Shown: piece by piece, positions 1 through 64,000 of the stretch | Position numbering within the stretch: the first letter of the stretch is position 1 | Layout: each line of letters starts with the position of its first letter | DNA from: Lacipirellulaceae bacterium | GTDB lineage: Bacteria > Planctomycetota > Planctomycetia > Pirellulales > Lacipirellulaceae | Assembly (NCBI GenBank): GCA_040218535.1 | Contig: JAVJRG010000005.1 | Coordinates: forward strand, 1,054,001-1,118,000 | Length of the DNA stretch: 64,000 bases | Direction: 5' to 3' | Notes under the pieces: model-generated | What the model was told of the DNA's origin: nothing | The model's database searches: none | What the model saw: only the letters and a program-made list of their open reading frames with translations | Made by a program: the position numbers and the translations under genes

Positions 1-82
1 TGATTGAGCAAAGCTAGCAGGCTAGCTCGTCATCGAAGCGTGCATTGAAACTCAGCTTGCCAGAATGCGGCAAACTTGTTGA

Positions 83-112
83 ACTGCCCACTGCCCACTG
101 CCCACTGCCCAC
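83..112. repeat. Tandem ACTGCCC heptamer array
   Basis: Four head-to-tail copies of ACTGCCC followed by AC, ending just before the lipoprotein gene. The same word, or its complement GGGCAGT, recurs in other spacers of this window (2561, 3726, 3833, 44795 and 44832), so this is one member of a dispersed intergenic family. Function unknown. Confidence 0.8.
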
Positions 113-127
113 ATTTCGTACGCACGG

Positions 128-982
128 ATGCGACGCTACTCTTTCATTCTGATCTGCCTGCTCGGTTGCCAAGCGACGGGCAACCTTCCGCTTGATGCCG
201 GTCCCACGACCGAACAAACAAGCGTCCGCCTAAACGACTCGCTGGAGTCGCCCGGGCCTTTTCCACTGGATGACCTTGCCGAGTCAGATTCACAGATTGT
301 GATTCATGCTGATCGGACGATTGAGAACCAGCAGAGGCTCCTCGACGATTTGGGAGCGGAGCGAGCGTACATCTCGCAGCGATTGAATATTCCCTCGCCT
401 GCGACCCCTGTGCACATTTACTTGTTCGCCAAGCAAGCCGATTACCACGATCACGTCCATGCGAAGTTTCCTGAGTTCCCAACACGAAGGGCGATTTTCG
501 TCAACACGGAGAATCAGCTCTCCGTTTACGCACACGGCGGCGATCACCTGGCGGAAGACTTGCGCCACGAAGCGACACACGGCTTCCTTCATGCTGCCGC
601 ACCGAATTTGCCTTTGTGGCTCGATGAAGGCTTAGCTGAGTACTTTGAGGTCGGTCGCGGCCGCCGCGGTTTGCACCGTGGACACATTGATTATCTGCTC
701 GGACAGCAAGCCGTTGCCGGCTGGAAGCCTGACCTAGAAAGGCTTGAGCAAATCACCGACCCCACCGCAATGACCCAGCTTGACTACGCGGAGAGTTGGC
801 TGTGGGTGCACTTTCTCCTAGAGTCGGCTGACGATAAGTCGCCTGTGCTAACGGTTTACCTAGCCGACTTGCGCAGCGGTACTGCTGAAGACGCTCTCTC
901 AGTGCGCCTCCAGCGACGTGTGCCTAATTCTGCGGAAGAGGTCGTGGTGCACCTGGCGAAACTGCCGCGGGAAGCGGACTAA
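128..982 (+). CDS. Putative gluzincin-type metallopeptidase lipoprotein
   Basis: A 284-residue exported protein. Residues 1-14 form a short signal peptide ending in a lipobox (LLGC, Cys14), so it is probably membrane-anchored outside the cytoplasm. The zinc-binding motif HEATH lies at 147-151, and DEGLAEYFE at about 166-174 supplies a downstream Glu ligand, the arrangement of gluzincin (peptidase MA-like, DUF1570-like) proteins of planctomycetes. The rest matches nothing I recognise. It converges with the next gene, whose stop lies 3 bp away. Substrate unknown; the peptidase assignment rests on the motif alone. Confidence 0.7.
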   Translation: MRRYSFILICLLGCQATGNLPLDAGPTTEQTSVRLNDSLESPGPFPLDDLAESDSQIVIHADRTIENQQRLLDDLGAERAYISQRLNIPSPATPVHIYLFAKQADYHDHVHAKFPEFPTRRAIFVNTENQLSVYAHGGDHLAEDLRHEATHGFLHAAAPNLPLWLDEGLAEYFEVGRGRRGLHRGHIDYLLGQQAVAGWKPDLERLEQITDPTAMTQLDYAESWLWVHFLLESADDKSPVLTVYLADLRSGTAEDALSVRLQRRVPNSAEEVVVHLAKLPREAD

Positions 983-985
983 TCG

Positions 986-1699
986 CTAGCTGGCGAACTG
1001 ATTCTGCTCATTGGCAGCGGCTTGAACAAGCAGGGCCAAGTTCTGCTCCGCTTCTTCGCGTGAAACGCCCTGGTCAACCACTTGCTGAACCGCTTTGTTG
1101 AAGGCTGCTTCATTGGCGGCTGCTTCTTGCTCCGGCGTTTGACCTTCGGGAGCAGGTTGTTGGTAATAGGCTAGCAAAGGCTTGAGAGCATGTTGATAGC
1201 GGACGTCACCTTTCAGCCGATCAATCTTGTCATTGACGGCTGACTCCTCCTTTGAGTCCTTTAAGGCAACGAACGCCCAAAGACCTCCTAAAACGATCAA
1301 TGCCACCAAGCCTGGAGGAACCGAATAGAAGAAGGGTTTCGGAAGATCGGATTCTTCGACCTGCAAGATTTCGGCCGCGAAAGAAGGTTCAATGATTCCG
1401 CCATCTTCCTCATTGTCGGGGTCGTAGAGCACGTACTCCGGTTCCCATGTCCACAGGTCGAGCCAAAAAATTCCAAAGCGATTGTGTTGTAGGCCGACTT
1501 CGTAGTTCTTGTTTCCAACGGACTCTCGTACCATCTGTGCGGACTCGGCCGGAATTGGGCCAATGTTTTTGATGGTGTGTCCCGTGGTTATCAGAATCAA
1601 ACCACGCCGCCGCGCTTCAGCGGTTGAGCTATCGACAGAGAGAAAAGCCACACCCAGAATTGGGACAATCAGCCAGCGCAAACGAGAAAGCAAGGTCAC
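986..1699 (-). CDS. Hypothetical membrane protein
   Basis: A 237-residue protein of unknown function. The N-terminus has a signal peptide or signal anchor (about residues 7-27, ending near TAEA). A second hydrophobic segment near 125-147 (PPGLVALIVLGGLWAFVAL) is followed by a charged cytoplasmic-like tail containing a Pro/Gln/Glu-rich stretch and a repeated EAAANEAAFNKA-type helix. The predicted topology is a periplasmic domain of about 95 residues, one transmembrane helix and a helical C-terminus. No catalytic motif is visible. It is divergently oriented to the scramblase-like gene across a 276-bp spacer. Confidence 0.6.
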   Translation of the reverse strand: MTLLSRLRWLIVPILGVAFLSVDSSTAEARRRGLILITTGHTIKNIGPIPAESAQMVRESVGNKNYEVGLQHNRFGIFWLDLWTWEPEYVLYDPDNEEDGGIIEPSFAAEILQVEESDLPKPFFYSVPPGLVALIVLGGLWAFVALKDSKEESAVNDKIDRLKGDVRYQHALKPLLAYYQQPAPEGQTPEQEAAANEAAFNKAVQQVVDQGVSREEAEQNLALLVQAAANEQNQFAS

Positions 1700-1975
1700 G
1701 ATGATAACTCCGAGCGAATGAGAGATGAGCCCCTACGGTGCACTTCCAGCCGGAAGTGGTCGAAATAACTAGACGTGATTGTCGGTTTCAACTTGCTCAA
1801 GTCAAGTAATTTCTTGGGTCGGGCAACGACGTAGGTGTGTCACTTCAGGTCGAATAGCAAAGCTTTTCACGTCTTTGTTGAACAGAGCCATGTTTCGATG
1901 ACGTGAAACTGATAAACTTTATGCCAAGCGAACCAAAGAAATCAATCCGAACCATCTTCTCTGAGGACTACAATC

Positions 1976-2560
1976 GTGTCGTGGCAAAATACAAATCAGT
2001 TGCTCGTCAAAGAGCATATTGGCATGTTCAAGGCTGCCAGTAACTACGATGTCTTCGATCTTCATTCGGGTGAACAGGTCTTGGCATGTCGTGAGCCAAA
2101 CCTGGGTTTCTTCACCAGGATGTTGCGTTTCACAGACTACACCAGCATGACGCCTTTCGACGTGCAGGTGACCGACGCTGCTGGTAATCTCGTCGTACAG
2201 GTGACGCGGGGGATTTCCCTTTGGAGATCACACGTCCAAGTCCACGACGGCTACGGGCAGCCCTTAGGCAGTTTTCGCCAGAAGATGCTCTCGATCGGCG
2301 GAGCGTTTCAGGTGCTCAACAACGAGGGGCAAGAAGTTTGTAAACTACAGGGGAAGTGGACAGGTTGGGAATTCAAATTCACAGCTGGAGGAGTTGAACT
2401 CGCACGCGTCACCAAAAAGTGGAACGGCACCGGAAAAGAGTTCTTCACCTCAGCAGACAACTACGTCCTCGATATTGACGAGTCGATCGCGCCGGAGTCG
2501 GATGCTCATAAGCTGATCATTGCGGCGGTGATGTGTATTGATAAGGTGCTCAAGGAATAA
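1976..2560 (+). CDS. LURP-one-related / phospholipid scramblase-like protein
   Basis: A 194-residue soluble protein with the Tubby-like/LURP-one fold pattern: alternating beta strands beginning LLVKEHIGMFKAASNYDVFD, a 'VQVTDAAGNLVVQVTRG' hairpin, then further hairpins and a final hydrophobic helix (LIIAAVMCIDKVL) as in the scramblase superfamily. The start is GTG; no in-frame ATG lies nearby. Family members are annotated as scramblase or LOR proteins but their bacterial biochemistry is unclear. It stands alone, and its stop abuts a GGGCAGT-type repeat. Confidence 0.7.
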   Translation: MSWQNTNQLLVKEHIGMFKAASNYDVFDLHSGEQVLACREPNLGFFTRMLRFTDYTSMTPFDVQVTDAAGNLVVQVTRGISLWRSHVQVHDGYGQPLGSFRQKMLSIGGAFQVLNNEGQEVCKLQGKWTGWEFKFTAGGVELARVTKKWNGTGKEFFTSADNYVLDIDESIAPESDAHKLIIAAVMCIDKVLKE

Positions 2561-2590
2561 GTGGGCAGTAGGCAGGGGGCAGTCGGCAGT
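2561..2590. repeat. Intergenic GGGCAGT-family repeat
   Basis: Immediately after the stop codon of the scramblase-like gene lies GTGGGCAGTAGGCAGG followed by GGGCAGTCGGCAGT, two degenerate 15-bp units. It closely matches the copy at 3726-3755 and the complement of the array at 83-112. Confidence 0.75.
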
Positions 2591-2668
2591 TACCAAACGC
2601 AAACTGAGAGAATATCTCCTAAGTCGCTTACGCTAAACGACTCTCTTTTCCATGATTGAAACAGCCCA

Positions 2669-3718
2669 CTAAATCTTCATATTCGTCGCGTCCTGAATCG
2701 TGCCGACGTAGAACGAAAACAGCCTGAATATCAGCACTAGAATAATCGCAGCCACGATGATCCACACGGCGTAGCCGAACAAATTGGCGAGTAGGCTCAT
2801 CGCGGACGCCGCCTTCTCGCGATATTCCTTCGCCTGGCGGCGCATTGTCTCAGCGAGCATGCCGGACTGCTCGCCGACGGAAATTGCGTCCAGCAACTCT
2901 TCCGGAAACGCCCCCGTTTGTGTGAACGCAGTTGCGATCTCCGCCCCGCCCTGTACGCTGCGTGCGACTTCGGTGCCATGCTGGGCGTAATACTCGTTGC
3001 CCGAGGCTTCCAGGGCCAGCGGTAGCGCTTTGCGAAGATCAAGCGGCGTGTCAAACACCAACTGCAGTGCCCAGGTAAGTCGCGAGAGGGCCAGTGTTTT
3101 CAGTGCGTCACCGACGACGGGGATCGTCAGAGCTAGTCGCTGAATCGCTTCCGCCCAAGCGGCACCGCGACGCGCGGACTCAACCAACAGCAGACCGAAC
3201 CCGACGACTGCGGCAACGAATGTCACGTAAATAGCCAGCCCACGGTTGCCGATCAAACCAAAGCCGAGCAGATCAATCGGGGGTCCGCCGGATCGATTCT
3301 GGCTCGCCATGAAGCCCATTACCCAAATCAGTAAGCCCACCACCAGCACTGCCATGCCCAACTGCAAGAGGGGCCAGGCCATGACAGCGCGGAATTCCCG
3401 CTTTGCCGCCAAGGTGCGATCGTAATGCTGTCCCAACTGCTTGTAAGTCTTGTCGAGTTGGCCCGTGAGGTCGCCCACTTCAATGAGTTGACGAAATAGG
3501 GGCGGAAAGTAATCCTCGGTATGTCGCAGGGCCTCTGGCAGCGAAGCACCGCCAGCCAAGCGATCGGCAACGATTGCCGTGTAGCGTTGATGGGCGCTAT
3601 TCCCGCGACTGGCCTCGTCCCGCCAGATACGCCGGTCCTCAAGCCCCGCCGAGGTGGCCGTCGCCAAGCGATGGCAGAAGGAGGCTAACGGCTTGAGGCG
3701 GATGCGGGGGGAGAACAT
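2669..3718 (-). CDS. Type II secretion / type IV pilus GspF-like inner-membrane protein
   Basis: A 349-residue GspF/PilC-family protein, the integral-membrane platform component of type II secretion and type IV pilus machines. It shows the duplicated T2SSF layout: a first helical domain (ATATSAGLEDRRIW near 20, then GASLPEAL...FPPLFRQLIEVGDLTGQLD), transmembrane segments around 115-135 and 155-180, a second copy of the domain (LDLRKALPLALEASGN...FPEELLDAISVGEQSGML) and a C-terminal transmembrane helix. No secretin, GspE ATPase or pilin gene is adjacent, so it is a solitary copy, common in planctomycetes. The partner machine is unknown. Confidence 0.85.
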   Translation of the reverse strand: MFSPRIRLKPLASFCHRLATATSAGLEDRRIWRDEASRGNSAHQRYTAIVADRLAGGASLPEALRHTEDYFPPLFRQLIEVGDLTGQLDKTYKQLGQHYDRTLAAKREFRAVMAWPLLQLGMAVLVVGLLIWVMGFMASQNRSGGPPIDLLGFGLIGNRGLAIYVTFVAAVVGFGLLLVESARRGAAWAEAIQRLALTIPVVGDALKTLALSRLTWALQLVFDTPLDLRKALPLALEASGNEYYAQHGTEVARSVQGGAEIATAFTQTGAFPEELLDAISVGEQSGMLAETMRRQAKEYREKAASAMSLLANLFGYAVWIIVAAIILVLIFRLFSFYVGTIQDATNMKI

Positions 3719-3725
3719 GATGATA

Positions 3726-3846
3726 GTGGGCAGTCGGCAGGGGGCAGTCGGCAGTCACCTGCCCGCAATGACTCAAATATTTTACCTTTTCCACTCGCGC
3801 AAAACGATACTGCTCACAAGAATCCAAACTGCGAACTGCCCACTAC
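3726..3846. repeat. GGGCAGT-family inverted pair
   Basis: The spacer between the GspF-like gene and the cytosine deaminase gene carries a G-rich copy at 3726-3755 (GTGGGCAGTCGGCAGG then GGGCAGTCGGCAGT) and a short inverted copy GAACTGCCCACTAC at 3833-3846, which runs into the deaminase stop codon. The pair could fold into a long hairpin. Same family as 83-112, 2561-2590 and 44795-44855. Confidence 0.7.
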
Positions 3847-4280
3847 TCCCCGATATCCTCATTCCATAGCTCGGGGTTCTTGTCGATAAACTCTCGCATC
3901 AATGCAATACAGGTTTCGTCCTGAACGATCGACACTTCGACGCCGCGGCTTCGGACGTAGTTTTCAGGGCCTTGGAAGGTTTGGTTCTCGCCAACGACAA
4001 CTCGGGGCACTCCGTAAAGCAGCGCGGCCCCGCTGCACATGTCACAGGGTGAGAGCGTTGAGTAGAGCGTCGCCTCGCGATATTTCGACGCAGGCAGCCG
4101 CCCCGCGTTCTCCAAGCAATCCATTTCCGCATGCAGCACGACGCTGCCTTGTTGCACGCGACGATTATGCCCGCGACCTACAATCTCGTCGTTGATGACC
4201 AAGACGGAACCGATGGGGATACCACCCTCGTTGAGCCCGAGTCGCGCCTCTTCGATTGCAGCTTCAAGGAATGGGTCCAT
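3843..4280 (-). CDS. Cytosine deaminase, yeast FCY1-like (CDA superfamily)
   Basis: Deaminates cytosine to uracil, or possibly a related base, using zinc. About 145 residues from the ATG at 4280. An upstream ATG at 4319 would run through an inverted repeat, so the inner start is preferred. The zinc/catalytic motifs are HAEMDCLENAGR (His ligand and catalytic Glu) and TLSPCDMCSGA (two Cys ligands). The C-terminal half, through the VVGENQTF region to the final WNEDIGE, closely follows what I know of Saccharomyces Fcy1; Escherichia CodA is an unrelated amidohydrolase. It lies 74 bp downstream of adenine deaminase on the same strand, suggesting a base-salvage operon. Guanine deaminase is a less likely alternative. 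Confidence 0.85.
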   Translation of the reverse strand: MDPFLEAAIEEARLGLNEGGIPIGSVLVINDEIVGRGHNRRVQQGSVVLHAEMDCLENAGRLPASKYREATLYSTLSPCDMCSGAALLYGVPRVVVGENQTFQGPENYVRSRGVEVSIVQDETCIALMREFIDKNPELWNEDIGE

Positions 4281-4284
4281 CGCG

Positions 4285-4346
4285 TAGGGTCCGCTGTGCG
4301 GACCACCTAAGTAGGCCAATGCGAATGGTCCGCACAGCGGACCCTA
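4285..4346. repeat. Perfect 21-bp inverted repeat between ade and the cytosine deaminase gene
   Basis: Left arm 4285-4305 (TAGGGTCCGCTGTGCGGACC plus A) and right arm 4326-4346 are exact reverse complements with a 20-bp loop. Each arm is itself palindromic around GGTCCGC-TGT-GCGGACC, so cruciform or alternative hairpins are possible. It sits between two co-directional genes and could attenuate transcription or be a mobile mini-element. Confidence 0.85.
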
Positions 4347-4354
4347 CATTCAGA

Positions 4355-6007
4355 TCAGGTCCAGATGCTTGTAAACTCGAACTTCCCACCATCAAACAAT
4401 CCGCGATCGCTCAGCTTCAATTCAGGGATCACCAGCAGCGCCATGAACGAGAGCGTCATGTAAGGGGCCCTCAGTGGCGACCCCCAAGACTTCACAGCCG
4501 TATCAAGTTGTTCGTACGCGCTGGCAACCTCCTCGGCAGTGCCGGTCGCCATCAGGCCTGCCACCGGCAAAGGCAAGACATGCTTTGCATCGTCCTGTTC
4601 GCTGACAGCGCTCAGGCCGCCTTGGGCGTCCATGACGGCGTTGATCGCAGCGGCAAGGTCTTGGTCGCTCACGCCGACAGCGATCACGTTATGGCAATCG
4701 TGGGCGACGCTTGAAGCCATCGCCCCTCGTTTTAGTCCGAAGTTCTTCACGAAGGCGATTGCCGGCGGAGCCTGCTCGTAGCGGTTGACGACGACAATCT
4801 TCAGCACGTCGTTTTCAACATCGCTGGCGACTGATCCATCATTCACGAATGCTCGGGAACTCACGGAGTTGGTGATGAGCTGCCCATCAAGCGCCTCGAT
4901 GACTCGTAAGTTGATATTGTCTTCTGAAGCAACCTTGAGGTCTTCAGGGGTAACGCGCTGAGCGACGAAGTTATTCGCCAGTGTTGGTTCAATGTAAGAG
5001 AGCGAAGTCGTTCCGTTCTCGGCGACCAAGCTCCCGTCGATCCAAGTCCGCCGTACGTTGAACGATTCGAGCGAATCGACCTCAATGAAATCTGCCGGAT
5101 CGCCCACTCGCAATTGGCCGACATCCAAATTGTAGTGATTGATCGGGTTCAGGCAGGCGGCTTGCAAGGCATCGAAGACATCGACGCCGCGTTCAACCGC
5201 GCGACGAACCAACGCGTTAATGTGACCAAGCAACAGTTCGTCGGGGTGTTTGTCGTCGCTGCACAGCATGGTCTGCTTCGGATATTCGCTCAGCAAGGTG
5301 TGTAGCGCGTCGAAGTTGCGGGCGGCTGAGCCTTCGCGGATGGCGATTTTGCAACCGGCGGCCAGCTTGTCGAGCGCTTCCTCCTTGGTGAAGCACTCGT
5401 GGTCGGTCGTCATGCCAGCCTCGATATAAGCCCGAGCTTGCTCCCCCCGCAAGCCGGGGGCATGTCCGTCGATGGGCTTGCCTCGCTTCTTGGCTGCGGC
5501 AATTTTCGCCAAGCATTCGGGGTCGCCCCCTAACACGCCGGGAAAATTCATCATCTCGCTGAGGTAGCCGATGCGAGGGTCATCCAAAAGGCTCTCGACT
5601 TCAGCAACCGTGATCGCAGCGCCTGCGGTTTCGAAGATGGTCGCCGGAACACATGAGGGCGCACCGAAGCAGAACTTCAGGGGGCTCGCGGAGGCATCTT
5701 TGAGCATATACTCGACGCCCGCCACGCCTAAGACGTTGCCGATTTCATGTGGGTCGCTAACCGTGGCGACCGTTCCATGAACTACCGCGGCCCTGGCGAA
5801 CTCCGTTGGCACGAGCATCGAACTTTCGATGTGAATGTGCGCGTCGATGAAACCGGGTAACAAATAGCCAACCGTATCACCGTCATCGAATTCGATCGGT
5901 TGGATCGAGGCAATCTTTCCTTCCGAGACAGCGATCTCGGCGTCGTAGATTCGACGACCTGGAATATCGACGAGACGGCCACGTACCGAAAATGCTGATG
6001 CGTTCAT
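4355..6007 (-). CDS. ade: Adenine deaminase
   Basis: Amidohydrolase-superfamily enzyme converting adenine to hypoxanthine and ammonia in purine salvage. The 550 residues match the bacterial Ade length. Visible motifs are the metal-binding GFIDAHIHIESS near residues 52-63, the region GTVATVSDPHEIGNV, the second-shell DGHAPGL, and DHECFTKEEA near 185-195. A C-terminal domain carries the HDCHN motif typical of Ade (SSVAHDCHNVIAVG). It is upstream of, and co-directional with, the cytosine deaminase gene. Its product hypoxanthine is the substrate of the hpt product encoded at 44.9 kb. Confidence 0.93.
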   Translation of the reverse strand: MNASAFSVRGRLVDIPGRRIYDAEIAVSEGKIASIQPIEFDDGDTVGYLLPGFIDAHIHIESSMLVPTEFARAAVVHGTVATVSDPHEIGNVLGVAGVEYMLKDASASPLKFCFGAPSCVPATIFETAGAAITVAEVESLLDDPRIGYLSEMMNFPGVLGGDPECLAKIAAAKKRGKPIDGHAPGLRGEQARAYIEAGMTTDHECFTKEEALDKLAAGCKIAIREGSAARNFDALHTLLSEYPKQTMLCSDDKHPDELLLGHINALVRRAVERGVDVFDALQAACLNPINHYNLDVGQLRVGDPADFIEVDSLESFNVRRTWIDGSLVAENGTTSLSYIEPTLANNFVAQRVTPEDLKVASEDNINLRVIEALDGQLITNSVSSRAFVNDGSVASDVENDVLKIVVVNRYEQAPPAIAFVKNFGLKRGAMASSVAHDCHNVIAVGVSDQDLAAAINAVMDAQGGLSAVSEQDDAKHVLPLPVAGLMATGTAEEVASAYEQLDTAVKSWGSPLRAPYMTLSFMALLVIPELKLSDRGLFDGGKFEFTSIWT

Positions 6008-6035
6008 TGCCTAACAAAGCTCGATCTTAAGATAA

Positions 6036-6067
6036 AGCTGATAGCTGACGGCTGAAAGCTGATCGCT
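6036..6067. repeat. AGCTGA-rich short repeat
   Basis: Between ade and the RGG-tail gene lies a run of AGCTGATAGCTGACGG followed by CTGAAAGCTGATCGCT, four degenerate copies of AGCTGA. It resembles in style, but not in sequence, the other intergenic repeats here (13783 and 38204). Confidence 0.55.
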
Positions 6068-7361
6068 AGTTTGAGTTCGATCCCCGCCCTCGCCCGCGAC
6101 CTCGGCCACCACGACCGCGACCGCCTCGCCCTCTTCCGCTACCGCTTGGCTTCGAGGGAGAGTTCTTGCGAGATTCGAGGTTCAAGTCGACCATCACGCT
6201 GATTGCTTCAGACCAGGTTGGGATGTTGCGATGCGAATTGCGTCGTCCGCGGCGGGGACGGTCCTCTCCATCGTCGTCGGAATCGTCGCTGTCGATCTCC
6301 TCGCCATTGCTTTCAGCAGAAACGTCGTCGGTTTTCGGTTTACGACGCCGACGGCGTCGGCGGCGCTTGGGACGTTCGCCCTCTTCGTCCGACTCTTCGC
6401 CGTCGCGATTTGGCAGTTCGACGAGCGAATCCTCTTCTGAATCGTTACTCTCACTATCGCGTGCTTCATCCGCCTCTGTGCGTCGGCGAGAACCGCGGCT
6501 ACCTCGTCGGCGACGGCGACGTTTCTTGGGGCGTTCTTCGTCTTCTTCGCTGTCTGATGAATCCTCTTTAGCCGCATCGACACCAAAGGGGTCTAGCTCC
6601 GCTGTCCGATCCTCTTGCTCCGCAAACGGAATCGGCTTGTCTTCCTTCGCAGTCTCTTCCTCAAGTGGTTCGCTTTGCTCTGGTTTCTTGCGACCACGGA
6701 ACAAAGCGGCTCCGCTTGCGAACAACGCGTCGAAGGCACTGCGAGCAGCTTCGCCCGAAAGCGAGGGGCGTTTCTTCTCCGGCTCCTCTTCAGCTTCTGT
6801 CTCAACTTCGGAATCGGCGACCTCTTCTTGCTCCTCGGCAACTTCGGAGACGCTCGCGTCTTCAGCCGTCTCCTCTGGCTGATCGGCTGCCTCCATTTCT
6901 TGCCGTTCATCTTCTTCGCCGGGAAGATCGGTACTTGGCTTTTCGGCAGGCCTGGCGAACGCTGCAAACATCTCTTCCAGTTCAGGATCTGCCGCGACGA
7001 ACTCCGCGGCGGCATTCGTCGCAGGTTCTTCAGCGACTTCTGGTTGGTCAATCAGTTCGAGGTTGGATGCTGGTTCGACCGCTGGTGGGACTTCCTCAGA
7101 GGCAGTGTCTGCAGCCACGGATTCCTCAAGCACTTCGTCTGGCACCACTTGGGCGGGCTCCACCGGCTCAGGAACCTCGATTCCTAGCTCACCAGCTAAC
7201 GCATCCCAGTCACCAGGTTGGGGCTCAGGAGGGGGAGGCAGTTCTCGCGCTGGGGTTGGCTCAGGCGAGGGTTCAGGTCGAGGCGGATCGGGTTGACCAG
7301 CACTCGGATCAACGCCGAGCTCCTTGGCCAAGTCGTCCCAGTCAGATTTCTCTTCGCTCAT
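6066..7361 (-). CDS. Low-complexity acidic/basic protein with RGG-like tail
   Basis: A 431-residue, probably largely disordered protein of unknown function. The N-terminus holds two copies of a short motif, DWDDLAKELGV (7-17) and DWDALAGELGI (51-61), separated by Pro-rich sequence. A long Glu/Ala-rich acidic stretch follows, then alternating acidic patches and arginine tracts (KKRRRRRRGSRGSRRR-like), then a possibly folded motif HRNIPTWSEAISVMVDLNLE, and finally a tail of GRGRGGRGRG repeats. RGG tails bind RNA in other proteins, so a role in RNA binding or condensates is an inference. Similar arginine-rich proteins with an IPTW-type motif occur in planctomycetes, as far as I recall. Codon use argues against it being an artefact of the antisense frames. 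Confidence 0.7.
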   Translation of the reverse strand: MSEEKSDWDDLAKELGVDPSAGQPDPPRPEPSPEPTPARELPPPPEPQPGDWDALAGELGIEVPEPVEPAQVVPDEVLEESVAADTASEEVPPAVEPASNLELIDQPEVAEEPATNAAAEFVAADPELEEMFAAFARPAEKPSTDLPGEEDERQEMEAADQPEETAEDASVSEVAEEQEEVADSEVETEAEEEPEKKRPSLSGEAARSAFDALFASGAALFRGRKKPEQSEPLEEETAKEDKPIPFAEQEDRTAELDPFGVDAAKEDSSDSEEDEERPKKRRRRRRGSRGSRRRTEADEARDSESNDSEEDSLVELPNRDGEESDEEGERPKRRRRRRRRKPKTDDVSAESNGEEIDSDDSDDDGEDRPRRGRRNSHRNIPTWSEAISVMVDLNLESRKNSPSKPSGSGRGRGGRGRGGRGRGRGRGSNSN

Positions 7362-7513
7362 ATTGCGATTGCTTATAGGTCAGCGGTTGGTCGGTGGGTA
7401 ATTTCAACCGCTCAGTATAAGGTCGCAGGATAGTTTCGGAAAGGACTGCGAATCGAGTCGAACTACAGACCGCGTAACGCTTTACGTTGCAGTTCTCGGT
7501 CTAATTATTCAAA

Positions 7514-8110
7514 TCAGACAGTTCCGCAACCTTTGGGCGGCTTTTCTTTAGCGAGTGCACTGATCGCTTTGAACTCCGGCGTTCCAGCTCGCTCGCACCA
7601 CTCGAACAAGGTAGCTTCGGTGGTGGTTAGCAGCACGCCGCTGGCCTCCATCCGGCGTAGTGCGATTCCGTGATCGACCTTGTAGCGTGAGCCCACCGCG
7701 TCAACAGCGACGAAAACCTGAAAGCCAGCGGCGAGCAGGTCGAGCGCGGTCTGTTGGACGCAGACGTGCGTTTCGATTCCCGCGAGCAGCACCCGATGCA
7801 GGCCCTCCTCGAGCCATCCAGAGAAGACCTCGCCCCTCTCGCCGCAACTGAACTGAATCTTCTCCAGTGCTGGTTCGGCCGTCTTCGCAAGAAGCGTTTC
7901 GGCGGTTGGGCCGAGCTTTTCTGGATACTGTTCGGTCACTGCAGTTTTCACTCCCAGTGTTGCTGCCCCATCAAGAAGGCGACGGCAGTTCCACTCGATC
8001 CGTGGCCCCTGCGGCTGAACTGCCAGCAGCCGTTCCTGAACGTCCACTACCAGCAGGGCGGTGTCGGTTGGGTTCATCAATTCAGGGCTTCGGGGGAGTG
8101 GAGTCGACAT
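7514..8110 (-). CDS. Isochorismatase-family cysteine hydrolase
   Basis: A roughly 198-residue hydrolase of the isochorismatase/nicotinamidase fold. The nucleophile loop is GIETHVCVQQTALDLLAAG with the catalytic Cys in THVC, and the conserved Asp lies in ALLVVDVQERL. The spacing and the cis-peptide region resemble the YcaC-type subgroup of unknown substrate rather than PncA, whose metal-binding His residues I do not see. Starts at 8131, 8110 and 8077 are possible and none has a strong ribosome-binding site. Monocistronic and divergent from hslV. Confidence 0.8.
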   Translation of the reverse strand: MSTPLPRSPELMNPTDTALLVVDVQERLLAVQPQGPRIEWNCRRLLDGAATLGVKTAVTEQYPEKLGPTAETLLAKTAEPALEKIQFSCGERGEVFSGWLEEGLHRVLLAGIETHVCVQQTALDLLAAGFQVFVAVDAVGSRYKVDHGIALRRMEASGVLLTTTEATLFEWCERAGTPEFKAISALAKEKPPKGCGTV

Positions 8111-8316
8111 GGTTTGTGGGAGGAAAATCATCTGAAAACGGATGGGTGGGCCGGATTGGCAGCCCTCATTCTAAATAACGAATGTCGAAGCACGAATGAC
8201 GAATATGGCTTGAATACACGCTTTCGTCATTCGTCGTTCGGGTTTCGTCATTGAAGGTGGCGAGCCAATCCGTGACAATATTGTGTTCCCACCAGACCAA
8301 CCCTCCGCAGCCTGAC

Positions 8317-8865
8317 ATGTCCTCTCCCAAATTCCGTTCAACTACCATCCTCACAGTCCGCCACAAAGGAAAGGTTGCCATTGGCGGCGATGGCCAAGTC
8401 ACGATGGGGCAGACCGTCGTGAAGGGGGATGCCGTCAAGATCCGTAAGCTGATGGACGGCCAAGTGTTGGTGGGCTTTGCAGGCGCTGCTGCCGATGCGT
8501 TCGCCCTGATGGAGCGTCTGGAAGCCAAGTTGAAGGATTATCCCGCCAACTTGCCCCGTGCTTGCACGGAGCTGGCCAAAGAGTGGCGCATGGACCGTGC
8601 GTTGCGAAGGCTCGAAGCATTGGTCGCGGTCGTGAACGCGAAGCACACGCTTCTGGTCTCAGGCACTGGCGACGTGATCCAACCCACGGATGGCATTCTG
8701 GGCATCGGCTCCGGTGGTAACTACGCTCTGGCAGCCGCCCAAGCTTTGGCTCGCCATAGCGAACTCGATGCGGAGTCGATCGTTCGCGAAGGATTGAAAA
8801 TCGCTGGCGATATCTGTGTTTACTCGAATAACAGCCACTCCGTTGAAGTCATCGACGCGGAATAG
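8317..8865 (+). CDS. hslV: ATP-dependent protease peptidase subunit HslV
   Basis: Peptidase subunit of the HslUV (ClpYQ) protease, a proteasome-like double hexamer that degrades proteins unfolded by HslU. From the ATG at 8317 it has 182 residues. The mature N-terminal nucleophile is most likely Thr9 ([22 protein letters not shown]), leaving an eight-residue leader MSSPKFRS to be removed. Conserved blocks follow: VRKL-like [22 protein letters not shown] and [17 protein letters not shown] longer frame from 8251 exists but its extension shows no family similarity. It is followed 23 bp later by hslU. Confidence 0.95.
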
Positions 8866-8888
8866 GCTTCTTCCATAAAGTAGAGAAA

Positions 8889-10235
<1,347 letters not shown>

Positions 10236-10246
10236 GGGGCTTATCT

Positions 10247-10528
10247 GTGGACGAGCATATCACCGTCACAGAAGCGGATGGTCGCGTGGTTGTTATCGTT
10301 GATGACTATGAGCTATTCGATTTCGTCGAAGATTACCTGATCGAGGATTGTGACTTCGACGTGCCTGAATTCACTACCTCGTTTTGCCGAGGTAACCGAC
10401 AGTTTAATGCAATGCACTTTTCCACTGGGATTTCTCTCCAAGTGGTTCGGGATGCGGTTGAAGCACTCTCAACGACTGAGATCGAACGGATTTGGCGACT
10501 GAACAATGATGATCTTGAATCCGGATAG
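10247..10528 (+). CDS. Small hypothetical protein downstream of hslU
   Basis: A 93-residue acidic protein with a GTG start, 11 bp after the hslU stop, so probably co-transcribed with hslVU. I do not recognise the family. The sequence is rich in Asp and Glu (VDDYELFDFVEDYLIEDCDFDVPEF) with predicted alternating strands and helices, and lacks signal or membrane segments. Whether it relates to HslUV is unknown. Confidence 0.55.
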   Translation: MDEHITVTEADGRVVVIVDDYELFDFVEDYLIEDCDFDVPEFTTSFCRGNRQFNAMHFSTGISLQVVRDAVEALSTTEIERIWRLNNDDLESG

Positions 10529-10583
10529 TGGGCCGTTATTTTTCATGGAAGAACTCAATTGTAGAAGGTTTATGCCACGAAAC

Positions 10584-10899
10584 TACGCCGAAGGCGTTAC
10601 ACCCCACAGCCCAGGGTTCGACCATCACGAGCCCCAGCGAGTGTGGTCGTACCCTGGGTTAGGTTGGTAATAGGTTCGTCGACCGAGCAAAGAGCGTTGC
10701 GTGTCGAGAAAATGTGATCGAGGTCGAAACGAGTGAAGTATCCCTCGGTTGGTTGCGACCTCGGCAATCCGCCGCCGGTATTCCTACCCACTTGCTCGGT
10801 CGCTTCTAGGCTTTGAATCGTCTACCCAGGGTAGTTCAAAGCTCGCCTAGACTCGCTGTTGACCAACCCTGGGCTGTGGGGTGTAACGCCTTCGGCGTA
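10584..10899. repeat. 316-bp element with perfect 35-bp terminal inverted repeats (MITE-like)
   Basis: The 375-bp spacer between the small gene at 10247 and tsaE is largely filled by this element. The left end (10584-10618, beginning TACGCCGAAGGCG) and the right end (10865-10899, ending CGCCTTCGGCGTA) are exact reverse complements over 35 bp. The interior holds further ACCCTGGG/CCCAGGGT words (about 10650 and 10827) that could form sub-hairpins. A 64-codon antisense frame inside is probably spurious. The right end stops 4 bp before the tsaE stop codon. No target-site duplication is obvious. It may be a non-autonomous transposable element or a large structured terminator. Confidence 0.75.
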
Positions 10900-10903
10900 T
10901 TTT

Positions 10904-11368
10904 TCAGAGGTTGTGTATTCTCGACAGTAATTTCGCAAGCCGCTCCGTTGTAGCACTCAAACCAAACTGCCGCTCATTCTCCCCCACCACTTCAATCTCA
11001 ATCCGCACATGCTCCGCAGGTAGGCAGCGCTCGACTTTGTCGGCCCACTCGACAAACGTTAGTCCCTCTGAGTCGAAGTATTCCTCGGGGCCGAGTTCAA
11101 GGAATTCATCATCGTCCGCCAGACGGTAGGCGTCGAAGTGGTAGATCGGTTTCTGTCCTTCATACTCGTTGATAAGAACGAATGTCGGGCTGTTCACTTC
11201 ATCCTCGGAAACGCCCAAGGCCGTGGCTACCGCTTGAACAAGGCGTGTCTTGCCGGCACCGAGAGTGCCTATCAATGCAATGGTCGTACCCGCGGGCAAG
11301 CAATCAGCAAGCGCCTGACCGAGGCGATCCGTATCGGCTTCGCTTTTGGAGTGAAATTCAATTTCCAT
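10904..11368 (-). CDS. tsaE: tRNA threonylcarbamoyladenosine biosynthesis ATPase TsaE
   Basis: ATPase that works with TsaB and TsaD to install t6A at position 37 of ANN-decoding tRNAs. The 154 residues match the family size. Walker A is GTLGAGKT (34-41). SPTFVLINEYEG (60-71) and the HFDAYRL motif (78-84) are hallmarks, followed by EGLTFVEWADK, where Glu and Trp lie in the nucleotide-binding site. It lies downstream of thiL on the same strand, with a near-palindromic repeat in the 108-bp gap. Confidence 0.93.
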   Translation of the reverse strand: MEIEFHSKSEADTDRLGQALADCLPAGTTIALIGTLGAGKTRLVQAVATALGVSEDEVNSPTFVLINEYEGQKPIYHFDAYRLADDDEFLELGPEEYFDSEGLTFVEWADKVERCLPAEHVRIEIEVVGENERQFGLSATTERLAKLLSRIHNL

Positions 11369-11378
11369 GAGGCAGTCT

Positions 11379-11470
11379 CGTTAGCCGTCGAGCTTGCTCG
11401 ACGTAAGGCTCAGGCTTGCGATTCGATTGACAGTGGATTCGTCGCGCCGAGCAAGCTCAGCGGCTAACGG
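11379..11470. repeat. Inverted repeat in the thiL-tsaE spacer
   Basis: The left arm (from 11379, CGTTAGCCGTCGAGCTTGCT) and the right arm (to 11470, containing GAGCAAGCTCAGCGGCTAAC) pair over about 24 of 26 positions around a roughly 42-bp loop. Related GAGCAAGCTC words occur near 20811 and 19554. Probably a mobile palindrome or terminator. Confidence 0.7.
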
Positions 11471-11476
11471 CAAAGG

Positions 11477-12433
11477 TCAATGCAAGTAGCCACCCGGCTT
11501 CAGAGGCTTCAATTCGTCTTTCTGCATTTGCCAGAGCCCAGCCTCGCTCACACAATGGCCGATTCGAGTGACTGGAATTCCGAGCGCCTTTTCAGCCAAA
11601 ATCTGCTCAGCCGCATCAGGGGGGACCGCCAACAAGAGTTCGAAATCCTCGCCATCGTTCAACGCATGCTCGATCGCGTCGCGTCCACTGCGGGCGGAGC
11701 GTCTCACGGCGTCCTCAGCGATTGGGATTGCGGAGAGATCGAGCGCGACACCACAGCCGCTTGCTTGAGCCAGTCGTGAGGCATCCAGCGAGAGCCCGTC
11801 GCTGATGTCGATGCCAGCGTGAAGCTCGTACCGCTCGTTGAGCTGTAGGGCTTCGCGGCAGCGGGGTTCGACAAGGAGGTGCTTCTTGAGAATGCTACCG
11901 CCAAGCGTGCCGGTGATAAGCAAAACGTCGCCTAGCTGAGCGCCTGAGCGTGTCAAAGGTCCTTGCTCAGTCACCTCGCCAATCGCGGTCACTCCGATAA
12001 CTAACGGTCCGTCCCACGTGTTCGTGTCACCGCCGACTAGGGATGTCTCAAATTGGAGTGCGAGTGGAATGAGCCCCTCGTAGATCGTGATGGCAAAGTC
12101 TAAGACTGGAAGCCCCGCAGCCCCTTCCTTCGGCAAAACTAAAGAAACGACAGCCGCTCGCGGCTTAGCCGCCATCGCCGCCAGGTCGCTTAGATTCACC
12201 CCCAACGCCTTATGCCCAATCGCATTGGGCGGCACCTTCTCAGTGAGAAAGTCGATGCCATCGGTCAGTGTGTCGGTCGTCACGACCAGGCCTTCAGTGG
12301 CCATACCCCTCAGAATTGCGGCATCGTCACCGATCCCAAGAAACTGCTCGTCGCAGGCAGGGACATTGTCTGCTAGCCACTGGGTAAACTCGATTTCCAA
12401 AGCAATTCGCTCCGAAGTCGCCAGGTTGCGCAT
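11477..12433 (-). CDS. thiL: Thiamine-monophosphate kinase
   Basis: Phosphorylates thiamine monophosphate to the cofactor thiamine diphosphate. The 318 residues match ThiL. Diagnostic motifs are FLGIGDDAAIL (32-41), TTDTLTDGIDFL, HKALGVNLSDLAAMAAKPRAAVVSL and VGGDTNTWDGPLVIGVTAIG, all belonging to the PurM-like ATP- and Mg-binding site, followed by ISDGLSLDASRLAQASG. The family is clear. It is co-directional with downstream tsaE and divergent from csrA. No TPP riboswitch is recognisable in the 123-bp divergent spacer. Confidence 0.94.
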   Translation of the reverse strand: MRNLATSERIALEIEFTQWLADNVPACDEQFLGIGDDAAILRGMATEGLVVTTDTLTDGIDFLTEKVPPNAIGHKALGVNLSDLAAMAAKPRAAVVSLVLPKEGAAGLPVLDFAITIYEGLIPLALQFETSLVGGDTNTWDGPLVIGVTAIGEVTEQGPLTRSGAQLGDVLLITGTLGGSILKKHLLVEPRCREALQLNERYELHAGIDISDGLSLDASRLAQASGCGVALDLSAIPIAEDAVRRSARSGRDAIEHALNDGEDFELLLAVPPDAAEQILAEKALGIPVTRIGHCVSEAGLWQMQKDELKPLKPGGYLH

Positions 12434-12556
12434 TTTAACAATTCTGTCGTTGCAATGCCGATTGCTTGCAAATGCTAGCAGACGGCATTACCCTACCGGC
12501 AACAGCTTACCCCAAAGGTGGCCAGAAGTCTTGGCTTGTGAAAGGGAGTTCACGAA

Positions 12557-12766
12557 ATGCTTGTCATTGCTAGAAAGCCTGGAGAGCGTGTTCTCGTTGG
12601 TGATCAAATCAAGATCACGGTTGTGAAACTCAGCGGCGGTGGCGTGCGCCTGGGGATTGAAGCACCGCCCGAAATGTCGATCATGCGTGAGGAACTGGCC
12701 GAGGCGCTCCAGGCAGCCGAAGAGCAAACGATTCTGGACGCCCAACAATCGACAAGCCTCGGCTAG
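12557..12766 (+). CDS. csrA: Carbon storage regulator CsrA
   Basis: Dimeric RNA-binding translational regulator that binds GGA motifs in mRNA leaders. The 69 residues show the full pattern: MLVIARKPGERVLVGDQIKITVVKL, then VRLGIEAPPEMSIMREEL, with the RNA-contacting N-terminal LVIARK strand and the conserved Arg in MREEL. A ribosome-binding site AAGGGAG at 12542-12548 precedes the ATG. It converges on the FtsQ-like gene with only 4 bp between the stops. No flagellar genes lie nearby, unlike the typical fliW-csrA context. Confidence 0.95.
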   Translation: MLVIARKPGERVLVGDQIKITVVKLSGGGVRLGIEAPPEMSIMREELAEALQAAEEQTILDAQQSTSLG

Positions 12767-12770
12767 CCGC

Positions 12771-13757
12771 TTACTTGGTCACAGTTTCTTCCTCGGCGAC
12801 TTCTTCTTTTTTCGCGGTGCGGGCAACGATCCGTTCGCCGTTTCTCACGTCGACAATTTGTGGCCCTCTCACTGAATTCAAGGGACCGGTGCGACGGACA
12901 CAGCGATTCAAACGGGCGAGCTTTTCTTCGAAGGTTGCTTCCCCTGGCGGATTCTCTTGCGGTGCTGCCCCCCAGACAATGCGTGTCCCACCTCGTGTGA
13001 TCAAATCGTAGAGGTAGTAACGGTGACTGCCATTGATTTCGGGCCGTGGTGAGGGCAGAATCTCAGCCAAGTAAAGTCGTTCCCAGTCGGCAGCTAGCCT
13101 CTCAGAGAGATTGATCGCACCTGCGACTCGCGGATCGTCCCAAGGCTGCCCTGGAAGGGGTCGCCCAACGATGTCAAGAATTCGCGGCAAGTAGCGGAGT
13201 CCAACCTCCGGAACATCAGCCGCAGACAAGTGAACGCCGTTGCGGTCGATTGGCAGAAGTTGAACGGAATGTCGATCACCTCGCCCACGGGAATCTCCCA
13301 AGATACTTTCGACGGCTGCTATCGGTTGACGGTAGACCAACTCGACGTGCACAGCTGGCGGATAGCTTTTCTTAATTTCGCCGACCGCCTCGACCCAGGG
13401 GTGCAAAGCGAAAGCGTCGTTGATCTCTTTGAGGAACTCTTCATCGACAACAGACAGACGACGGTCGAGATCTGCGTTCTTGATTACTTGTTCACGGATA
13501 TCGACCGTGATCCAAGCTGGCGTGGGTGTAGTGGAAATGGCATCCGCGGGTAAGAGGTACCGCTCGCGATGAATCACCTCCGGGGCGACTCGTTCCCAAA
13601 GCATGTGTCCGCCCCAGCCAAGCCCTGCGATCGTGGCCAGAATCAGCGACACGCGCAGTCTGCGAAAGCGACGCGGCTTGGCCTTCGGAGCCCTGACTTC
13701 TTCAGGCTCACGTGTTTCTTCCTCATCAAAGCGAATCCGCTTCTTGCGTGCGGCCAT
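12771..13757 (-). CDS. FtsQ-like cell-division / POTRA-domain membrane protein
   Basis: A 328-residue bitopic protein. A basic cytoplasmic N-terminus (1-32) precedes one transmembrane helix (about 36-55, VSLILATIAGLGWGGHMLW), then a POTRA-like domain (about 95-150, with 'FALHPWVEAVGEIKKSYPPAVHVELVYRQPIAAV') and a beta-rich C-terminus. This layout and the position immediately downstream of murB match FtsQ of dcw clusters. Many planctomycetes lack FtsZ, so its role is uncertain. Sequence identity to known FtsQ cannot be judged by eye. Confidence 0.7.
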   Translation of the reverse strand: MAARKKRIRFDEEETREPEEVRAPKAKPRRFRRLRVSLILATIAGLGWGGHMLWERVAPEVIHRERYLLPADAISTTPTPAWITVDIREQVIKNADLDRRLSVVDEEFLKEINDAFALHPWVEAVGEIKKSYPPAVHVELVYRQPIAAVESILGDSRGRGDRHSVQLLPIDRNGVHLSAADVPEVGLRYLPRILDIVGRPLPGQPWDDPRVAGAINLSERLAADWERLYLAEILPSPRPEINGSHRYYLYDLITRGGTRIVWGAAPQENPPGEATFEEKLARLNRCVRRTGPLNSVRGPQIVDVRNGERIVARTAKKEEVAEEETVTK

Positions 13758-13782
13758 CGTACGCCTCCATGCGTTCGTGCGG

Positions 13783-13859
13783 GCTGTCGGCTATTGGCTG
13801 TTAGCTTTTAGCTTCTACTGAACAAGCCGAGAGCCAATGGCCAACAGCCGACAGCCAAT
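13783..13859. repeat. GGCTGTCGGCTATTGGC-type inverted repeat
   Basis: The murB-ftsQ spacer holds GGCTGTCGGCTATTGGCTGT near 13782-13801 and, opposite, CCAATGGCCAACAGCCGACA near 13833-13852, forming an imperfect hairpin. It overlaps the end of murB and is built from short reiterated words (GGCTGT, TTAGCT) like other intergenic repeats in this window. Confidence 0.65.
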
Positions 13860-14740
13860 CACCAGATCTCAAGTTCCGTCTCGAGTTCGACGCCAAGTCG
13901 CTCGGCAACTCGGCTGCGTACCATGTCGATCAATCGCAGCACGTCGTGGCTGGACGATCCTTCGTTGGCTTCGATGTAATTGGCGTGCCGTTGGCTGATG
14001 GAGACGCCACCCACATTGGTGCCCTTCAGCCCCGCCTGTTCAATGAGCATTCCAGCGCTCATGCCACGGGGATTCTTGAAGAGGCAAGCAACATTCTCAT
14101 GGGAGAGTGGCTGGCTCGCCTTCTTGATGATCCACTGCTTTTGCATTCGCTTCGTAAGCTGAGCCGGATCGTCTGGCTCGAGTTGGAATTCCGCATTGAG
14201 GATCACCAACTCGTCGAGACTACTTTGCCGATAGGCGAACACGAGATCTTCACGCTGCCGCTGGAGGATTTCCCCCGCGCGGGTCATTACCGTGGCACGG
14301 CACGCCCACTGACCGATGTCACCACCTCGGCTGCCGCTATTGCCATGCAAAGCTCCGCCGACGCTGCCTGGGATTCCGACCAAGGGCTCCAGGCCGGCCA
14401 GTCCTTCGCGAACCGTTTCGCTGATCGCGTGGGCGAGCTTCGCGCCGCCACCGGCAACGACTGAGTTCCCAGTAATCTGAATATTTGAGAAGGCGGCACT
14501 GGAAAGGTCGATGACCATTCCTTGGACCCCTTCGTCGCGAATGAGGATGTTCGAGCCGCCACCGATGAGCCTGACGGGCACTTCTTCGTTGGCACAGCGA
14601 CGTACCAAAGCCGCGAGTTCATCGACCGAATTGGGCGTGGCAAAGAATTGTGCCTGCCCGCCGAGCCGTAGCCACGTACGCTCAGCCAGCGGCTGGTCCG
14701 CCTTGACGATTTTCTCGAAGCCACTAACTAGCGTCATCAC
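13859..14740 (-). CDS. murB: UDP-N-acetylenolpyruvoylglucosamine reductase
   Basis: FAD-dependent reductase making UDP-N-acetylmuramate, the second committed step of peptidoglycan synthesis. The 293 residues carry the FAD-binding VRLIGGGSNILIRDEG (57-70), the family signature GIPGSVGGALHGNSGSRGGDIG (122-143) with the proton-donating Ser region, and the C-terminal catalytic Glu region HANYIEANEGSSSHDV. Double Met at the start; either may be used. It supports the presence of peptidoglycan in this organism. Upstream of the FtsQ-like gene. Confidence 0.95.
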   Translation of the reverse strand: MMTLVSGFEKIVKADQPLAERTWLRLGGQAQFFATPNSVDELAALVRRCANEEVPVRLIGGGSNILIRDEGVQGMVIDLSSAAFSNIQITGNSVVAGGGAKLAHAISETVREGLAGLEPLVGIPGSVGGALHGNSGSRGGDIGQWACRATVMTRAGEILQRQREDLVFAYRQSSLDELVILNAEFQLEPDDPAQLTKRMQKQWIIKKASQPLSHENVACLFKNPRGMSAGMLIEQAGLKGTNVGGVSISQRHANYIEANEGSSSHDVLRLIDMVRSRVAERLGVELETELEIW

Positions 14741-15107
14741 GAATAATACCTCTTGGAGCAGTCCACTATCTTGACCGCTAGCGTCGGAAGCGTCAATTCG
14801 CCCCCAACCAGGTTTTTCTTGTCAAGTGCCTGAATAATAGGCTTTCGCATCTTCTGTCTGGGCTAGCTGTGTCGTGATATTGAGCACAACTGTTGCGCTT
14901 TCCAGACCGTTTAAGCTTGGCACATCGCTCTAGGCCTACATGTGCAAGTTGCGGACCATGCAGTCCTCAGAAGGTTCGACACGAGTCCCGACCCGAGTTC
15001 AAGGGAATAAGCGAGATGACAATTTGGCGGAGTCGAACAACAATTGCCGTCGAAAATCTCACAGAAAAGACAAACTTCTCCTCAAGCTGCCACTTACGGC
15101 TTGCGGC
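14741..15107. other. 367-bp spacer without recognised gene
   Basis: Between the start of murB and the stop of trmL on the same strand. It must contain the murB promoter, but I cannot assign -35/-10 boxes with confidence. Short open frames of 62-72 codons in both plus-strand registers show no protein-like pattern. No tRNA cloverleaf was found despite a GGTTCGA word near 14973. Confidence 0.5.
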
Positions 15108-15569
15108 TTAGCCGTTCCACTGACGTAGGCATTCATAAGCCAGAACAGCGACGCTATTCGAGAGATTAAGGCTCCGCACTTCGGGCCGGGTGGGTATTCT
15201 CAGACGTCGCTCAGGATCGCGGTCACGGATCTCAGGCGGCAGCCCTTGCGACTCCCGCCCAAAGACCAGGACGGCCCCCTCCTCAAAGTCGATGCTCGTA
15301 TACTCACGTATCGCGAATTTGGTCAGGTACCAGTGCCGCTCCACGGGCAGGTTTTCTAGCAATTCATCCCAATTGTCGACCACTTGCCAGTTGAGATATT
15401 GCCAGTAGTCCAGTCCGGCTCGTTTCAAGTGATGGGCGTCCACTCGGAATCCCAGCGGTCGTACCAACCACAGCTTTGCACCGACAGCAACGCACGTGCG
15501 GCCCACGCTCCCCGTGTTGTAGGGAATCTCCGGCTGATAGAGGACGACGTGTAGGCGGGGCTCATACAA
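15108..15569 (-). CDS. trmL: tRNA (cytidine/uridine-34-2'-O)-methyltransferase TrmL
   Basis: SPOUT-class enzyme that 2'-O-methylates the wobble base of tRNA-Leu isoacceptors. The 153 residues match TrmL (YibK). The start is MYEPRLHVVLYQPEIPYNTGSVGRTCVA with the substrate-binding Asn and Arg. The trefoil-knot SAM-binding region is VLVFGRESQGLPPEI...RLRIPTRPEVRSLNLSNSVAVLAYE, which includes the conserved Asn-Leu-Ser-Asn. Divergent from the oxidoreductase gene. Confidence 0.93.
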   Translation of the reverse strand: MYEPRLHVVLYQPEIPYNTGSVGRTCVAVGAKLWLVRPLGFRVDAHHLKRAGLDYWQYLNWQVVDNWDELLENLPVERHWYLTKFAIREYTSIDFEEGAVLVFGRESQGLPPEIRDRDPERRLRIPTRPEVRSLNLSNSVAVLAYECLRQWNG

Positions 15570-15757
15570 GGGGATGTCTCAACTCCGATTATTTGCTTCG
15601 CGATTCCAAGAACCTAAGCGCGGCAATGGCAGACCGTAGAAAGATGGCACGTTTCGAGCATAATAGCAGCCCAAGAAACAGTGTTTCTACGCTCTTGAGC
15701 AATCTTGCCGAAAACTTACAAGCTCCCTTTCATACTCTCTACGGAGAATCGTTAGTC

Positions 15758-16825
15758 ATGGCACTCGGATTTGGCATCGTCGGTACTGGAATGATTAGTA
15801 ACTTTCATGCGAAGGCGCTCGCCGATGTTCGCGGCGCGAAGCTTGTTGCCTGCTTTGACCGCGCGGGGGAGCGGGCCGAGGCGTTCGCGAAAGAGCAGAA
15901 CTGTGCCGCTTACGATTCGTTGGACGACATGCTCGCCTCGGACGAAGTCGATTGTGTCGCCATCGCCACCCCCAGCGGAGCCCATATGGAACCGGCCGTC
16001 GCCGCTGCCAAGGCAGGTAAGCACGTGCTGATTGAAAAGCCGCTAGAAATCACGCTGAAGCGGTGCGACAAGATCATCAAGGAATGTGAAAAGGCCGGAG
16101 TGAAGCTGGCCGCGGTATTCCCTTCGCGGTTCCACGATTCGTTCGTTACGCTCAAGAAAGCGGTTGATAAGAATCGCTTCGGACGTTTGACCCTCGGTGA
16201 TGCCTACGTGAAGTGGTACCGCACGCAAGAGTACTACGACAGCGGGGCTTGGCGTGGCACATGGGCTCTTGATGGGGGCGGTGCTTTGATGAACCAAGCG
16301 ATCCATACCGTCGACTTGCTCACCTGGCTCATGGGCCCAGTCGTTGAGATTCAAGCAATCACCGACACGCTCGCCCACGAGCGCATTGAAGTCGAAGATG
16401 TCGCCGTCGCCACGCTCCGCTTCGAGAATGGCGCTCTCGGCGTGATCGAAGCGACCACGGCGGCTTACCCTGGTTATCTCAAGCGGATCGAACTCCACGG
16501 CTCCCACGGCAGCGCGGTGGTCGAGGAAGAAGACATCAAAAAGTGGGACTTTGCAAAGAAGCTGAAGAGTGATGAAGCGATCCACAAAGCGATGGCCAGT
16601 AGCAAAAGCACCGGCGGCGGCGCCGCCGACCCTTCAGCCATCGGCCACCACGGCCACGCGCTGCAAATCGCCGACTTCGTAAAAGCGATCAAGAAATACA
16701 CCACCCCCAGCGTCGACGGCCACGAGGGCCGCCGCTCGGTTGAAATCATTCAGGGCATCTATAAGGCAGCGATGACCGGGAAGACTGTGAAGTTGCCTTT
16801 GAAGGGTGAGCCGAAGCACGTCTAA
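15758..16825 (+). CDS. Gfo/Idh/MocA-family oxidoreductase
   Basis: A 355-residue NAD(P)-dependent sugar dehydrogenase-type enzyme. The start at 15758 puts the Rossmann motif GIVGTGMISNFHAKAL at the N-terminus; an in-frame extension to 15476 overlaps trmL and is not protein-like. The EKP motif (HVLIEKPLEIT) supplies the catalytic Lys, and DGGGALMNQAIHTVDLLTWLMGPV gives the active-site Asp/His region. The C-terminal domain follows family length. Substrate unknown; such genes often act on inositols or amino sugars. A second true member lies at 50178 and a degenerate one at 31132. Confidence 0.9.
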   Translation: MALGFGIVGTGMISNFHAKALADVRGAKLVACFDRAGERAEAFAKEQNCAAYDSLDDMLASDEVDCVAIATPSGAHMEPAVAAAKAGKHVLIEKPLEITLKRCDKIIKECEKAGVKLAAVFPSRFHDSFVTLKKAVDKNRFGRLTLGDAYVKWYRTQEYYDSGAWRGTWALDGGGALMNQAIHTVDLLTWLMGPVVEIQAITDTLAHERIEVEDVAVATLRFENGALGVIEATTAAYPGYLKRIELHGSHGSAVVEEEDIKKWDFAKKLKSDEAIHKAMASSKSTGGGAADPSAIGHHGHALQIADFVKAIKKYTTPSVDGHEGRRSVEIIQGIYKAAMTGKTVKLPLKGEPKHV

Positions 16826-16837
16826 GATTCGCAAGTC

Positions 16838-18601
16838 TCACGTTCTCCTACGCTTCGTGGTGAACAGGAGCATCGCTGAGGCCACTAGCAGAATTCCTGT
16901 CGGCTCCGGCACCGCCAGGAACGCGTTCTCAGGCATCCAGCCGATCCCAGAGTTCCACAGAATTACGTCCGAAAGCGTCGAGTCGGCCAGTTCCGGGAAC
17001 AGCGTTAGTGCATCCGCGTCGCCCTCATAGAAGAATCGGTCGCCATCCCGTAGTCGTTCAAACTGGTCAGCGATGATTTCGCTGAGCAATTCGCCGACGA
17101 GGCTTCCAGGCAGGGCGTCTTCGGCGACGGCTCCGACCCACAGGTCGATGTCTTCGATCGATGCGTAGACGCTTTCCAAGGCATCCGCCACGCCGGGGTC
17201 GGTGGTCACGTCATCAAAATCGGTGATCGGACTAAGGCCCAGCCCGCGACGCACGTCGTTGTAGCTCGGTAGGCCGTGGTCGCGACCCCGTTGGATGTTC
17301 ACGGCGGCCAGGTCCAGTCCGCCGTTGCCCTCGGCGAAGAGGAATTCACGCACTTCGTCGACGATAAAGGCGTCGACATCTTGTGCCTTCTGCATCGCCA
17401 GTCCTTTAAGGACGGTTTCGATGCCGTTGTCTTTGGTAAATTGCGGTTCGAAGAAGGCGTCGCGGAGGGCGACTTCGCCGAGCTTGCCGTTGTCATCGTG
17501 CAAATGAATGGTTGGGGAAAGCAGCGTGTGCCCCACACGATAGGCCGCGTTGGCAAACTCATTGCTTAGCGTGGCGTTGACCGTATCGTCATAGCCGGCG
17601 TAGGGCGAGAGGGCATCGCCAATAAGCATCGGCAGGAATTCCTCGTAGGTGATCCGTTGGATCTGGGCCCCGACCGCTTTGCGCACGGTCTGGTAGATGT
17701 ATTCATCCACGTCGGCGGCGTTGCTGGAATTGAATCCGGCGTTCGCGACTAAGGTTGGCAAGTCTGAACGCCCGGCAAGGTCAGTCGCTAGACGATTATG
17801 CTCTCTCACAAACAACGTATGCACAGCAGTCAGGCCGATTTGTTCGTTGGCTCGTACGTCACCCGCGAGGAACAGTTCCTCTGCGGGCGGAGGGGTATCG
17901 CCCGGTGAAACGGGCGGATTGGCATTGGGGAAGGGACTGGTCGCGTCGTTCAACGGCAGCAAGGTTTCGCCGTTATTACCCACAGAAGTTTTCAGTTGGC
18001 CACCGCTCATCGTGCGAAGGAAATCGGCACGGGCCTGATCTGAACCGTAGACGTTCGAGCCGTCAATGTAAGCTGTCAGAGCGTTTACTTGTTCTCGTGG
18101 AGTCCCCGGGACACCGGTCCCTGGGGCGGCGTCGTTCCGCCGGAAGGGAATGAACGGAAACATGGGATTCCGAAGCGGGTCGTTGACGTCCAAAAGCGGA
18201 ATCATAAACGGATCGCTCGTTGGCGTGGGCTCTTCAAGCGCGAAATCGTGATCAATGAACTGACCCCATTGCCAAAGCCAATCGCTCGCTCCTTTGTGAT
18301 TCAGGAACGAATTATTCCCTTGGGCGACGACCGTGTTGCTGATGTCGCGAGGATTAGCCAAACGCGATGTCCCCATACCCGTGGCCGGATTGAAGGTTGT
18401 CATCCCTCGTGGAACGCTGTGTCCGTCTTCGTAGTCGGGTGTGACCATGCGAATGAGCGGTTGCTCCGCTTCGCCCCAGTTGGGGTTCGCAAGGTTATTG
18501 TCCGAGCCATCAATGGTACGGAATTCGGCCAAAGCCGCCCGTGTTGCCCCACCAGCAAGGCAGGTCGCTAGACAAAATGCAAAAAGATTCTTGGTACGCA
18601 T
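16838..18601 (-). CDS. Animal-type haem peroxidase with PEP-CTERM anchor
   Basis: A 587-residue exported peroxidase (myeloperoxidase/peroxinectin family). The signal peptide covers about residues 1-25. The distal haem His is His118 in QWGQFIDHDF; the catalytic Arg lies in GDVRANEQIGLTAVHTLFVREHNR (about 248-271); the proximal His is His358 in NAAYRVGHTLL; and NIQRGRDHGLPSYNDVR is the family's substrate-side signature. The C-terminus is a PEP-CTERM signal (VPEP, hydrophobic helix, KRRR). Such enzymes use H2O2 to oxidise halides or phenols. Its role here, possibly cross-linking or oxidative chemistry on the surface, is inferred. The stop is 12 bp from the convergent oxidoreductase gene. Confidence 0.92.
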   Translation of the reverse strand: MRTKNLFAFCLATCLAGGATRAALAEFRTIDGSDNNLANPNWGEAEQPLIRMVTPDYEDGHSVPRGMTTFNPATGMGTSRLANPRDISNTVVAQGNNSFLNHKGASDWLWQWGQFIDHDFALEEPTPTSDPFMIPLLDVNDPLRNPMFPFIPFRRNDAAPGTGVPGTPREQVNALTAYIDGSNVYGSDQARADFLRTMSGGQLKTSVGNNGETLLPLNDATSPFPNANPPVSPGDTPPPAEELFLAGDVRANEQIGLTAVHTLFVREHNRLATDLAGRSDLPTLVANAGFNSSNAADVDEYIYQTVRKAVGAQIQRITYEEFLPMLIGDALSPYAGYDDTVNATLSNEFANAAYRVGHTLLSPTIHLHDDNGKLGEVALRDAFFEPQFTKDNGIETVLKGLAMQKAQDVDAFIVDEVREFLFAEGNGGLDLAAVNIQRGRDHGLPSYNDVRRGLGLSPITDFDDVTTDPGVADALESVYASIEDIDLWVGAVAEDALPGSLVGELLSEIIADQFERLRDGDRFFYEGDADALTLFPELADSTLSDVILWNSGIGWMPENAFLAVPEPTGILLVASAMLLFTTKRRRT

Positions 18602-18668
18602 AATTCAAGAGCCTTTGGAAAGAAGTTCTTCTAGTTCCGAAAAAACAAATTGAGTGCCACCATTCAGC

Positions 18669-19346
18669 CTAAACACGAACTCGGTGTACCGCTAGCAATA
18701 GGCAGGAAACGAATGCCGAGATTAGCGTCGCAGGTTCGGGAACGGCGGCCAGATTAGCAGTGCCGGGCTGGGCGTCACCCTGCCAAGCGATAAAGTCGGC
18801 ACCATCGACATCCCCGTCCGCGTCCCCGTCGCCATCGGAGCTGGCTGCTCCAGTGCCTAACCCGTACCCGCTCGTCCAGTTGATGAGGTCCCCGCTGTTG
18901 ACGGTGCCGTCGCCGTTGAAGTCCAACGGATCGTTGGCTGTGAGGATTGAAAAGCTATTGTCGCTGACGTCGTAGTAACTCTCGCCGCCATTCTCCTGCT
19001 GGACGCGGACCCAGACGGATTCGTCACTGATGCTAGGAACTTCCCAATCGAAGCTGAGTTGGAAGCCGTCAACGAGATCCCCAGGGTCAACGCCGTTAAC
19101 GATGTCCTCCCAAGGGCCATGCTCGCTGTCTAGGGAATACCAGAGGTTGTAGCCGGTCGTGTTGTGCGTGATGAGATTCGTCCAATCGATGGTGAACGTC
19201 TCACCTGCGGTCAGCGTTTCCCCTCCATTGGGTGAATCGAGTCCGACGTGCGCCAGCGAGCTTGCTGGTGTTGCAAACGCCCAACCAACAAGTGTCATCG
19301 TCACTAGATAGAGGCGCAACCTCCTCCTCAGGTAACAAGTGCTCAT
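18669..19346 (-). CDS. PEP-CTERM protein with Kre9/KNH-like and dockerin-like domains
   Basis: A 225-residue exported protein. The signal peptide ends near 33. Residues about 35-130 form an Ig-like Kre9/KNH-type domain (LDSPNGGETLTAGETFTIDW, then YNLWYSLD...WVRVQ). A dockerin-like Ca-binding pair follows, LDFNGDGTVNSGDLINWT and DADGDVDGADFIAWQ, then the PEP-CTERM VPEPATL tail. A ribosome-binding site AAGGAGA precedes the ATG. It is upstream of the haem peroxidase gene on the same strand (67-bp gap), so the two may be co-transcribed. Function unknown; probably surface-associated. Confidence 0.8.
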   Translation of the reverse strand: MSTCYLRRRLRLYLVTMTLVGWAFATPASSLAHVGLDSPNGGETLTAGETFTIDWTNLITHNTTGYNLWYSLDSEHGPWEDIVNGVDPGDLVDGFQLSFDWEVPSISDESVWVRVQQENGGESYYDVSDNSFSILTANDPLDFNGDGTVNSGDLINWTSGYGLGTGAASSDGDGDADGDVDGADFIAWQGDAQPGTANLAAVPEPATLISAFVSCLLLAVHRVRV

Positions 19347-19868
19347 GCTCTTCTCCTTCCATTTTCATGGGAGCCCCTGACAAAAAGGACACGTAGGAGA
19401 GATCTTCGAGGCGCATCGAAGTACGAGTGCACAGAAGCTTAGAAATGCAGTAGCTGAGAATGCACAGGTAAAGCCTCTAGGAATCACCCCCACAGTGAAT
19501 CCAGTCCTGTCGCATGCCGGGTCTGTTCCGAGACCGCTGCCGGCTTTTTCCGTAGCCGAGCTTGCTTGAAACGCATTTTACAGATTCTTCAAGTCTGACC
19601 AGCCCTTAAGTTCCTGATGGCTTACCCCGACATAATTCTGCGAGACCTGCGGCAAGCAGCTATCACGGTATTAAGCGACCGCCAGATAAGGATTTGCAAC
19701 TACTCAGAAGGCAGTTTGCTGGTGAGATATTTCGCCTATATTTTTTTCTGGCACAGAAGTCGCTCACGAAGCGCTCTTCACGGCAGCCTATCGTTTCGAT
19801 CACAATAGAAGCACGCTTGGTGGCAACGGAAGCCGCTGCGGACTTGGTTCCTACAGATTAGGAAATGG
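19347..19868. other. 522-bp divergent spacer
   Basis: Separates the divergent PEP-CTERM gene and the acyltransferase gene, so it must hold promoters for both. A hairpin-forming stretch at 19516-19544 (GCCGGGTCT against AGACC and CCGGC) followed by five T residues resembles a weak terminator or leader structure on the plus strand. A GAGCTTGCT word near 19559 relates to the repeat at 11379. A 63-codon frame (19617-19808) is not convincing. Confidence 0.45.
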
Positions 19869-20807
19869 ATGCTACGGAAAGCAAAAGACTATTCGGCCTA
19901 TCTTGCTGTCCGCTTAGTGGTCGGACTGGTGCAATCTCTCCCTCTGGAGACCGTCGAAGATGCCTCGAAGCATCTGGCGTGGTTCGTATGGCGTGTGCTG
20001 AAGATTCGTCGCAAGGTGGTTGAAGAGAATCTGAAAACTGCCTTCCCGGAAGGAACAATCCAGGAGCATGAAAAGATCGCTCTTGGGATGTGGCGGCATC
20101 TCTTTCTGATGATCGCTGAGATCGCTCATGCACCGCGGAAAGTCCATCGCACCAACTGGCGGGAACATTCGACGATTCCCGACATGCCTACGCTCACGGG
20201 GCAACTGTTAAGCGGACGGCCCACGGTGATCATCTCGGGCCATTTGGGGAACTTCGAACTCGGCGGTTACTTGCTGGGTTTGCACGGTTTTCCCACGCAC
20301 ACGATCGCTCGGCAGCTGGACAACCCTTACCTCGACCGCTGGGTGACTGAGTTCCGTGGAGCGACCGGCCAGCACATGCTCTCTAAGTCGGATAGCAGCC
20401 GCCAGATTGCCCACCTGTTGGAATCTGGTGGCACGCTCGTCTTGCTTGGCGATCAGTACGCCGGTGATACGGCGTGTTGGGTCGACTTTTTCGGCAAGCC
20501 GGCCTCCACTCATAAAGCGGTGGCCGTATTCACATTGAGCGGCCGCGCCCCGACGGCGGTTAGTGGCGTTCTGCGGCGAGATAAGCCCCTGCACTTTGAA
20601 ATGTGCCTGGCTGATCTGATTGATCCTGAATCGAACGATTTTCAGCACGGTACCATCCCGGCCCTCACGCAGTGGTACACCGATGGCCTTGAACAGATGA
20701 TCCGTCAGGCTCCCGAACAATACTGGTGGGTCCATCGCCGTTGGAAGGGTACCCCAACCGACCGCCGCGAACGGCGGCGAAAGCTGCGGGCGAAGTCGGC
20801 GGCTTAA
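19869..20807 (+). CDS. LpxL/HtrB-family lysophospholipid acyltransferase
   Basis: Acyltransferase of the lipid A biosynthesis (Lauroyl/myristoyl) family, 312 residues. The catalytic HX4E motif is GHLGNFE at about residues 123-129 (IISGHLGNFELGGYLL), followed by ARQLDNPYLDRW and LLGDQYAGDTACWVDFFGKPA, both characteristic of LpxL/LpxM-like proteins. The C-terminal PEQYWWVHRRWKGTP is also diagnostic. It would transfer an acyl chain from acyl-ACP to a lipid at the inner membrane. Whether this bacterium makes lipid A cannot be told here. Confidence 0.88.
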   Translation: MLRKAKDYSAYLAVRLVVGLVQSLPLETVEDASKHLAWFVWRVLKIRRKVVEENLKTAFPEGTIQEHEKIALGMWRHLFLMIAEIAHAPRKVHRTNWREHSTIPDMPTLTGQLLSGRPTVIISGHLGNFELGGYLLGLHGFPTHTIARQLDNPYLDRWVTEFRGATGQHMLSKSDSSRQIAHLLESGGTLVLLGDQYAGDTACWVDFFGKPASTHKAVAVFTLSGRAPTAVSGVLRRDKPLHFEMCLADLIDPESNDFQHGTIPALTQWYTDGLEQMIRQAPEQYWWVHRRWKGTPTDRRERRRKLRAKSAA

Positions 20808-20940
20808 GTGCGGAGCAAGCTCAGCGGCGAAACCAGATTTTCCGCCGTCCGCCTTCCACCCTCCCCCTTCGTAGGCCGGTCTGTCATAATCACCTGCTTC
20901 GCCTCAGCTCCGACTTGCCCTCACCGAGCGTAGTTCGCAC

Positions 20941-21897
20941 GTGTATCGCCTCCGGCCGTTTGAAAATACGGATCCGCCCCATCTGGCTGAAATCTGGCGG
21001 AGCCAGCCTCCTCAGCGAGGTGTCCTCCAACCGGTCTCCGCGATGCTTCTCGAGTATGGTGTGTTTGCCAAGATGCACTTCGACCCCCGCGGGCTGATCG
21101 TCGCCACGCATGACGAACGCCCGGTCGGTTTCGTTCACGCGGGCTTCGGCCCCAGTGACGACGGTAGCCAACTTGATACGAGCTTTGGCACCACGCACGT
21201 TTTAATGTTGCACGGGTCGCATCGCGATGAGGCGCTCGCTGATCAGCTTCTCGCCGCAAGCGAGGAATACCAACGAAGTCGCGGCGCGAGCGTGTTCTAT
21301 GCCGGCGGGATCCAGCCGCTAAATTCGTTTTACCTCGGCCTTTACGGAGGCAGCGAAATCCCTGGTGTCCTAGCGACCGACGACCTCTTCAACCAAGCAT
21401 GTCAGCGGAACAATTACGATACTGTCGATGAGGTTTGCATCTATCAGTCAGACATCGCGACTCTTCGTCCGCAAATGACTCGGGAGCTTCGCTCGCTTAA
21501 GAGGATGACCAACGTCGTCGAAAAGATCGACCCGCCTTCAAGAACTTGGTGGGAGGCTTGTGTCTGGAGCGGACTGCAGCGAGATCGGTTTCAACTTGTT
21601 GATAAGTACAAAGACGACGTCCTCGCGACTGCGTCCTTCTGGGATGTGCAGCCGCTCTCCACAGGTTGGGGCATGGCGACAGCCGGGCTGTTTGAATTGG
21701 CCACCCATCCCGACCACCGCCGCCGCGGAGCGGCTAGCTATCTTCTCGGCGAGGCTGCACGACTACTGAGAAGGCGCGGCATTACGACCTTCGAGGCGCA
21801 AACGATGGCTAGTAACGAAGCAGCTCTGAAGTTCTACGACAAGCTCGGCTTCACTGAGGTCGAACGGGGAACCGTGTATCGCAAAGCAGGTGGCTAG
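20941..21897 (+). CDS. Tandem GNAT-domain N-acetyltransferase
   Basis: A 318-residue protein with two GNAT folds and a GTG start. The N-terminal copy (1-130) keeps the strand/helix pattern MYRLRPFENTDPPHLAEIW and GLIVATHDERPVGFVHAGF but has a degraded acetyl-CoA loop. The C-terminal copy (about 170-318) has ELATHPDHRRRGAASYLLGEA, the acetyl-CoA pyrophosphate loop, and NEAALKFYDKLGFTEVERGTVYRK. Only the second domain is likely catalytic. Substrate unknown. Follows the acyltransferase gene by 133 bp. Confidence 0.82.
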   Translation: MYRLRPFENTDPPHLAEIWRSQPPQRGVLQPVSAMLLEYGVFAKMHFDPRGLIVATHDERPVGFVHAGFGPSDDGSQLDTSFGTTHVLMLHGSHRDEALADQLLAASEEYQRSRGASVFYAGGIQPLNSFYLGLYGGSEIPGVLATDDLFNQACQRNNYDTVDEVCIYQSDIATLRPQMTRELRSLKRMTNVVEKIDPPSRTWWEACVWSGLQRDRFQLVDKYKDDVLATASFWDVQPLSTGWGMATAGLFELATHPDHRRRGAASYLLGEAARLLRRRGITTFEAQTMASNEAALKFYDKLGFTEVERGTVYRKAGG

Positions 21898-22094
21898 ATT
21901 TGGCCTGAGAGCGTTAGATTTCTCTTTGCTACTATGTTTCGAAAGGGCACAATCATAGTAGCTGACCGGCTCGTCCAATCCGCGAGACTCACATTCAAAT
22001 TTTGCCTTCGTCGTCAGGGCGTGTTATTCTGCTGCGTGAGCACGTTTGCCTGGTAAGTCTGGCTAGCGACGAACATTCTTTCTCAGTAGACCTT

Positions 22095-23768
22095 ATGTAT
22101 TCCATTCGTAGAGTATCGCTCCTCGTTCTGTCCTGCGTCATCCTCCTAACGGATAACGCTTCAGCAGCATTCCCATCACGTATTGTTGCTCGGACTCGAG
22201 GCTTCAATGAGTTTTCCGTCCCGCAAGTGCTGGGCGGTGGCCGGTTTGTTGATATCGAAACCTTCTCCTTCAACGGTCAGGGAGATCTGCTCTTCGCAGG
22301 CCCCGGCAGCACTTTTGGTCGAGGTGGCATCTGGCGTGTTGAACCGACGGGGCCAGTTGTGCAGACGTTCTCACTAGACGAAACCACATCACCCGGCTTG
22401 CGGTTGGATCGAATCAACGAATCGTCAGTGAGCGTGGGTTCCGGCGGGACCGCATTCCTGGCAAATTCTGACAACGTCTTTGGCCCATGGATCGATCCCA
22501 CCGACGGAGCGCCGCAACTCATCGCTAGTGCGTCTCGTGATGAGCCGACAATCGGGCCCAGACTAGGACCGGGCGTCGTATTCCAAACTGTTGATCCTCA
22601 AACACAATTTCCAAGCAACGAAGCTTTCTTAGGTCTCGTGATCAACGACTCGAACATAGCAGCCTTTCGCGGGCAACTGCGGGGGACGAACATCAATTTT
22701 CGCAACGACCGCGGAATTTGGCTGTGGGATGAAGGCCAGCTTCGCGTCATCGCTCGTGGTGGAACCGCGGGAGCGCAGGGGCCGCAGCTTGCCGATGGGT
22801 CGCTTTTCGGCAACTTTAACTCACGGCTCCACATTGACAATCAAGGACGTGTTGGCTTTAGCGCCAACGCTGACTCGACGGTTGGCGTCTGGCAGTTCGA
22901 CGGCGCGATGAATGTCCCGATCGTTGTCAGCGGCACTGACGGTCCTCTCGGACCCGGCCTTGGTGCGGGGGTTGAAATTGCCAATGCGTCCCTGTTCGGA
23001 ATGACCAACGATGGTGTCATGGCCATCGCCGGTCAATTGGATGATGCTTCTCGTACCGGCTACATCATTCGAGCCGATGGTCAGTCCAAAGAGGTAATCG
23101 CCATGGCAGGGACCAATGGCCCGATGGGGCCAGGCTTCGGCAACGAAACTTGGCGATTCGTTGGCACTCCCGCGATTGCAAGCAACGGCCAAATGAGCTT
23201 TAGCGGTCAACTCTCTCAGTCGGGCAGTGCTTTGTGGAAGCTCACCCCCAGCGGCGTCGAGCCGTTTGCGACTCAAACCCTCAGCGGCCCTCTCGGCCCC
23301 GGGCTTGGCGACGGCGTAGCGTTTTCCGTTTTCGTTGGAGATCACACGATTAACAGTAGTGGGCAAACCGCGTTCATGGCTCGCCTGGGTGGCGTGGGGA
23401 TCGACAGTACCAACAACTTTGGCCTGTGGGCGCACCACGAGGGCCGCAACGTGTTGATCGCCCGCAAGGGAGACTTGGTCGATACCGATCCCACCGAAGC
23501 GGAACTCTTCAAGACGGTCGCCGACATCCACACCTTTGGATTCTTTGGCTCATTGCAGAGAAGTGGATCTTTGCAAGCAAGCGGTGGCGAAGGGGGAGCT
23601 GTCCGCTGGCTGAACGACGCGGGCGAGCTTGCTTATCTCCTGGAATTCACCGACGGGTCCGTTGGGCTGTTCGTAGCAAAAATCCCCGAGCCTACAACAC
23701 TTATGGTTGCTTTGGTGATGGTTCTCACTGGAGTTGGAAGCCGTTCACGCGGCCACCAAAGCCGATAA
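22095..23768 (+). CDS. PEP-CTERM protein with tandem NxxGxxAF repeats
   Basis: A 557-residue exported protein. The start at 22095 gives a clean signal peptide (MYSIRRVSLLVLSCVILLTDNASA); the longer frame from 22002 does not. The body consists of about eight repeats of roughly 60 residues, each centred on an NxxGxxAF-like strand (NSSGQTAFMA, SNGQMSFSG, NDGVMAIAG, NQGRVGFSA) and spaced by GPLGPGLG-type turns, probably a beta-propeller. It ends with a PEP-CTERM tail (IPEPTTLMVALVMV...RSRG). Function unknown; family members are predicted surface proteins. Confidence 0.85.
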   Translation: MYSIRRVSLLVLSCVILLTDNASAAFPSRIVARTRGFNEFSVPQVLGGGRFVDIETFSFNGQGDLLFAGPGSTFGRGGIWRVEPTGPVVQTFSLDETTSPGLRLDRINESSVSVGSGGTAFLANSDNVFGPWIDPTDGAPQLIASASRDEPTIGPRLGPGVVFQTVDPQTQFPSNEAFLGLVINDSNIAAFRGQLRGTNINFRNDRGIWLWDEGQLRVIARGGTAGAQGPQLADGSLFGNFNSRLHIDNQGRVGFSANADSTVGVWQFDGAMNVPIVVSGTDGPLGPGLGAGVEIANASLFGMTNDGVMAIAGQLDDASRTGYIIRADGQSKEVIAMAGTNGPMGPGFGNETWRFVGTPAIASNGQMSFSGQLSQSGSALWKLTPSGVEPFATQTLSGPLGPGLGDGVAFSVFVGDHTINSSGQTAFMARLGGVGIDSTNNFGLWAHHEGRNVLIARKGDLVDTDPTEAELFKTVADIHTFGFFGSLQRSGSLQASGGEGGAVRWLNDAGELAYLLEFTDGSVGLFVAKIPEPTTLMVALVMVLTGVGSRSRGHQSR

Positions 23769-23940
23769 CGAGACCTTTTCGCGAATTCTGTAAGAATCGG
23801 TGCCCGAGTCGGAGTTTTGTCGTAGTATCGGTCAGTGTCTTGTCATGAACAGTGCCTTATCATGAACGCTGTTCGACGCTGCAACTCTCGAATGAAGCCG
23901 CTGCACTTCGGAACAGGTAGAGAAGAGGAGAAGGATTTTG

Positions 23941-25836
23941 ATGCGAGGATCGAAATACGCGCGTGTCCTTGGACTGGCTGTGGTTGGTCTGTTCGTTGCT
24001 CATTCGCTTCTTGCAGGGAATGCTGTCGCAGCGGGTGAACCAAATGTCGTCCTTTTTTTCGTGGACGATCTTGGCTGGGCCGATTGGCAGCATGATGCCG
24101 CGCTCAACCCAACAGGCAGTCCCGTTTACGAAACGCCTAACCTGTTACGACTTGCCCAGTCGGGTGTCGTCTTCAATCAAGGTTATTCGGCGACACCCGT
24201 TTGTTCCTCGACGCGGTCGTCTTTGATGACTGGCAAGACTTCTGCTCGGACCGATTTCACCGATCACACAGGCGGGGCGGTGAATCAAAGTGCGTCGCTC
24301 AGGTCGCCAGTGCCGGTGAAAGCGATTCCCGGTAGCGAAATCACTCTCGCTGAGTCGCTGGGCTCCTCAGCAGGCGGATACCACACCGGCTTTATTGGCA
24401 AGTGGCACGCCGGGGCGGGGCCGACTTCACATGGCTACGATACCAACATCGCCGGCGGCGGGGCGGGTTGTCCGTGCAATCCGGTGTCCGACGGGTTTTT
24501 CGCCGGGGCGGACGGAGGTTGGGCGGGAATGCCGGGAATCACTTCGGGCTATCCTGCCGACGCCTATTTGACGGATGTGCTAACCGACTTCGCGGAAGTT
24601 TACATCGAGCAGCGGGCTGCGGCGACAAACCCTTTCTTCCTGACTGTCGCTCCCTACCAAGTGCATGTGCCGCTCGATGCTCCGCAGCCGTTGATCGATA
24701 AGTACACTCAGAAGATCGCTGACCTTACCACTCAAGGTGTTGATCTCGAGGGCCATGACAACGCCGTCTATGCCGCGATGCTAGAGAAAATGGACGAGTC
24801 GCTCGGTCGGATTCTTGATCGACTGGAAGATCCCAACGGCGATGGCAACATGGTCGATAGTGTGCGGAACAATACGATCATTATGCTCGCCTCAGACAAC
24901 GGCGGGCTAAATGTTAGCGAACTCGGCGACCCCGTTGCCACACGCAACGGCCCACTACGCGAGGGGAAGGGCAGTCTCTACGAAGGGGGGATTCGTTCTC
25001 CACTGATCACAAGTTGGACCGGCAACAGCAATATCACGCAGGGCACAACGAGCAACGCACGCGTTTCCAGCCACGACTTCTACCCGACGCTGCTTGAGCT
25101 GACGGGGCTGGGCAGCAATCCGGCAGTCCCACGCAATGAGGTGATGGACGGCGTCAGTTTCGCCGCGGCACTAGAAGGCGGGACTCACGAACGGGGCTTC
25201 CAGTACTGGCACTACCCCAACCGCAGCAACCAAGATGTCCGCGCCGCGGAGCAACGCATTCCGTTCGAGGGGGGATCGTTCGTTAGTGCGATTCGTGACG
25301 ATCAGTACAAAATGGTTTACCAGTACGAGACCGGGCAGTACGAACTCTACGATTTACTCAACGACATCGGCGAGACGAACGACCTATTGGGCACGAATCC
25401 TGCGGTGGAGTTTCGGCTCAGCGCTCAACTGCACAGCTATCTTGATTCGGTCGATGCGTCGATGCCACTTCTGCGATCCACGGGAACGGCGGTCGATTTA
25501 CCGCAGGTGCTCTGGCCTACTTTCCAGGGAGATTTCAACCAAAGCAATACGCTCGACGCTGCGGATTGGTTGCTGCTCAAGGCCTCATTCGGTTCCGATT
25601 TGAGTGCGCTCTCGGTGACCCAGGGTTATGCCATCGGCGATGTCAATTTGGACGGGGAGGTCGACCGTCTCGACTTTCGCTTGTTCAAGTCCATCTATGA
25701 GGATTTCCACGGCAGCGGATCGTTTGAGGCTTTGTTGAACGGTGTTCCGGAGCCTTCCTCAGCGATTCTCCTGCTGTTTGGCGGGGGTGGTTGGTTCTTG
25801 CGACGGCAGCGAGCAACGGGGAGGGCTGATCAATGA
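23941..25836 (+). CDS. PEP-CTERM arylsulfatase with dockerin-like domain
   Basis: A 631-residue exported sulfatase cleaving sulfate esters, presumably on polysaccharides. The ATG at 23941 is preferred over a TTG three bases earlier because a purine-rich AGGAGAAGG lies 6-7 bp upstream. Metal-binding VDDLGW is at 42-46 and the formylglycine site is Cys88 in CSSTRSSLMTGK, with Ser in place of the usual Pro after Cys-X. Further family blocks are FIGKWHAG and MLASDNGG. A dockerin-like domain (DFNQSNTLDAADWL and DVNLDGEVDRLDF) precedes the PEP-CTERM tail (VPEPSSAILLLFGGGGWFLRRQR). Its stop overlaps the next start (ATGA), indicating translational coupling. No sulfatase-maturase gene is nearby. Confidence 0.92.
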   Translation: MRGSKYARVLGLAVVGLFVAHSLLAGNAVAAGEPNVVLFFVDDLGWADWQHDAALNPTGSPVYETPNLLRLAQSGVVFNQGYSATPVCSSTRSSLMTGKTSARTDFTDHTGGAVNQSASLRSPVPVKAIPGSEITLAESLGSSAGGYHTGFIGKWHAGAGPTSHGYDTNIAGGGAGCPCNPVSDGFFAGADGGWAGMPGITSGYPADAYLTDVLTDFAEVYIEQRAAATNPFFLTVAPYQVHVPLDAPQPLIDKYTQKIADLTTQGVDLEGHDNAVYAAMLEKMDESLGRILDRLEDPNGDGNMVDSVRNNTIIMLASDNGGLNVSELGDPVATRNGPLREGKGSLYEGGIRSPLITSWTGNSNITQGTTSNARVSSHDFYPTLLELTGLGSNPAVPRNEVMDGVSFAAALEGGTHERGFQYWHYPNRSNQDVRAAEQRIPFEGGSFVSAIRDDQYKMVYQYETGQYELYDLLNDIGETNDLLGTNPAVEFRLSAQLHSYLDSVDASMPLLRSTGTAVDLPQVLWPTFQGDFNQSNTLDAADWLLLKASFGSDLSALSVTQGYAIGDVNLDGEVDRLDFRLFKSIYEDFHGSGSFEALLNGVPEPSSAILLLFGGGGWFLRRQRATGRADQ

Positions 25837-27206
25837 GAAATGCCTCCACGATTCTCCAAGCTCTCGCCAGCCTTGCCCTGCTGACGAGCTTGTCGTCCGC
25901 TGAGTTGCTGGTGCATTACACGTTTGATGACCTGAACGGTTCGACGGTTCTTGATTCCGCAGCGCCTGGTGGCAACAACAATGCAACGATCGTAGCGAAC
26001 GTCGGCACGAGCATCCCCGGTGTCCTGGGCGATGCGATTCGCTTACCGAACGACGACGGTGTTTCCTATGTGCGTCTCCCATCGTCCTTGAACCCGGCTC
26101 CCAATGGAAACGACGAGCGCACCATTGCCTTCTTCTTTAACCAAGAGGAGGTCGGCGCGGAAAACAAAATGTTTGGCTACGGTACCGGGCAGCAAGGCCG
26201 CTCGTTCGATGTCTCATTGGAGGGGGGCGGCATTCGGCTCCGTTACAGCGGTGGCAATGTCACTTGGGGAAGCGGATTCGATTTCACGGGCGTCGACGCC
26301 GGTTTTCACCACTTGGCCATCCGGGTGCCCGGCGGAGCGTTCGACTATTTGGATATCGAGGTGTTGCTTAATGGAGAGCAATTACCGGGAGTGGCCACTG
26401 GCGGTAACCCCGGAAGCACGTTTATCAATACCGGAGGAGGGGTGGCGACCAACCTGGACCTGGGCCGCTCCCCAGTTTTTTCGCCCGCGGGTGACTTTAT
26501 CGGCCTGATGGACGACTTTCGCATCTATGACCACGCATTGACCGACGCAGAAATCCGAGCACTAATCCCCGCTGAGCCGACACTTACTCTGGAAGTCGAT
26601 CCTGTAACCGGATTCACAGCGATCCGCAATCATTCCGACGAAACGATCAGTTTGGATTACTACGAGATCGAAAGCACAACGCCGATGCTGAACGCTGCCG
26701 GCTGGTCGGAACTTGAAACCCAAAGCCGCGTTAACTTCCCCGCAGGCAGCGGAACGGGCGACGGCTGGGAAGTGCTCGGCACGGCAAACGCCTTCTCACT
26801 TGTCGAAGCGTTCCTGCAAGGTGAGTCATCGCTCGCACCTGGGGAGTGGCTCAATTTAGGCCAAGCAGTTTCCCCAGGTTCAGCAGGTGAGTTCACTTTC
26901 ACCTACAGCAGCGGAGAGACCTTCGTGGATGGCCAAGTCGTCGTCGCGCCGGCTTTGGCAACGGCTGACTTCGATCGAGACGGGCAAGTCAATGAGGTTG
27001 ACCTTTCGCAATGGCAAACGGTCTACGGTAATTTCGGAACGGCAGACGCCGACGGAGATGGACAGAGTGCAGGGAATGACTTCCTCGCATGGCAGCAGCA
27101 GCGGTTCGCTTTGCAATCGTCCACCTTTTCTATCCCCGAGCCTAATACCCTGCTTCTCCTAGGCTTACTTAGTTCAGGATTAATTAACCGCCGTCTAAGC
27201 CGCTGA
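25833..27206 (+). CDS. LamG-domain PEP-CTERM protein coupled to the sulfatase
   Basis: A 457-residue exported protein beginning in the ATGA overlap with the sulfatase gene. A signal peptide (1-24) precedes a LamG/concanavalin-like domain (about 25-240: LVHYTFDDLNGSTVLDSA..., FHHLAIRV, GLMDDFRIYDHALTDAEI), which usually binds glycans. A second beta domain (250-370: LEVDPVTGFTAIRNHSDETISLDYYEI) is common in planctomycete exoproteins. A dockerin-like pair (ADFDRDGQVNEVDLSQW and DADGDGQSAGNDFLAWQ) and a PEP-CTERM tail (IPEPNTLLLLGLL) follow. Coupling suggests it helps the sulfatase bind or display on its substrate. Confidence 0.85.
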   Translation: MRNASTILQALASLALLTSLSSAELLVHYTFDDLNGSTVLDSAAPGGNNNATIVANVGTSIPGVLGDAIRLPNDDGVSYVRLPSSLNPAPNGNDERTIAFFFNQEEVGAENKMFGYGTGQQGRSFDVSLEGGGIRLRYSGGNVTWGSGFDFTGVDAGFHHLAIRVPGGAFDYLDIEVLLNGEQLPGVATGGNPGSTFINTGGGVATNLDLGRSPVFSPAGDFIGLMDDFRIYDHALTDAEIRALIPAEPTLTLEVDPVTGFTAIRNHSDETISLDYYEIESTTPMLNAAGWSELETQSRVNFPAGSGTGDGWEVLGTANAFSLVEAFLQGESSLAPGEWLNLGQAVSPGSAGEFTFTYSSGETFVDGQVVVAPALATADFDRDGQVNEVDLSQWQTVYGNFGTADADGDGQSAGNDFLAWQQQRFALQSSTFSIPEPNTLLLLGLLSSGLINRRLSR

Positions 27207-27325
27207 ACTTGAGGCGTCTGTGCTCCCAAGCTACAGCCTGTAACTCCTAGCTCGCAGGCAGAGGCGGAATTTGCTACGATGATTATCACGACTTATCCCT
27301 ACATGCTCATCGGAGGAACCCAATC

Positions 27326-28819
27326 GTGGCCACTGCTGAACTCAATGAAGTGTCGTCGAAGAAACTTGTCGCCCGTCCCGAGGTTCGTCAAACCCAATGC
27401 TTCATTGGCGGCAAATGGATTCCAGCGGCTAGCGGAAAAACCTTTGAAACGATTCACCCGGCAACGGGTGAAGTCATCGCTCAGGTGGCCGAAGGGGACA
27501 AAGCGGACATCGATTTGGCCGTCGATGCAGCGCGGGCTCAATTCGATGGGGGCGAATGGTCACGGATGGATGCGCGTGATCGCGGGCATTTGATGTACAA
27601 GCTGGCCGACCTTTTGGAAGAGGAAGCAGATGAGCTAGCCGCGCTCGAGACGCTCGACAATGGCAAGCCGATTAACGATTCGCGGACCGCAGATATTCCG
27701 CTGGTGATTGACTGCATCCGCTACTACGCCGGTTGGGCGGACAAGATTCAAGGCTCGGTTATTCCGATCCGCGGAGAGAACCTTTGCTACACACGTCGCG
27801 AGCCCGTGGGCGTTGTCGGCCAGATCATCCCCTGGAATTTCCCCGCACTGATGTGCGCGTGGAAATGGGGCCCGGCACTGGCCGCTGGTTGCACGATCGT
27901 CATGAAGCCCGCTGAGCAGACACCACTGACTTGCTTACGCATGGCGCGGCTTGCACAGAAAGCGGGTATCCCCGATGGCGTGATCAATGTCGTTCCCGGC
28001 TACGGTCCGACGGCAGGGGCCGCGTTGGTTGAGCATCCGGGGGTCGACAAAATCGCCTTCACCGGCGAAGGCACCACGGCACAGACTATTCAGAAGGCCG
28101 CGGCGGCCACGACCAAGCGACTCACGTTTGAGCTTGGCGGCAAGAGCCCCAACGTCATCTTCGCCGATGCCGATCTCGAAGCGGCAGTTGCCGGTTCGCA
28201 CTTCGGCTTGTACTTTAACCAAGGCCAATGCTGCTGTGCCGGCAGCCGGTTGTACGTTGAGGGCAAAGCGTACGATGAAGTGGTCGATCGCCTCGCTGAA
28301 CGCAATACGGTTCGCAAAGTCGGTGATCCGTTCGATCCAACAACCGAACAAGGTCCGCAAGTCGATCAGGCCCAGTTCGATAAGATCCTTAAGTATGTAG
28401 ACTACGGTAAAGAAGATGGCGCGAAGTGCGTCACCGGCGGCAAGCGGCACGGCGACGAGGGCTACTTCGTTGAGCCAACGCTGTTCGCCAACGTCACCGA
28501 CGATATGCGGATCGCCCGCGAGGAAATCTTCGGCCCAGTCCTTTCAGTGCTGAAATTCGACGACGTGGACGAAATTGCCCGCCGAGCTAATGACACGAAC
28601 TTCGGCCTCGCCGCGGCAGTCTGGTCCCGCGACATCGGCAAGGCTCATCGTTTGGCCGCGAAAATCCGCGCCGGAACGGTTTGGGTGAACTGCTACAACG
28701 TCTTCGACACGGCAGCTCCGTTTGGCGGCTTCAAACAGAGCGGCATCGGTCGAGAACTCGGCGAAGCTGGGCTGGAAGCTTATACGGAATCGAAGACTGT
28801 GACAGTGGCGCTGGATTAG
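27326..28819 (+). CDS. Aldehyde dehydrogenase, class 1/2-like
   Basis: A 497-residue NAD-dependent aldehyde dehydrogenase. The GTG start is supported by GGAGGA about 9 bp upstream. The NAD-binding region has [33 protein letters not shown]. The general-base Glu lies in [17 protein letters not shown], and the nucleophilic Cys in [17 protein letters not shown], a triple-Cys context typical of retinal/mitochondrial-type ALDHs. The C-terminus [27 protein letters not shown] matches. Substrate is uncertain (aliphatic, betaine or retinal-like). Its stop overlaps that of the convergent HtrA gene by 4 bp. Confidence 0.93.
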
Positions 28820-30225
28820 CGTCGCGAGGTCCCATCTTCACCCATCGCCAAATGCCCGAAGAAGCGGTCATCCCCCCGCACGATGTCGAACCGCACATTG
28901 CCTGAGAGCGATCGACCACGGCTCATCACGTAGCGGACGTCTTGCTCGTTGGTGGTGTACCAACGGTGGACGCGGACCAGGATGTCTCCCTTAATCACGC
29001 CTTCGCTATCAGCGGAGCTGCCCGAGCGGACGCGGACGACTTCCATACCGCCTTGGAAGGGGAGCCCCTTCTTGCGGAAGGTGCTGCGGGACACCGGTTT
29101 AAGTTCCAGGCCAAGCTTTTCCCACGTCGAGTTCGCGAACGAGCCACGCGGAGCCTTGGAGTTGGTAATTGGTTTGGCGGCCATGCTCTGCGACCTGCTG
29201 GAACCGACGCCCGGCAGTTGAGCCAGAGCCAAATCGAGATCAACCGTTTGTCCATCACGACGGACTTGCACGGCAATGCGTTCTCCACGTCGGCGGCCGA
29301 GCAGAGCTCGTTCGACGTCCAAGGGTCGGGCGATTCGTGTGCTGCCAATCCGCTCGATTTCATCGCCACGACGGAGGCCGCTTTCCTCCGCGGGGCTGTC
29401 GCGGTCGACTTTTACAAGCGTCACCGGACCTTGTGGGCCGTCAACGGCCAGTGGCGTCATGCCGTGCCAGTTGCGGTCGAGTCGTTCGATGCTAATCAAA
29501 CGGGTCGCGATGTTCAGAGCTTTGTCGACGGGAATCGCAAAGCCGATACCCTGAGCCCCGGCTCGCACAGCGACATTCACGCCGATCATCTCGCCATCAA
29601 CGTTCAGCAGCGGTCCCCCAGAGTTTCCCGGGTTGATGCTTGCGTCGGTTTGAATCAGGTCGAGATACTTTTGGGTTTCGTTGACTTGCACATTACGATG
29701 CAACGCGCTAATGATGCCGGTGGTAACCGTGTTCTCGTAGCCGAAGGCGTTCCCCACCGCGACGACGGACTCACCGGTGAGAAGATCGCTAGACGTGCCA
29801 ATGTTGATGATCGGCAATGGTTTCGGCGTGCGAATGCGGATCACGGCGAGATCGGTCTCGCGATCGTGGGCGATCACTTGAGCGATGTAGCTTTGTCCGG
29901 TGGAAAGTGTTACGTTGATTTGGCGGACACCATCAACAACGTGATGGTTGGTGAGAATATACCCCCGGGGGTCGATCACGACCCCAGTCCCCATTCCATT
30001 GACTTGCCGAGTTCCGATGCCTGTGGAATCGCCGACGGACTTCTGGCCTTGGATATTGACGACCGAAGGAGATGCTTGGCGAACCGCACGGACGACGGGG
30101 GTGAGTCGGGTGTCGCTGACCGCGTAACTATTCTCGACCGACATTGTTCCGGCTATGAGGAGCCCGAGTGTCAGGGTGAGGAGAGAGAATCGGCGAGGCG
30201 GGTCGCTCTGGAGCGGGTCGAGCAT
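28816..30225 (-). CDS. HtrA/DegP-family serine protease with PDZ domains
   Basis: A 469-residue periplasmic or membrane-anchored quality-control protease. The N-terminal hydrophobic segment (14-35) is an anchor or signal. The trypsin-like triad is His95 (ILTNHHVV), Asp125 (RETDLAVIR) and Ser202 ([10 protein letters not shown]). The first PDZ domain is about 240-325 ([21 protein letters not shown]), and a second PDZ-like region, about 375-455, contains [22 protein letters not shown]. The order of domains matches DegP/DegQ. The gene stands alone on this strand and divergent regulation is not evident. Confidence 0.92.
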
Positions 30226-30439
30226 CAGGTGGGTCGTCCGAATAGGCTAAGTCGACTCGCGCTAGACAGCGAGACAACGCGAGTGCGGGGAGACCGCTAG
30301 CAGTGCACGCGGCCAATCCTTGGCAGCGACGGGAACACGGCGAGAAGTCACTAAGGGGGAGAATCGGCCCAGCGTTACGACACGCTTAAACCGCACAAAC
30401 CGTAGCCCGCAGAGTCGGCCTAAGTTGACAGTGGTGCGG

Positions 30440-30919
30440 CTAATCGCGTCCTGGAAACGTCAACTGTGGCCCGAAGTTGCGTTCAACCGAACCACGCAGC
30501 GTGATTGGGGAGTCGCTGGCAACCTCGGTGAAGGCCGGTTGAGTTGGTACGGCGAAAAACTTGGGTGGCTTCGGTGGCTCGTATTTCACCAGGGGAGGCG
30601 TCGGCTCGCGACGCGGTTTTGCCGACATAACCTGGAGCCCGCAGTTGCCTGCCTCGTCACAGTAGACGACATCCGTTTGCGGAGCTTCTAACGGGCATCC
30701 AATGTCGCAGCCAGTGCCTCGCCCCCAGGCCGTGTCGTTGCATGGCTTCCGGGACTCATCGTAAGGAACGAGAATACTGTCGAGTGCCAACGTAAAGAGG
30801 TTGTTGTCCAGTATCGAGCCGTAGGAACTGCTCCGCATGTGCGGCTGCATACAACCACTCGCCACGAGGCACGTAGTTGCAGCTAGAGACAGCAGGAGTT
30901 GACGAGATCGTCGAGGCAT
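30440..30919 (-). CDS. Hypothetical lipoprotein, Cys/Pro-rich
   Basis: From the ATG at 30919, a 159-residue protein with a lipoprotein signal (RRSRQLLLSLAATTCLVASGCMQPH, lipobox ASGC), so probably anchored at a membrane surface. A longer frame to 31090 crosses an inverted repeat and is not favoured. The mature part has several Cys residues (KPCNDTAWGRGTGCDIGCPLEAP, YCDEAGNCG) and a Pro-rich stretch (EPTPPLVKYEPPKPPKFF). It begins with a conserved-looking SSSYGSILDNNLFTLALDS. Function unknown. Confidence 0.65.
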   Translation of the reverse strand: MPRRSRQLLLSLAATTCLVASGCMQPHMRSSSYGSILDNNLFTLALDSILVPYDESRKPCNDTAWGRGTGCDIGCPLEAPQTDVVYCDEAGNCGLQVMSAKPRREPTPPLVKYEPPKPPKFFAVPTQPAFTEVASDSPITLRGSVERNFGPQLTFPGRD

Positions 30920-31049
30920 TTGGGGGAAATCAGAGTTTGCTGAGCTGCGCAGTTCTCCCCCCGGAGAAGCATGGGCCTCTAGTTTCTGGATCGGCGCGAA
31001 GACCCCGAAAACTTGACGTAATTGATAGAATTCGACAATGGATCCCAAA

Positions 31050-31120
31050 GAGCCGTCAGGCGTCAGCCGACGGGTAGTACTCTCTACCACTTCAACCCGT
31101 CGGCTGACGCCTGACGGCTC
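31050..31120. repeat. 25-bp inverted repeat GAGCCGTCAGGCGTCAGCCG
   Basis: Left arm 31050-31074 (starts GAGCCGTCAGGCGTCAGCCG) and right arm 31096-31120 are exact complements around a 21-bp loop. It lies in the spacer between two co-directional genes, just after the stop of the membrane-anchored Gfo/Idh-like gene's neighbourhood and before the lipoprotein gene. A terminator or mobile palindrome is likely. Confidence 0.8.
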
Positions 31121-31131
31121 GGGGGAATGGA

Positions 31132-32286
31132 CTACGAAGGTTCTTCTGGCTTTGGCTTATCGCTGTAAACCAGCTTCGGCAGCACCTGCAGCCCCAAGAA
31201 CAACGCCAGCATTGCTAGCAGTAGATAGGCGTACCAATGTCTTGGTAAGGGGATCCCAAAGAGGCCGGCGATCCAACCGAGAAGCAGCAATAGCGGTGGG
31301 AAGACCATAATCACGCCACAGCCAACCGCTGCCATCGTTCCTTTGAAAGCCAAGTGCTCAGTGAGTTGCTGGTGATGGACTTCAATCATCCGCCCACGTC
31401 GTAGGCTGATTTCTATCGAGTCTACCAACTCCATCGCCTGCAGAGCGTCAGACCACGTTGAAGCAGCCTCTGTTAGGTCGATTGCTCTGAGGAAACGCTC
31501 GATAGCTTGTTCGCCTGGTGCAATCGGCTCTGGTACAGAAGCCATCGCTAGCGGACTGGGATGCGTTCCTTCAACTACTTGGTGGTCGCTATCAAATCGG
31601 AGGGACACGCGGCCCTGTTCACCCACGAGCGTTATCTCAAGTCCAGGCTCGGTACTCACGGGTCCAACCGACCAGCGGACCGGCACAGCCTGTTTGCCTA
31701 AGAGTTGCACACTCAAACCCGCATAGGCGGCGTCTTCGTTGCCCGAGCCTAGCGCGCCGATGCGATTGAGCGGACCGGCGATGCGAATCAGCGCTTCGAC
31801 ATCGCGGGCAAAGTGATTCAGAACCGCTGGACGGCTTCTGTCTTCAAAGGTCCTCTCGGCGACTACCTGCTCAACACGGCCAATCTGTGGGTGACCCTCG
31901 CGTATCCACTCAGCAAGTCGCAAGAGAATCTGATGCTCTGTGAGCGGGTTATAGTGTTGCAGAAGGCCTCCGCTCTCACCCCGAGCCATATCGATTTCGA
32001 AATAGGCAAGCACTTCTCCGACGACCGGATGAACTGCCAGTATCGGTAGCCCTAACTTCATAAGCTCTTGGATCTGCAGCTCACGCGAAGACGAAGAGTC
32101 TGCAGCAGGGCCCACGATCACGCCATCGAAAGACGCGGGGTAGAATAGCTCGGGCAAATGACTCGTTGCAGCAGGGTCGTTGAAGTTCTCGGGGCTACTC
32201 AGAAACGAAACCTCATGCCCAAGCCGTAGGGCAGCTTCGGCTAGCGACTGACTCTCCGGGTCGTTACCTAGAACGGCGATCTTCAT
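31132..32286 (-). CDS. Membrane-anchored Gfo/Idh/MocA-like protein, probable pseudoenzyme
   Basis: A 384-residue protein starting MKIAVLGNDPESQSLAEAALRLG (ATG at 32286). The N-terminal Rossmann-like part retains the strand-helix pattern but replaces the dinucleotide loop GxGxxG with GNDPES, and the catalytic EKP motif is absent (LPILAVHPVVGEV). The middle resembles the Gfo/Idh C-terminal domain (VLNHFARDVEALIRIAGPLNRIGALG, LSVQLLGKQAVPVRWSVG). The C-terminus adds two transmembrane helices (about 320-375), unlike ordinary family members. It may be a binding or regulatory derivative; family placement is by pattern. Confidence 0.65.
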   Translation of the reverse strand: MKIAVLGNDPESQSLAEAALRLGHEVSFLSSPENFNDPAATSHLPELFYPASFDGVIVGPAADSSSSRELQIQELMKLGLPILAVHPVVGEVLAYFEIDMARGESGGLLQHYNPLTEHQILLRLAEWIREGHPQIGRVEQVVAERTFEDRSRPAVLNHFARDVEALIRIAGPLNRIGALGSGNEDAAYAGLSVQLLGKQAVPVRWSVGPVSTEPGLEITLVGEQGRVSLRFDSDHQVVEGTHPSPLAMASVPEPIAPGEQAIERFLRAIDLTEAASTWSDALQAMELVDSIEISLRRGRMIEVHHQQLTEHLAFKGTMAAVGCGVIMVFPPLLLLLGWIAGLFGIPLPRHWYAYLLLAMLALFLGLQVLPKLVYSDKPKPEEPS

Positions 32287-32588
32287 TTGGGGGGCTACGG
32301 GTGACGTGTATTGAGTTGCGTAATCCAAGTCGTTTATGGGTTGCTCAGTGGTGAACCGCAAAGGTAGAGCTTGAACAACGTTATCCTACTCGCCGGACAT
32401 TTTGAAGCGAGGGGCGCAGCGCATCCACGGCCAAGCCTATTACCTCTTTTTTGCGGTGAATAGACTACTGCTCAGAATAGGCTCACCGCTGGAGTAGCAA
32501 GCCACGAGTCCGGTGTATTCTGCACTAAAGTGCTATACTACAATGGTCGCACGGAACGTGTTTGGATTTGGATCGCTCTAGTAACTTT
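32287..32588. other. 302-bp divergent spacer
   Basis: Lies between the starts of the Gfo/Idh-like and PDZ-protein genes and should contain both promoters. An AT-richer part near 32440-32550 is a plausible location, but no boxes can be assigned with confidence. No repeat or RNA gene is recognised. Confidence 0.4.
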
Positions 32589-33671
32589 ATGACTAATCGC
32601 CTTTTACGACTGATTGCCCTTGGGGTCGCACTACTTGTTAGTTCGCCGGGTGTCGCTAAAGATTCTTCACCGCGGAAGGAGAACGTTGAAAAGAAGGTGC
32701 CATCCGTTGAAGCGTTGGAGCGGATGGTGAATCAGTTGGATGATCGACTTTATGCCGTTCGAGAGAAAGCCCAGCGTGAATTAGCTGAGGCGGGCATGCC
32801 AGCCGTCAGTGTTGTTGACAAAGCGGCCCGGGCAGATGCTTTGGAGAAGTCCACGCGTGCGGTGAACATTCTTTTGCAGTGGTCCGGCGGGGACGATGAT
32901 GAGCTTCGCTTTGCCGCACTGCAACGATTGTCGGAGCTGGAAAGCCGACCAGCAGAAGCCAAAATCGCTCGGAGAATCCTGGAGCGGTTTCGAGAGCAGG
33001 TGGCGATCAAGTCATTGTTCGAGTCTGGAGCCGAGATCCGACGCGATCCGCGGCTTTTGGTCAACACTTCCTTTCTAGCGTTGCAAGTTGTCTTTGGTCC
33101 GGATGCAAAAACCGATGCAAAGATTCTCTCCGCTGTTGCCGAAGTGAAGGCGGTCACGGTGGTCAGCTTCTATTCAGCGAAGGTCGCCGCCGAAGATCTG
33201 AAGATGTTGGATTCTGCTCAACAACTCCAGCGAATTGAATTCTACGGAACCAAGGTCTCTCCTGCCTCGGTGGCCCGTCTAAGAGAAAACCTTCCGAAGG
33301 TTGCGCAGGTTGAAGTCCGGAATTCGGCGCAACTTGGGATTCGAGGAGACATCACTCAGAACGATGGAACTATCAAATTTGTGCTTCCTGGTAGCGCGGC
33401 GGAACAAGCCGGTCTACGTGCCAACGACGTTGTTACACACGTTGATGGTGTCGAGGTGAAAGGCTTTGTTCATCTCACCAGCCTCATCGCCGAACACCAA
33501 GCTGGCGATCAGGCGAAGCTCATAGTCAAGCGACCTAATCTCGCCGAACCCTTCGAGCTGGAAGTGACGTTTGGCCGCTGGGGCGAGAAGGAAGAGAGCA
33601 AATCTCTCACCCTTCAAGAGCTTCGCCAGCGGATGCCAGACGACTTCCACATCTCGAACCACCGGCGGTGA
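32589..33671 (+). CDS. Exported PDZ-domain protein
   Basis: A 360-residue exported protein. The start at 32589 gives the signal peptide MTNRLLRLIALGVALLVSSPGVA; a 9-residue upstream extension (ATG-less, TTG at 32562) is less likely. Residues about 40-180 are helical and HEAT-like (ALERMVNQLDDRLYAVREKAQRELAEAG, then DDDELRFAALQRLSEL). A short LRR-like strand region follows, then a PDZ domain at about 255-330 (FVLPGSAAEQAGLRANDVVTHVDGVEV). No protease triad is present, so this is a binding or scaffold protein. Function unknown. Confidence 0.75.
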   Translation: MTNRLLRLIALGVALLVSSPGVAKDSSPRKENVEKKVPSVEALERMVNQLDDRLYAVREKAQRELAEAGMPAVSVVDKAARADALEKSTRAVNILLQWSGGDDDELRFAALQRLSELESRPAEAKIARRILERFREQVAIKSLFESGAEIRRDPRLLVNTSFLALQVVFGPDAKTDAKILSAVAEVKAVTVVSFYSAKVAAEDLKMLDSAQQLQRIEFYGTKVSPASVARLRENLPKVAQVEVRNSAQLGIRGDITQNDGTIKFVLPGSAAEQAGLRANDVVTHVDGVEVKGFVHLTSLIAEHQAGDQAKLIVKRPNLAEPFELEVTFGRWGEKEESKSLTLQELRQRMPDDFHISNHRR

Positions 33672-33689
33672 TTTTCTTCCTCTCAACCA

Positions 33690-35321
33690 CTACCGTGCCT
33701 GGTCGATAAACATCCAGCCGTTGTCAGCCACGTTAAACATTGGTCGGAACGGGCTGTCGCATCCGCGGCGAGCCGTCTTGCCCCAGTGCCAGACCAAGTT
33801 CATGCCGACGTTCCATGATTCTTCCTGTGCGCCGATGGTTCCAGCAGTCGCGTCGGTAATCAGGTAGTTGAAGCCGGATTGGAGCGACCATCGATCATTC
33901 AGAGGCACCCAGAAGTCACCGCCAAACAGTCCTTCATCGTCATTGGTACCGCCGCCCCAAAGTCGACCCTTTCCGCCGTTGCGGAAGTGCCAACGGTAGA
34001 ACAATGCGTATTGCTGAACAGACTCATAGTTGATTCCCCCGATGACGACGTTGTTGGTTGAAGAAGCACCCCAGAAGCCGAACTCTCGACGCTTCGGGCT
34101 CTTGAGGCTCATCTCATAGCGGATCTGATGAAAGTCTTCTTCTCTAATCAGGTCGTCTCGCATCAGGTCGAAAACCGCACCAAACTGCAAACCGACAGGC
34201 ACTCGACGGAAGAAGCCGCCTGTGACGAATTGCTGACTACGGTCGCTTGCGTCACCGTCGGACGTGCCGGAGAGTCGGCTCTGGACGGCTTGGTATCCCA
34301 GTTGATAGCTCAATTCGGGGAAGAGCAGACCGACCAACGGTGCCCGCCCACTGATATTCACACCTTCCTGGAAACCAAAGTTCCCATCGCCGGGTCCACC
34401 AGCAATACTATCGCGAGGCCCTTTGAATCCGTGGACACCTGCCCAGGCGTAGAGTTCCTTGAAACGAGGAATGCAGATGGGGATACATTCGTAATCGTCA
34501 CCAGGGCAACCGACGCAGGTGCCGCAGCCAACGCCATCACCGCAGCAGGCGTCGCAACCGCCTAGGGTGTCGCATCCACATCCAGGCTCTACGAAGCCGC
34601 ACCCTGGATCACAACCACAAGTGGCTTCACAGATTCCACAGCCAGGCTCAGCACATCCGCAGGTTTGTTCGTAGATTCCACACGCAGGTTCACAGCCACA
34701 GCCAGGTTCGATAATGCCACAACCAGGATCGCATCCACACCCAGGCTCGATGATTCCGCAACCTGGTTCGCAAGTGCAGTCGCCGATGCACGTCTCGCAG
34801 AACGAAGTTTGCTGTACGTAGCCGCGTGGTCTTTGGTAGTGACCCCGCATTGCAAGTCGTTCACGGTCGTTGTAACTGGCCTGCTGAACCGCATCGTCCC
34901 GATACGAGCGCTGTCGAGTTGTCGAATTCGCGACCTTCCTCGCTTGTTCTTCTCGCGCCTGGGCGATGTAAGCTGGCTGTCTGGTAGAAGTCTCTGACGA
35001 CTTTGAGATTCGCTTAGTTGTCAACTCGCCGCTGTTCGGTTGAGAAGTGACACGCTTCTTCGCGACACGAACGGGCTTTGGTGCGGGCGAGTCTGGCTGA
35101 GGCTCAGCTTTTCGCCGTTGAGTGCTGGCACGCTCTTGCGCTACCCTCGTCGAACTACGAAACTGTAGTCCCTCATTGGAGGTAGACTTACCCAAGTTGG
35201 GCTTCTGGAAGTGAATGTGCTGATCGCCCGTGTGATGGGCGGCTGCCAGTTGAGGAGCAACGGCAAATGCTAGCATGAACAGACCGCAAGAGATCTGTCG
35301 CGAGAAGCTTGCGAGTTTCAT
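33690..35321 (-). CDS. Exported Cys-rich-repeat protein with beta-barrel-like C-terminus
   Basis: From the ATG at 35321, a 543-residue exported protein. The signal peptide covers 1-28. Residues 40-170 are basic and disordered. Residues 175-283 hold 28 Cys in reiterated units of the type CGIIEPGCGCDPG, five or six copies, ending in a CCGDGVGCGTCVGCPG patch. The remainder (about 290-543) has alternating aromatic strands (QLGYQAVQSRL, GGFFRRVPVGLQFGAVFDL, YALFYRWHFRNG, WSLQSGFNYLITDATAG, WNVGMNLVWHWG), suggesting an outer-membrane barrel, and ends FRPMFNVADNGWMF, a terminal motif I recall from planctomycete hypotheticals. The Cys region may be disulfide-cross-linked on the surface. Confidence 0.75.
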   Translation of the reverse strand: MKLASFSRQISCGLFMLAFAVAPQLAAAHHTGDQHIHFQKPNLGKSTSNEGLQFRSSTRVAQERASTQRRKAEPQPDSPAPKPVRVAKKRVTSQPNSGELTTKRISKSSETSTRQPAYIAQAREEQARKVANSTTRQRSYRDDAVQQASYNDRERLAMRGHYQRPRGYVQQTSFCETCIGDCTCEPGCGIIEPGCGCDPGCGIIEPGCGCEPACGIYEQTCGCAEPGCGICEATCGCDPGCGFVEPGCGCDTLGGCDACCGDGVGCGTCVGCPGDDYECIPICIPRFKELYAWAGVHGFKGPRDSIAGGPGDGNFGFQEGVNISGRAPLVGLLFPELSYQLGYQAVQSRLSGTSDGDASDRSQQFVTGGFFRRVPVGLQFGAVFDLMRDDLIREEDFHQIRYEMSLKSPKRREFGFWGASSTNNVVIGGINYESVQQYALFYRWHFRNGGKGRLWGGGTNDDEGLFGGDFWVPLNDRWSLQSGFNYLITDATAGTIGAQEESWNVGMNLVWHWGKTARRGCDSPFRPMFNVADNGWMFIDQAR

Positions 35322-36147
35322 AGTTCGATCCCACGGGAGCCGCGTCTGTGACACAGCGACCGCCTTGGAGCTGAGATGGTTGTCTGAATCCACGCCGCAA
35401 CAATCTGCTTGTTACAGGATCAGACAGTACGCACCTCTTGGTAGCCCCCCCGGGAACCAATACGTACAGGAGTCATCGTCCCCAGCGGCGGCGGAACTTT
35501 CAGAAAAGTCGACGCAATCAGAAGAATTTACCAGCTCTCTAGGTAGCAAGCGCAAGAAAGCTGCGGTCGAAAAACTCGCTAGCGTCCTTCGGGGAAAGCT
35601 AGCAAGAGTACAAGCTGTCGCGCGTGATCTATCCGAACCTCTTTCTGCGGGAATTCACCTTGAATCACGACATAAAGCTACTGCTAGACGTAATTTAGGT
35701 GGCTTCGTATGAAGCTGTAGTTGCCTTTTTTGAGCATTGTGCTGATACTTGAAAGTGTCGTGACAAGAACGAGATACACAGTGAATTCGTACCTGTCACG
35801 CACTCAGGCTTTTCGAGCCTGCCCACTTTGAGCAAATCTCCCCACCGCTCTTTGCCAACTTTCGCTTAGGCCATTTTCGACTTGGTCGGTAGCTCCCTTG
35901 GCGTCAGCAACCTCTCTTGGGTTGTTGGTCTTCACCCAGGTTGCATCCCCGCTACTCCGGCAGTACACCTTCCTTTGAGGACGGCTTGTCCGTTGCTGCG
36001 TAAGATTTGGATAACCATCAGGCAACGGCGTAAGTGAAACCTGAACCCACAACGACGAAACCGCATCAGAAGAGAGTAGGCACGCACAAGACAACATCAT
36101 TCTCCATCATTCCAGCGAAGATCTTTTAAGACGAACAGGAGCGAGGC
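35322..36147. other. 826-bp region with at most one weak gene
   Basis: Between the Cys-rich protein gene and prkA. The first 480 bp show no coding pattern; a 145-codon plus-strand frame (35275-35712) lies partly antisense to the neighbour and is not protein-like. Bases 35804-36100 contain a possible small minus-strand gene, listed separately. The prkA promoter and leader should lie within the last 300 bp. Confidence 0.45.
35804..36100 (-). CDS. Possible small exported protein
   Basis: A 98-codon frame beginning MMLSCACLLSSDAVSSLWVQ, a short hydrophobic Cys-containing start that could be a lipoprotein-like signal, then a polar body (RPQRKVYCRSSGDATWVKTNNPREVADAKGATDQ). Nothing recognisable. 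It would be divergent from prkA with only 47 bp between starts, too little for two ordinary promoters plus leaders, which counts against it. Treat as tentative. Confidence 0.3.
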   Translation of the reverse strand: MMLSCACLLSSDAVSSLWVQVSLTPLPDGYPNLTQQRTSRPQRKVYCRSSGDATWVKTNNPREVADAKGATDQVENGLSESWQRAVGRFAQSGQARKA

Positions 36148-38193
36148 ATGGCAACCGGCAACGACATCATCTCCCTGGTTTCCCAGCAGCAAGATCGAGA
36201 TAAGTTCCGCCGCAAGAATTGGGTCGGTACGTTCGCTGAGTATCTCGACATCGTCAAAGAGAATCCCAAGGTCACGCGCAGTGCTTATCAGCGACTGTAC
36301 GACATGATCCTTTCCTACGGTGTGGATGTCGAAAAGAAGGGTCGGGAGAAGATCTATCGCTATCGGTTCTTCGATGATCCGACGAATGATGGCAAAGATG
36401 CGGTCTTCGGTCTTCGTGAGCCGCTCCACAAGTTGGTCAACGCCCTCAAGAGCGCGGCCTTCGAGTACGGCATCGAAAAACGCGTTCTCCTATTGCACGG
36501 CCCCGTAGGCAGTAGCAAGAGCACAATCGTGCGGCTCCTCAAACAGGGTTTGCAGCGTTACTCGACGACGGATGAGGGGGCACTTTACACACTCGGCTGG
36601 GTGGATGAAGAAAATCCCGACGAAGTTCACTGGTGCCCGATGAACGAGGAGCCATTGCACCTAATTCCTCACCGTTTCCGTGACGATGTGTCTGCGCAGT
36701 TGAACGCGGGTCGCGGAGCGGACGATTTCTACGTGCGGATTCGCGGCGAGCTCGATCCCTTCTGCCGCTTTATGTATCAACAGCGGTTGAAAAAGTACGA
36801 CGGCGATTGGACCCGTGTTGTCGACGATGTACGGATCAAACGGGTCATCCTCAGCGAGAAAGACCGCGTCGGCATTGGCACTTTCCAACCGAAAGACGAG
36901 AAAAACCAAGACGCGACCGAGCTCACCGGCGACATCAACTACCGCAAAATCGCCGTCTACGGCAGCGATAGCGATCCCCGTGCGTTCAATTTCGACGGGG
37001 AATTCAACGTTGCGAATCGTGGGCTCATTGAGTTTGTCGAGGTCCTCAAGCTGGACGTGGCGTTCCTCTACGATCTGCTCGGTGCCAGCCAAGAGCATCG
37101 CATCAAGCCGAAGAAGTTCGCTCAGACGGACATCGACGAGGTCATCATCGGCCACACGAACGAGCCCGAATACAAACGCCTCAAGAATAACGAGTTCATG
37201 GAAGCATTGCGTGATCGGACCGTGAAGATCGACATTCCTTACGTGACCACTCTCGAAGAAGAAATCAAAATCTACGAGAAAGACTACAACGACAAGACTG
37301 TTGCCAACAAGCACATTGCACCCCATACAATCGAAATGGCAGCGATGTGGGCATTGCTAACACGGTTGGAAGAGCCCAAGCACGCCGGTCTGACGCGTTT
37401 GCAGAAGCTCAAGCTTTACAACGGTAAAACACTCCCCGGTTTCACGGAGGAGAACATCGCTGAGCTACGCGACGAAGCCATCCAGGAAGGCCTCATCGGT
37501 ATCTCACCGCGCTACGTGCAGGACAAGATTTCCAATGCGCTCGTAGCGCATCCTGAAGCTAACTCGATCAACCCCTTCATGGTGATGAACGAATTGGCCG
37601 CGGGGCTTAAGCACCACGGCCTCCTGAATAATGAAGAGACCAAGCAGGAGTACCGCGAACTGCTCGACGTTGTGAAAGAGGAGTACTCAAATATCGTGAA
37701 GAACGAAGTCCAACGCGCCATTGCCGCCGACGAGGACGCTCTCTCACGCCTCTGCGGCAATTACATCGACAACATCAAGGCCTACACGCAAAAGGAAAAG
37801 GTCAAGAATCCCTATACAGGCCAATACGACGAGCCGGACGAGCGTCTCATGCGGTCGATCGAAGAAAAGATCGACATCCCCGACAGTCGCAAGGACGATT
37901 TCCGCCGCGAGATTATGAACTACATCGGTGCACTTTCGATCGACGGCAAGAAGTTCGACTACAAGACGAACGAGCGGCTAAACAAGGCACTTGAACTAAA
38001 GCTATTCGAAGACCAAAAGGACTCCATCAAGCTGACGAGCCTCGTCTCCAACGTGGTCGACGCCGAGACGCAGCAGAAGATTGACGTTGTGAAAGGCCGC
38101 CTAATCCGCGACTACGGTTACGACGAGGAAAGCGCGACAGACGTGCTTCAATACGTCGCCAGCATTTTCGCGCGGGGTGATACGAAAGAATAA
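36148..38193 (+). CDS. prkA: PrkA-type serine protein kinase (YeaG)
   Basis: AAA+-like serine kinase of the YeaG/PrkA family, a stress- and stationary-phase factor. The 681 residues are slightly longer than E. coli YeaG. The PrkA AAA domain is at the N-terminus (Walker [10 protein letters not shown], 118-126, in [21 protein letters not shown]). The C-terminal half has the kinase-like region ([18 protein letters not shown], then [50 protein letters not shown]). It is first of the conserved prkA-yeaH-spoVR block. In E. coli the kinase acts with YeaH in adaptation to nitrogen starvation. Confidence 0.95.
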
Positions 38194-38203
38194 TGGAGAA
38201 TTG

Positions 38204-38296
38204 TTTTCAGTTGTCAGTGTTCAGTTTTCAGTCCCTGATTGAGAACAAGTATCCAGCGTGATACTGAACACTGAAAACTGATCACTGAAAACTGCC
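38204..38296. repeat. TTCAGTTTTCAGT inverted repeat between prkA and yeaH
   Basis: The 103-bp gap contains reiterated CAGTGTTCAGTTTTCAGT (about 38215-38232) and its inverse ACTGAACACTGAAAACTGA (38263-38281), followed by another ACTGAAAACTG copy that touches the TTG start of yeaH. The transcript would form a strong hairpin in mid-operon. It may tune yeaH expression or be a mobile mini-repeat. Confidence 0.75.
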
Positions 38297-39400
38297 TTGG
38301 ACATCAAACGCGATCAACGCCGTTTCAAGCAAATCGTCCGCGGGCGAATACGAGACAATCTGCGCAAGTACATCACCCACGGCGAGATGATTGGTCGTCG
38401 CGGGAAAGACTTGGTTAGCATCCCTGTGCCGCAGCTTGATGTGCCGCGGTTTAAGTTCGGCAAGAACGGTTCGGGCGGAGTCGGGCAGGGCGAGGGCGAA
38501 GTCGGTCAGCCAATCGGCAAGCCGGGGCAAGACCCTGCAGGTTCGGGCGGAGCGGGAAGTGAGCCGGGTGCGGGGCATCTGATTGAAGTCGAAATTTCGC
38601 TCGATGAGTTAGCCGAAATGCTTGGTGACGAACTCGAACTGCCACGTATCGAGCCCAAAGGCACCGCCAGCGTCGAAGCCGAGAAGAGCAAGTACAACAG
38701 CGTTCGCCAAACGGGTCCAGAGTCGCTACGGCATTTTCGTCGGACTTATTTGCGAGCACTCCGGCGGCAGATTTCCACAGGCGTTTATGAGCCGCTTGAA
38801 CCTCGCGTCGTACCCATCAAGGCTGACAAACAGTATCGCAGTTGGAATGACGTGCCGATTCCGCATGTTAACGCCGCGGTGATTTACATGATGGATGTCT
38901 CGGGCTCTATGACCGACGATCAGAAGGAGATCGTCCGTACCGAAGCCTTCTGGATCGACGCCTGGTTGGGCAGCCAGTACAAGGGCGTCGAACGGCGTTA
39001 CATCATCCACGACGCGGTTGCCAAAGAAGTCGACGAGCACACCTTCTACCACACCCGCGAAAGTGGCGGCACGCGAATCAGCAGTGCTTACAAAGCGGCT
39101 GCTGAACTAATGGACCGCGAGTTCCCCGCTGAGCTCTGGAATATCTACTGCTTCCAATTCTCCGACGGCGACAACTGGGGCGACGACAACCGGCAAGCCT
39201 TCAAGCTACTCAGTGATCGCTTGCTGCCGCGCGTGAACCTCTTCTGCTACGGCCAAGTCGAAAGTCCCTACGGCAGTGGTGAGTTCCTCGATTCGCTGGA
39301 GAAACAGTACGAAGGAAGCGAAACGTTGGTCTTGTCGGAGATTCCCGACAAGGAAGGGATTTACGAGTCGATCAAGACGTTCCTGGGGAAGGGACGTTAG
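38297..39400 (+). CDS. yeaH: YeaH/DUF444-family protein
   Basis: The 367-residue partner of PrkA, with a TTG start giving [38 protein letters not shown], the canonical DUF444 opening. A Gly-rich acidic linker follows (about 58-95). The C-terminal half is a von Willebrand A-like domain with the MIDAS motif DVSGSMTDD near residue 200 ([20 protein letters not shown]), then [32 protein letters not shown]. In E. coli YeaG and YeaH function together. It lies between prkA and spoVR, as in many proteobacteria. Confidence 0.93.
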
Positions 39401-39409
39401 TTTTTTGAA

Positions 39410-39639
39410 CCACAGAGGGCACGGAGAACACGGAGGTTTGATGGTCACTCGCAGCAAGTATCTACATGCACCCTTCTGTTAGTCCTTTGAGCAATAATTC
39501 TATTTGCAGTTAGAGCCTCTCAGCAGAACGCCAACTCAACACAAACATTTCATTGTTTTTAGGCATTGCCTTTTGAAACAATACTGAGCTAACAGGCTAC
39601 TTCACGAACAAACCTCCGTGTTCTCCGTGCCCTCTGTGG
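39410..39639. repeat. Perfect 30-bp inverted repeat flanking a 170-bp core, between yeaH and spoVR
   Basis: Left arm 39410-39439 (starts CCACAGAGGGCACGGAGAAC) and right arm 39610-39639 (ends CCGTGCCCTCTGTGG) are exact reverse complements. The 170-bp interior is AT-rich and non-coding. The element fills nearly all of the 249-bp spacer and ends 10 bp before the spoVR start, so the spoVR ribosome-binding region directly follows it. This motif type (CACAGAGG...CACGGAG) is reminiscent of a palindrome seen in many planctomycete and verrucomicrobial genomes, from memory. Confidence 0.8.
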
Positions 39640-39649
39640 TAAATCAAAG

Positions 39650-41185
39650 ATGCCCTTGATTCAATCTTCCAACCTAACGCCCGAATTGGCCGCGATGCAG
39701 GTCGAGGTTGAGGAGTACGCGCGGGGGCACGGCCTTGATTTCTATCCGACGATTTTCGAACTGATCGACGCGGATGAGTTGAACATGATCGCCGCCCGCG
39801 GTGGGTTTCCTACGCGCTATCCGCATTGGCGGTTTGGGATGGAGTACGAGCAACTCAGCCGGGGGTACACCTACGGCCTGCAAAAAATCTACGAGATGGT
39901 GATCAACAACAATCCCTGCTACGCGTATTTGATGCGCAGTAACGGGCTGATTGATCAGAAATTGGTAATGGCCCACGTCTACGGTCACTGCGACTTCTTC
40001 AAGAACAACCAGTGGTTCTCGCACACCAGCCGCAAGATGATGGACGAGATGGCCAATCACGGCACTCGCGTCCGCAAGCACATGGACAAGGTGGGTGTGG
40101 AAGCGGTCGAAGAGTTCATTGACGCTTGTCTGAGCCTTGAGGATTTGATCGATGTTTACGCGCCACACATTAAGCGTCGCAAAGAGCGAAACCGATCGGC
40201 TTTGAGCGAGGAACAGGAAGAAGAAAAGAAGCCTCGGCGGTTTGAGTCCAAGGATTACCTCGACGCTTACGTCAATCCGCCTGAACCGATTGGCGACGAA
40301 GAAGCGGAACGCAATCAGGTAAGGTCATTCCCTGAGCATCCCGAACGCGACATTTTGCTGTTCTTACTAGAGCATGCTCCATTGACTACATGGCAAGCTG
40401 ATGTCCTGTCAATCATTCGTGACGAAGCGTATTACTTCTCTCCCCAGGGCCAGACCAAGATCATGAACGAGGGTTGGGCCAGCTACTGGCATTCCAAGAT
40501 CATGACCACCCAGGGGCTTACCACAGCAGATGTCGTCAATTACTGCGATCACCACAGTGGCACGTTGGCAAGCTCGCCGACGCAGCTCAATCCGTACAAA
40601 GTCGGCATCGAACTGTTCCGCGACATCGAAGACCGCTGGAATCGAGGCGCCTTCGGCAAAGAGTACGAAGAATGCGACGATGCCGAAGAACGCCGTCGCT
40701 GGAATACGAATGCTGGACTCGGACGGAAGAAGATTTTCGAAGTTCGTCGCATCCACAACGATCTGACCTTTATCGACGAGTTTCTTACACTTGACTTCGT
40801 GCGAGAACACAGACTGTTCCGTTTCGGCTACAACCCTGGCAGCGAGGCGTATGAGATCGAAAGCCGCGAGTTCCCTCAGGTCAAACAGCAGCTACTGTCC
40901 AGCCTGACCAATCGCGGTAGGCCGCTGATTTACGTGGTGGACGGCAACTATCTCAATCGTGGCGAATTATACTTAATACATGAGCATACGGGCGTCGATC
41001 TGCAGCTCGACTACGCGACCGACACACTTGAGAACTTGCAACGCTTGTGGAACCGCCCTGTGCATTTGGAAACAGTCGTTGATGAGACTAAAGCGGTCCT
41101 CAGCTACGACGGTGAGGAACACGATTGCGACTACGGCAATACCATTGATGTGACGTTTGATTTTGCTGACGATTCAGAGGATTGA
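39650..41185 (+). CDS. spoVR: SpoVR family protein
   Basis: A 511-residue SpoVR/YcgB protein. In Bacillus it affects cortex formation; in non-sporulating bacteria it accompanies yeaG-yeaH in stress response. Diagnostic regions are HGLDFYPTIFELIDADELNMIAARGGFPTRYPHWRFGMEYEQL, HVYGHCDFFKNNQWF, PQGQTKIMNEGWASYWH, and the C-terminal VVDGNYLNRGELYLIHEHTGVDLQLDYATDTLENLQRLW. A short charged insert at about 185-205 (RSALSEEQEEEKKPRR) is typical. The biochemical activity is unknown. Confidence 0.95.
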   Translation: MPLIQSSNLTPELAAMQVEVEEYARGHGLDFYPTIFELIDADELNMIAARGGFPTRYPHWRFGMEYEQLSRGYTYGLQKIYEMVINNNPCYAYLMRSNGLIDQKLVMAHVYGHCDFFKNNQWFSHTSRKMMDEMANHGTRVRKHMDKVGVEAVEEFIDACLSLEDLIDVYAPHIKRRKERNRSALSEEQEEEKKPRRFESKDYLDAYVNPPEPIGDEEAERNQVRSFPEHPERDILLFLLEHAPLTTWQADVLSIIRDEAYYFSPQGQTKIMNEGWASYWHSKIMTTQGLTTADVVNYCDHHSGTLASSPTQLNPYKVGIELFRDIEDRWNRGAFGKEYEECDDAEERRRWNTNAGLGRKKIFEVRRIHNDLTFIDEFLTLDFVREHRLFRFGYNPGSEAYEIESREFPQVKQQLLSSLTNRGRPLIYVVDGNYLNRGELYLIHEHTGVDLQLDYATDTLENLQRLWNRPVHLETVVDETKAVLSYDGEEHDCDYGNTIDVTFDFADDSED

Positions 41186-41210
41186 AACGCAAAGCGAGTG
41201 TCTGCTGCTT

Positions 41211-41690
41211 ATGTCACTCTCCCAAAAACTACTCGCCGAGCTAAACGCCTCGTTAGGGCAGACTAGCATTGCTCTGACAGTCGCTGAGGGTACGCGGCAA
41301 GTTGAGTGCCAGGTCCTCCAGTGCCAACAGTTAGCGGTCACGGTCAACGAGCTTTTTCTGGAGACGCCTGAACTAGCGGGGATTGATCTCGCCCGGATCC
41401 AAGCGGCCAGTCAGGCACTTTGCAGTCGCGTGAACTATTTGCTTGAGCCAATCTCCCCAATCGAGACTGATGCCCAAGGCTGTACTGTCCAGATGCGCAG
41501 CAACCCGCCTCAAAAGGACGACAACGGTTGCCGTTATTACGAATTGTTGTTGCGTCAGGGCGGCTCGGTAGCGTTGCGCCGCTATGAAAAACAACCGGGC
41601 CAACCTCGCACACGTGTCCCCGCCGTCTTAACTCACGAAGTCATCGGTCGGCTGGTAGACGATTTTTCTCAAACTGTTGATGTGATCTAG
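41211..41690 (+). CDS. Hypothetical protein following spoVR
   Basis: A 159-residue cytoplasmic-looking protein, start ATG 41211, 25 bp after spoVR, so probably in the same transcript. I do not recognise it. The pattern alternates amphipathic helices and strands (MSLSQKLLAELNASLGQTS, LAVTVNELFLETPEL, YYELLLRQGGSVALRRYEKQPGQPRTRVPAVLTHEVIGRL). No signal, membrane or catalytic motif is apparent. The context suggests a link to the PrkA module but no evidence shows it. Confidence 0.6.
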   Translation: MSLSQKLLAELNASLGQTSIALTVAEGTRQVECQVLQCQQLAVTVNELFLETPELAGIDLARIQAASQALCSRVNYLLEPISPIETDAQGCTVQMRSNPPQKDDNGCRYYELLLRQGGSVALRRYEKQPGQPRTRVPAVLTHEVIGRLVDDFSQTVDVI

Positions 41691-41794
41691 ACTTCTTCCC
41701 TAACCTTGCCCCACTTCACCCCGTAAGGACGATTCTGATAACATGCGAGAAGACTTTACCCGGTTTCGCCGTCTCCTAATAAGTTGTCTCCCGA

Positions 41795-42637
41795 ATGAAT
41801 CGTCCACAGGCCGCTCCGGCGGAAATTTCTTTGGTCCCCGCTGGGGGCGGATGGCATTGCAGCCATCTTTATTACACGTGGGACCGAGCGGTCCTCGCTC
41901 AGATGCCAGCCAAGCAGCTCTCAGCCGGGCGAGCCGCAGTTGTCGAAACGCTCGATCCTTCTGCTGAAAACAATCCGGCGCGTTTGCAGCTTTCCGTGGT
42001 AAGTGGACACAAGGCTGACTTCTCCCTGATGTTGATGGACCCGGATCCATTGAAAGTGGATGGCGTCCATCAACGACTGATGAGCAGCCCGCTTGGTGTG
42101 GCTTTGCAGCCTGGGTACTCTTTCGTTTCAGTGACCGAGATCAGCGAGTACGTCCCCAGCGTCGAGCAATTCGGTGCTCGTCTCGTTGCCGAAGGGGAAG
42201 AAAAGGACAGCCCGACCTACACCGCCAAGGTGAAGGGCTACGAAGGGCGCTTGGAGGCGATGAACAAGCAGCGCATCACGCCAGACTTTCCTGAGTACCC
42301 CAGCACCTGCTTCTATCCGATGAACAAGAAGCGCAAGGTCGGCGAAAACTGGTTTCTGCTCGACAAGAAAGAGCGAAACCGCATGATGAGCGAACATGCC
42401 CGCAGCGGCATGGCGTACGCCGGCAAGGTGTCTCAGTTGATAACCGTTGGCTTAGGCTTTGACGATTGGGAGTGGGGCGTCACTCTATGGGCGGCGAATC
42501 CAGAATTCCTCAAAGACATCGTCTATCAGATGCGGTTCGACGAGGCGAGTGCCCGCTACGCGGAGTTCGGACCTTTCCTCATCAGCTACATCTGCTCTGC
42601 AGAAGCGATGCTCGATCACTGCCGAGTTGGGGTTTAG
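41795..42637 (+). CDS. hemQ: Coproheme decarboxylase HemQ (chlorite dismutase family)
   Basis: A 280-residue chlorite dismutase-fold protein. HemQ converts coproheme to haem b in the coproporphyrin-dependent pathway. The stretch YPMNKKRKVGENWFLLDKKERNRMMSEHARSGMAYAGKVSQLITVGLGFDDWEWGVTLWA carries the signature; the proximal haem-ligand His is likely in MSEHARSG or nearby. The HemQ-type Tyr-Pro-Met-X-Lys segment is present. HemQ is common in Gram-positives and also known in planctomycetes, which suggests that haem is made through coproporphyrin III here. It would supply haem to the peroxidase and CydA encoded in this window. Confidence 0.9.
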   Translation: MNRPQAAPAEISLVPAGGGWHCSHLYYTWDRAVLAQMPAKQLSAGRAAVVETLDPSAENNPARLQLSVVSGHKADFSLMLMDPDPLKVDGVHQRLMSSPLGVALQPGYSFVSVTEISEYVPSVEQFGARLVAEGEEKDSPTYTAKVKGYEGRLEAMNKQRITPDFPEYPSTCFYPMNKKRKVGENWFLLDKKERNRMMSEHARSGMAYAGKVSQLITVGLGFDDWEWGVTLWAANPEFLKDIVYQMRFDEASARYAEFGPFLISYICSAEAMLDHCRVGV

Positions 42638-42779
42638 CGACGGAAAAGTTCCTGCATTCAGCAAGGTCGAAGGCTGATTGCCGTTTTCTAGCTCGCTTGT
42701 TTCTTCACACGGCTGGCTTGAATGCTTAGACTGCTAGCATCGCGGATTCTCTTATTTCTCAGGCAGCGAGCAAGCGAGC

Positions 42780-43457
42780 ATGACAACTGTTGTGGATACC
42801 AACTCCCCTCCAGCCCAGTTCCAGGGCGGCGTTTTTGAAATCAACCATCCGCTTGTGCAGAGACACATTACTTGGATGCGGAACAAGGACACGCGTCCCA
42901 GCTCGTTCCGGCATTCTGTACGTCGTCTTGCTGCACTAATGGCTTACGAGGCGACCAAAGACTTACCGAGCGAACCAGTGGCCGTGCAAACTCCCTTGGC
43001 TGAAGCTGAAGGAGTGAAGATCCATGGACGCATTGGTCTGGTTCCTATCTTGCGAGCTGGCCTAGGGATGGTCGATCCCGTACTCGACTTGTTGCCGATG
43101 GCGGAGGTCTGGCATTTGGGACTCTATCGTGACGAAGCGACCGCCGAGCCAGTGACCTACTACGACAAGCTTCCTGAAGAGCGTCCCGTGGATGTGGCTC
43201 TCGTTACCGATCCGATGCTGGCTACCGGAGGTTCGGTCACTGCAGCCCTTACCGCGCTTCGCGAGTGGGGCGTACCTCATGTGAAAGTTCTCTCCTTGAT
43301 TGCTTCTCGTGAAGGTGTTGATACGGTCGCGGAGCAATTCCCTGAGGCACAAGTTTACGTTTGTAAGATCGATCCGATCTTGAACGACAACAAGTTCATC
43401 GTTCCCGGCCTTGGTGACGCGGGAGATCGCATTTTCAATACGGTTGATCCGTCGTAA
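42780..43457 (+). CDS. upp: Uracil phosphoribosyltransferase
   Basis: Converts uracil and PRPP to UMP. The 225 residues match Upp. Motifs are HITWMRNKDTRPSSFRHSVRRLAALMAYEATKDLP at the N-terminus, GRIGLVPILRAGLGMVDPVLDLLP, and the PRPP-binding loop TDPMLATGGSVTAALTALREWG, followed by ASREGVDTV and YVCKIDPILNDNKFIVPGLGDAGDRIF. First gene of a salvage run (upp, nupC 18 bp later, then hpt). It would use the uracil produced by the cytosine deaminase at 3843. Confidence 0.95.
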   Translation: MTTVVDTNSPPAQFQGGVFEINHPLVQRHITWMRNKDTRPSSFRHSVRRLAALMAYEATKDLPSEPVAVQTPLAEAEGVKIHGRIGLVPILRAGLGMVDPVLDLLPMAEVWHLGLYRDEATAEPVTYYDKLPEERPVDVALVTDPMLATGGSVTAALTALREWGVPHVKVLSLIASREGVDTVAEQFPEAQVYVCKIDPILNDNKFIVPGLGDAGDRIFNTVDPS

Positions 43458-43475
43458 ACGTTCCGCGAGCCTGTT

Positions 43476-44786
43476 TTGACCAGCCTAATATTAGCTCAAG
43501 CCGCTGAAGCTCAAGAATACTCCAGCACTTTAGGCCAACGGCTCATTAGCGCGCTAGGTCTGTTCGTTATGATTGCCCTGGCTTGGCTGATGAGCTCGCA
43601 CAAGCAGAAGATACCTTGGCGAGTGGTTGCTGGCGGTCTTGGGCTTCAGTTTCTCTTTGCGATTCTCATTCTTGGTAACAAGTATGGGAAACTCTTTTTC
43701 GACTGGCTTGGCGATTTCTTCAGCGCCGTGGTGAATACCACCGACGCAGGTTCGGCTTTCCTCTTCAACATCTATCCTCAGCCAGGGGACGAGGCCTTAC
43801 CGCCGCAGTACACGCTCTGGAGGAGCTTCGCATTTGGCGTCTTACCGACGATTATCTTCTTCTCCTCACTCATGGCGATTCTCTATCACCTTGGCGTGAT
43901 GCAGCGTGTCGTGCAGGTGTTTGCTTGGATTATGCAGAAGACGCTCGGAACTTCGGGGGCGGAGACGCTCTCTGCAGCTGCGAACATTTTCGTTGGCCAA
44001 ACCGAAGCGCCGCTGGTCGTGCGACCCTATGTGGGGCAGATGACACTTTCTGAGTTGAACGTGGTGATGGTGGGTGGCTTTGCTACGATTGCTGGTGGCG
44101 TTCTCGCAATCTTCTTACGTATGGGGATCGACGCGGGACATCTGATTACCGCGTCGGTGATTTCTGCCCCAGCTGCACTCTTAATTGCAAAAGTATTGCA
44201 GCCGGAGACCGAAGAACCCAAGACCGCTGGCCATGTCAAAATCGAGGCCGAGTCTGGCAACGTGAACGTGCTCGAAGCGGCTGCCGAAGGGGCAAGCACA
44301 GGAATGCAACTCGCACTGAACGTCGCTGCGATGCTCGTGGCTTTCGTTGCTTTGGTCACCCTTGCCGATTTAGGGATTGGTTGGTTGGGGACGATTTTTG
44401 GGTTCGAAGAAGAGGCCGCTTGGTCTCTCGACAAGATATTCGGGTTTCTCTTTGCCCCTTTTGCGTGGTTGATGAGTATCCCTTGGGACGAATGTCAAAC
44501 CGCTGGCAGCTTGCTCGGAACGAAGATGGTCGTCAACGAGGTGCTTGCCTACATTCAACTCGATGGAGCGGACAAGGCCGGCGACCTCAGCCAGCGATCA
44601 GTTGATATTCTCACTTACGCCCTTTGCGGTTTTGCGAACTTTAGCTCCATCGGAATCCAACTCGGCGGTATCGGCGGTATTGCCCCTGAAAGACGGGGAG
44701 ATCTAGCCAAGTTAGGCTTCCGCGCCATGCTCGGCGGAACGCTTGCCGCTTTCATGACCGCCTGTATTGCTGGAATTTTGTTATGA
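43476..44786 (+). CDS. nupC: CNT-family nucleoside transporter
   Basis: A concentrative (H+ or Na+-coupled) nucleoside transporter of the NupC type, 436 residues with a TTG start. The NupC core SLMAILYHLGVMQRVVQVFAWIMQKTLGTSGAETLSAAANIFVGQTEAPLVVRPYVGQMTLSELNVVMVGGFATIAGGVLA contains the conserved substrate-binding QTEAP and Na+-binding region; gate motifs ALCGFANFSSIGIQLGGIGGIAPERR follow. A poorly conserved hydrophilic insert lies around 245-265. It imports nucleosides for the downstream hpt, cdd and deoA products. Confidence 0.93.
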   Translation: MTSLILAQAAEAQEYSSTLGQRLISALGLFVMIALAWLMSSHKQKIPWRVVAGGLGLQFLFAILILGNKYGKLFFDWLGDFFSAVVNTTDAGSAFLFNIYPQPGDEALPPQYTLWRSFAFGVLPTIIFFSSLMAILYHLGVMQRVVQVFAWIMQKTLGTSGAETLSAAANIFVGQTEAPLVVRPYVGQMTLSELNVVMVGGFATIAGGVLAIFLRMGIDAGHLITASVISAPAALLIAKVLQPETEEPKTAGHVKIEAESGNVNVLEAAAEGASTGMQLALNVAAMLVAFVALVTLADLGIGWLGTIFGFEEEAAWSLDKIFGFLFAPFAWLMSIPWDECQTAGSLLGTKMVVNEVLAYIQLDGADKAGDLSQRSVDILTYALCGFANFSSIGIQLGGIGGIAPERRGDLAKLGFRAMLGGTLAAFMTACIAGILL

Positions 44787-44794
44787 TGTTGAGA

Positions 44795-44855
44795 GTCGGC
44801 AGTAGGCAGTCTTTTTGGTCGACTTGACGAGACTGCCCACTGCCTACTGCCCACT
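44795..44855. repeat. GGCAGT-family inverted repeat between nupC and hpt
   Basis: GTCGGCAGTAGGCAGT at 44795-44810 faces ACTGCCCACTGCCTACTGCCC at 44832-44852, an imperfect hairpin with a 21-bp loop. It belongs to the same family as 83-112, 2561-2590 and 3726-3755. Confidence 0.75.
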
Positions 44856-44934
44856 AAGATTAACTGTGATGCACTCGGATGGCTTCGATCTCAAACACTC
44901 TTACCTCAATAAATCAACTTACCCCAACCTCACC

Positions 44935-45501
44935 ATGAAAACACTCTATTCCGAAGCAGAACTCCACGCTGGTGTCGAACGCATGGCTCGCGAAATCGAA
45001 GCCGCTTATGAAGGCCGACAGCTTACAATCGTGGGTGTTCTCACGGGCAGTGTTGTCGTTGTGGCGGATTTAATACGCCTGATTGATCAACCAATGCGTG
45101 TTGGGGTGATTCAAGCCAGCAGCTACCGCGGGGCGACGACAACACGCGGCGATCTGGTGATCAATAGCGAACTGATGCTTGATATCGAAGGCCGCGATGT
45201 GCTGCTTGTCGACGATATTTTCGACACCGGCCACACGCTGGAAAAAGTGGTCGCCAAACTCGACGACTTCAAACCCAACTCGGTCGCCTCGGCAGTATTG
45301 CTCCGCAAACAAGGCCGGCAGGAAGTCGAATACGAGCCAGACTTCGTTGCGTTCACTATTCCTGACGAGTTCGTGGTCGGCTATGGTCTCGACTACGAGG
45401 ACATGTATCGAAACCTTCCGTTCCTGGGTGCTCTCGAAGAGCAAGATCTGCAACGGCATGCTGAGGAAGCTGTGGCTGTCGGTGAAGCAAGCAATGGCTG
45501 A
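44935..45501 (+). CDS. hpt: Hypoxanthine phosphoribosyltransferase
   Basis: Converts hypoxanthine (and possibly guanine) with PRPP to IMP/GMP. From the ATG at 44935 it is 188 residues, family length; an upstream in-frame extension to 44815 crosses the inverted repeat and is not protein-like. Motifs are VGVLTGSVVVVADLIRLIDQP, the PRPP loop VLLVDDIFDTGHTLEKVV, and the purine-binding FTIPDEFVVGYGLDYEDMYRNLPFLGAL. Follows nupC by 148 bp that includes an inverted repeat. Confidence 0.95.
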   Translation: MKTLYSEAELHAGVERMAREIEAAYEGRQLTIVGVLTGSVVVVADLIRLIDQPMRVGVIQASSYRGATTTRGDLVINSELMLDIEGRDVLLVDDIFDTGHTLEKVVAKLDDFKPNSVASAVLLRKQGRQEVEYEPDFVAFTIPDEFVVGYGLDYEDMYRNLPFLGALEEQDLQRHAEEAVAVGEASNG

Positions 45502-45513
45502 GAAGCGAATGCC

Positions 45514-45963
45514 ATGGCTGATGATCAATCTACAGCATCGAAAAGAAAAAGGGGAGTCTCAATTCGCTGGATGCTGCTGCTGACTACCTTTGCAGCCGTT
45601 TCTTGTGCCGCTCTCATGAAGCCCGATACTTATTGGGCACCGCTGCTTACCAACCTCAGCGTCGCGGCACAACTAGCGGCTGTGGTTGCCTGCATCTTTG
45701 CCGAAAAAAGCACACGGGCTTTCGCTGCAGGTTTCGCCATCTGCAATGGGTTCTTTCTAGTTGCCGAATTCGTGCCGTGGGTCGGCAAGCCTGTTGTCAG
45801 AAACATGCTGCCGTACGTCTTCTGGTCCAGAGACTCGCCGCTACTCGTTGGTGAGTTTTACAGCAAGAGGGCATTCATGGGCTTGTTGGTGAGCGGTTTC
45901 GTCTACGGCTACGGCGGGGCGGTGTTGGCAAGAAGACTTTACCAACGCCGGAGCGACTCTTAG
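45514..45963 (+). CDS. Hypothetical membrane protein
   Basis: A 149-residue protein 12 bp downstream of hpt, so likely co-transcribed. It starts with a polar segment and SIRWMLLLTTFAAVSCAA, a short hydrophobic start seen in several planctomycete membrane proteins, then three to four predicted transmembrane helices (LLTNLSVAAQLAAVVACIFA, FAAGFAICNGFFLVAEFV, GLLVSGFVYGYGGAVLA). Function unknown. It converges on cdd with 15 bp between the stops. Confidence 0.65.
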   Translation: MADDQSTASKRKRGVSIRWMLLLTTFAAVSCAALMKPDTYWAPLLTNLSVAAQLAAVVACIFAEKSTRAFAAGFAICNGFFLVAEFVPWVGKPVVRNMLPYVFWSRDSPLLVGEFYSKRAFMGLLVSGFVYGYGGAVLARRLYQRRSDS

Positions 45964-45978
45964 ATCAAGTTTGACTTG

Positions 45979-46374
45979 CTATTCTGGGATCTCAAACTGC
46001 TCTGGTAGCAAGCGATCCAGGCTTGTTTCCCTAACTTTGGCTGGATCATCGGAATCCACCAACAGGACGGTCATGCTGCCACCGAATTCCGCAAGGAACT
46101 GGCGACACGCACCGCATGGTGAATGCCCGCCCGGGGTCGCAACGGCGACCGCCAAAAATGCTTGCGACCCCGCAGCGACTGCCGAACCCGCCGCAACCCG
46201 TTCAGCACAGATCGTCAGCCCGTAGCTTGCGTTTTCGACGTTACAGCCGCCGAAGATTTTGCCGTCAGCCGTCAGTATGGCAGCGCCAACGAGGAACTCG
46301 GAGTAAGGAGCGTAGGCGTTCGCACGTGCTTCAATTGCAGCTTGGATGAGTGCCTTGCGTTGTTGCTCATTCAT
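45979..46374 (-). CDS. cdd: Cytidine deaminase
   Basis: Zinc enzyme converting cytidine or deoxycytidine to uridine or deoxyuridine. The 131 residues match the short tetrameric class. The catalytic motif is NVENASYGLTICAERVAAGSAV, with Cys ligand and catalytic Glu in ICAERVA, followed by PCGACRQFLAEF with two further Cys ligands. Adjacent deoA suggests a nucleoside catabolic operon (9-bp spacing). Confidence 0.94.
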   Translation of the reverse strand: MNEQQRKALIQAAIEARANAYAPYSEFLVGAAILTADGKIFGGCNVENASYGLTICAERVAAGSAVAAGSQAFLAVAVATPGGHSPCGACRQFLAEFGGSMTVLLVDSDDPAKVRETSLDRLLPEQFEIPE

Positions 46375-46383
46375 GCTGTTTTC

Positions 46384-47664
46384 CTATGCAACTTGCTCGA
46401 TAATCAAGGGGCCAGACTTCGTTGAGTCCGGTGAAATCTTAATCGCGGAGAGCACCGATTCGCACACGTCTCCGGCATCCTCACTTTTCGCGAAGACTCT
46501 GACCAAGGGCTGACCTTTTTCGACATGTTCACCTAAGCGGACGAGCATTTCCAAACCGGTCGAGTGATCAAGCTTTTCCCCTTGAACTTTTCGACCACCC
46601 CGCAAGGAGATAATCGCCTGCCCGAGTTGCTCCGTGTCGATCTCTGAGACGTAGCCTTCTTCAGTCCCTGCGAGATCAATCGAGGGGCTCACGGGGCGTG
46701 GAGCGTCAATGTCTCCGCCTTGCGCGGCGACCATCTCAGCGAACTTTTCGCGGGCTTTGCCACTGTCAAGCGTATACTGCAGTCGCTTGCGGGCTGCTTC
46801 GCTATTTTCGGCCGTTCCAGTTGAGAGCAACAACTCGATCCCGAGGGCAAGAGTCGCCTCCATGAGATCACTTGGACCCTCGCCCTCCATGGCGGCCAGC
46901 GATTCATCAACTTCGACAGCATTACCGACCATTCGGCCTAACGGTTGATTCATATCGGTGATGAGCGCTGTCGTCTTCACGTCCATTGCCTTGCCCGTTG
47001 CGACGAGTGAAGAGGCTAAAGCTTTCGCCTGGCTGTGTGTCTTCATAAATGCGCCACTGCCAAACTTTACATCCAAGACCAATGCGTCGAGCCCTTCGGC
47101 TAACTTCTTGCTCATGATGCTTGCTGTGATCAGCGGTATCGAGGGGACCGTGGCCGTCACGTCGCGCAGGGCGTAGAGCTTGCGATCGGCAGGAACCAGC
47201 TTAGGAGTGGCTCCGCTGATGACGCAGCCGACTTTTTCAACGACTTCACGCATCTCATCCATTGAGAGATCCGTACGGAAGCCGGGAATGGATTCCAACT
47301 TATCAAGCGTGCCGCCTGTAGACCCCAGGCCACGCCCTGAGATCATAGGGACTTGTAGGTCGCAACAAGCGAGCATAGCCGCTAACGGCAGCGAGACCTT
47401 ATCTCCGATGCCGCCCGTGGAATGCTTGTCGACTTGCTTGCTGCCATCGGGCCAAGTGAAGGTAGCTCCCGAGTTAAGCATCTCACGCGTCAGAGCAGCC
47501 GTTTCACGAGAGGTCATACCGTTGAGAAAAATGGCCATCGCCAGTGAGGCCATTTGGTAGTCGGGGATACTCTCTTTGGCGAAGCCGTCAACAAAAAAGG
47601 CAATCTCTTCGTCGGAGAGTTCGCCGTTGTCTCGCTTCTTTTCGATTATCCAAACGGGATTCAT
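46384..47664 (-). CDS. deoA: Thymidine / pyrimidine-nucleoside phosphorylase
   Basis: Phosphorolyses thymidine, deoxyuridine or uridine to base and (deoxy)ribose 1-phosphate. The 426 residues fit the family. Characteristic blocks are WPDGSKQVDKHSTGGIGDKVSLPLAAMLACC, ISGRGLGSTGGTLDKLESIPGF, VLDVKFGSGAFMKTHSQAKALA, and ALITDMNQPLGRMVGNAVEVDE, plus a C-terminal pyrimidine-nucleoside phosphorylase domain. The KHSTGG phosphate-binding motif is present. The sequence does not separate DeoA from Pdp. Upstream of cdd, same strand. Confidence 0.93.
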   Translation of the reverse strand: MNPVWIIEKKRDNGELSDEEIAFFVDGFAKESIPDYQMASLAMAIFLNGMTSRETAALTREMLNSGATFTWPDGSKQVDKHSTGGIGDKVSLPLAAMLACCDLQVPMISGRGLGSTGGTLDKLESIPGFRTDLSMDEMREVVEKVGCVISGATPKLVPADRKLYALRDVTATVPSIPLITASIMSKKLAEGLDALVLDVKFGSGAFMKTHSQAKALASSLVATGKAMDVKTTALITDMNQPLGRMVGNAVEVDESLAAMEGEGPSDLMEATLALGIELLLSTGTAENSEAARKRLQYTLDSGKAREKFAEMVAAQGGDIDAPRPVSPSIDLAGTEEGYVSEIDTEQLGQAIISLRGGRKVQGEKLDHSTGLEMLVRLGEHVEKGQPLVRVFAKSEDAGDVCESVLSAIKISPDSTKSGPLIIEQVA

Positions 47665-47675
47665 AAACTTTTTCG

Positions 47676-47700
47676 GCCACGGATGAACACGGATGAACGC
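47676..47700. repeat. CACGGATGAACACGGATGAA repeat
   Basis: GGCCACGGATGAACACGGAT followed by GAACG lies just upstream of the deoA start, inside the cydA-deoA gap. The words GCCACGGATGA and ACACGGAT also occur in the inverted repeat at 49324-49383, so both belong to one dispersed family. Confidence 0.6.
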
Positions 47701-47766
47701 AGGTGCGTCATTCTACCAAAAAATCCGAGTTATCCATGTCCCGACTGGTCGGGATGGCCAAAAACT

Positions 47767-49287
47767 TCAGGTCATCGACTCTCGATGGCTCGGCCTAACG
47801 GCAGCAGCGTTGAGGATGCCTGTCGAATTATCTTTATCTTCGCCGGGTTCGTGATCTTCTGGCCCGTGTGTGATCTTCTGGTGGAGGACGAAGACCCACA
47901 CAAAGAATAACAGCCCGTAAATTGCCCCGAACATCAAGATCGATCCCAGCACCTGTCCTGACGAGATGACCGTCGAAACGCCATCAGTCGTGCGTAGTCC
48001 CTTTTCTTCGTCAAAGACGAAGAATCCTTCCTTGTCCCTCAGAGGCCTTCCTGAGTCATCCTCCACAAGCGGTGCGTAAACAATCCAGGGCTGGCGACCT
48101 ACCTCCGCGGCTACCCAACCCGCTTCGTTGGCAACGAAGGCGGGAATCACCGTGAGGACGAACACCCAAAGCAGCCAGCGTTTCTCAAAAAGCGTACCGC
48201 GCCAACGAAACCAGCTTGCCAACAAAGTCACCGCGACGAAAAACGAACCTATGCCCACCATCAGATGGTAGCTGAGGAAGGCAATCTTCACTGGCGGTCG
48301 ATCCTCCAGTCGGAATTGATCCAGGCCGATGATGGGTGCTTCGGGATCTTGTTCGAGCAGCAAGCTCAACCCGCCAGGAATCGCGATATTGCCTTTGACC
48401 GTTTCACTCTCCTCGTCAGGCCAACCGAACAGACTCAAGTCAGCCGGGCCTGTCTTGAAGTGCCCCTCGAAGGCCGCCATCTTGGCCGGTTGGGTGTGAT
48501 AAACACTTTCCGCCTGAAAGTGCCCACTGATGCCCATCGCCAGGCTTGAGAGTGTGCAGAAGATCAGCGCTCCGGTGAACGAACGACGTGCGAAGTCCTG
48601 ATGACGATTCTTGAGCAAGTACCAAGCGGAAATGCTCATGATGAATGCCGCCCCGAGGATGAAGCAGCCGAGCCAAACGTGAATCAGTCGATGCACTGTC
48701 GAGGGATTGAATACCATTTCCCAGAAGTCGACGATCTCCGCCCGACGAATCACTTCGCCGTCCACCACCCAGGGTTTGCCATCGCGAAGCATTGGCACGA
48801 TGTGATGCCCTGCGGGGGTCTGCTGCCAACTGTTGGCGATGGTAATCCACACGCTGCTGAAAATCGAACCGAGCGAAACCATCAGCGTGGCAAAGAAGTG
48901 GAACTTCGGGCCGACTTTGTCCCAGCCGAATACCAAAACGGCCAAGAATCCCGACTCCAGAAAGAACGCGAAAATCCCTTCCGCAGCCAAAGCCGACCCG
49001 AACACGTCGCCAACGAACCGCGAATACATCGCCCAGTTGGTGCCAAACTCGAACTCCATCACAATCCCCGTCGCCACGCCCATCGCGAAGTTGACGGCAA
49101 AGATCTTCGTCCAAAACCGGGCCGCTTGCTCGTAGATCGCCTCACCCGTGCGCAGGAACTGCCCTTCGAGATACACCATCACCACGCCCATCCCAATCGT
49201 GAGGGGCGGGAAGAGATAGTGGAACATAATCGTCAGTGCGAATTGGATTCGCGAGAGGGTGACGACGTCGAGTTCGGCAAGGCACAT
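47767..49287 (-). CDS. cydA: Cytochrome bd ubiquinol oxidase subunit I (CydA)
   Basis: Haem-bearing subunit of cytochrome bd, which oxidises quinol and reduces O2 at the inner membrane. The 506 residues carry the expected ligands: His23 (FHYLFP; E. coli His19), Glu103 ([14 protein letters not shown]), His203 ([10 protein letters not shown]. coli His186), and Met343 ([10 protein letters not shown]. coli Met393), plus the GRQPW signature at 397-401. The Q loop is short. A CydB partner, normally immediately downstream, is missing here: a 102-bp repeat-containing gap leads into deoA. An acidic tail ([12 protein letters not shown]) ends the protein. Confidence 0.93.
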
Positions 49288-49323
49288 AGATTTCAGCGTA
49301 CGAAGTCGGATCGCTTAGTTCTA

Positions 49324-49383
49324 GCCACGGATGACACGGATTCAAGCAAAAATTTATCCGTGCGAATCCGTGTCATCCGTGGC
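49324..49383. repeat. Perfect 20-bp inverted repeat upstream of cydA
   Basis: Left arm 49324-49343 (GCCACGGATGACACGGATTC) and right arm 49364-49383 are exact complements with a 20-bp loop. It lies between the AAA ATPase gene and cydA, just upstream of the cydA start. The reiterated CACGGAT words relate it to the copy at 47676. Confidence 0.8.
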
Positions 49384-49416
49384 CACAATTTTAGGCGTGG
49401 AACTGCGGGCGACAAA

Positions 49417-50163
49417 CTAATCATCCGAGCCCAGCAGATGCTTCAGCGACCGCTCTGGCTGGTCCAGAAAACTATGCGTCACGCGGTAGTGTTCGGTCTC
49501 CTTGTACTCTACCCGCTCTATGCCGTGGTCGGTCAACTGGTAAATCCAAGCTTTCGGATAGGCCATAATGATCGGCGAATGTGTAGCGATGATGAATTGC
49601 GATTCCTTGTGCACCAGCTCATCCATCGCCACCAGAAACGCCAACTGCCGCTGCGGTGAAAGAGCCGCCTCGGGCTCGTCGAATAAGTACAGGCCATCGC
49701 CTCGCAGACGGGTAGTCATCAGGCTCAGAAACGATTCACCGTGTGATTGGTCGTGATAAGAAATCGGTCCGTAGGGGCTGGTCGCCGGATTAAAGTCGAG
49801 CCGCTCAATTTCCGTAGCCACGTTGTAAAAGCTTTCAGCACGCAAGAAGAACCCATCACTTCGCCGTTTGCCCCGCGCGCCCCGACCGAGTTTAATCCAC
49901 TTGAACAGGTCCGCATGCGAATCTTTGGTTGAATTGGTGAAGTTGCGCGTCCCTCCCTCAGGATTGAAGCCATCAGCCACGGCAATCGCTTCAAGGAGCG
50001 TCGACTTCCCTGAGCCGTTTTCGCCGATAAAGAATGTCACATGCGGATGCAGCTTAATTTGACTGGTGGCCGCAATGGCAGGGATCTTCTCTGCGTACCG
50101 ACTATTCAGCGGGTACTTTCGATGAAACAAGACGTAATCGACATGCGGCTCATAGGGGTGCAT
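49417..50163 (-). CDS. AAA-family ATPase (ABC/RecF-like, predicted)
   Basis: A roughly 248-residue single-domain ATPase; ATG 50163 (MHPYEPHVDYVLFHRKYPLNSRYAEKIPAI) is preferred to 50184, which overlaps the upstream gene. Walker A is FFIGENGSGKSTLLEAIAVADGFN; the signature-like region is ISYHDQSHGESFLSLM; Walker B is LYLFDEPEAALSP; the H-loop is FIIATHSPIIMAYP. These match the small AAA_15/AAA_21 or OLD-like ABC ATPases often linked with defence or DNA repair. There is no partner nuclease domain, so the role is open. It immediately follows the oxidoreductase gene. Confidence 0.8.
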   Translation of the reverse strand: MHPYEPHVDYVLFHRKYPLNSRYAEKIPAIAATSQIKLHPHVTFFIGENGSGKSTLLEAIAVADGFNPEGGTRNFTNSTKDSHADLFKWIKLGRGARGKRRSDGFFLRAESFYNVATEIERLDFNPATSPYGPISYHDQSHGESFLSLMTTRLRGDGLYLFDEPEAALSPQRQLAFLVAMDELVHKESQFIIATHSPIIMAYPKAWIYQLTDHGIERVEYKETEHYRVTHSFLDQPERSLKHLLGSDD

Positions 50164-50177
50164 ACCTGGATTGTCCG

Positions 50178-51263
50178 CTACCACGGTGGTTCGGGCAACT
50201 TGCGAGTCGAGCCGGGCACGACCGGCTGGCCCTTCTCAGCACTCTCGATTGCAGCGAAACATAGCGACAAGCTGCGGAGGTTGTTCCGTCCGCTGTTGGT
50301 CGGCTCGCGTTTTTGCTCGATTGCACAAAGAAGTTCCCCCATCGTGCCATGAAAGCCGTCGGGAAACCATTTTCCTTCGAGCTTCGGCGAGAACGTGCCG
50401 TCCGCCTTGCTGAGCTCAACCGTTTGATGATTCACATCGACGCCGTGGCTGCGGAGCGTCCCCTTGCTGCCCGCGATATAAGTGTGATCAAGCTGTCCAT
50501 ACTCCGTGTGACCATCGAACACGAGCGTCGCCTGGGCCTGCGGGTATTCGACGGCAACCTGTGCGAGCAGCGCGGGCTTGATCTTCTGCGAGGGGGACTT
50601 GGCCGTGGAGGCGAAGACGGAGGTCGGTTCGACATCACCCATGATCGTCGACAGAAAGTCAAACCAGTGAATCGCAAAGTCGTAGAGCATCAAATGGTAG
50701 ATCTTCTCGAAGGGCGTTCCTTCGACCCAATGATGGTTCCAGTGGGCTCCGCAATGCACGGACATCACGTCTCCGATTTCGCCAGCTTTCACCGCCTCTC
50801 GCAGATAGCTAAAGTGCGGAGCCCAGCGAGCGTTCTGATTGACGGCTAGCTTCACACCGTTGCTCTCTGCCAATCCTGCGAGGCGTTCGCCCTCGTCGAG
50901 ATCCAGTACAAACGGCTTCTGGCTAAGGACATGAACTCCTTGCGTGAGCGCGTCGTCGATCAGCGGCCCGCGAACCTCTGGATGGGTCGTAATATCGACG
51001 ACTTCGACATTCTTCTTGGCCAAGAGCTCACGGTGATCAGTGAACACGGCCGCCTTCGGGAAGAATTCCTTCCGACGTGCCTCGGCGGCCTTGCGATCAA
51101 CGTCGCAGAGGGCGACGACCTCGTAGTTGGCGGCCTTGTAGGCTTGCAAGTGGTACTGGGTAATCCCCCCACAACCGATGAGCCCAATGCCGGGACGCCA
51201 ATCGCCGGAAACAAGGCTTTTGGGATCTTGAGGCCGATAAGCGATTTCTTGAAAGTTGATCAT
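50178..51263 (-). CDS. Gfo/Idh/MocA-family oxidoreductase
   Basis: A 361-residue dehydrogenase of the Gfo/Idh/MocA type. The Rossmann loop is IGLIGCGGITQYHLQAYKAANY (about 27-48). The catalytic EKP motif is QKP here (VHVLSQKPFVLDL), keeping the Lys. The C-terminal domain includes LMLYDFAIHWFDFLSTIMGDVEP with the active-site Asp and His. The C-terminus is a typical beta-sheet domain. Substrate unknown. It precedes the ATPase gene with a stop/start separation of 14 bp. Confidence 0.88.
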   Translation of the reverse strand: MINFQEIAYRPQDPKSLVSGDWRPGIGLIGCGGITQYHLQAYKAANYEVVALCDVDRKAAEARRKEFFPKAAVFTDHRELLAKKNVEVVDITTHPEVRGPLIDDALTQGVHVLSQKPFVLDLDEGERLAGLAESNGVKLAVNQNARWAPHFSYLREAVKAGEIGDVMSVHCGAHWNHHWVEGTPFEKIYHLMLYDFAIHWFDFLSTIMGDVEPTSVFASTAKSPSQKIKPALLAQVAVEYPQAQATLVFDGHTEYGQLDHTYIAGSKGTLRSHGVDVNHQTVELSKADGTFSPKLEGKWFPDGFHGTMGELLCAIEQKREPTNSGRNNLRSLSLCFAAIESAEKGQPVVPGSTRKLPEPPW

Positions 51264-51527
51264 CTGCGGTGTGTTTGATAGCTCTGAAGGATTCCAAAAG
51301 CTGTGGGCATACTGCTCAGCGATTTCGCTCAGTCTAAAGCGATTCGTTCAAAGAAGGGAGCGCGGAAAAGGAGACAAAATCCAGACTCTTCAGATTCAGA
51401 TCGAAAGCGCGAAAACCGGCTTTTCCGGCGGTTGAAAATCCGTCCCCTCAAGGTATCCTGAGAAGCTTCCAAAAGACCGCCCAGCTAGATCCTCGGCGGC
51501 ACTTCAACTCAGAGTAGCGAAGCAGTT

Positions 51528-51926
51528 ATGGCCAAGAAAGCTGACGACAAAGCACAACAGGGAAGCAAACGAATCCTGCTCGTCGACGACGATGCGGAGA
51601 TTATCGAATCGCTCCGCCTCGCCCTCGAAGCCAAAGGCTACGAGGTGCTGATCGCTCGAGACGGCAATCAGGGATTGGCCCTCATTGAACGCGAATCCCC
51701 TGATCTTGTAATTCTTGACATGATGATGCCCAAGCGAAGTGGTTTCTTGGTCCTAGAGCGTCTCAAGAAGCTGGGCGAGAAAAAGCAACGCATCATCATG
51801 ATCACCGCCAACGAAGGTAACCGACATAAAGCCTACGCAGAAATGCTTGGTGTCGACGATTACGTGCGGAAGCCGTTTCCGATGGATCGATTGATCCAGA
51901 GCGTTGGTAGGCTGCTGGGAGAATAG
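51528..51926 (+). CDS. Single-domain response regulator (CheY-like receiver)
   Basis: A 132-residue receiver domain with a short basic N-terminal tail (MAKKADDKAQQGSKR). The phosphoacceptor is Asp64 (LVILDMMMPKRSG); the acidic pair is in LLVDDDAE; the conserved Thr/Lys switch region is MITANEG ... YVRKPFPMDRL. There is no output domain, so it probably acts as a phosphorelay or protein-interaction switch. No histidine kinase gene is in the window. Confidence 0.9.
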   Translation: MAKKADDKAQQGSKRILLVDDDAEIIESLRLALEAKGYEVLIARDGNQGLALIERESPDLVILDMMMPKRSGFLVLERLKKLGEKKQRIIMITANEGNRHKAYAEMLGVDDYVRKPFPMDRLIQSVGRLLGE

Positions 51927-51934
51927 GCTTCGCG

Positions 51935-52681
51935 CTAATTTCCCAACGAAATTGCCCGAGACAGTGGCTGCAGCACTTCTTCTGCCGCATAATTATCAAC
52001 GACGTCCTGGCAAACTTGCCACAGGCGGTCAAGCATCTCGACGTAGGTGACACCCGCTTCCAGGCTGCCATAGTGACGGGCTGTGACGTAGACGCTCAAT
52101 TGATCGTCAGGATACTCGCCACTCCGGATTTGGTATTCGGTCGTGCGAGACTCAAAACCGACACGGCATTGCAGTCGGCAGTCTTCATCAAGCGCGATCG
52201 TGATGCTCGGTTCGTGGTGAATCAATTTCGACCCAGGAATGCCCGCCAGTTTCTCCAGGGCAGGAGAAACTCCCAAGGTTTCAGCCAAAAGTTGGTTCTG
52301 ATTGCCCCGGTAGCTGAAGTCGAAGCCCATAAACACGTCCAGTGCTTCGCAATCAAGAGGACTTAAGGAAAGCGCGTAGGGAGCGAGTTCCAGTAGGTGA
52401 CGGTGCTGAGTGAGAGCTTCCTCTGGAGTCGCCGGATTCACTTGGCCTGAGCAAAGCCGACGCGGTTCGACGGAAGCCCAGGAATAGTCGCCGCGATCTT
52501 TGTCTTCTTCCAGAAGATAACTATCTTTGTCCCGCGTGCTGAAGTTCCGCATCTGCGGGTACTTCTTCTGAACCTGCTCAAAGTAATGAAGAACGGGCTC
52601 CCTCCCATTAGGGAGTGCCATTTCCGTCGTAAGGTTGAGATTCAGGTAGTAATCGTCAGAGAGGTGCGAATAGGGATTCAT
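51935..52681 (-). CDS. Hypothetical protein, planctomycete-type
   Basis: A 248-residue protein of unknown function, without signal or membrane segments. It begins MNPYSHLSDDYYLNLNLTTEMALPNGREPVLHYFEQVQKKYPQMRNF and has a mixed alpha/beta pattern ending in a helix (MLDRLWQVCQDVVDNYAAEEVLQPLSRAI). I recognise no domain, though the pattern seems conserved rather than random. Its stop is 8 bp from the response-regulator stop, with convergent orientation. It may be a small regulatory or structural protein. Confidence 0.6.
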   Translation of the reverse strand: MNPYSHLSDDYYLNLNLTTEMALPNGREPVLHYFEQVQKKYPQMRNFSTRDKDSYLLEEDKDRGDYSWASVEPRRLCSGQVNPATPEEALTQHRHLLELAPYALSLSPLDCEALDVFMGFDFSYRGNQNQLLAETLGVSPALEKLAGIPGSKLIHHEPSITIALDEDCRLQCRVGFESRTTEYQIRSGEYPDDQLSVYVTARHYGSLEAGVTYVEMLDRLWQVCQDVVDNYAAEEVLQPLSRAISLGN

Positions 52682-52796
52682 CGAAGGTGCTGCGGCGGGT
52701 TATTGTGTCACTAACCAGATAAGTATAGAGTCGTTCTTAGTGAAGTGTCAAAGAGTGGGGCGTGTCCCAGGTCTTTAGCTACAGGGAGATTTCGCA

Positions 52797-53339
52797 ATGG
52801 CTGCAGTCATGATTGATCAAGAAATCGCTTCAGCAATGACTGAATTGGGCGGTATGGCCGTAGGCGTTATTGATGGTTCTCTCGCCGCGGTGGCTTTTGG
52901 TCATAAAACGGTCGCGTCTGCTGAGCGCGACGTGCAGCGGCAGATTCGTGATCTAGAACCTGCTATGCAAACAGTTTCGAAGGCCATTTCGGCGCATGAG
53001 GCTCTCGACTTCCTTGCGGACTACGCCGCAGGGTTAAAGGTCGACTTCTCGAAGCTGCCGATTTATGACTACAAGCGTACCGATTTCCAAAAAAGGGTCA
53101 TTGATGCCTGCCGTCGAATTCCTCGTGGCGAGACCCTCTCTTATGGGGAGCTAGCAGCAAAAGTAGGAAACCCCGGTGCGGCCCGTGCGGTGGGCACCGT
53201 GATGAGTAGCAACCCGTTGCCTTTGGTGATCCCTTGCCATCGTGTTCTAGGAGCCGGGGGTTGTCTTGGCGGTTATTCGGCTCGACAGGGCGTCGCAATG
53301 AAAAAGCGCTTACTCGAGATGGAAGGCGTAGAGTCTTGA
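52797..53339 (+). CDS. ogt: Methylated-DNA-[protein]-cysteine S-methyltransferase
   Basis: Repairs O6-methylguanine by transferring the methyl group to its own Cys. The 180 residues carry the active-site loop PLVIPCHRVLGAGG with the acceptor Cys. The helix-turn-helix is ETLSYGELAAKVGNPGAARAVGTVMSSNPLP, with the Arg finger in GAARAVG. The N-terminal domain is divergent. A ribosome-binding site GGGAG precedes the ATG. A separate Ada regulatory domain is absent. The gene symbol is by family. Confidence 0.92.
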   Translation: MAAVMIDQEIASAMTELGGMAVGVIDGSLAAVAFGHKTVASAERDVQRQIRDLEPAMQTVSKAISAHEALDFLADYAAGLKVDFSKLPIYDYKRTDFQKRVIDACRRIPRGETLSYGELAAKVGNPGAARAVGTVMSSNPLPLVIPCHRVLGAGGCLGGYSARQGVAMKKRLLEMEGVES

Positions 53340-53455
53340 GGTTAGGTATTCTGGGGTAGCATACGAAATGCTAACCATCCGAGAAGTGCAAGCGTTCGCG
53401 ACAATCAGCGGCGTTTGCGTTGATTGCTGACTCCTGTTGACCGATACCTGAGACT

Positions 53456-53689
53456 ATGAGTCTAGGTATTTCGAAAGGTAGGAATCCGAACGCGCTTCTG
53501 TTGGCGAACGAACCCGCCCGGTTAATCGGACTTAGCGCGCTGTGGCCAGTCCTCGCCCTCTCTTTGGCATTACTTGCTGGCTGTAAGTCTACGAGCCGCG
53601 TAGCGGAAGTTCGTGACCCTTTTTTACCTACCAAGACGGTATCCGTTAGCGCAGCTCAACGACTTCCATTGCAAGTGGCACTGAAGTAG
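53456..53689 (+). CDS. Small putative lipoprotein
   Basis: A 77-residue protein. Residues about 26-44 form a hydrophobic signal (LSALWPVLALSLALLAGC) ending in a lipobox LLAGC, preceded by an unusually long polar N-terminus. After the Cys the mature part is short (KSTSRVAEVRDPFLPTKTVSVSAAQRLPLQVALK). Function unknown. It stands alone; the signal pattern is its main support. Confidence 0.45.
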   Translation: MSLGISKGRNPNALLLANEPARLIGLSALWPVLALSLALLAGCKSTSRVAEVRDPFLPTKTVSVSAAQRLPLQVALK

Positions 53690-53975
53690 TTACCGAAGAT
53701 CGAACCGGCACTCTGGTAAGTTGATGCGCCCCTACCTGTGAGCGGCTCCAAGGCATTGCTAGCAGTTGCTGGCGGGAAGCCACAAGTCGCAGAAGGCATT
53801 TCTGCGCGTACTGGCGTCGAGTCTTTTTCGACGTGAATGAAACTTCAGCGAACTCTGCCTGATACATTCTTGCCTAGCGGCTATAGCCCCCATAAACTGA
53901 CTTCACAGGACTGAGGCATTCTAACTGGCCGATAGCTCGGGGGCGAAGCATCGGCAAATCGTGAGGGAATTGAGG

Positions 53976-55208
53976 ATGGAGCGCTTGCGGAGAAGTCGCG
54001 TCTGTCAGTCTGTGGCCACATTGATCGCTTGTGTTGGGCTAGTACTCCATTCGCAGACTGCCCACGCCATCAACGTCACGATTGATTACAGCTACGATAC
54101 GAACAACTTTTTCGGATCGGGTAATCCAAGTGGAGCTGCAGCGGGCCTGCTGGCACGGAATGCTTTAGAGTCAGCAGCAACCTTTTACTCAGACATTCTT
54201 ATGGATACCTTTTCGGAGATATCTACGCCAGCTCCATTTAGCAGCTCAACGTTTAACGGGGTTGCTACCTGGACTTGGAATCTCAACTTTAGCCACCCAG
54301 CGACCGGTGGCAATGTTTCGTTGACAGACCAAACGATTCCCGCTGATGAATATCGCATTTATGCGGGAGCGAGAAGCATTGGTGGAAATACACTCGGCAT
54401 CGGCGGGCCCGGTGGCTTCGGCGTAAGCAGTGGCGGGAACGGTGGATTCTTTACGCAGCAAGAGATTGATCAAATCAATCAGACGACCACCGATTTTTTC
54501 GATGCCGTCCAGACACGCGGAGAACCAAGCGGTTTTTCTCGCTGGGGTGGATCAATCACGTTTGATCGCGACAGCAGCACAACATGGTGGTACGACAGTA
54601 ACTCCGATCCGAGTGGAAACGTCAGCGATTTCTACTCGGTTGCGATTCACGAACTGGGGCACGCGCTTGGTCTAGGAACTTCTGATAACTGGATCAACTG
54701 GGTCAATGGAAGTAATGAGTATTTTGGCCCCGAGGCGGTCGCTCTGTTCGGAGGGAACATTCCATTGGACTGCGACATTGATGGGTGTGGCCACTGGGAG
54801 GAAGGTACTCAAAGCACTGTCTACGGGACAGGAACGCCGCAAGAAACCGCCATGGACCCGACCATCACCAACGGAGACCGAAAGCTACTGACGGCACTTG
54901 ACGCGGCCGGTTTTTCAGACATCGGTTGGAGTGTTGCCGCTCCGCCAATCCCGGGTGACTTTACTGGTAACGGGACTGTCGACATCCCCGACCTCGTTCA
55001 GTGGCAGGGTGACTACGGGATCAACGGCGACAGCGACGCGGATGGTGATGCCGATTCGGATGCGAACGACTTCCTTATCTGGCAACGCAACTGGGGGACA
55101 GGATTGCCGGGCGCGGTTGCCGTGCCGGAACCAAACACCCTCTCGATTTGCATCCTTGCAGTTGTAGCCATCGCCTGTATGGCAATGCCCCGGACGAAAA
55201 AGTCCTAG
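53976..55208 (+). CDS. PEP-CTERM metzincin-like metalloprotease with dockerin-like repeats
   Basis: A 410-residue exported protein. The ATG at 53976 (with GAGGG about 8 bp upstream) is preferred to a GTG at 53961. The signal peptide is MERLRRSRVCQSVATLIACVGLVLHSQTAHA. The zinc motif is VAIHELGHALGLGTSDNW, which has HExxHxxG but Thr rather than His/Asp at the usual third ligand position, so the third ligand is uncertain. Dockerin-like Ca-binding segments (GDFTGNGTVDIPDLVQWQ, DADGDADSDANDFLIWQ) and a VPEPNTL PEP-CTERM tail follow. It fits the class of planctomycete PEP-CTERM metalloproteases. Confidence 0.8.
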   Translation: MERLRRSRVCQSVATLIACVGLVLHSQTAHAINVTIDYSYDTNNFFGSGNPSGAAAGLLARNALESAATFYSDILMDTFSEISTPAPFSSSTFNGVATWTWNLNFSHPATGGNVSLTDQTIPADEYRIYAGARSIGGNTLGIGGPGGFGVSSGGNGGFFTQQEIDQINQTTTDFFDAVQTRGEPSGFSRWGGSITFDRDSSTTWWYDSNSDPSGNVSDFYSVAIHELGHALGLGTSDNWINWVNGSNEYFGPEAVALFGGNIPLDCDIDGCGHWEEGTQSTVYGTGTPQETAMDPTITNGDRKLLTALDAAGFSDIGWSVAAPPIPGDFTGNGTVDIPDLVQWQGDYGINGDSDADGDADSDANDFLIWQRNWGTGLPGAVAVPEPNTLSICILAVVAIACMAMPRTKKS

Positions 55209-55231
55209 GCCCTCGAGGTTGGGAGTCCGTT

Positions 55232-58200
55232 CTAAGCAGCTTCCAACGGTCGCATGTGGTTTGCGAAGTCGATCCACTCGGCGACCTTCTCGCGGTTGGG
55301 GATCTTCCCATCACGAAGGACACGTTGCCCTGCCTTGCTTCGGCTGTAGCTGCGAATCTTGCGGAAAAGCTCCTCTTCGCTTGCACCGGCGATCTGCTCT
55401 GGCTCGGTAAGCCCGCAACCGACGAGTAGCTGAGCCCCGTAGCCCCGGAGTTCAGGGATGCAACAAACGAGCCGTGCTTGATGCTGCCAAGCGGCAATCG
55501 TAGTGGCCTTAATGTGACTCACTTCAATCTCGCTTGCGGTCGACTCCGCATCGGCATTCAACAGGTCAGCAACGCTGCGGATGCCAACCCCCGCTAGGCG
55601 TTCGGCGGTCTTGGGGCCGATGGAAGGTGCCTCTTCGACGTTGCTTGACCTCTCAAGAAAGAACCGTAGTTCTTTCGCGGGCCGGCTCGTTTTAGTTCTG
55701 GTTGTACTGTTCTTGCTTGTGGACCTCGCGCGAGATGTTCGCTCTGCCCTGCCGGAAACACGAGATCGAGAGCTTCTCGAAGTGCGGCTTCTACGGTTTG
55801 ACCACCGGTCGGAGTAACGCTGCCAACGCTCGCGGTTGCCCCGTGCGTTGCGACTCCAATTGGACAAGCTCTTGCTTGAGTAGCGACGTCGCAGGGCGGC
55901 GTAGCTTTGGCCGCGGCTCGAATTGAGGAATTCCTCGATCTGTGCTGAGAGAAGATCGATATCTACCTCGAAGAGGTCCGCCGGGCTATCAATTCCGCAG
56001 GTAGAAAGAACTTGGGCATCGTCCAGCGAGACGCCAGCCACGAAGCACATGAGGCTCATATGGGACTGCCAAAGTCGCACAGTACGCCCGGTGACGTGAG
56101 AGAGCGACAACCGCTCAGCCACCCAATCCGCATCAGCCTCAATCAACTGGGCGATCGTCTTGATGTCCAGGGCAGCAAACTTCGCTCTCGTCTCGGCGCC
56201 CAGCACGGGGAAGTCCGTCATGAGGGCATCTTCGCGCAGGTAGTACAAGTCCTGTGTTTCCTCAGGTGCGACCCAGTTGCCTGTGATCTTCAGTTGTGGG
56301 CCTTTTTCTGAGGAGGTCGAATTCAGATCGACCGTCTCTCGAACAATATGCCTGTGTGTCTCTTCGATGGTTGTGACTTGAGGAGTCGTGACGATCTCCT
56401 TGACCTCGACTTGCTGAGTGTCCTGTCCCAATCTTCGGATATCAACCCCAAGCGATTGCAAGCGATCAGTCGCACTTCGGTCGGCGGTAAACAGAATCAC
56501 TTGGTGGCCTTCTCGCGCGAATTCATCCAAAACGCTGGCCATTGCCGCCGCTTCAGCATCGCTCAAGCGGAGGAACGGTTCGTCCAGCAATAGTGGTAAA
56601 TGGAACTCACGAGAGGCGTGTTCAGAGATCATCGCTAAGGTGATCGCCAAGTAGACTTGGTCAATTTCTGCAGCGGTTAGTTCGGTGGCTTGGCGAGTCT
56701 GCCCGGTGTGGCTGACGACCGTCGGCAAACGACCATCCCGCGGAAGTCGAATCTGGTTCAGTCGACCATCAGTGAGCTGGGCCAAGACATCGGAAGCACG
56801 CCAGACACCAGTCTTGCGGACCTCAGTCACACGAGTGTGACGGATCGCCTGCTGCAACTGTTCTTCAGTACGACGTAGCTCGTCGCGAATCGAATCGACA
56901 GAAGTTCGACCTACGAGTTCGGCACGTTCCTTCTGAAGCAGCTCCCAGCGACGCTCCAGGTCAGCGCGTTCGCGTCCAACACGTGCGAGACTTTCGGAGA
57001 CATCTTCGCGTCGCCGTCCCAGGTCGTGTCGCTGTGCTTGCCAGTCTTGCTCGAAACGACCTCGCTGCGTGCTCCCAAGGAGCATCGCCTCGTTCTCCCC
57101 GAGGAATTCGCGATGATGTTCGCACTGGCAGTGTCGCTCGACGGGAAGTTGTGGCAGCAACATCACCGGTTGCCCAGCAAGCTGAGCCTCGTGAGTCAGT
57201 TCCTGGCGTTGCTCCAACAGGTGTTCCAACTGCTCACTCAAGTCGGTCTGCGAACGAGACAGGTGACGTGACTCGGCAGCAAGTTTACGACGTCGGGTAG
57301 CCCGCTCCTGTTCAGTAAGCTGCCCGCAAAGCGTGTAAATCTGTTGACGCAATAAATCCGCAACCGGGGTGATGCGCTTATGAGCTTCGGGAGCGATGCA
57401 GCGCCCCGGATCATGTGCACGGGCGAGCAGGGTGACTTCGGAGTCCAGGTCGTCCATCAGCCGTTCCAGGACACTCAGTGTCACGCGTTGATCGGCCAAG
57501 CTGGCGGCGTTATCAGCGGTGCCGTCGGCGTGAACGGTCGCCAACTTCCGACGGATTGTCGCCTCTCGCGATTGCAGATCACTAAGGGTGCTACGGCAGC
57601 GGGAAATCTCTGCGTCCAACTCCGCTAGCTGTGCCTGATGCTCTGCAGAATCGACCTGAGGCCCCCGTCGCAGGGTGGATTCCATCGAAAAGTATCGCAG
57701 GCGAGATTCGATCGCTGCGAGTTCCCCTTCGAGGCGCCGCAGTTCCGCGAGCAGTTCCTCTTCGTGCTTTCGCTTGCTGTTTAAGGCCTGGTCAAGCTCA
57801 GCAAGCTCCTTCTCGATGATCGAACTATCCCGTCGCCGCCCGCCGATTTGTTGTTCGATTTGCAAAGCCAGCTCGTCCCGACGTGCGACCAATTCATCGA
57901 CGAGCTGTCGATCAATCGATGTGCTTCGAAGCGAAGTGGAGTGGTCACGACATGTCCGCTCGCGGAGCGGCAGATCCGTCGAGGAGTCGAAGAACTCCGC
58001 CGATAGTTCCCGGCTGAGTAGGTTTTCAATTCGTGGATTATCAGCAAAGTCGATCGTGTACAACTGGCGAAGAAGCTTCGGCGAAACTTCTCCTAACAGA
58101 TCCTGGACGGACTGAACGTTGGCCAGTTTTTCAGCTGAATTGGTTCCACCGACCGAGGAAATACTCAATCGACCCTGAGGCGTCCCATCATGCTGACGGC

Positions 58201-58450
58201 TCAACGTGTGGTTGCCACGCCGGCTGCTGATTTCAACCGAACCTTCCAAGAGCGACCGGGAATCGAAGTTGGTCGTCTTTCCGTAAAGAACGTGAGCCAA
58301 CAGCTCGTTGATCGAGCTCTTTCCCGAGTCAGGCAAGCCATAGACGGCAGTCAACTGCGACGAAATTGCTTCAAGAGGGCCATGATTCCACAGATTGCCA
58401 ACGGATGAGCTTCTAGCACGACTGCGGGGACGAATAGCGGTAATCTTCAT
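55232..58450 (-). CDS. SMC/Rad50-like ATPase with two C-terminal DUF4332-like helix-hairpin-helix domains
   Basis: A 1072-residue protein. N-terminal ATPase half: Walker A GLPDSGKSS (38-46) in LTAVYGLPDSGKSSINELLAH. Coiled-coil-rich regions follow at about 185-300 and 370-420, and again at 465-540. Between them lies HCQCEHH (440-446), a Cys/His cluster in the position where Rad50 has its CxxC zinc hook. C-terminal ATPase half: signature-like ELTAAEIDQVYLAITLAMI (590-608) and Walker B LPLLLDEPF (618-626). Residues about 735-845 and 940-1065 are two related DUF4332-like domains (IGPKTAERLAGVGIRSVADLL), joined by a basic Ser/Arg linker (850-925). The protein could bridge or process DNA; its actual function is unknown. 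The ATG at 58450 is consistent with family starts. Confidence 0.75.
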   Translation of the reverse strand: MKITAIRPRSRARSSSVGNLWNHGPLEAISSQLTAVYGLPDSGKSSINELLAHVLYGKTTNFDSRSLLEGSVEISSRRGNHTLSRQHDGTPQGRLSISSVGGTNSAEKLANVQSVQDLLGEVSPKLLRQLYTIDFADNPRIENLLSRELSAEFFDSSTDLPLRERTCRDHSTSLRSTSIDRQLVDELVARRDELALQIEQQIGGRRRDSSIIEKELAELDQALNSKRKHEEELLAELRRLEGELAAIESRLRYFSMESTLRRGPQVDSAEHQAQLAELDAEISRCRSTLSDLQSREATIRRKLATVHADGTADNAASLADQRVTLSVLERLMDDLDSEVTLLARAHDPGRCIAPEAHKRITPVADLLRQQIYTLCGQLTEQERATRRRKLAAESRHLSRSQTDLSEQLEHLLEQRQELTHEAQLAGQPVMLLPQLPVERHCQCEHHREFLGENEAMLLGSTQRGRFEQDWQAQRHDLGRRREDVSESLARVGRERADLERRWELLQKERAELVGRTSVDSIRDELRRTEEQLQQAIRHTRVTEVRKTGVWRASDVLAQLTDGRLNQIRLPRDGRLPTVVSHTGQTRQATELTAAEIDQVYLAITLAMISEHASREFHLPLLLDEPFLRLSDAEAAAMASVLDEFAREGHQVILFTADRSATDRLQSLGVDIRRLGQDTQQVEVKEIVTTPQVTTIEETHRHIVRETVDLNSTSSEKGPQLKITGNWVAPEETQDLYYLREDALMTDFPVLGAETRAKFAALDIKTIAQLIEADADWVAERLSLSHVTGRTVRLWQSHMSLMCFVAGVSLDDAQVLSTCGIDSPADLFEVDIDLLSAQIEEFLNSSRGQSYAALRRRYSSKSLSNWSRNARGNRERWQRYSDRWSNRRSRTSRSSRSRVSGRAERTSRARSTSKNSTTRTKTSRPAKELRFFLERSSNVEEAPSIGPKTAERLAGVGIRSVADLLNADAESTASEIEVSHIKATTIAAWQHQARLVCCIPELRGYGAQLLVGCGLTEPEQIAGASEEELFRKIRSYSRSKAGQRVLRDGKIPNREKVAEWIDFANHMRPLEAA

Positions 58451-58623
58451 CGTGTGCTTCCTTGCGCGGGATATGCCTCGGTAACCGGCCCCTCATGGGC
58501 CTAGAAAAAGCAGCCGCGACCTAATAGATCGCCGGTACCTTTTCGGCAGATGTACGGTGAGCGCAGGGTAACCCAATTTGCCAGTTTCAGGCAAGAGCGA
58601 TTGCGTTGCTAGCAAAGGGCAAT

Positions 58624-58692
58624 AAAGCCCTAAGCGTCAGCGCCGGGATGATAGAGCGCTGTCCCGTCCTGGCGCTAACGCTTAAGGGCTTT
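58624..58692. repeat. REP copy 1 (overlaps the transposase stop)
   Basis: A 69-bp palindrome beginning AAAGCCCTAAGCGTCAGCG and ending CGCTTAAGGGCTTT. Its right arm contains the stop codon (TAA, minus strand) of the adjacent REP-associated transposase gene. Same family as the copies at 59266, 62925 and 63343. Confidence 0.9.
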
Positions 58693-59260
58693 GGTTGGAT
58701 GCTTGGGGCATTATCATCGCAACGCCATCGTAAATCACCAAGGGATTCGGTTGCCTCTCGAGCACATAACCCCTAGCCGAAAGATATGCCCGCTCATTAG
58801 GCAACAACCGAGGCGAGCCATCCCGCGTCCACCACTTCCGCCGTTCGCCTGGATTGTAACGCGCATTCAGCACGCGGCTCGTATAGGCCTTCAGGTCGTT
58901 GAAGATTTTCTTCGGGGCTGTCTCACTCGGGTCTCCGACAATGAGATGAAAGTGGTTGTGCATGACCGCCCCCGCATGCAAGGTCCAACCGCGGTACTGG
59001 CACGTTTCCAGTAATTGCGTCAGCGCCGCCTCCGCTTGTGGCTTCGACAAATGAACCGGCGCAGTCTTGCAAAGCGCTCGAGCATGCTCCGCCAGCCTAG
59101 GCTGAGGCGCGGTCAGCTTCATCGTGCCCGTCACATCGGTGTAGCTCCACTTATGATCCCCGGGGAGCCAAGTGCCGTAGGTCGTATTGGTTAGCAGCCA
59201 CAGGTTCATGCCTGCGATTATGGCAAATAGTGAACGTTTGTCAACTTTCGCCCAATGCAC
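58682..59260 (-). CDS. REP-associated Y1 tyrosine transposase (RAYT/TnpA_REP)
   Basis: A 192-residue single-stranded-DNA transposase of the IS200/IS605-like Y1 fold. The HUH metal motif is HNHFHLIVGDPSE near residue 101 (VMHNHFHLIV), and the catalytic Tyr is likely in FNDLKAYTSRVLN (about 126-131). The opening motif WLLTNTTYGTWLPGD is typical of RAYT proteins. No partner TnpB is present, as usual for RAYTs. The upstream ATG at 59260 or an inner Met (at MNLWLL) may be the start. The stop lies in a REP copy. Confidence 0.9.
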   Translation of the reverse strand: MHWAKVDKRSLFAIIAGMNLWLLTNTTYGTWLPGDHKWSYTDVTGTMKLTAPQPRLAEHARALCKTAPVHLSKPQAEAALTQLLETCQYRGWTLHAGAVMHNHFHLIVGDPSETAPKKIFNDLKAYTSRVLNARYNPGERRKWWTRDGSPRLLPNERAYLSARGYVLERQPNPLVIYDGVAMIMPQASNQSP

Positions 59261-59265
59261 AAAAC

Positions 59266-59358
59266 AAAGCCCTAAGCGTTAGCGCCGGGATGATAGAGCG
59301 CCGGTATCGATACTCCACATCAGCGCCGCACGATCCCGGCGCTGACGCTTAGGGCTTT
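59266..59358. repeat. REP copy 2 (full length)
   Basis: A 93-bp palindrome beginning AAAGCCCTAAGCGTTAGCG and ending CGCTGACGCTTAGGGCTTT, with an outer stem of about 26 bp and a more variable centre (about 40 bp). It lies 5 bp from the transposase start and about 107 bp before the restriction-modification gene. Confidence 0.9.
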
Positions 59359-59465
59359 ATTCTCGATTTAGCTTTGATCTTGCACACGCACCGACCAGTC
59401 GCACAATCATACGCTAGCACGCACTTCGCTTCGCGACCTCTTACGACGCTTCTTTCTGCCACATC

Positions 59466-62400
59466 ATGGACGAACCCACCGCCCAAGCTTTCATCGACCG
59501 CTGGAAACCCTCCGGCGGCTCCGAATTGAGCAACTACCAGAGCTTCTTGAGCGAACTCTGCGACTTGCTCGATGTGCCCCACGCTGATCCGGCAGGGCCA
59601 GACAACGCGGAGAATGCTTACGTCTTTGAGAAAGCCGTCGTCTTCGACAATGGCGACGGCACCAGCAGCACGAAGCGCATCGATCTTTACAAACGCGGCT
59701 CGTTCATTTGTGAAACCAAACAGGGCGTCGAGCAGGAAACTTCTGAAGCCGCCCTCAGCGAGCAGCAGAAAGAGCGACGCAAAAAACGCAAAACGGGCCA
59801 CGGCAAACGCGGCACGCCCGGGTACGACGGCACAATGCTCCGCGCGAAAGGCCAGGCGGAAAGCTATGCTCGCAACCTACCGGCCAGCGAGGGCCGTCCG
59901 CCGTTCTTAATGGTAATCGATGTTGGGCACACGATTGAACTCTTTGCGGAGTTCTCCCAAACCGGCGGCGTCTACACGCCGTTCCCTGATCCGGTCACGC
60001 ACCGCATCAATCTCGACCGTCTTGTCGAACCGGAAGTCCGCGAAACGCTGCGTGCCGTCTGGCTCGATCCGCTCTCGTTAGACCCGGCCAAGCGCAGCGC
60101 GAAAGTCACCCGCGAGATTGCCGCTAAGCTGGCCGAATTGGCCAAGAGCCTCGAAGCCGCCAAGCACGACCCGGAGTATGTCGCCACGTTTCTTATGCGG
60201 TGCCTCTTCACGATGTTTGCCGAAGATATCGACCTGCTGCCCAAGGATGCGTTTCTCGATCTGCTGAAAAGCATCGACGACGTGGAGCATTTCGCTCCGC
60301 TCATGGAGCAACTTTGGCAGACGATGAACAAGGGTGGCTTTAGCACGCAGCTTCGCACCAAAGTCCTGCAGTTTAATGGCGGCCTATTCGCGGAGTCGCA
60401 CGCCATCCCGCTCACCCGCGACCAGCTCGACCTGTTGATCGAAGCCGCTTCGCAGAAGTGGAGCGATGTCGAGCCCGCCATCTTCGGCACGCTCCTCGAA
60501 CGAGCCCTCGACCCGGTCGAACGGCACAAGCTGGGTGCCCACTACACGCCCCGGGCGTATGTCGAGCGGCTGGTGATTCCCACGGTGGTCGAGCCGCTGC
60601 GCGAGCAGTGGTCAGCTGCCCAAGCTGCAGCCATCACGCAGGCCAACCAGGGGGATACCAAAGCCGCGGTCAAAACGTTGGAAGATTTTCACGACCACCT
60701 CTGTTCCGTTCGCGTGCTAGACCCGGCCTGTGGGAGCGGCAACTTTTTGTATGTCGTGCTGGAGCATTTGAAACGGCTCGAAGGGGAGCTGTTCGACACG
60801 TACGAGCAAATCGCCAAACGGCAAATGACCTTCGAGGAGAGCCACACCGTCGACCCGCACCAACTCCTGGGGATCGAGCTCAACCCGCGGGCCGCGGCCA
60901 TTGCGGAGCTGGTGCTGTGGATCGGCTTCCTGCAGTGGCACTTTCGCACCCGGGGGAAAGTCGCCCCGCCGGAGCCGGTGATCAAGAACTTCCAGAACAT
61001 CGAATGCCGCGATGCCGTGCTGAAGTGGAGCAAGCGGGAGATGGTCACGGGTGAGGATGGCCGCCCGGTCACGATCTGGGACGGCCGCACCACGAAGCCG
61101 CACCCGGTCACCGGCGAAGAAGTCCCCGACGAAACGGCACGCGTGCCGATGTACGAGTACCACGACCCGGAGAAAGCCGAATGGCCCGAGGCGGATTACG
61201 TGGTGGGGAACCCGCCGTTTATTGGCACCGCCAAGATGCGACACGACCTGGGCGATGGCTATACGGATGCGGTTCGCAAGACCTACAAGGAACTACCGGA
61301 ATCGTGCGACTATGTGATGTTTTGGTGGCACAAAGCAGCGGGACTTGCAACCAGAGGTCAAATCGAACGCTTTGGTTTCATTGCCACAAACAGCTTGCGG
61401 CAGACCTTCAATCGCCGCGTTGTCGAGCAGCATCTCTCTGGGAAGGTGCCGCTTTCGATCATTTATGCAATTCCAGATCATCCTTGGGTTGATGCTGCGT
61501 TAGGTGCTGCTGTGCGTATCTCCATGACTGTTGCAGCAGTTGGAATACCGGAAGGCCGTTTGCTGAAAGTCGTTTCCGAAGAAAAGATTCGCGATGTCGG
61601 TGCCGAGTTAGTCTTGGAAGAAGACGTAGGCCCCATTCTAGCGAACTTGAGAATTGGAGCTGCAGTTGGAAATGCCCTGCCATTGCAAGCCAATGACGGC
61701 ATCAGCAATCCCGGTGTGAAGCTGCACGGTGCGGGGTTTATCATTGAGGAGGAAGAAGCTACAGAGTTGATAGCGGGATCAAAGAATGGAATCGAGAAGC
61801 ATATTAGGCATTATCGAAACGGCAGAGATCTAACACAAACTTCTAGAAATGTATTAGTTATCGATCTCTTAGGCCTCAGTTCCGAAGATGTTCGTGATAG
61901 GTTTCCGGCGATATATCAACGATTGCTGGAACGTGTGAAGCCGGAACGCGATCAGAATCGCCGTGCGACCTATCGAGAGAATTGGTGGATATTCGGTGAG
62001 CCTCGTAAGTCGTTTCGTCCTGCGCTGTCTGGACTACCTCGCTATATCGCGACGGTAGAAACATCGAAGCACCGGTTCTTCACATTCCTCGATGAATCAA
62101 TCCTACCCGACAATATGCTGGTGAACGTAGCTACAGACGACGCGCATATACTTGGAGTTCTTTCCAGCCGCATCCACGTCACTTGGGCACTAGCTGCGGG
62201 TGGCAGGCTCGGAGTCGGAAACGATCCGCGCTACAACAAAACCGTTTGTTTCGAGACCTTCCCCTTCCCCGACGCCACCGAGCCCCAAAAGGCGCGCATC
62301 CGCGAGCTCGGCGAGCAGCTTGATGCCCATCGCAAGCGGCAGCAGGAGTTGCACCCGAAGCTCACCATGACCGGCATGTACAACGTGCTGGAAAAACTAC

Positions 62401-62912
62401 GCAGTGACGAAGAACTAACCGAAAAAGAAAAGACCATTCACGAGCAGGGTCTGGTGAGCGTGCTCCGCCAAATCCACGACGATCTCGACGCCGCCGTGGC
62501 CGACGCCTACGGCTGGCCGGTGGACTTGAGCGACGAGGAAATCCTCGAACGGCTCGTCGCGCTGAACCACGAGCGGGCCGAAGAGGAGAAGCGGGGCCTT
62601 ATTCGCTGGCTACGTCCCGAGTATCAAAACCCTGATGGGGCGACGCAACAGACGATGCTTCTCGACACGAAAGAAACGAAAAAGAAAACCACCAAGCAAA
62701 AAATCAAAAAACAACCCTGGCCCAAAAAACTGGGCGAACAAGCCGCCGCCGTCAGCGCGGCGCTCGCCGCCATCGGCGAACCGGCCGACGAAGCGCTGGT
62801 CGCCAAGCGATTCACCCGAGCCAACAAGCAGCGAATCGCCGAACTGCTAGAAACCCTAGCTGGCTTAGGGCGAGCCCGAGAACTAGAAGACGGCCGCTTC
62901 TTGGCAGTCTAA
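59466..62912 (+). CDS. MmeI-type (Type IIL/IIG) restriction-modification enzyme
   Basis: A 1148-residue fused restriction endonuclease, N6-adenine methyltransferase and specificity subunit. The nuclease motif is D73-X9-E83-X-K85 ([17 protein letters not shown]), the same spacing as MmeI (D70, E80, K82). The methyltransferase motif I is DPACGSGNF (419-427) and motif IV is NPPF (582-585). The target-recognition region should be about 640-930, and a C-terminal helical part (about 990-1148) follows, including a lysine-rich stretch [21 protein letters not shown]. One enzyme both methylates one strand and cuts at a distance. Residues about 620-925 (bases 61320-62240) are AT-richer than the flanks. 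It lies between REP copies. Confidence 0.9.
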
Positions 62913-62924
62913 GCCCCAACCAAC

Positions 62925-63016
62925 AAAGCCCTAAGCGTTAGCGCCGGGATACTACAGCGCTGGTACCGATTATCCACCGGTGCGTTGCTTATCCCCTCGC
63001 TTACGCTTAGGGCTTT
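62925..63016. repeat. REP copy 3
   Basis: AAAGCCCTAAGCGTTAGCG to TACGCTTAGGGCTTT, 92 bp, starting 12 bp after the stop of the restriction-modification gene. Two shorter half-repeats follow directly: GCGCTTAGGGCTTT at 63022-63035 and GCGATTAGGGCTTTT at 63041-63055. Confidence 0.9.
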
Positions 63017-63342
63017 GAGGTGCGCTTAGGGCTTTACAGTGCGATTAGGGCTTTTAGGGTGGCCAATAATCGTTGCTGAACCAGCCCCGCCGATTCGCTA
63101 AAATGGCACTCGTTCGACGGCGGCCTTGGGGGCGACAGCGGCGGACTGCGAAAAGGTCGAGGTTCACGCTTGAACAACTCGTCCGACGATTCTTAGCGGG
63201 ATCGCCACGGACGTTTCCCGGGGGCGTGAGCAGCGGCACCAGTAGCAGTGATCGCGAACGCGGTTCTCAGAGTCGACGCTCGAGTGGCCCGAGGGATCGC
63301 CCACTCTTTCGAATGATGGACGTCCATCGTTGTTTTGTTCAT

Positions 63343-63434
63343 AAAGCCCTAAGCGTTAGCGACGGGATACTACGGCGTTGGTACCGATCAACCACACGGG
63401 TGCGTACCATCCCGTCGCTGACGCTTAGGGCTTT
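63343..63434. repeat. REP copy 4
   Basis: AAAGCCCTAAGCGTTAGCG to GACGCTTAGGGCTTT, 92 bp, with arms of about 28 bp and a variable centre. Together with the other copies it shows that this family is concentrated in this part of the window. Confidence 0.9.
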
Positions 63435-63443
63435 CGTCGACAC

Positions 63444-63478
63444 AAAAAAACGCACACCCTCGGAAGGAAGGTGTGCGT
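63444..63478 (-). terminator. Rho-independent terminator for the PEP-CTERM gene
   Basis: Read on the minus strand, the stem ACGCACACC pairs with GGTGTGCGT around an 11-bp loop and is followed by seven T residues. It lies about 28 bp downstream of the stop of the minus-strand gene ending at 63506, the expected position. Confidence 0.85.
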
Positions 63479-63505
63479 CAAGAGTTTCAGATTACCTGCA
63501 GGGGA

Positions 63506-64000
63506 TCAGCGACGGCGATAGCCAAGTCCAAGCAGCGAAAGCCCAATCAAGGTCAGGCTGGTTGGCTCGGGCACAGCAATGCCTGCAACAAGGGCGTCGC
63601 CCACGTCAGCACCTGAGAGGTCACTGGTTGCTAGGTTATTCGTTTGCAGGAAGCCAGCAAACTCCGGCGAGACCAATAGGTTAGCCGTGATCGAAAGGCT
63701 ATCTCCAGTTGCATCCAACGCGCTGGGGTTTTCGATGTCAAACAGAATCGCTGCAATGCCGGTGGTGCTTTCGACGAAGAATCCACTGGCAAGGCCTGAA
63801 AGTGTTCCAACGCGAGCGGCATCAAAGCCGATGGTAAAATCGCCGACGATCGCGTCCATTGAAGTTGTCCCGTCCGAGTCATCGGTGTCGAAGAAAACCT
63901 CGCCGGTATGTTCGATGGCTCCACTGAATGGCGCGAGCGTGCCAGTGGCGTAGGAGAACGTTGTCGGAAGTTGCGGTGCTGCAGCGTCGCGAGCGTTAAT
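63506..64000 (-). CDS. PEP-CTERM exported protein, 5'-truncated by the window edge
   Basis: The frame is open to the right edge of the window, so at least 164 residues are present and the start is missing. An internal ATG at 63859 is not the true start, because protein-like sequence continues upstream (INARDAAAPQLPTTFSYATG and TLAPFSGAIEHTGEVFFDTD). The C-terminus is a PEP-CTERM signal (VPEPTSLTLIGLSLLGLGYRRR). The visible body resembles the beta-rich domains common in such exoproteins. Function unknown. Confidence 0.75.
   Translation of the reverse strand: MNARDAAAPQLPTTFSYATGTLAPFSGAIEHTGEVFFDTDDSDGTTSMDAIVGDFTIGFDAARVGTLSGLASGFFVESTTGIAAILFDIENPSALDATGDSLSITANLLVSPEFAGFLQTNNLATSDLSGADVGDALVAGIAVPEPTSLTLIGLSLLGLGYRRR

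Follow-up and report, generated by a model that had tools for sequence, protein, structure and literature searches.

We found that a 1072-aa protein encoded in a 64,000-nucleotide stretch of DNA from a Lacipirellulaceae bacterium (the window) is a conserved, uncharacterised planctomycete protein whose architecture resembles that of two DNA-tethering ATPases, Rad50 and YhaN. It has a probable metal-binding tip and a DNA-binding-type tail. Its probable role is to hold DNA as a scaffold, not to act as a repair nuclease or in defence. Our preferred reading, to which we assign a probability of roughly one half, is that it is a nuclease-free, DNA-bridging scaffold derived from YhaN, dimerising through its heads and through a metal hook.

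Domain architecture and ATPase head

The coordinates of the open reading frame were confirmed, and the predicted start lines up with MRI/MKI-type starts in most homologues. The features are as follows.

55232..58450, minus strand: whole gene, putatively YhaN-derived, Rad50/SMC-like, with apex CxCxxH and tandem DUF4332 (ORF, Pfam, homologue alignment, AlphaFold2)
58316..58339, minus strand: Walker A GLPDSGKS, residues 38-45 (sequence, homologue alignment)
57173..57910, minus strand: N-side helices/coiled coil, residues 181-426, four helical segments (AlphaFold2 secondary structure)
57113..57133, minus strand: apex Cys/His cluster HCQCEHH, residues 440-446, invariant core C441-x-C443-x-x-H446 (homologue alignment, motif counts)
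56840..57064, minus strand: C-side coiled coil, residues 463-537 (AlphaFold2)
Residues ~590-598, directly before Walker B, minus strand: signature-like ELTAAEIDQ (sequence, homologue alignment)
56573..56599, minus strand: Walker B LPLLLDEPF, residues 618-626 (sequence, homologue alignment)
55841..56245, minus strand: first DUF4332 domain, residues ~736-870 (Pfam, model)
55658..55840, minus strand: basic linker, residues ~871-931, net charge +16, pLDDT <50 in part (charge count, AlphaFold2)
55259..55627, minus strand: second DUF4332 domain, residues 942-1064, with helix-hairpin-helix motif PSIGPKTA (Pfam, model)

Pfam matches above their cut-offs were DUF4332 (PF14229; E 1.4e-25, 90.3 bits in all over two stretches, cut-off 23.2), HHH_5 within the DUF4332 region (2e-8) and AAA_23 (3e-6, residues 30-286), the last of which barely passes at 28.5 bits against a cut-off of 27 bits. 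In an AlphaFold2 run that included 32 family proteins, the head falls at residues ~1-160 and 551-680, and helices lie within 181-426 and 463-537 (mean pLDDT 79.5, pTM 0.39). VIA-align matched the head to Rad50 chain 4w9m_K (Z 22.5, rmsd 7.3, 283 residues), and Foldseek matched it to Rad50 7zr1_C (E 6.6e-13). Two ABC head halves parted by a coiled coil, together with Walker A GLPDSGKS and Walker B LLLDEPF, are what defines the Rad50/SMC-like coiled-coil ABC ATPases, and the split head and tandem C-terminal DUF4332-like domains of the preliminary description are thus borne out. Because both Walker motifs are kept, the window protein may hydrolyse ATP.

The Cys/His cluster at the apex

The cluster had been placed at the apex of the coiled coil, and it does lie at the predicted apex; across 104 family proteins the motif, CxCxxH, was found 40 times in the apex region and never elsewhere. 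All 19 of the closest proteins retain it, but most other relatives have lost it, and it is absent from 64 of the 104 (fragments among them). A metal hook can therefore not be essential family-wide. Of the four residues named at the outset, C441, C443 and H446 form an invariant core, while position 445 is His in just 14 of the 40 motif-keeping proteins; position 440 is His in 22. On a tree of the DUF4332 region the cluster requires at least seven changes, five of them forced by well-supported branches alone. CxCxxH is a putative metal site. In the AlphaFold2 model the cluster sits in the turn region joining helices 354-426 and 463-513, and this low-confidence region (427-439 pLDDT <50) leaves the prediction neither favouring nor contradicting a metal site.

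The C-terminal tail

The linker between the DUF4332 domains was net positive in all 88 proteins scored among 94 aligned (median +11.5, range +1 to +24), while each of the six other regions had a negative median net charge. With the helix-hairpin-helix signature, this charge suggests that the tail may bind DNA. Helix-hairpin-helix domains can also bind proteins rather than DNA. Foldseek gave no fold match to the DUF4332 pair below E 0.001, and the best VIA match, the RAD51C N-domain (Z 9.1, rmsd 2.3, 64 residues), is weak and in the chance-level range for helical domains. In the open-access literature that we searched, DUF4332 was named by a single paper, just in a gene-map legend, with no function found.

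Distribution and loss of Walker motifs

Relatives were found in Pirellulales and in Planctomicrobium-type Planctomycetales, and by hand count the gene is present in 36 of 43 genomes of the family. Plasmid carriage was rejected, as tblastn against 72,556 plasmid records gave no match at 1e-5. Both Walker A and the DE of Walker B are intact in all 19 of the closest proteins, the window protein among them. The Walker motifs could be assessed in 82 proteins, each selected because it has the C-terminal region: 34 have lost Walker A, 35 the Walker B acidic pair and 46 at least one of the two. Eight contig-edge rows were left unscored, L046, L051, L061 and L132 were excluded from this count and from the tree for their short C-terminal regions, and L144, an odd, long-branched row of 782 aa that may be another architecture, was scored as lost. 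The DUF4332-region tree implies at least six changes in Walker A and at least 10 in Walker B. Many relatives thus appear, by sequence, to have kept the tail without the motifs for binding or splitting ATP, and the best reading is that ATP turnover may be dispensable in several lineages. An intact ATPase accompanies the cluster in 29 of 32 proteins and its absence in 7 of 50. These raw counts are suggestive of coupled loss, but the association is not significant once kinship is allowed for (sign test median p 0.5).

Kinship with YhaN

The preliminary description had likened the protein to Rad50, with which it shares the split ATPase head fold, the coiled-coil hairpin and a cysteine motif at the apex. 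That assignment gives way to YhaN, to which the protein is nearer by sequence than it is to Rad50: YhaN L063 scores 50.3 bits against it by phmmer, compared with 24.3 bits for the Rad50 chain match (in different databases), and each half of the head can be aligned with the genome's own YhaN (E 2e-15 and 1e-5). Moreover, Rad50 carries a CxxC zinc hook where the window protein has CxCxxH, the modelled arms are unequal (~246 residues up versus 75 down), extra domains follow at the C terminus, and there is no Mre11/SbcD gene among the neighbours of the window copy. Nor is there the globular hinge of an SMC protein, as just ~36 residues lie between helices 354-426 and 463-513 of the model.

The protein also differs from YhaN, a family represented in Pfam by AAA_27 and partnered by YhaO. 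It has no AAA_27 match at E <=1, so that of the profiles first proposed for a search AAA_23 and DUF4332 matched and AAA_27 did not; its DUF4332 pair is an addition; and by eye the genome's YhaN has two hydrophobic segments at the apex in place of CxCxxH. Three deep relatives of the window type lie around the AAA_27 cut-off of 22 bits (L161 at 28.1 and L162 at 23.9 above it, L158 at 18.9 below). A head tree was built without Rad50 and LmuB, and N-terminal fragments account for six of its nine YhaN rows. It joins the family to planctomycete YhaN with 100 support and separates them from another AAA_27 group. Because YhaN proper is nested within the family group, a single origin of the DUF4332 fusion is not established. 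L159 (AAA_27 57 bits, YhaN-type) and L160, candidates for deep family members with an upstream YhaO, were rejected since this tree places both with canonical YhaN.

A search for a nuclease partner

Could the protein be an active DNA-repair ATPase, a second YhaN-type subunit that borrows its nuclease from elsewhere, either the genome's YhaO or an SbcD? The intact Walker motifs of the window protein and its closest relatives would fit such a role, as would the YhaO gene elsewhere in the genome. That YhaO-type phosphoesterase, however, lies upstream of a separate YhaN and is thus already paired, whereas the gene upstream of the window copy encodes a Y1 transposase (Pfam). Deep relatives do retain an adjacent YhaO homologue: with a profile built from canonical YhaO copies only and run over 5815 ORFs, one was found upstream on the same strand in six (L092, L095, L097, L098, L101 and L158; E 2e-66 to 8e-16), and beyond these, matches at E 0.01 were limited to the three canonical copies and the L159 and L160 neighbours. 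Yet D-x-H is broken in each of the six, and so is the GD of the following motif; we take these to be YhaO catalytic motifs. The search of Pirellulales loci found no neighbouring phosphoesterase, and many relatives have lost Walker motifs. These observations make a borrowed nuclease unlikely. Two further observations count against our preferred reading. Motif I is also lost in the YhaO beside canonical YhaN in three genomes of f21, so YhaO erosion is not peculiar to this family, and in the Planctomycetaceae-type clade of the head tree only five of nine rows have a YhaO neighbour, the profile finding none at L102, L105, L161 or L162.

Genomic neighbourhood

The genes beside the window copy include the transposase (REP-type by a weak match of 31.8 bits), an M10-type metalloprotease (Pfam) and an MmeI-type (type IIG) restriction enzyme; the REP transposase and restriction genes had been reported beforehand and are indeed there. 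The set contains 117 further loci, and none of them showed a homologue of MmeI or the transposase (phmmer E 1e-5). Once 20 loci from genomes already represented and three that carry the YhaN pair are set aside, 94 distinct family loci remain besides that of the window, some cut by contig ends. With MmeI and transposase at none of the 94, a defence island is unsupported, and of the DNA-maintenance or defence role first proposed we retain the former as the type of function that the protein would have. The neighbourhood comparison found no partner gene conserved beside all family copies and no strict link to an unrelated housekeeping pathway, and Rfam gave no RNA match at gathering score in the window.

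A scaffold acting away from DNA would account for some neighbours. It would serve the envelope, the septum or signalling, DUF4332 would bind proteins, and there would be some connection to cyclic di-GMP. Nine loci (L047, L049, L050, L052, L054 and L057-L060) have a GGDEF-cluster gene close upstream in the same orientation, and a GGDEF gene is also found at L086 (Pfam checks covered L049 and L086); a PilZ-like cluster gene lies 91-367 bp upstream at five more (L040, L041, L043, L046 and L065), the one copy of this cluster tested, at L045, matching PilZ at E 0.001, below cut-off. DUF4332 is fused elsewhere to a zinc-dependent phospholipase C-like domain, which is weak as a Rosetta-stone marker of a partner, being confined to 2 of the family's 43 genomes. 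We nevertheless consider such a scaffold quite improbable: the window copy has neither neighbour, the loci that do are related and represent few independent events, most gaps are ~90-370 bp with no tight operon, and both the conserved basic linker and the helix-hairpin-helix signature are signs of nucleic-acid binding.

The least plausible reading is that the protein serves in defence as a relative of the Lamassu protein LmuB. In its favour are structural matches (9hqu, 9uxh, 9nyg), a PADLOC LmuB match (residues 32-667, E 5.4e-14, 50.3 bits) about as strong as that of YhaN by phmmer, and the D-Q that replaces D-E in Walker B of L057-L059; PMC10586767 describes LmuB as Rad50-like, often with a hook and generally with a Walker B E-to-Q change. 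Pfam on the neighbours and PADLOC on three window proteins, however, showed no LmuA/LmuC-like operon beside the window copy, no partner gene is common to all copies, the restriction enzyme and transposase adjoin the window copy only, the protein carries a tandem DUF4332, and the gene occurs in most genomes of the family.

A proposed DNA-bridging scaffold

Our results lead us to favour a DNA-bridging scaffold, in which the protein would belong to a planctomycete line that split from the YhaN group of Rad50/SMC-like coiled-coil ATPases and acts with no nuclease. Contact between the heads, ATP-dependent where the Walker motifs survive, would link two protomers, and the tips of their coiled coils would pair through a metal site to which each chain contributes CxCxxH. 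The C-terminal tail, consisting of a helix-hairpin-helix DUF4332 domain, the basic linker and a second DUF4332 domain, would grip DNA, and the dimer may thereby hold DNA segments together for nucleoid organisation or repair tethering. The head fold, the conserved apex motif, the tandem DUF4332, the basic linker, the kinship of the head with YhaN, the recurrent absence of Walker motifs and the lack of a phosphoesterase neighbour in the Pirellulales loci covered are all computed observations; metal binding, dimerisation, DNA binding and the biological role are what we infer from them.

Planctomycetes are known for their unusual nucleoids. A rather doubtful extension of this scaffold reading is that a Planctomycetia lineage first discarded the nuclease partner and then, several times, the ATPase, an order of losses that we can only conjecture, and so arrived at a structural DNA-bridging protein, which would be a factor of chromosome architecture peculiar to these bacteria. 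The grip on DNA would have moved from ATP-driven heads to the helix-hairpin-helix and basic-linker tail, with a new CxCxxH metal hook where ATP-dependence stayed.

If the scaffold reading is true, a coiled-coil ATPase architecture can persist as a scaffold after the loss of nuclease and ATPase, and these proteins would offer the SMC/Rad50 field natural separation-of-function variants. They would also give DUF4332, nearly absent from the searched literature, a testable role, and planctomycetes a candidate nucleoid factor.

Predicted architecture and the apex cluster

The minus-strand ORF at 55232-58450 encodes a protein of 1072 amino acids, in which Pfam recognizes an AAA_23 head at residues 30 to 286 (E 3e-6), two stretches of DUF4332 (joint E 1.4e-25) and helix-hairpin-helix signatures (HHH_5, 2e-8). 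Its host genome comprises 5.36 Mb on 13 contigs, and the top match among named genomes is in Adhaeretor mobilis (Pirellulales, Lacipirellulaceae), with 63% in the best segment. An AlphaFold2 model based on an alignment of 32 proteins of the window protein's own protein family (mean pLDDT 79.5, pTM 0.39), assembles a Rad50/SMC head from residues ~1 to 160 and ~551 to 680. Foldseek's top matches to this model are Rad50 (E 6.6e-13), LmuB of the Lamassu defence system and SMC-type heads, and VIA-align against Rad50 4w9m_K gives a Z of 22.5 and an rmsd of 7.3 over 283 residues. Four helical segments lie within residues 181 to 426, followed by a turn region and helices at 463 to 537; since the resulting coiled-coil arms are unequal (~246 versus ~75 residues), the N-side arm would have to fold back on itself, which we infer from these lengths and not from coordinates. 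The stretch HCQCEHH (residues 440 to 446), set in the preliminary description where Rad50 has its zinc hook, lies in the turn region, which is modelled with low confidence, and the model is therefore no test of the putative metal site.

The residues C441, C443 and H446 are retained in all 19 of the closest proteins (the window protein counted; the other 18 are 38 to 65% identical to it). Across 104 family proteins (94 plus 10 from two sets; the larger set contains the window protein and some fragments from contig ends), CxCxxH was found in 40 and nowhere other than the apex, and the turn is shorter or altered in those that do not have it. Where the motif is present, position 445 is His in 14/40 and position 440 in 22/40. 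It is spread over distant branches (Planctomicrobium-, Mariniblastus-, Anammoximicrobium- and Lacipirellulaceae-type rows), a scatter compatible with an old feature and repeated losses. A minimum of 7 changes must be placed on the tree, and well-supported branches alone require 5 of these; the tree does not itself give their direction.

Relation to YhaN, LmuB and Rad50

The same genome encodes a YhaN (L062:4959-8450, AAA_27 E 3.8e-17) whose gene is preceded by that of a phosphoesterase (L062:3574-4827, Metallophos E 1.5e-4), and this YhaN aligns over both head halves of the window protein (E 2e-15 and 1e-5). The PADLOC LmuB profile and, by phmmer, the YhaN of another locus (L063) match the window protein about equally, at 50.3 bits each. 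For comparison of LmuB with Rad50, PMC10586767 describes a CPxCG or similar hook in many LmuB proteins and a Walker B E-to-Q change.

In a quick head tree, taken without Rad50 and LmuB, the family and planctomycete YhaN are united with 100 support, to the exclusion of another AAA_27 group. Since the united group has YhaN proper within it, this tree, which contains long branches, settles neither its root nor whether the DUF4332 fusion arose once. Because the window protein has no AAA_27 match at E 1 and no YhaO neighbour, we describe it as derived from YhaN rather than as a YhaN. Of the 15 genomes tried, 14 have an AAA_27 match, and one of these is the window's own, with both YhaN and the window protein; G016, a genome of the same family, carries neither. 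At L159:3324-8401, an overlapping YhaO-YhaN pair, YhaN itself ends in one DUF4332, as either an independent or an intermediate fusion.

ATPase motifs and the YhaO partner

ATPase motifs were scored in 82 proteins, after 8 contig-edge rows had been excluded from the 90 whose C-terminal region is complete. As read off an automatic alignment, which may misrepresent individual divergent rows, Walker A (GK[ST]) is missing from 34 and the acidic pair of Walker B from 35, and both are kept in 36. On the DUF4332-region tree this takes a minimum of 6 changes in Walker A and 10 in Walker B. The sample is uneven: one of the searches behind it used two peptide patterns, one of them lying around Walker B, and retained the 80 best of 120 confirmed loci. 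Within it, both motifs are intact in 29/32 proteins with the cluster versus 7/50 without it; the association is not significant in paired tests on the tree. The window protein has both motifs intact, but the sequence of its signature region is ELTAAEIDQ, against LSRGTREQ in YhaN, so that intact Walker motifs do not fix its rate of ATP turnover. Short forms of 713 and 733 amino acids (L051:8933-11074 and L061:2157-4358) have intact Walker motifs and neither DUF4332 tail nor apex cluster, and adjoin a gene that we take from its sequence to be ApbE-like.

A profile of three canonical YhaO copies, run against 5815 ORFs (duplicates and spurious ORFs included) at E 0.01, gave eight non-canonical matches (L092, L095, L097, L098, L101, L158, L159 and L160), each directly upstream of the focal gene and in the same orientation. 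Those at L159 and L160 adjoin a protein that is YhaN-type in the head tree; L159, the only one scanned, has the single DUF4332. A YhaO neighbour is present in 5/9 rows of the Planctomycetaceae-type clade and at L095, a sixth family locus of uncertain tree position; with this profile and threshold, none was found at L102, L105, L161 and L162 or at five loci (L163-L167) of f15, another family of the order.

In these six neighbours, what we take to be motif I (D-x-H) reads DFR, DFR, ELC, ELR, ELC or SLR, and the presumed motif II (GD) has lost its D in 6/6. Control YhaO copies beside canonical YhaN (L062, L063, L064 and L177) retain both, and their third motif region also looks atypical. YhaO copies beside canonical YhaN in three f21 genomes (f21 is a family that shares its class with the window's) have lost motif I (NLR; L174:5906-7237, L175:2487-3989 and L176:2514-3944), and the L174 copy has lost the D of motif II too. 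Judged by these motifs, YhaO erosion thus extends beyond the window protein's family, and the nuclease may be inactive widely in the planctomycete class of f21. The family f21 is probably Planctomycetaceae, as the head tree places L158, L161 and L162 with Planctomicrobium rows.

The DUF4332 tail

Modelled alone, the DUF4332 pair reaches a pLDDT of 90.7 with a disordered middle. The linker between the domains is net positive in 88/88 scored rows (median +11.5), and the medians of the six other regions are negative. Fold matches of the tail are helix-hairpin-helix domains, namely RAD51C (Z 9.1, rmsd 2.3, 64 residues), NusA and Y-family polymerases. The basic linker and these matches make DNA binding by the tail likely, although Foldseek gives no match to the pair below E 0.001. 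In the open-access literature searched, a single paper names DUF4332, as a gene-map legend label, and the family is not described in titles or abstract openings on planctomycete Rad50, coiled coils or nucleoid, on YhaN/YhaO/YhaM/SbcC, or on planctomycete SbcC and DNA repair. A second planctomycete fusion joins an N-terminal zinc-dependent phospholipase C-like domain (PF00882) to a single DUF4332.

Loci of the PF00882-DUF4332 fusion
L149:5405-7303, PF00882 confirmed by Pfam
L152:3415-5514, PF00882 confirmed by Pfam
L153:3687-5273, PF00882 confirmed by Pfam
L150:5094-7244, PF00882 by eye
L151:3880-5763, PF00882 by eye
L154:3315-5057, PF00882 by eye

Neighbourhood and distribution

The preliminary description entertained a maintenance or defence role from the adjacent restriction island, the relevant genes of which are as follows.

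Genes of the adjacent island
58682-59260, Y1 transposase, adjoining the MmeI-type gene
59466-62912, plus strand, MmeI-type type IIG restriction-modification enzyme, 1148 amino acids (PADLOC type IIG model, 1607.9 bits)

No homologue of either occurs at the set's 117 further loci, of which 94 are distinct family loci, and the focal gene has no neighbour that accompanies every copy. Just upstream of the focal gene stands a GGDEF-cluster gene at 9 family loci (L086 also has a GGDEF gene) and a PilZ-like gene at 5, which we regard as a lead only. At 51935-52681 (minus strand), a 248-residue protein with no Pfam match resembles, by eye, a family found repeatedly (12 loci) in the surroundings of the focal gene, close to an ogt-like methyltransferase gene.

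Matches of any strength to the window protein occur in 41/43 genomes of its family, and by hand count 36/43 have a window-type gene or clear fragment, two of them (G027 and G028) as a 713- to 733-residue form with no DUF4332. The gene is missing from G016, G020, G022, G023, G026, G029 and G037; since G016 and G020 are more than 90% complete, it is not essential everywhere. DUF4332 was found in 46/60 genomes of f15 (38 of them in a frame of at least 880 amino acids by hand count, a length that is no proof of architecture), in 11/57 sampled evenly across the order (the window's family accounting for 4 of the 11) and in 18/119 over the phylum.

The window protein is real, conserved and uncharacterised, a variant of the YhaN/Rad50 kind, and a role as a scaffold is the best-supported reading, to which we give about an even chance (0.5).
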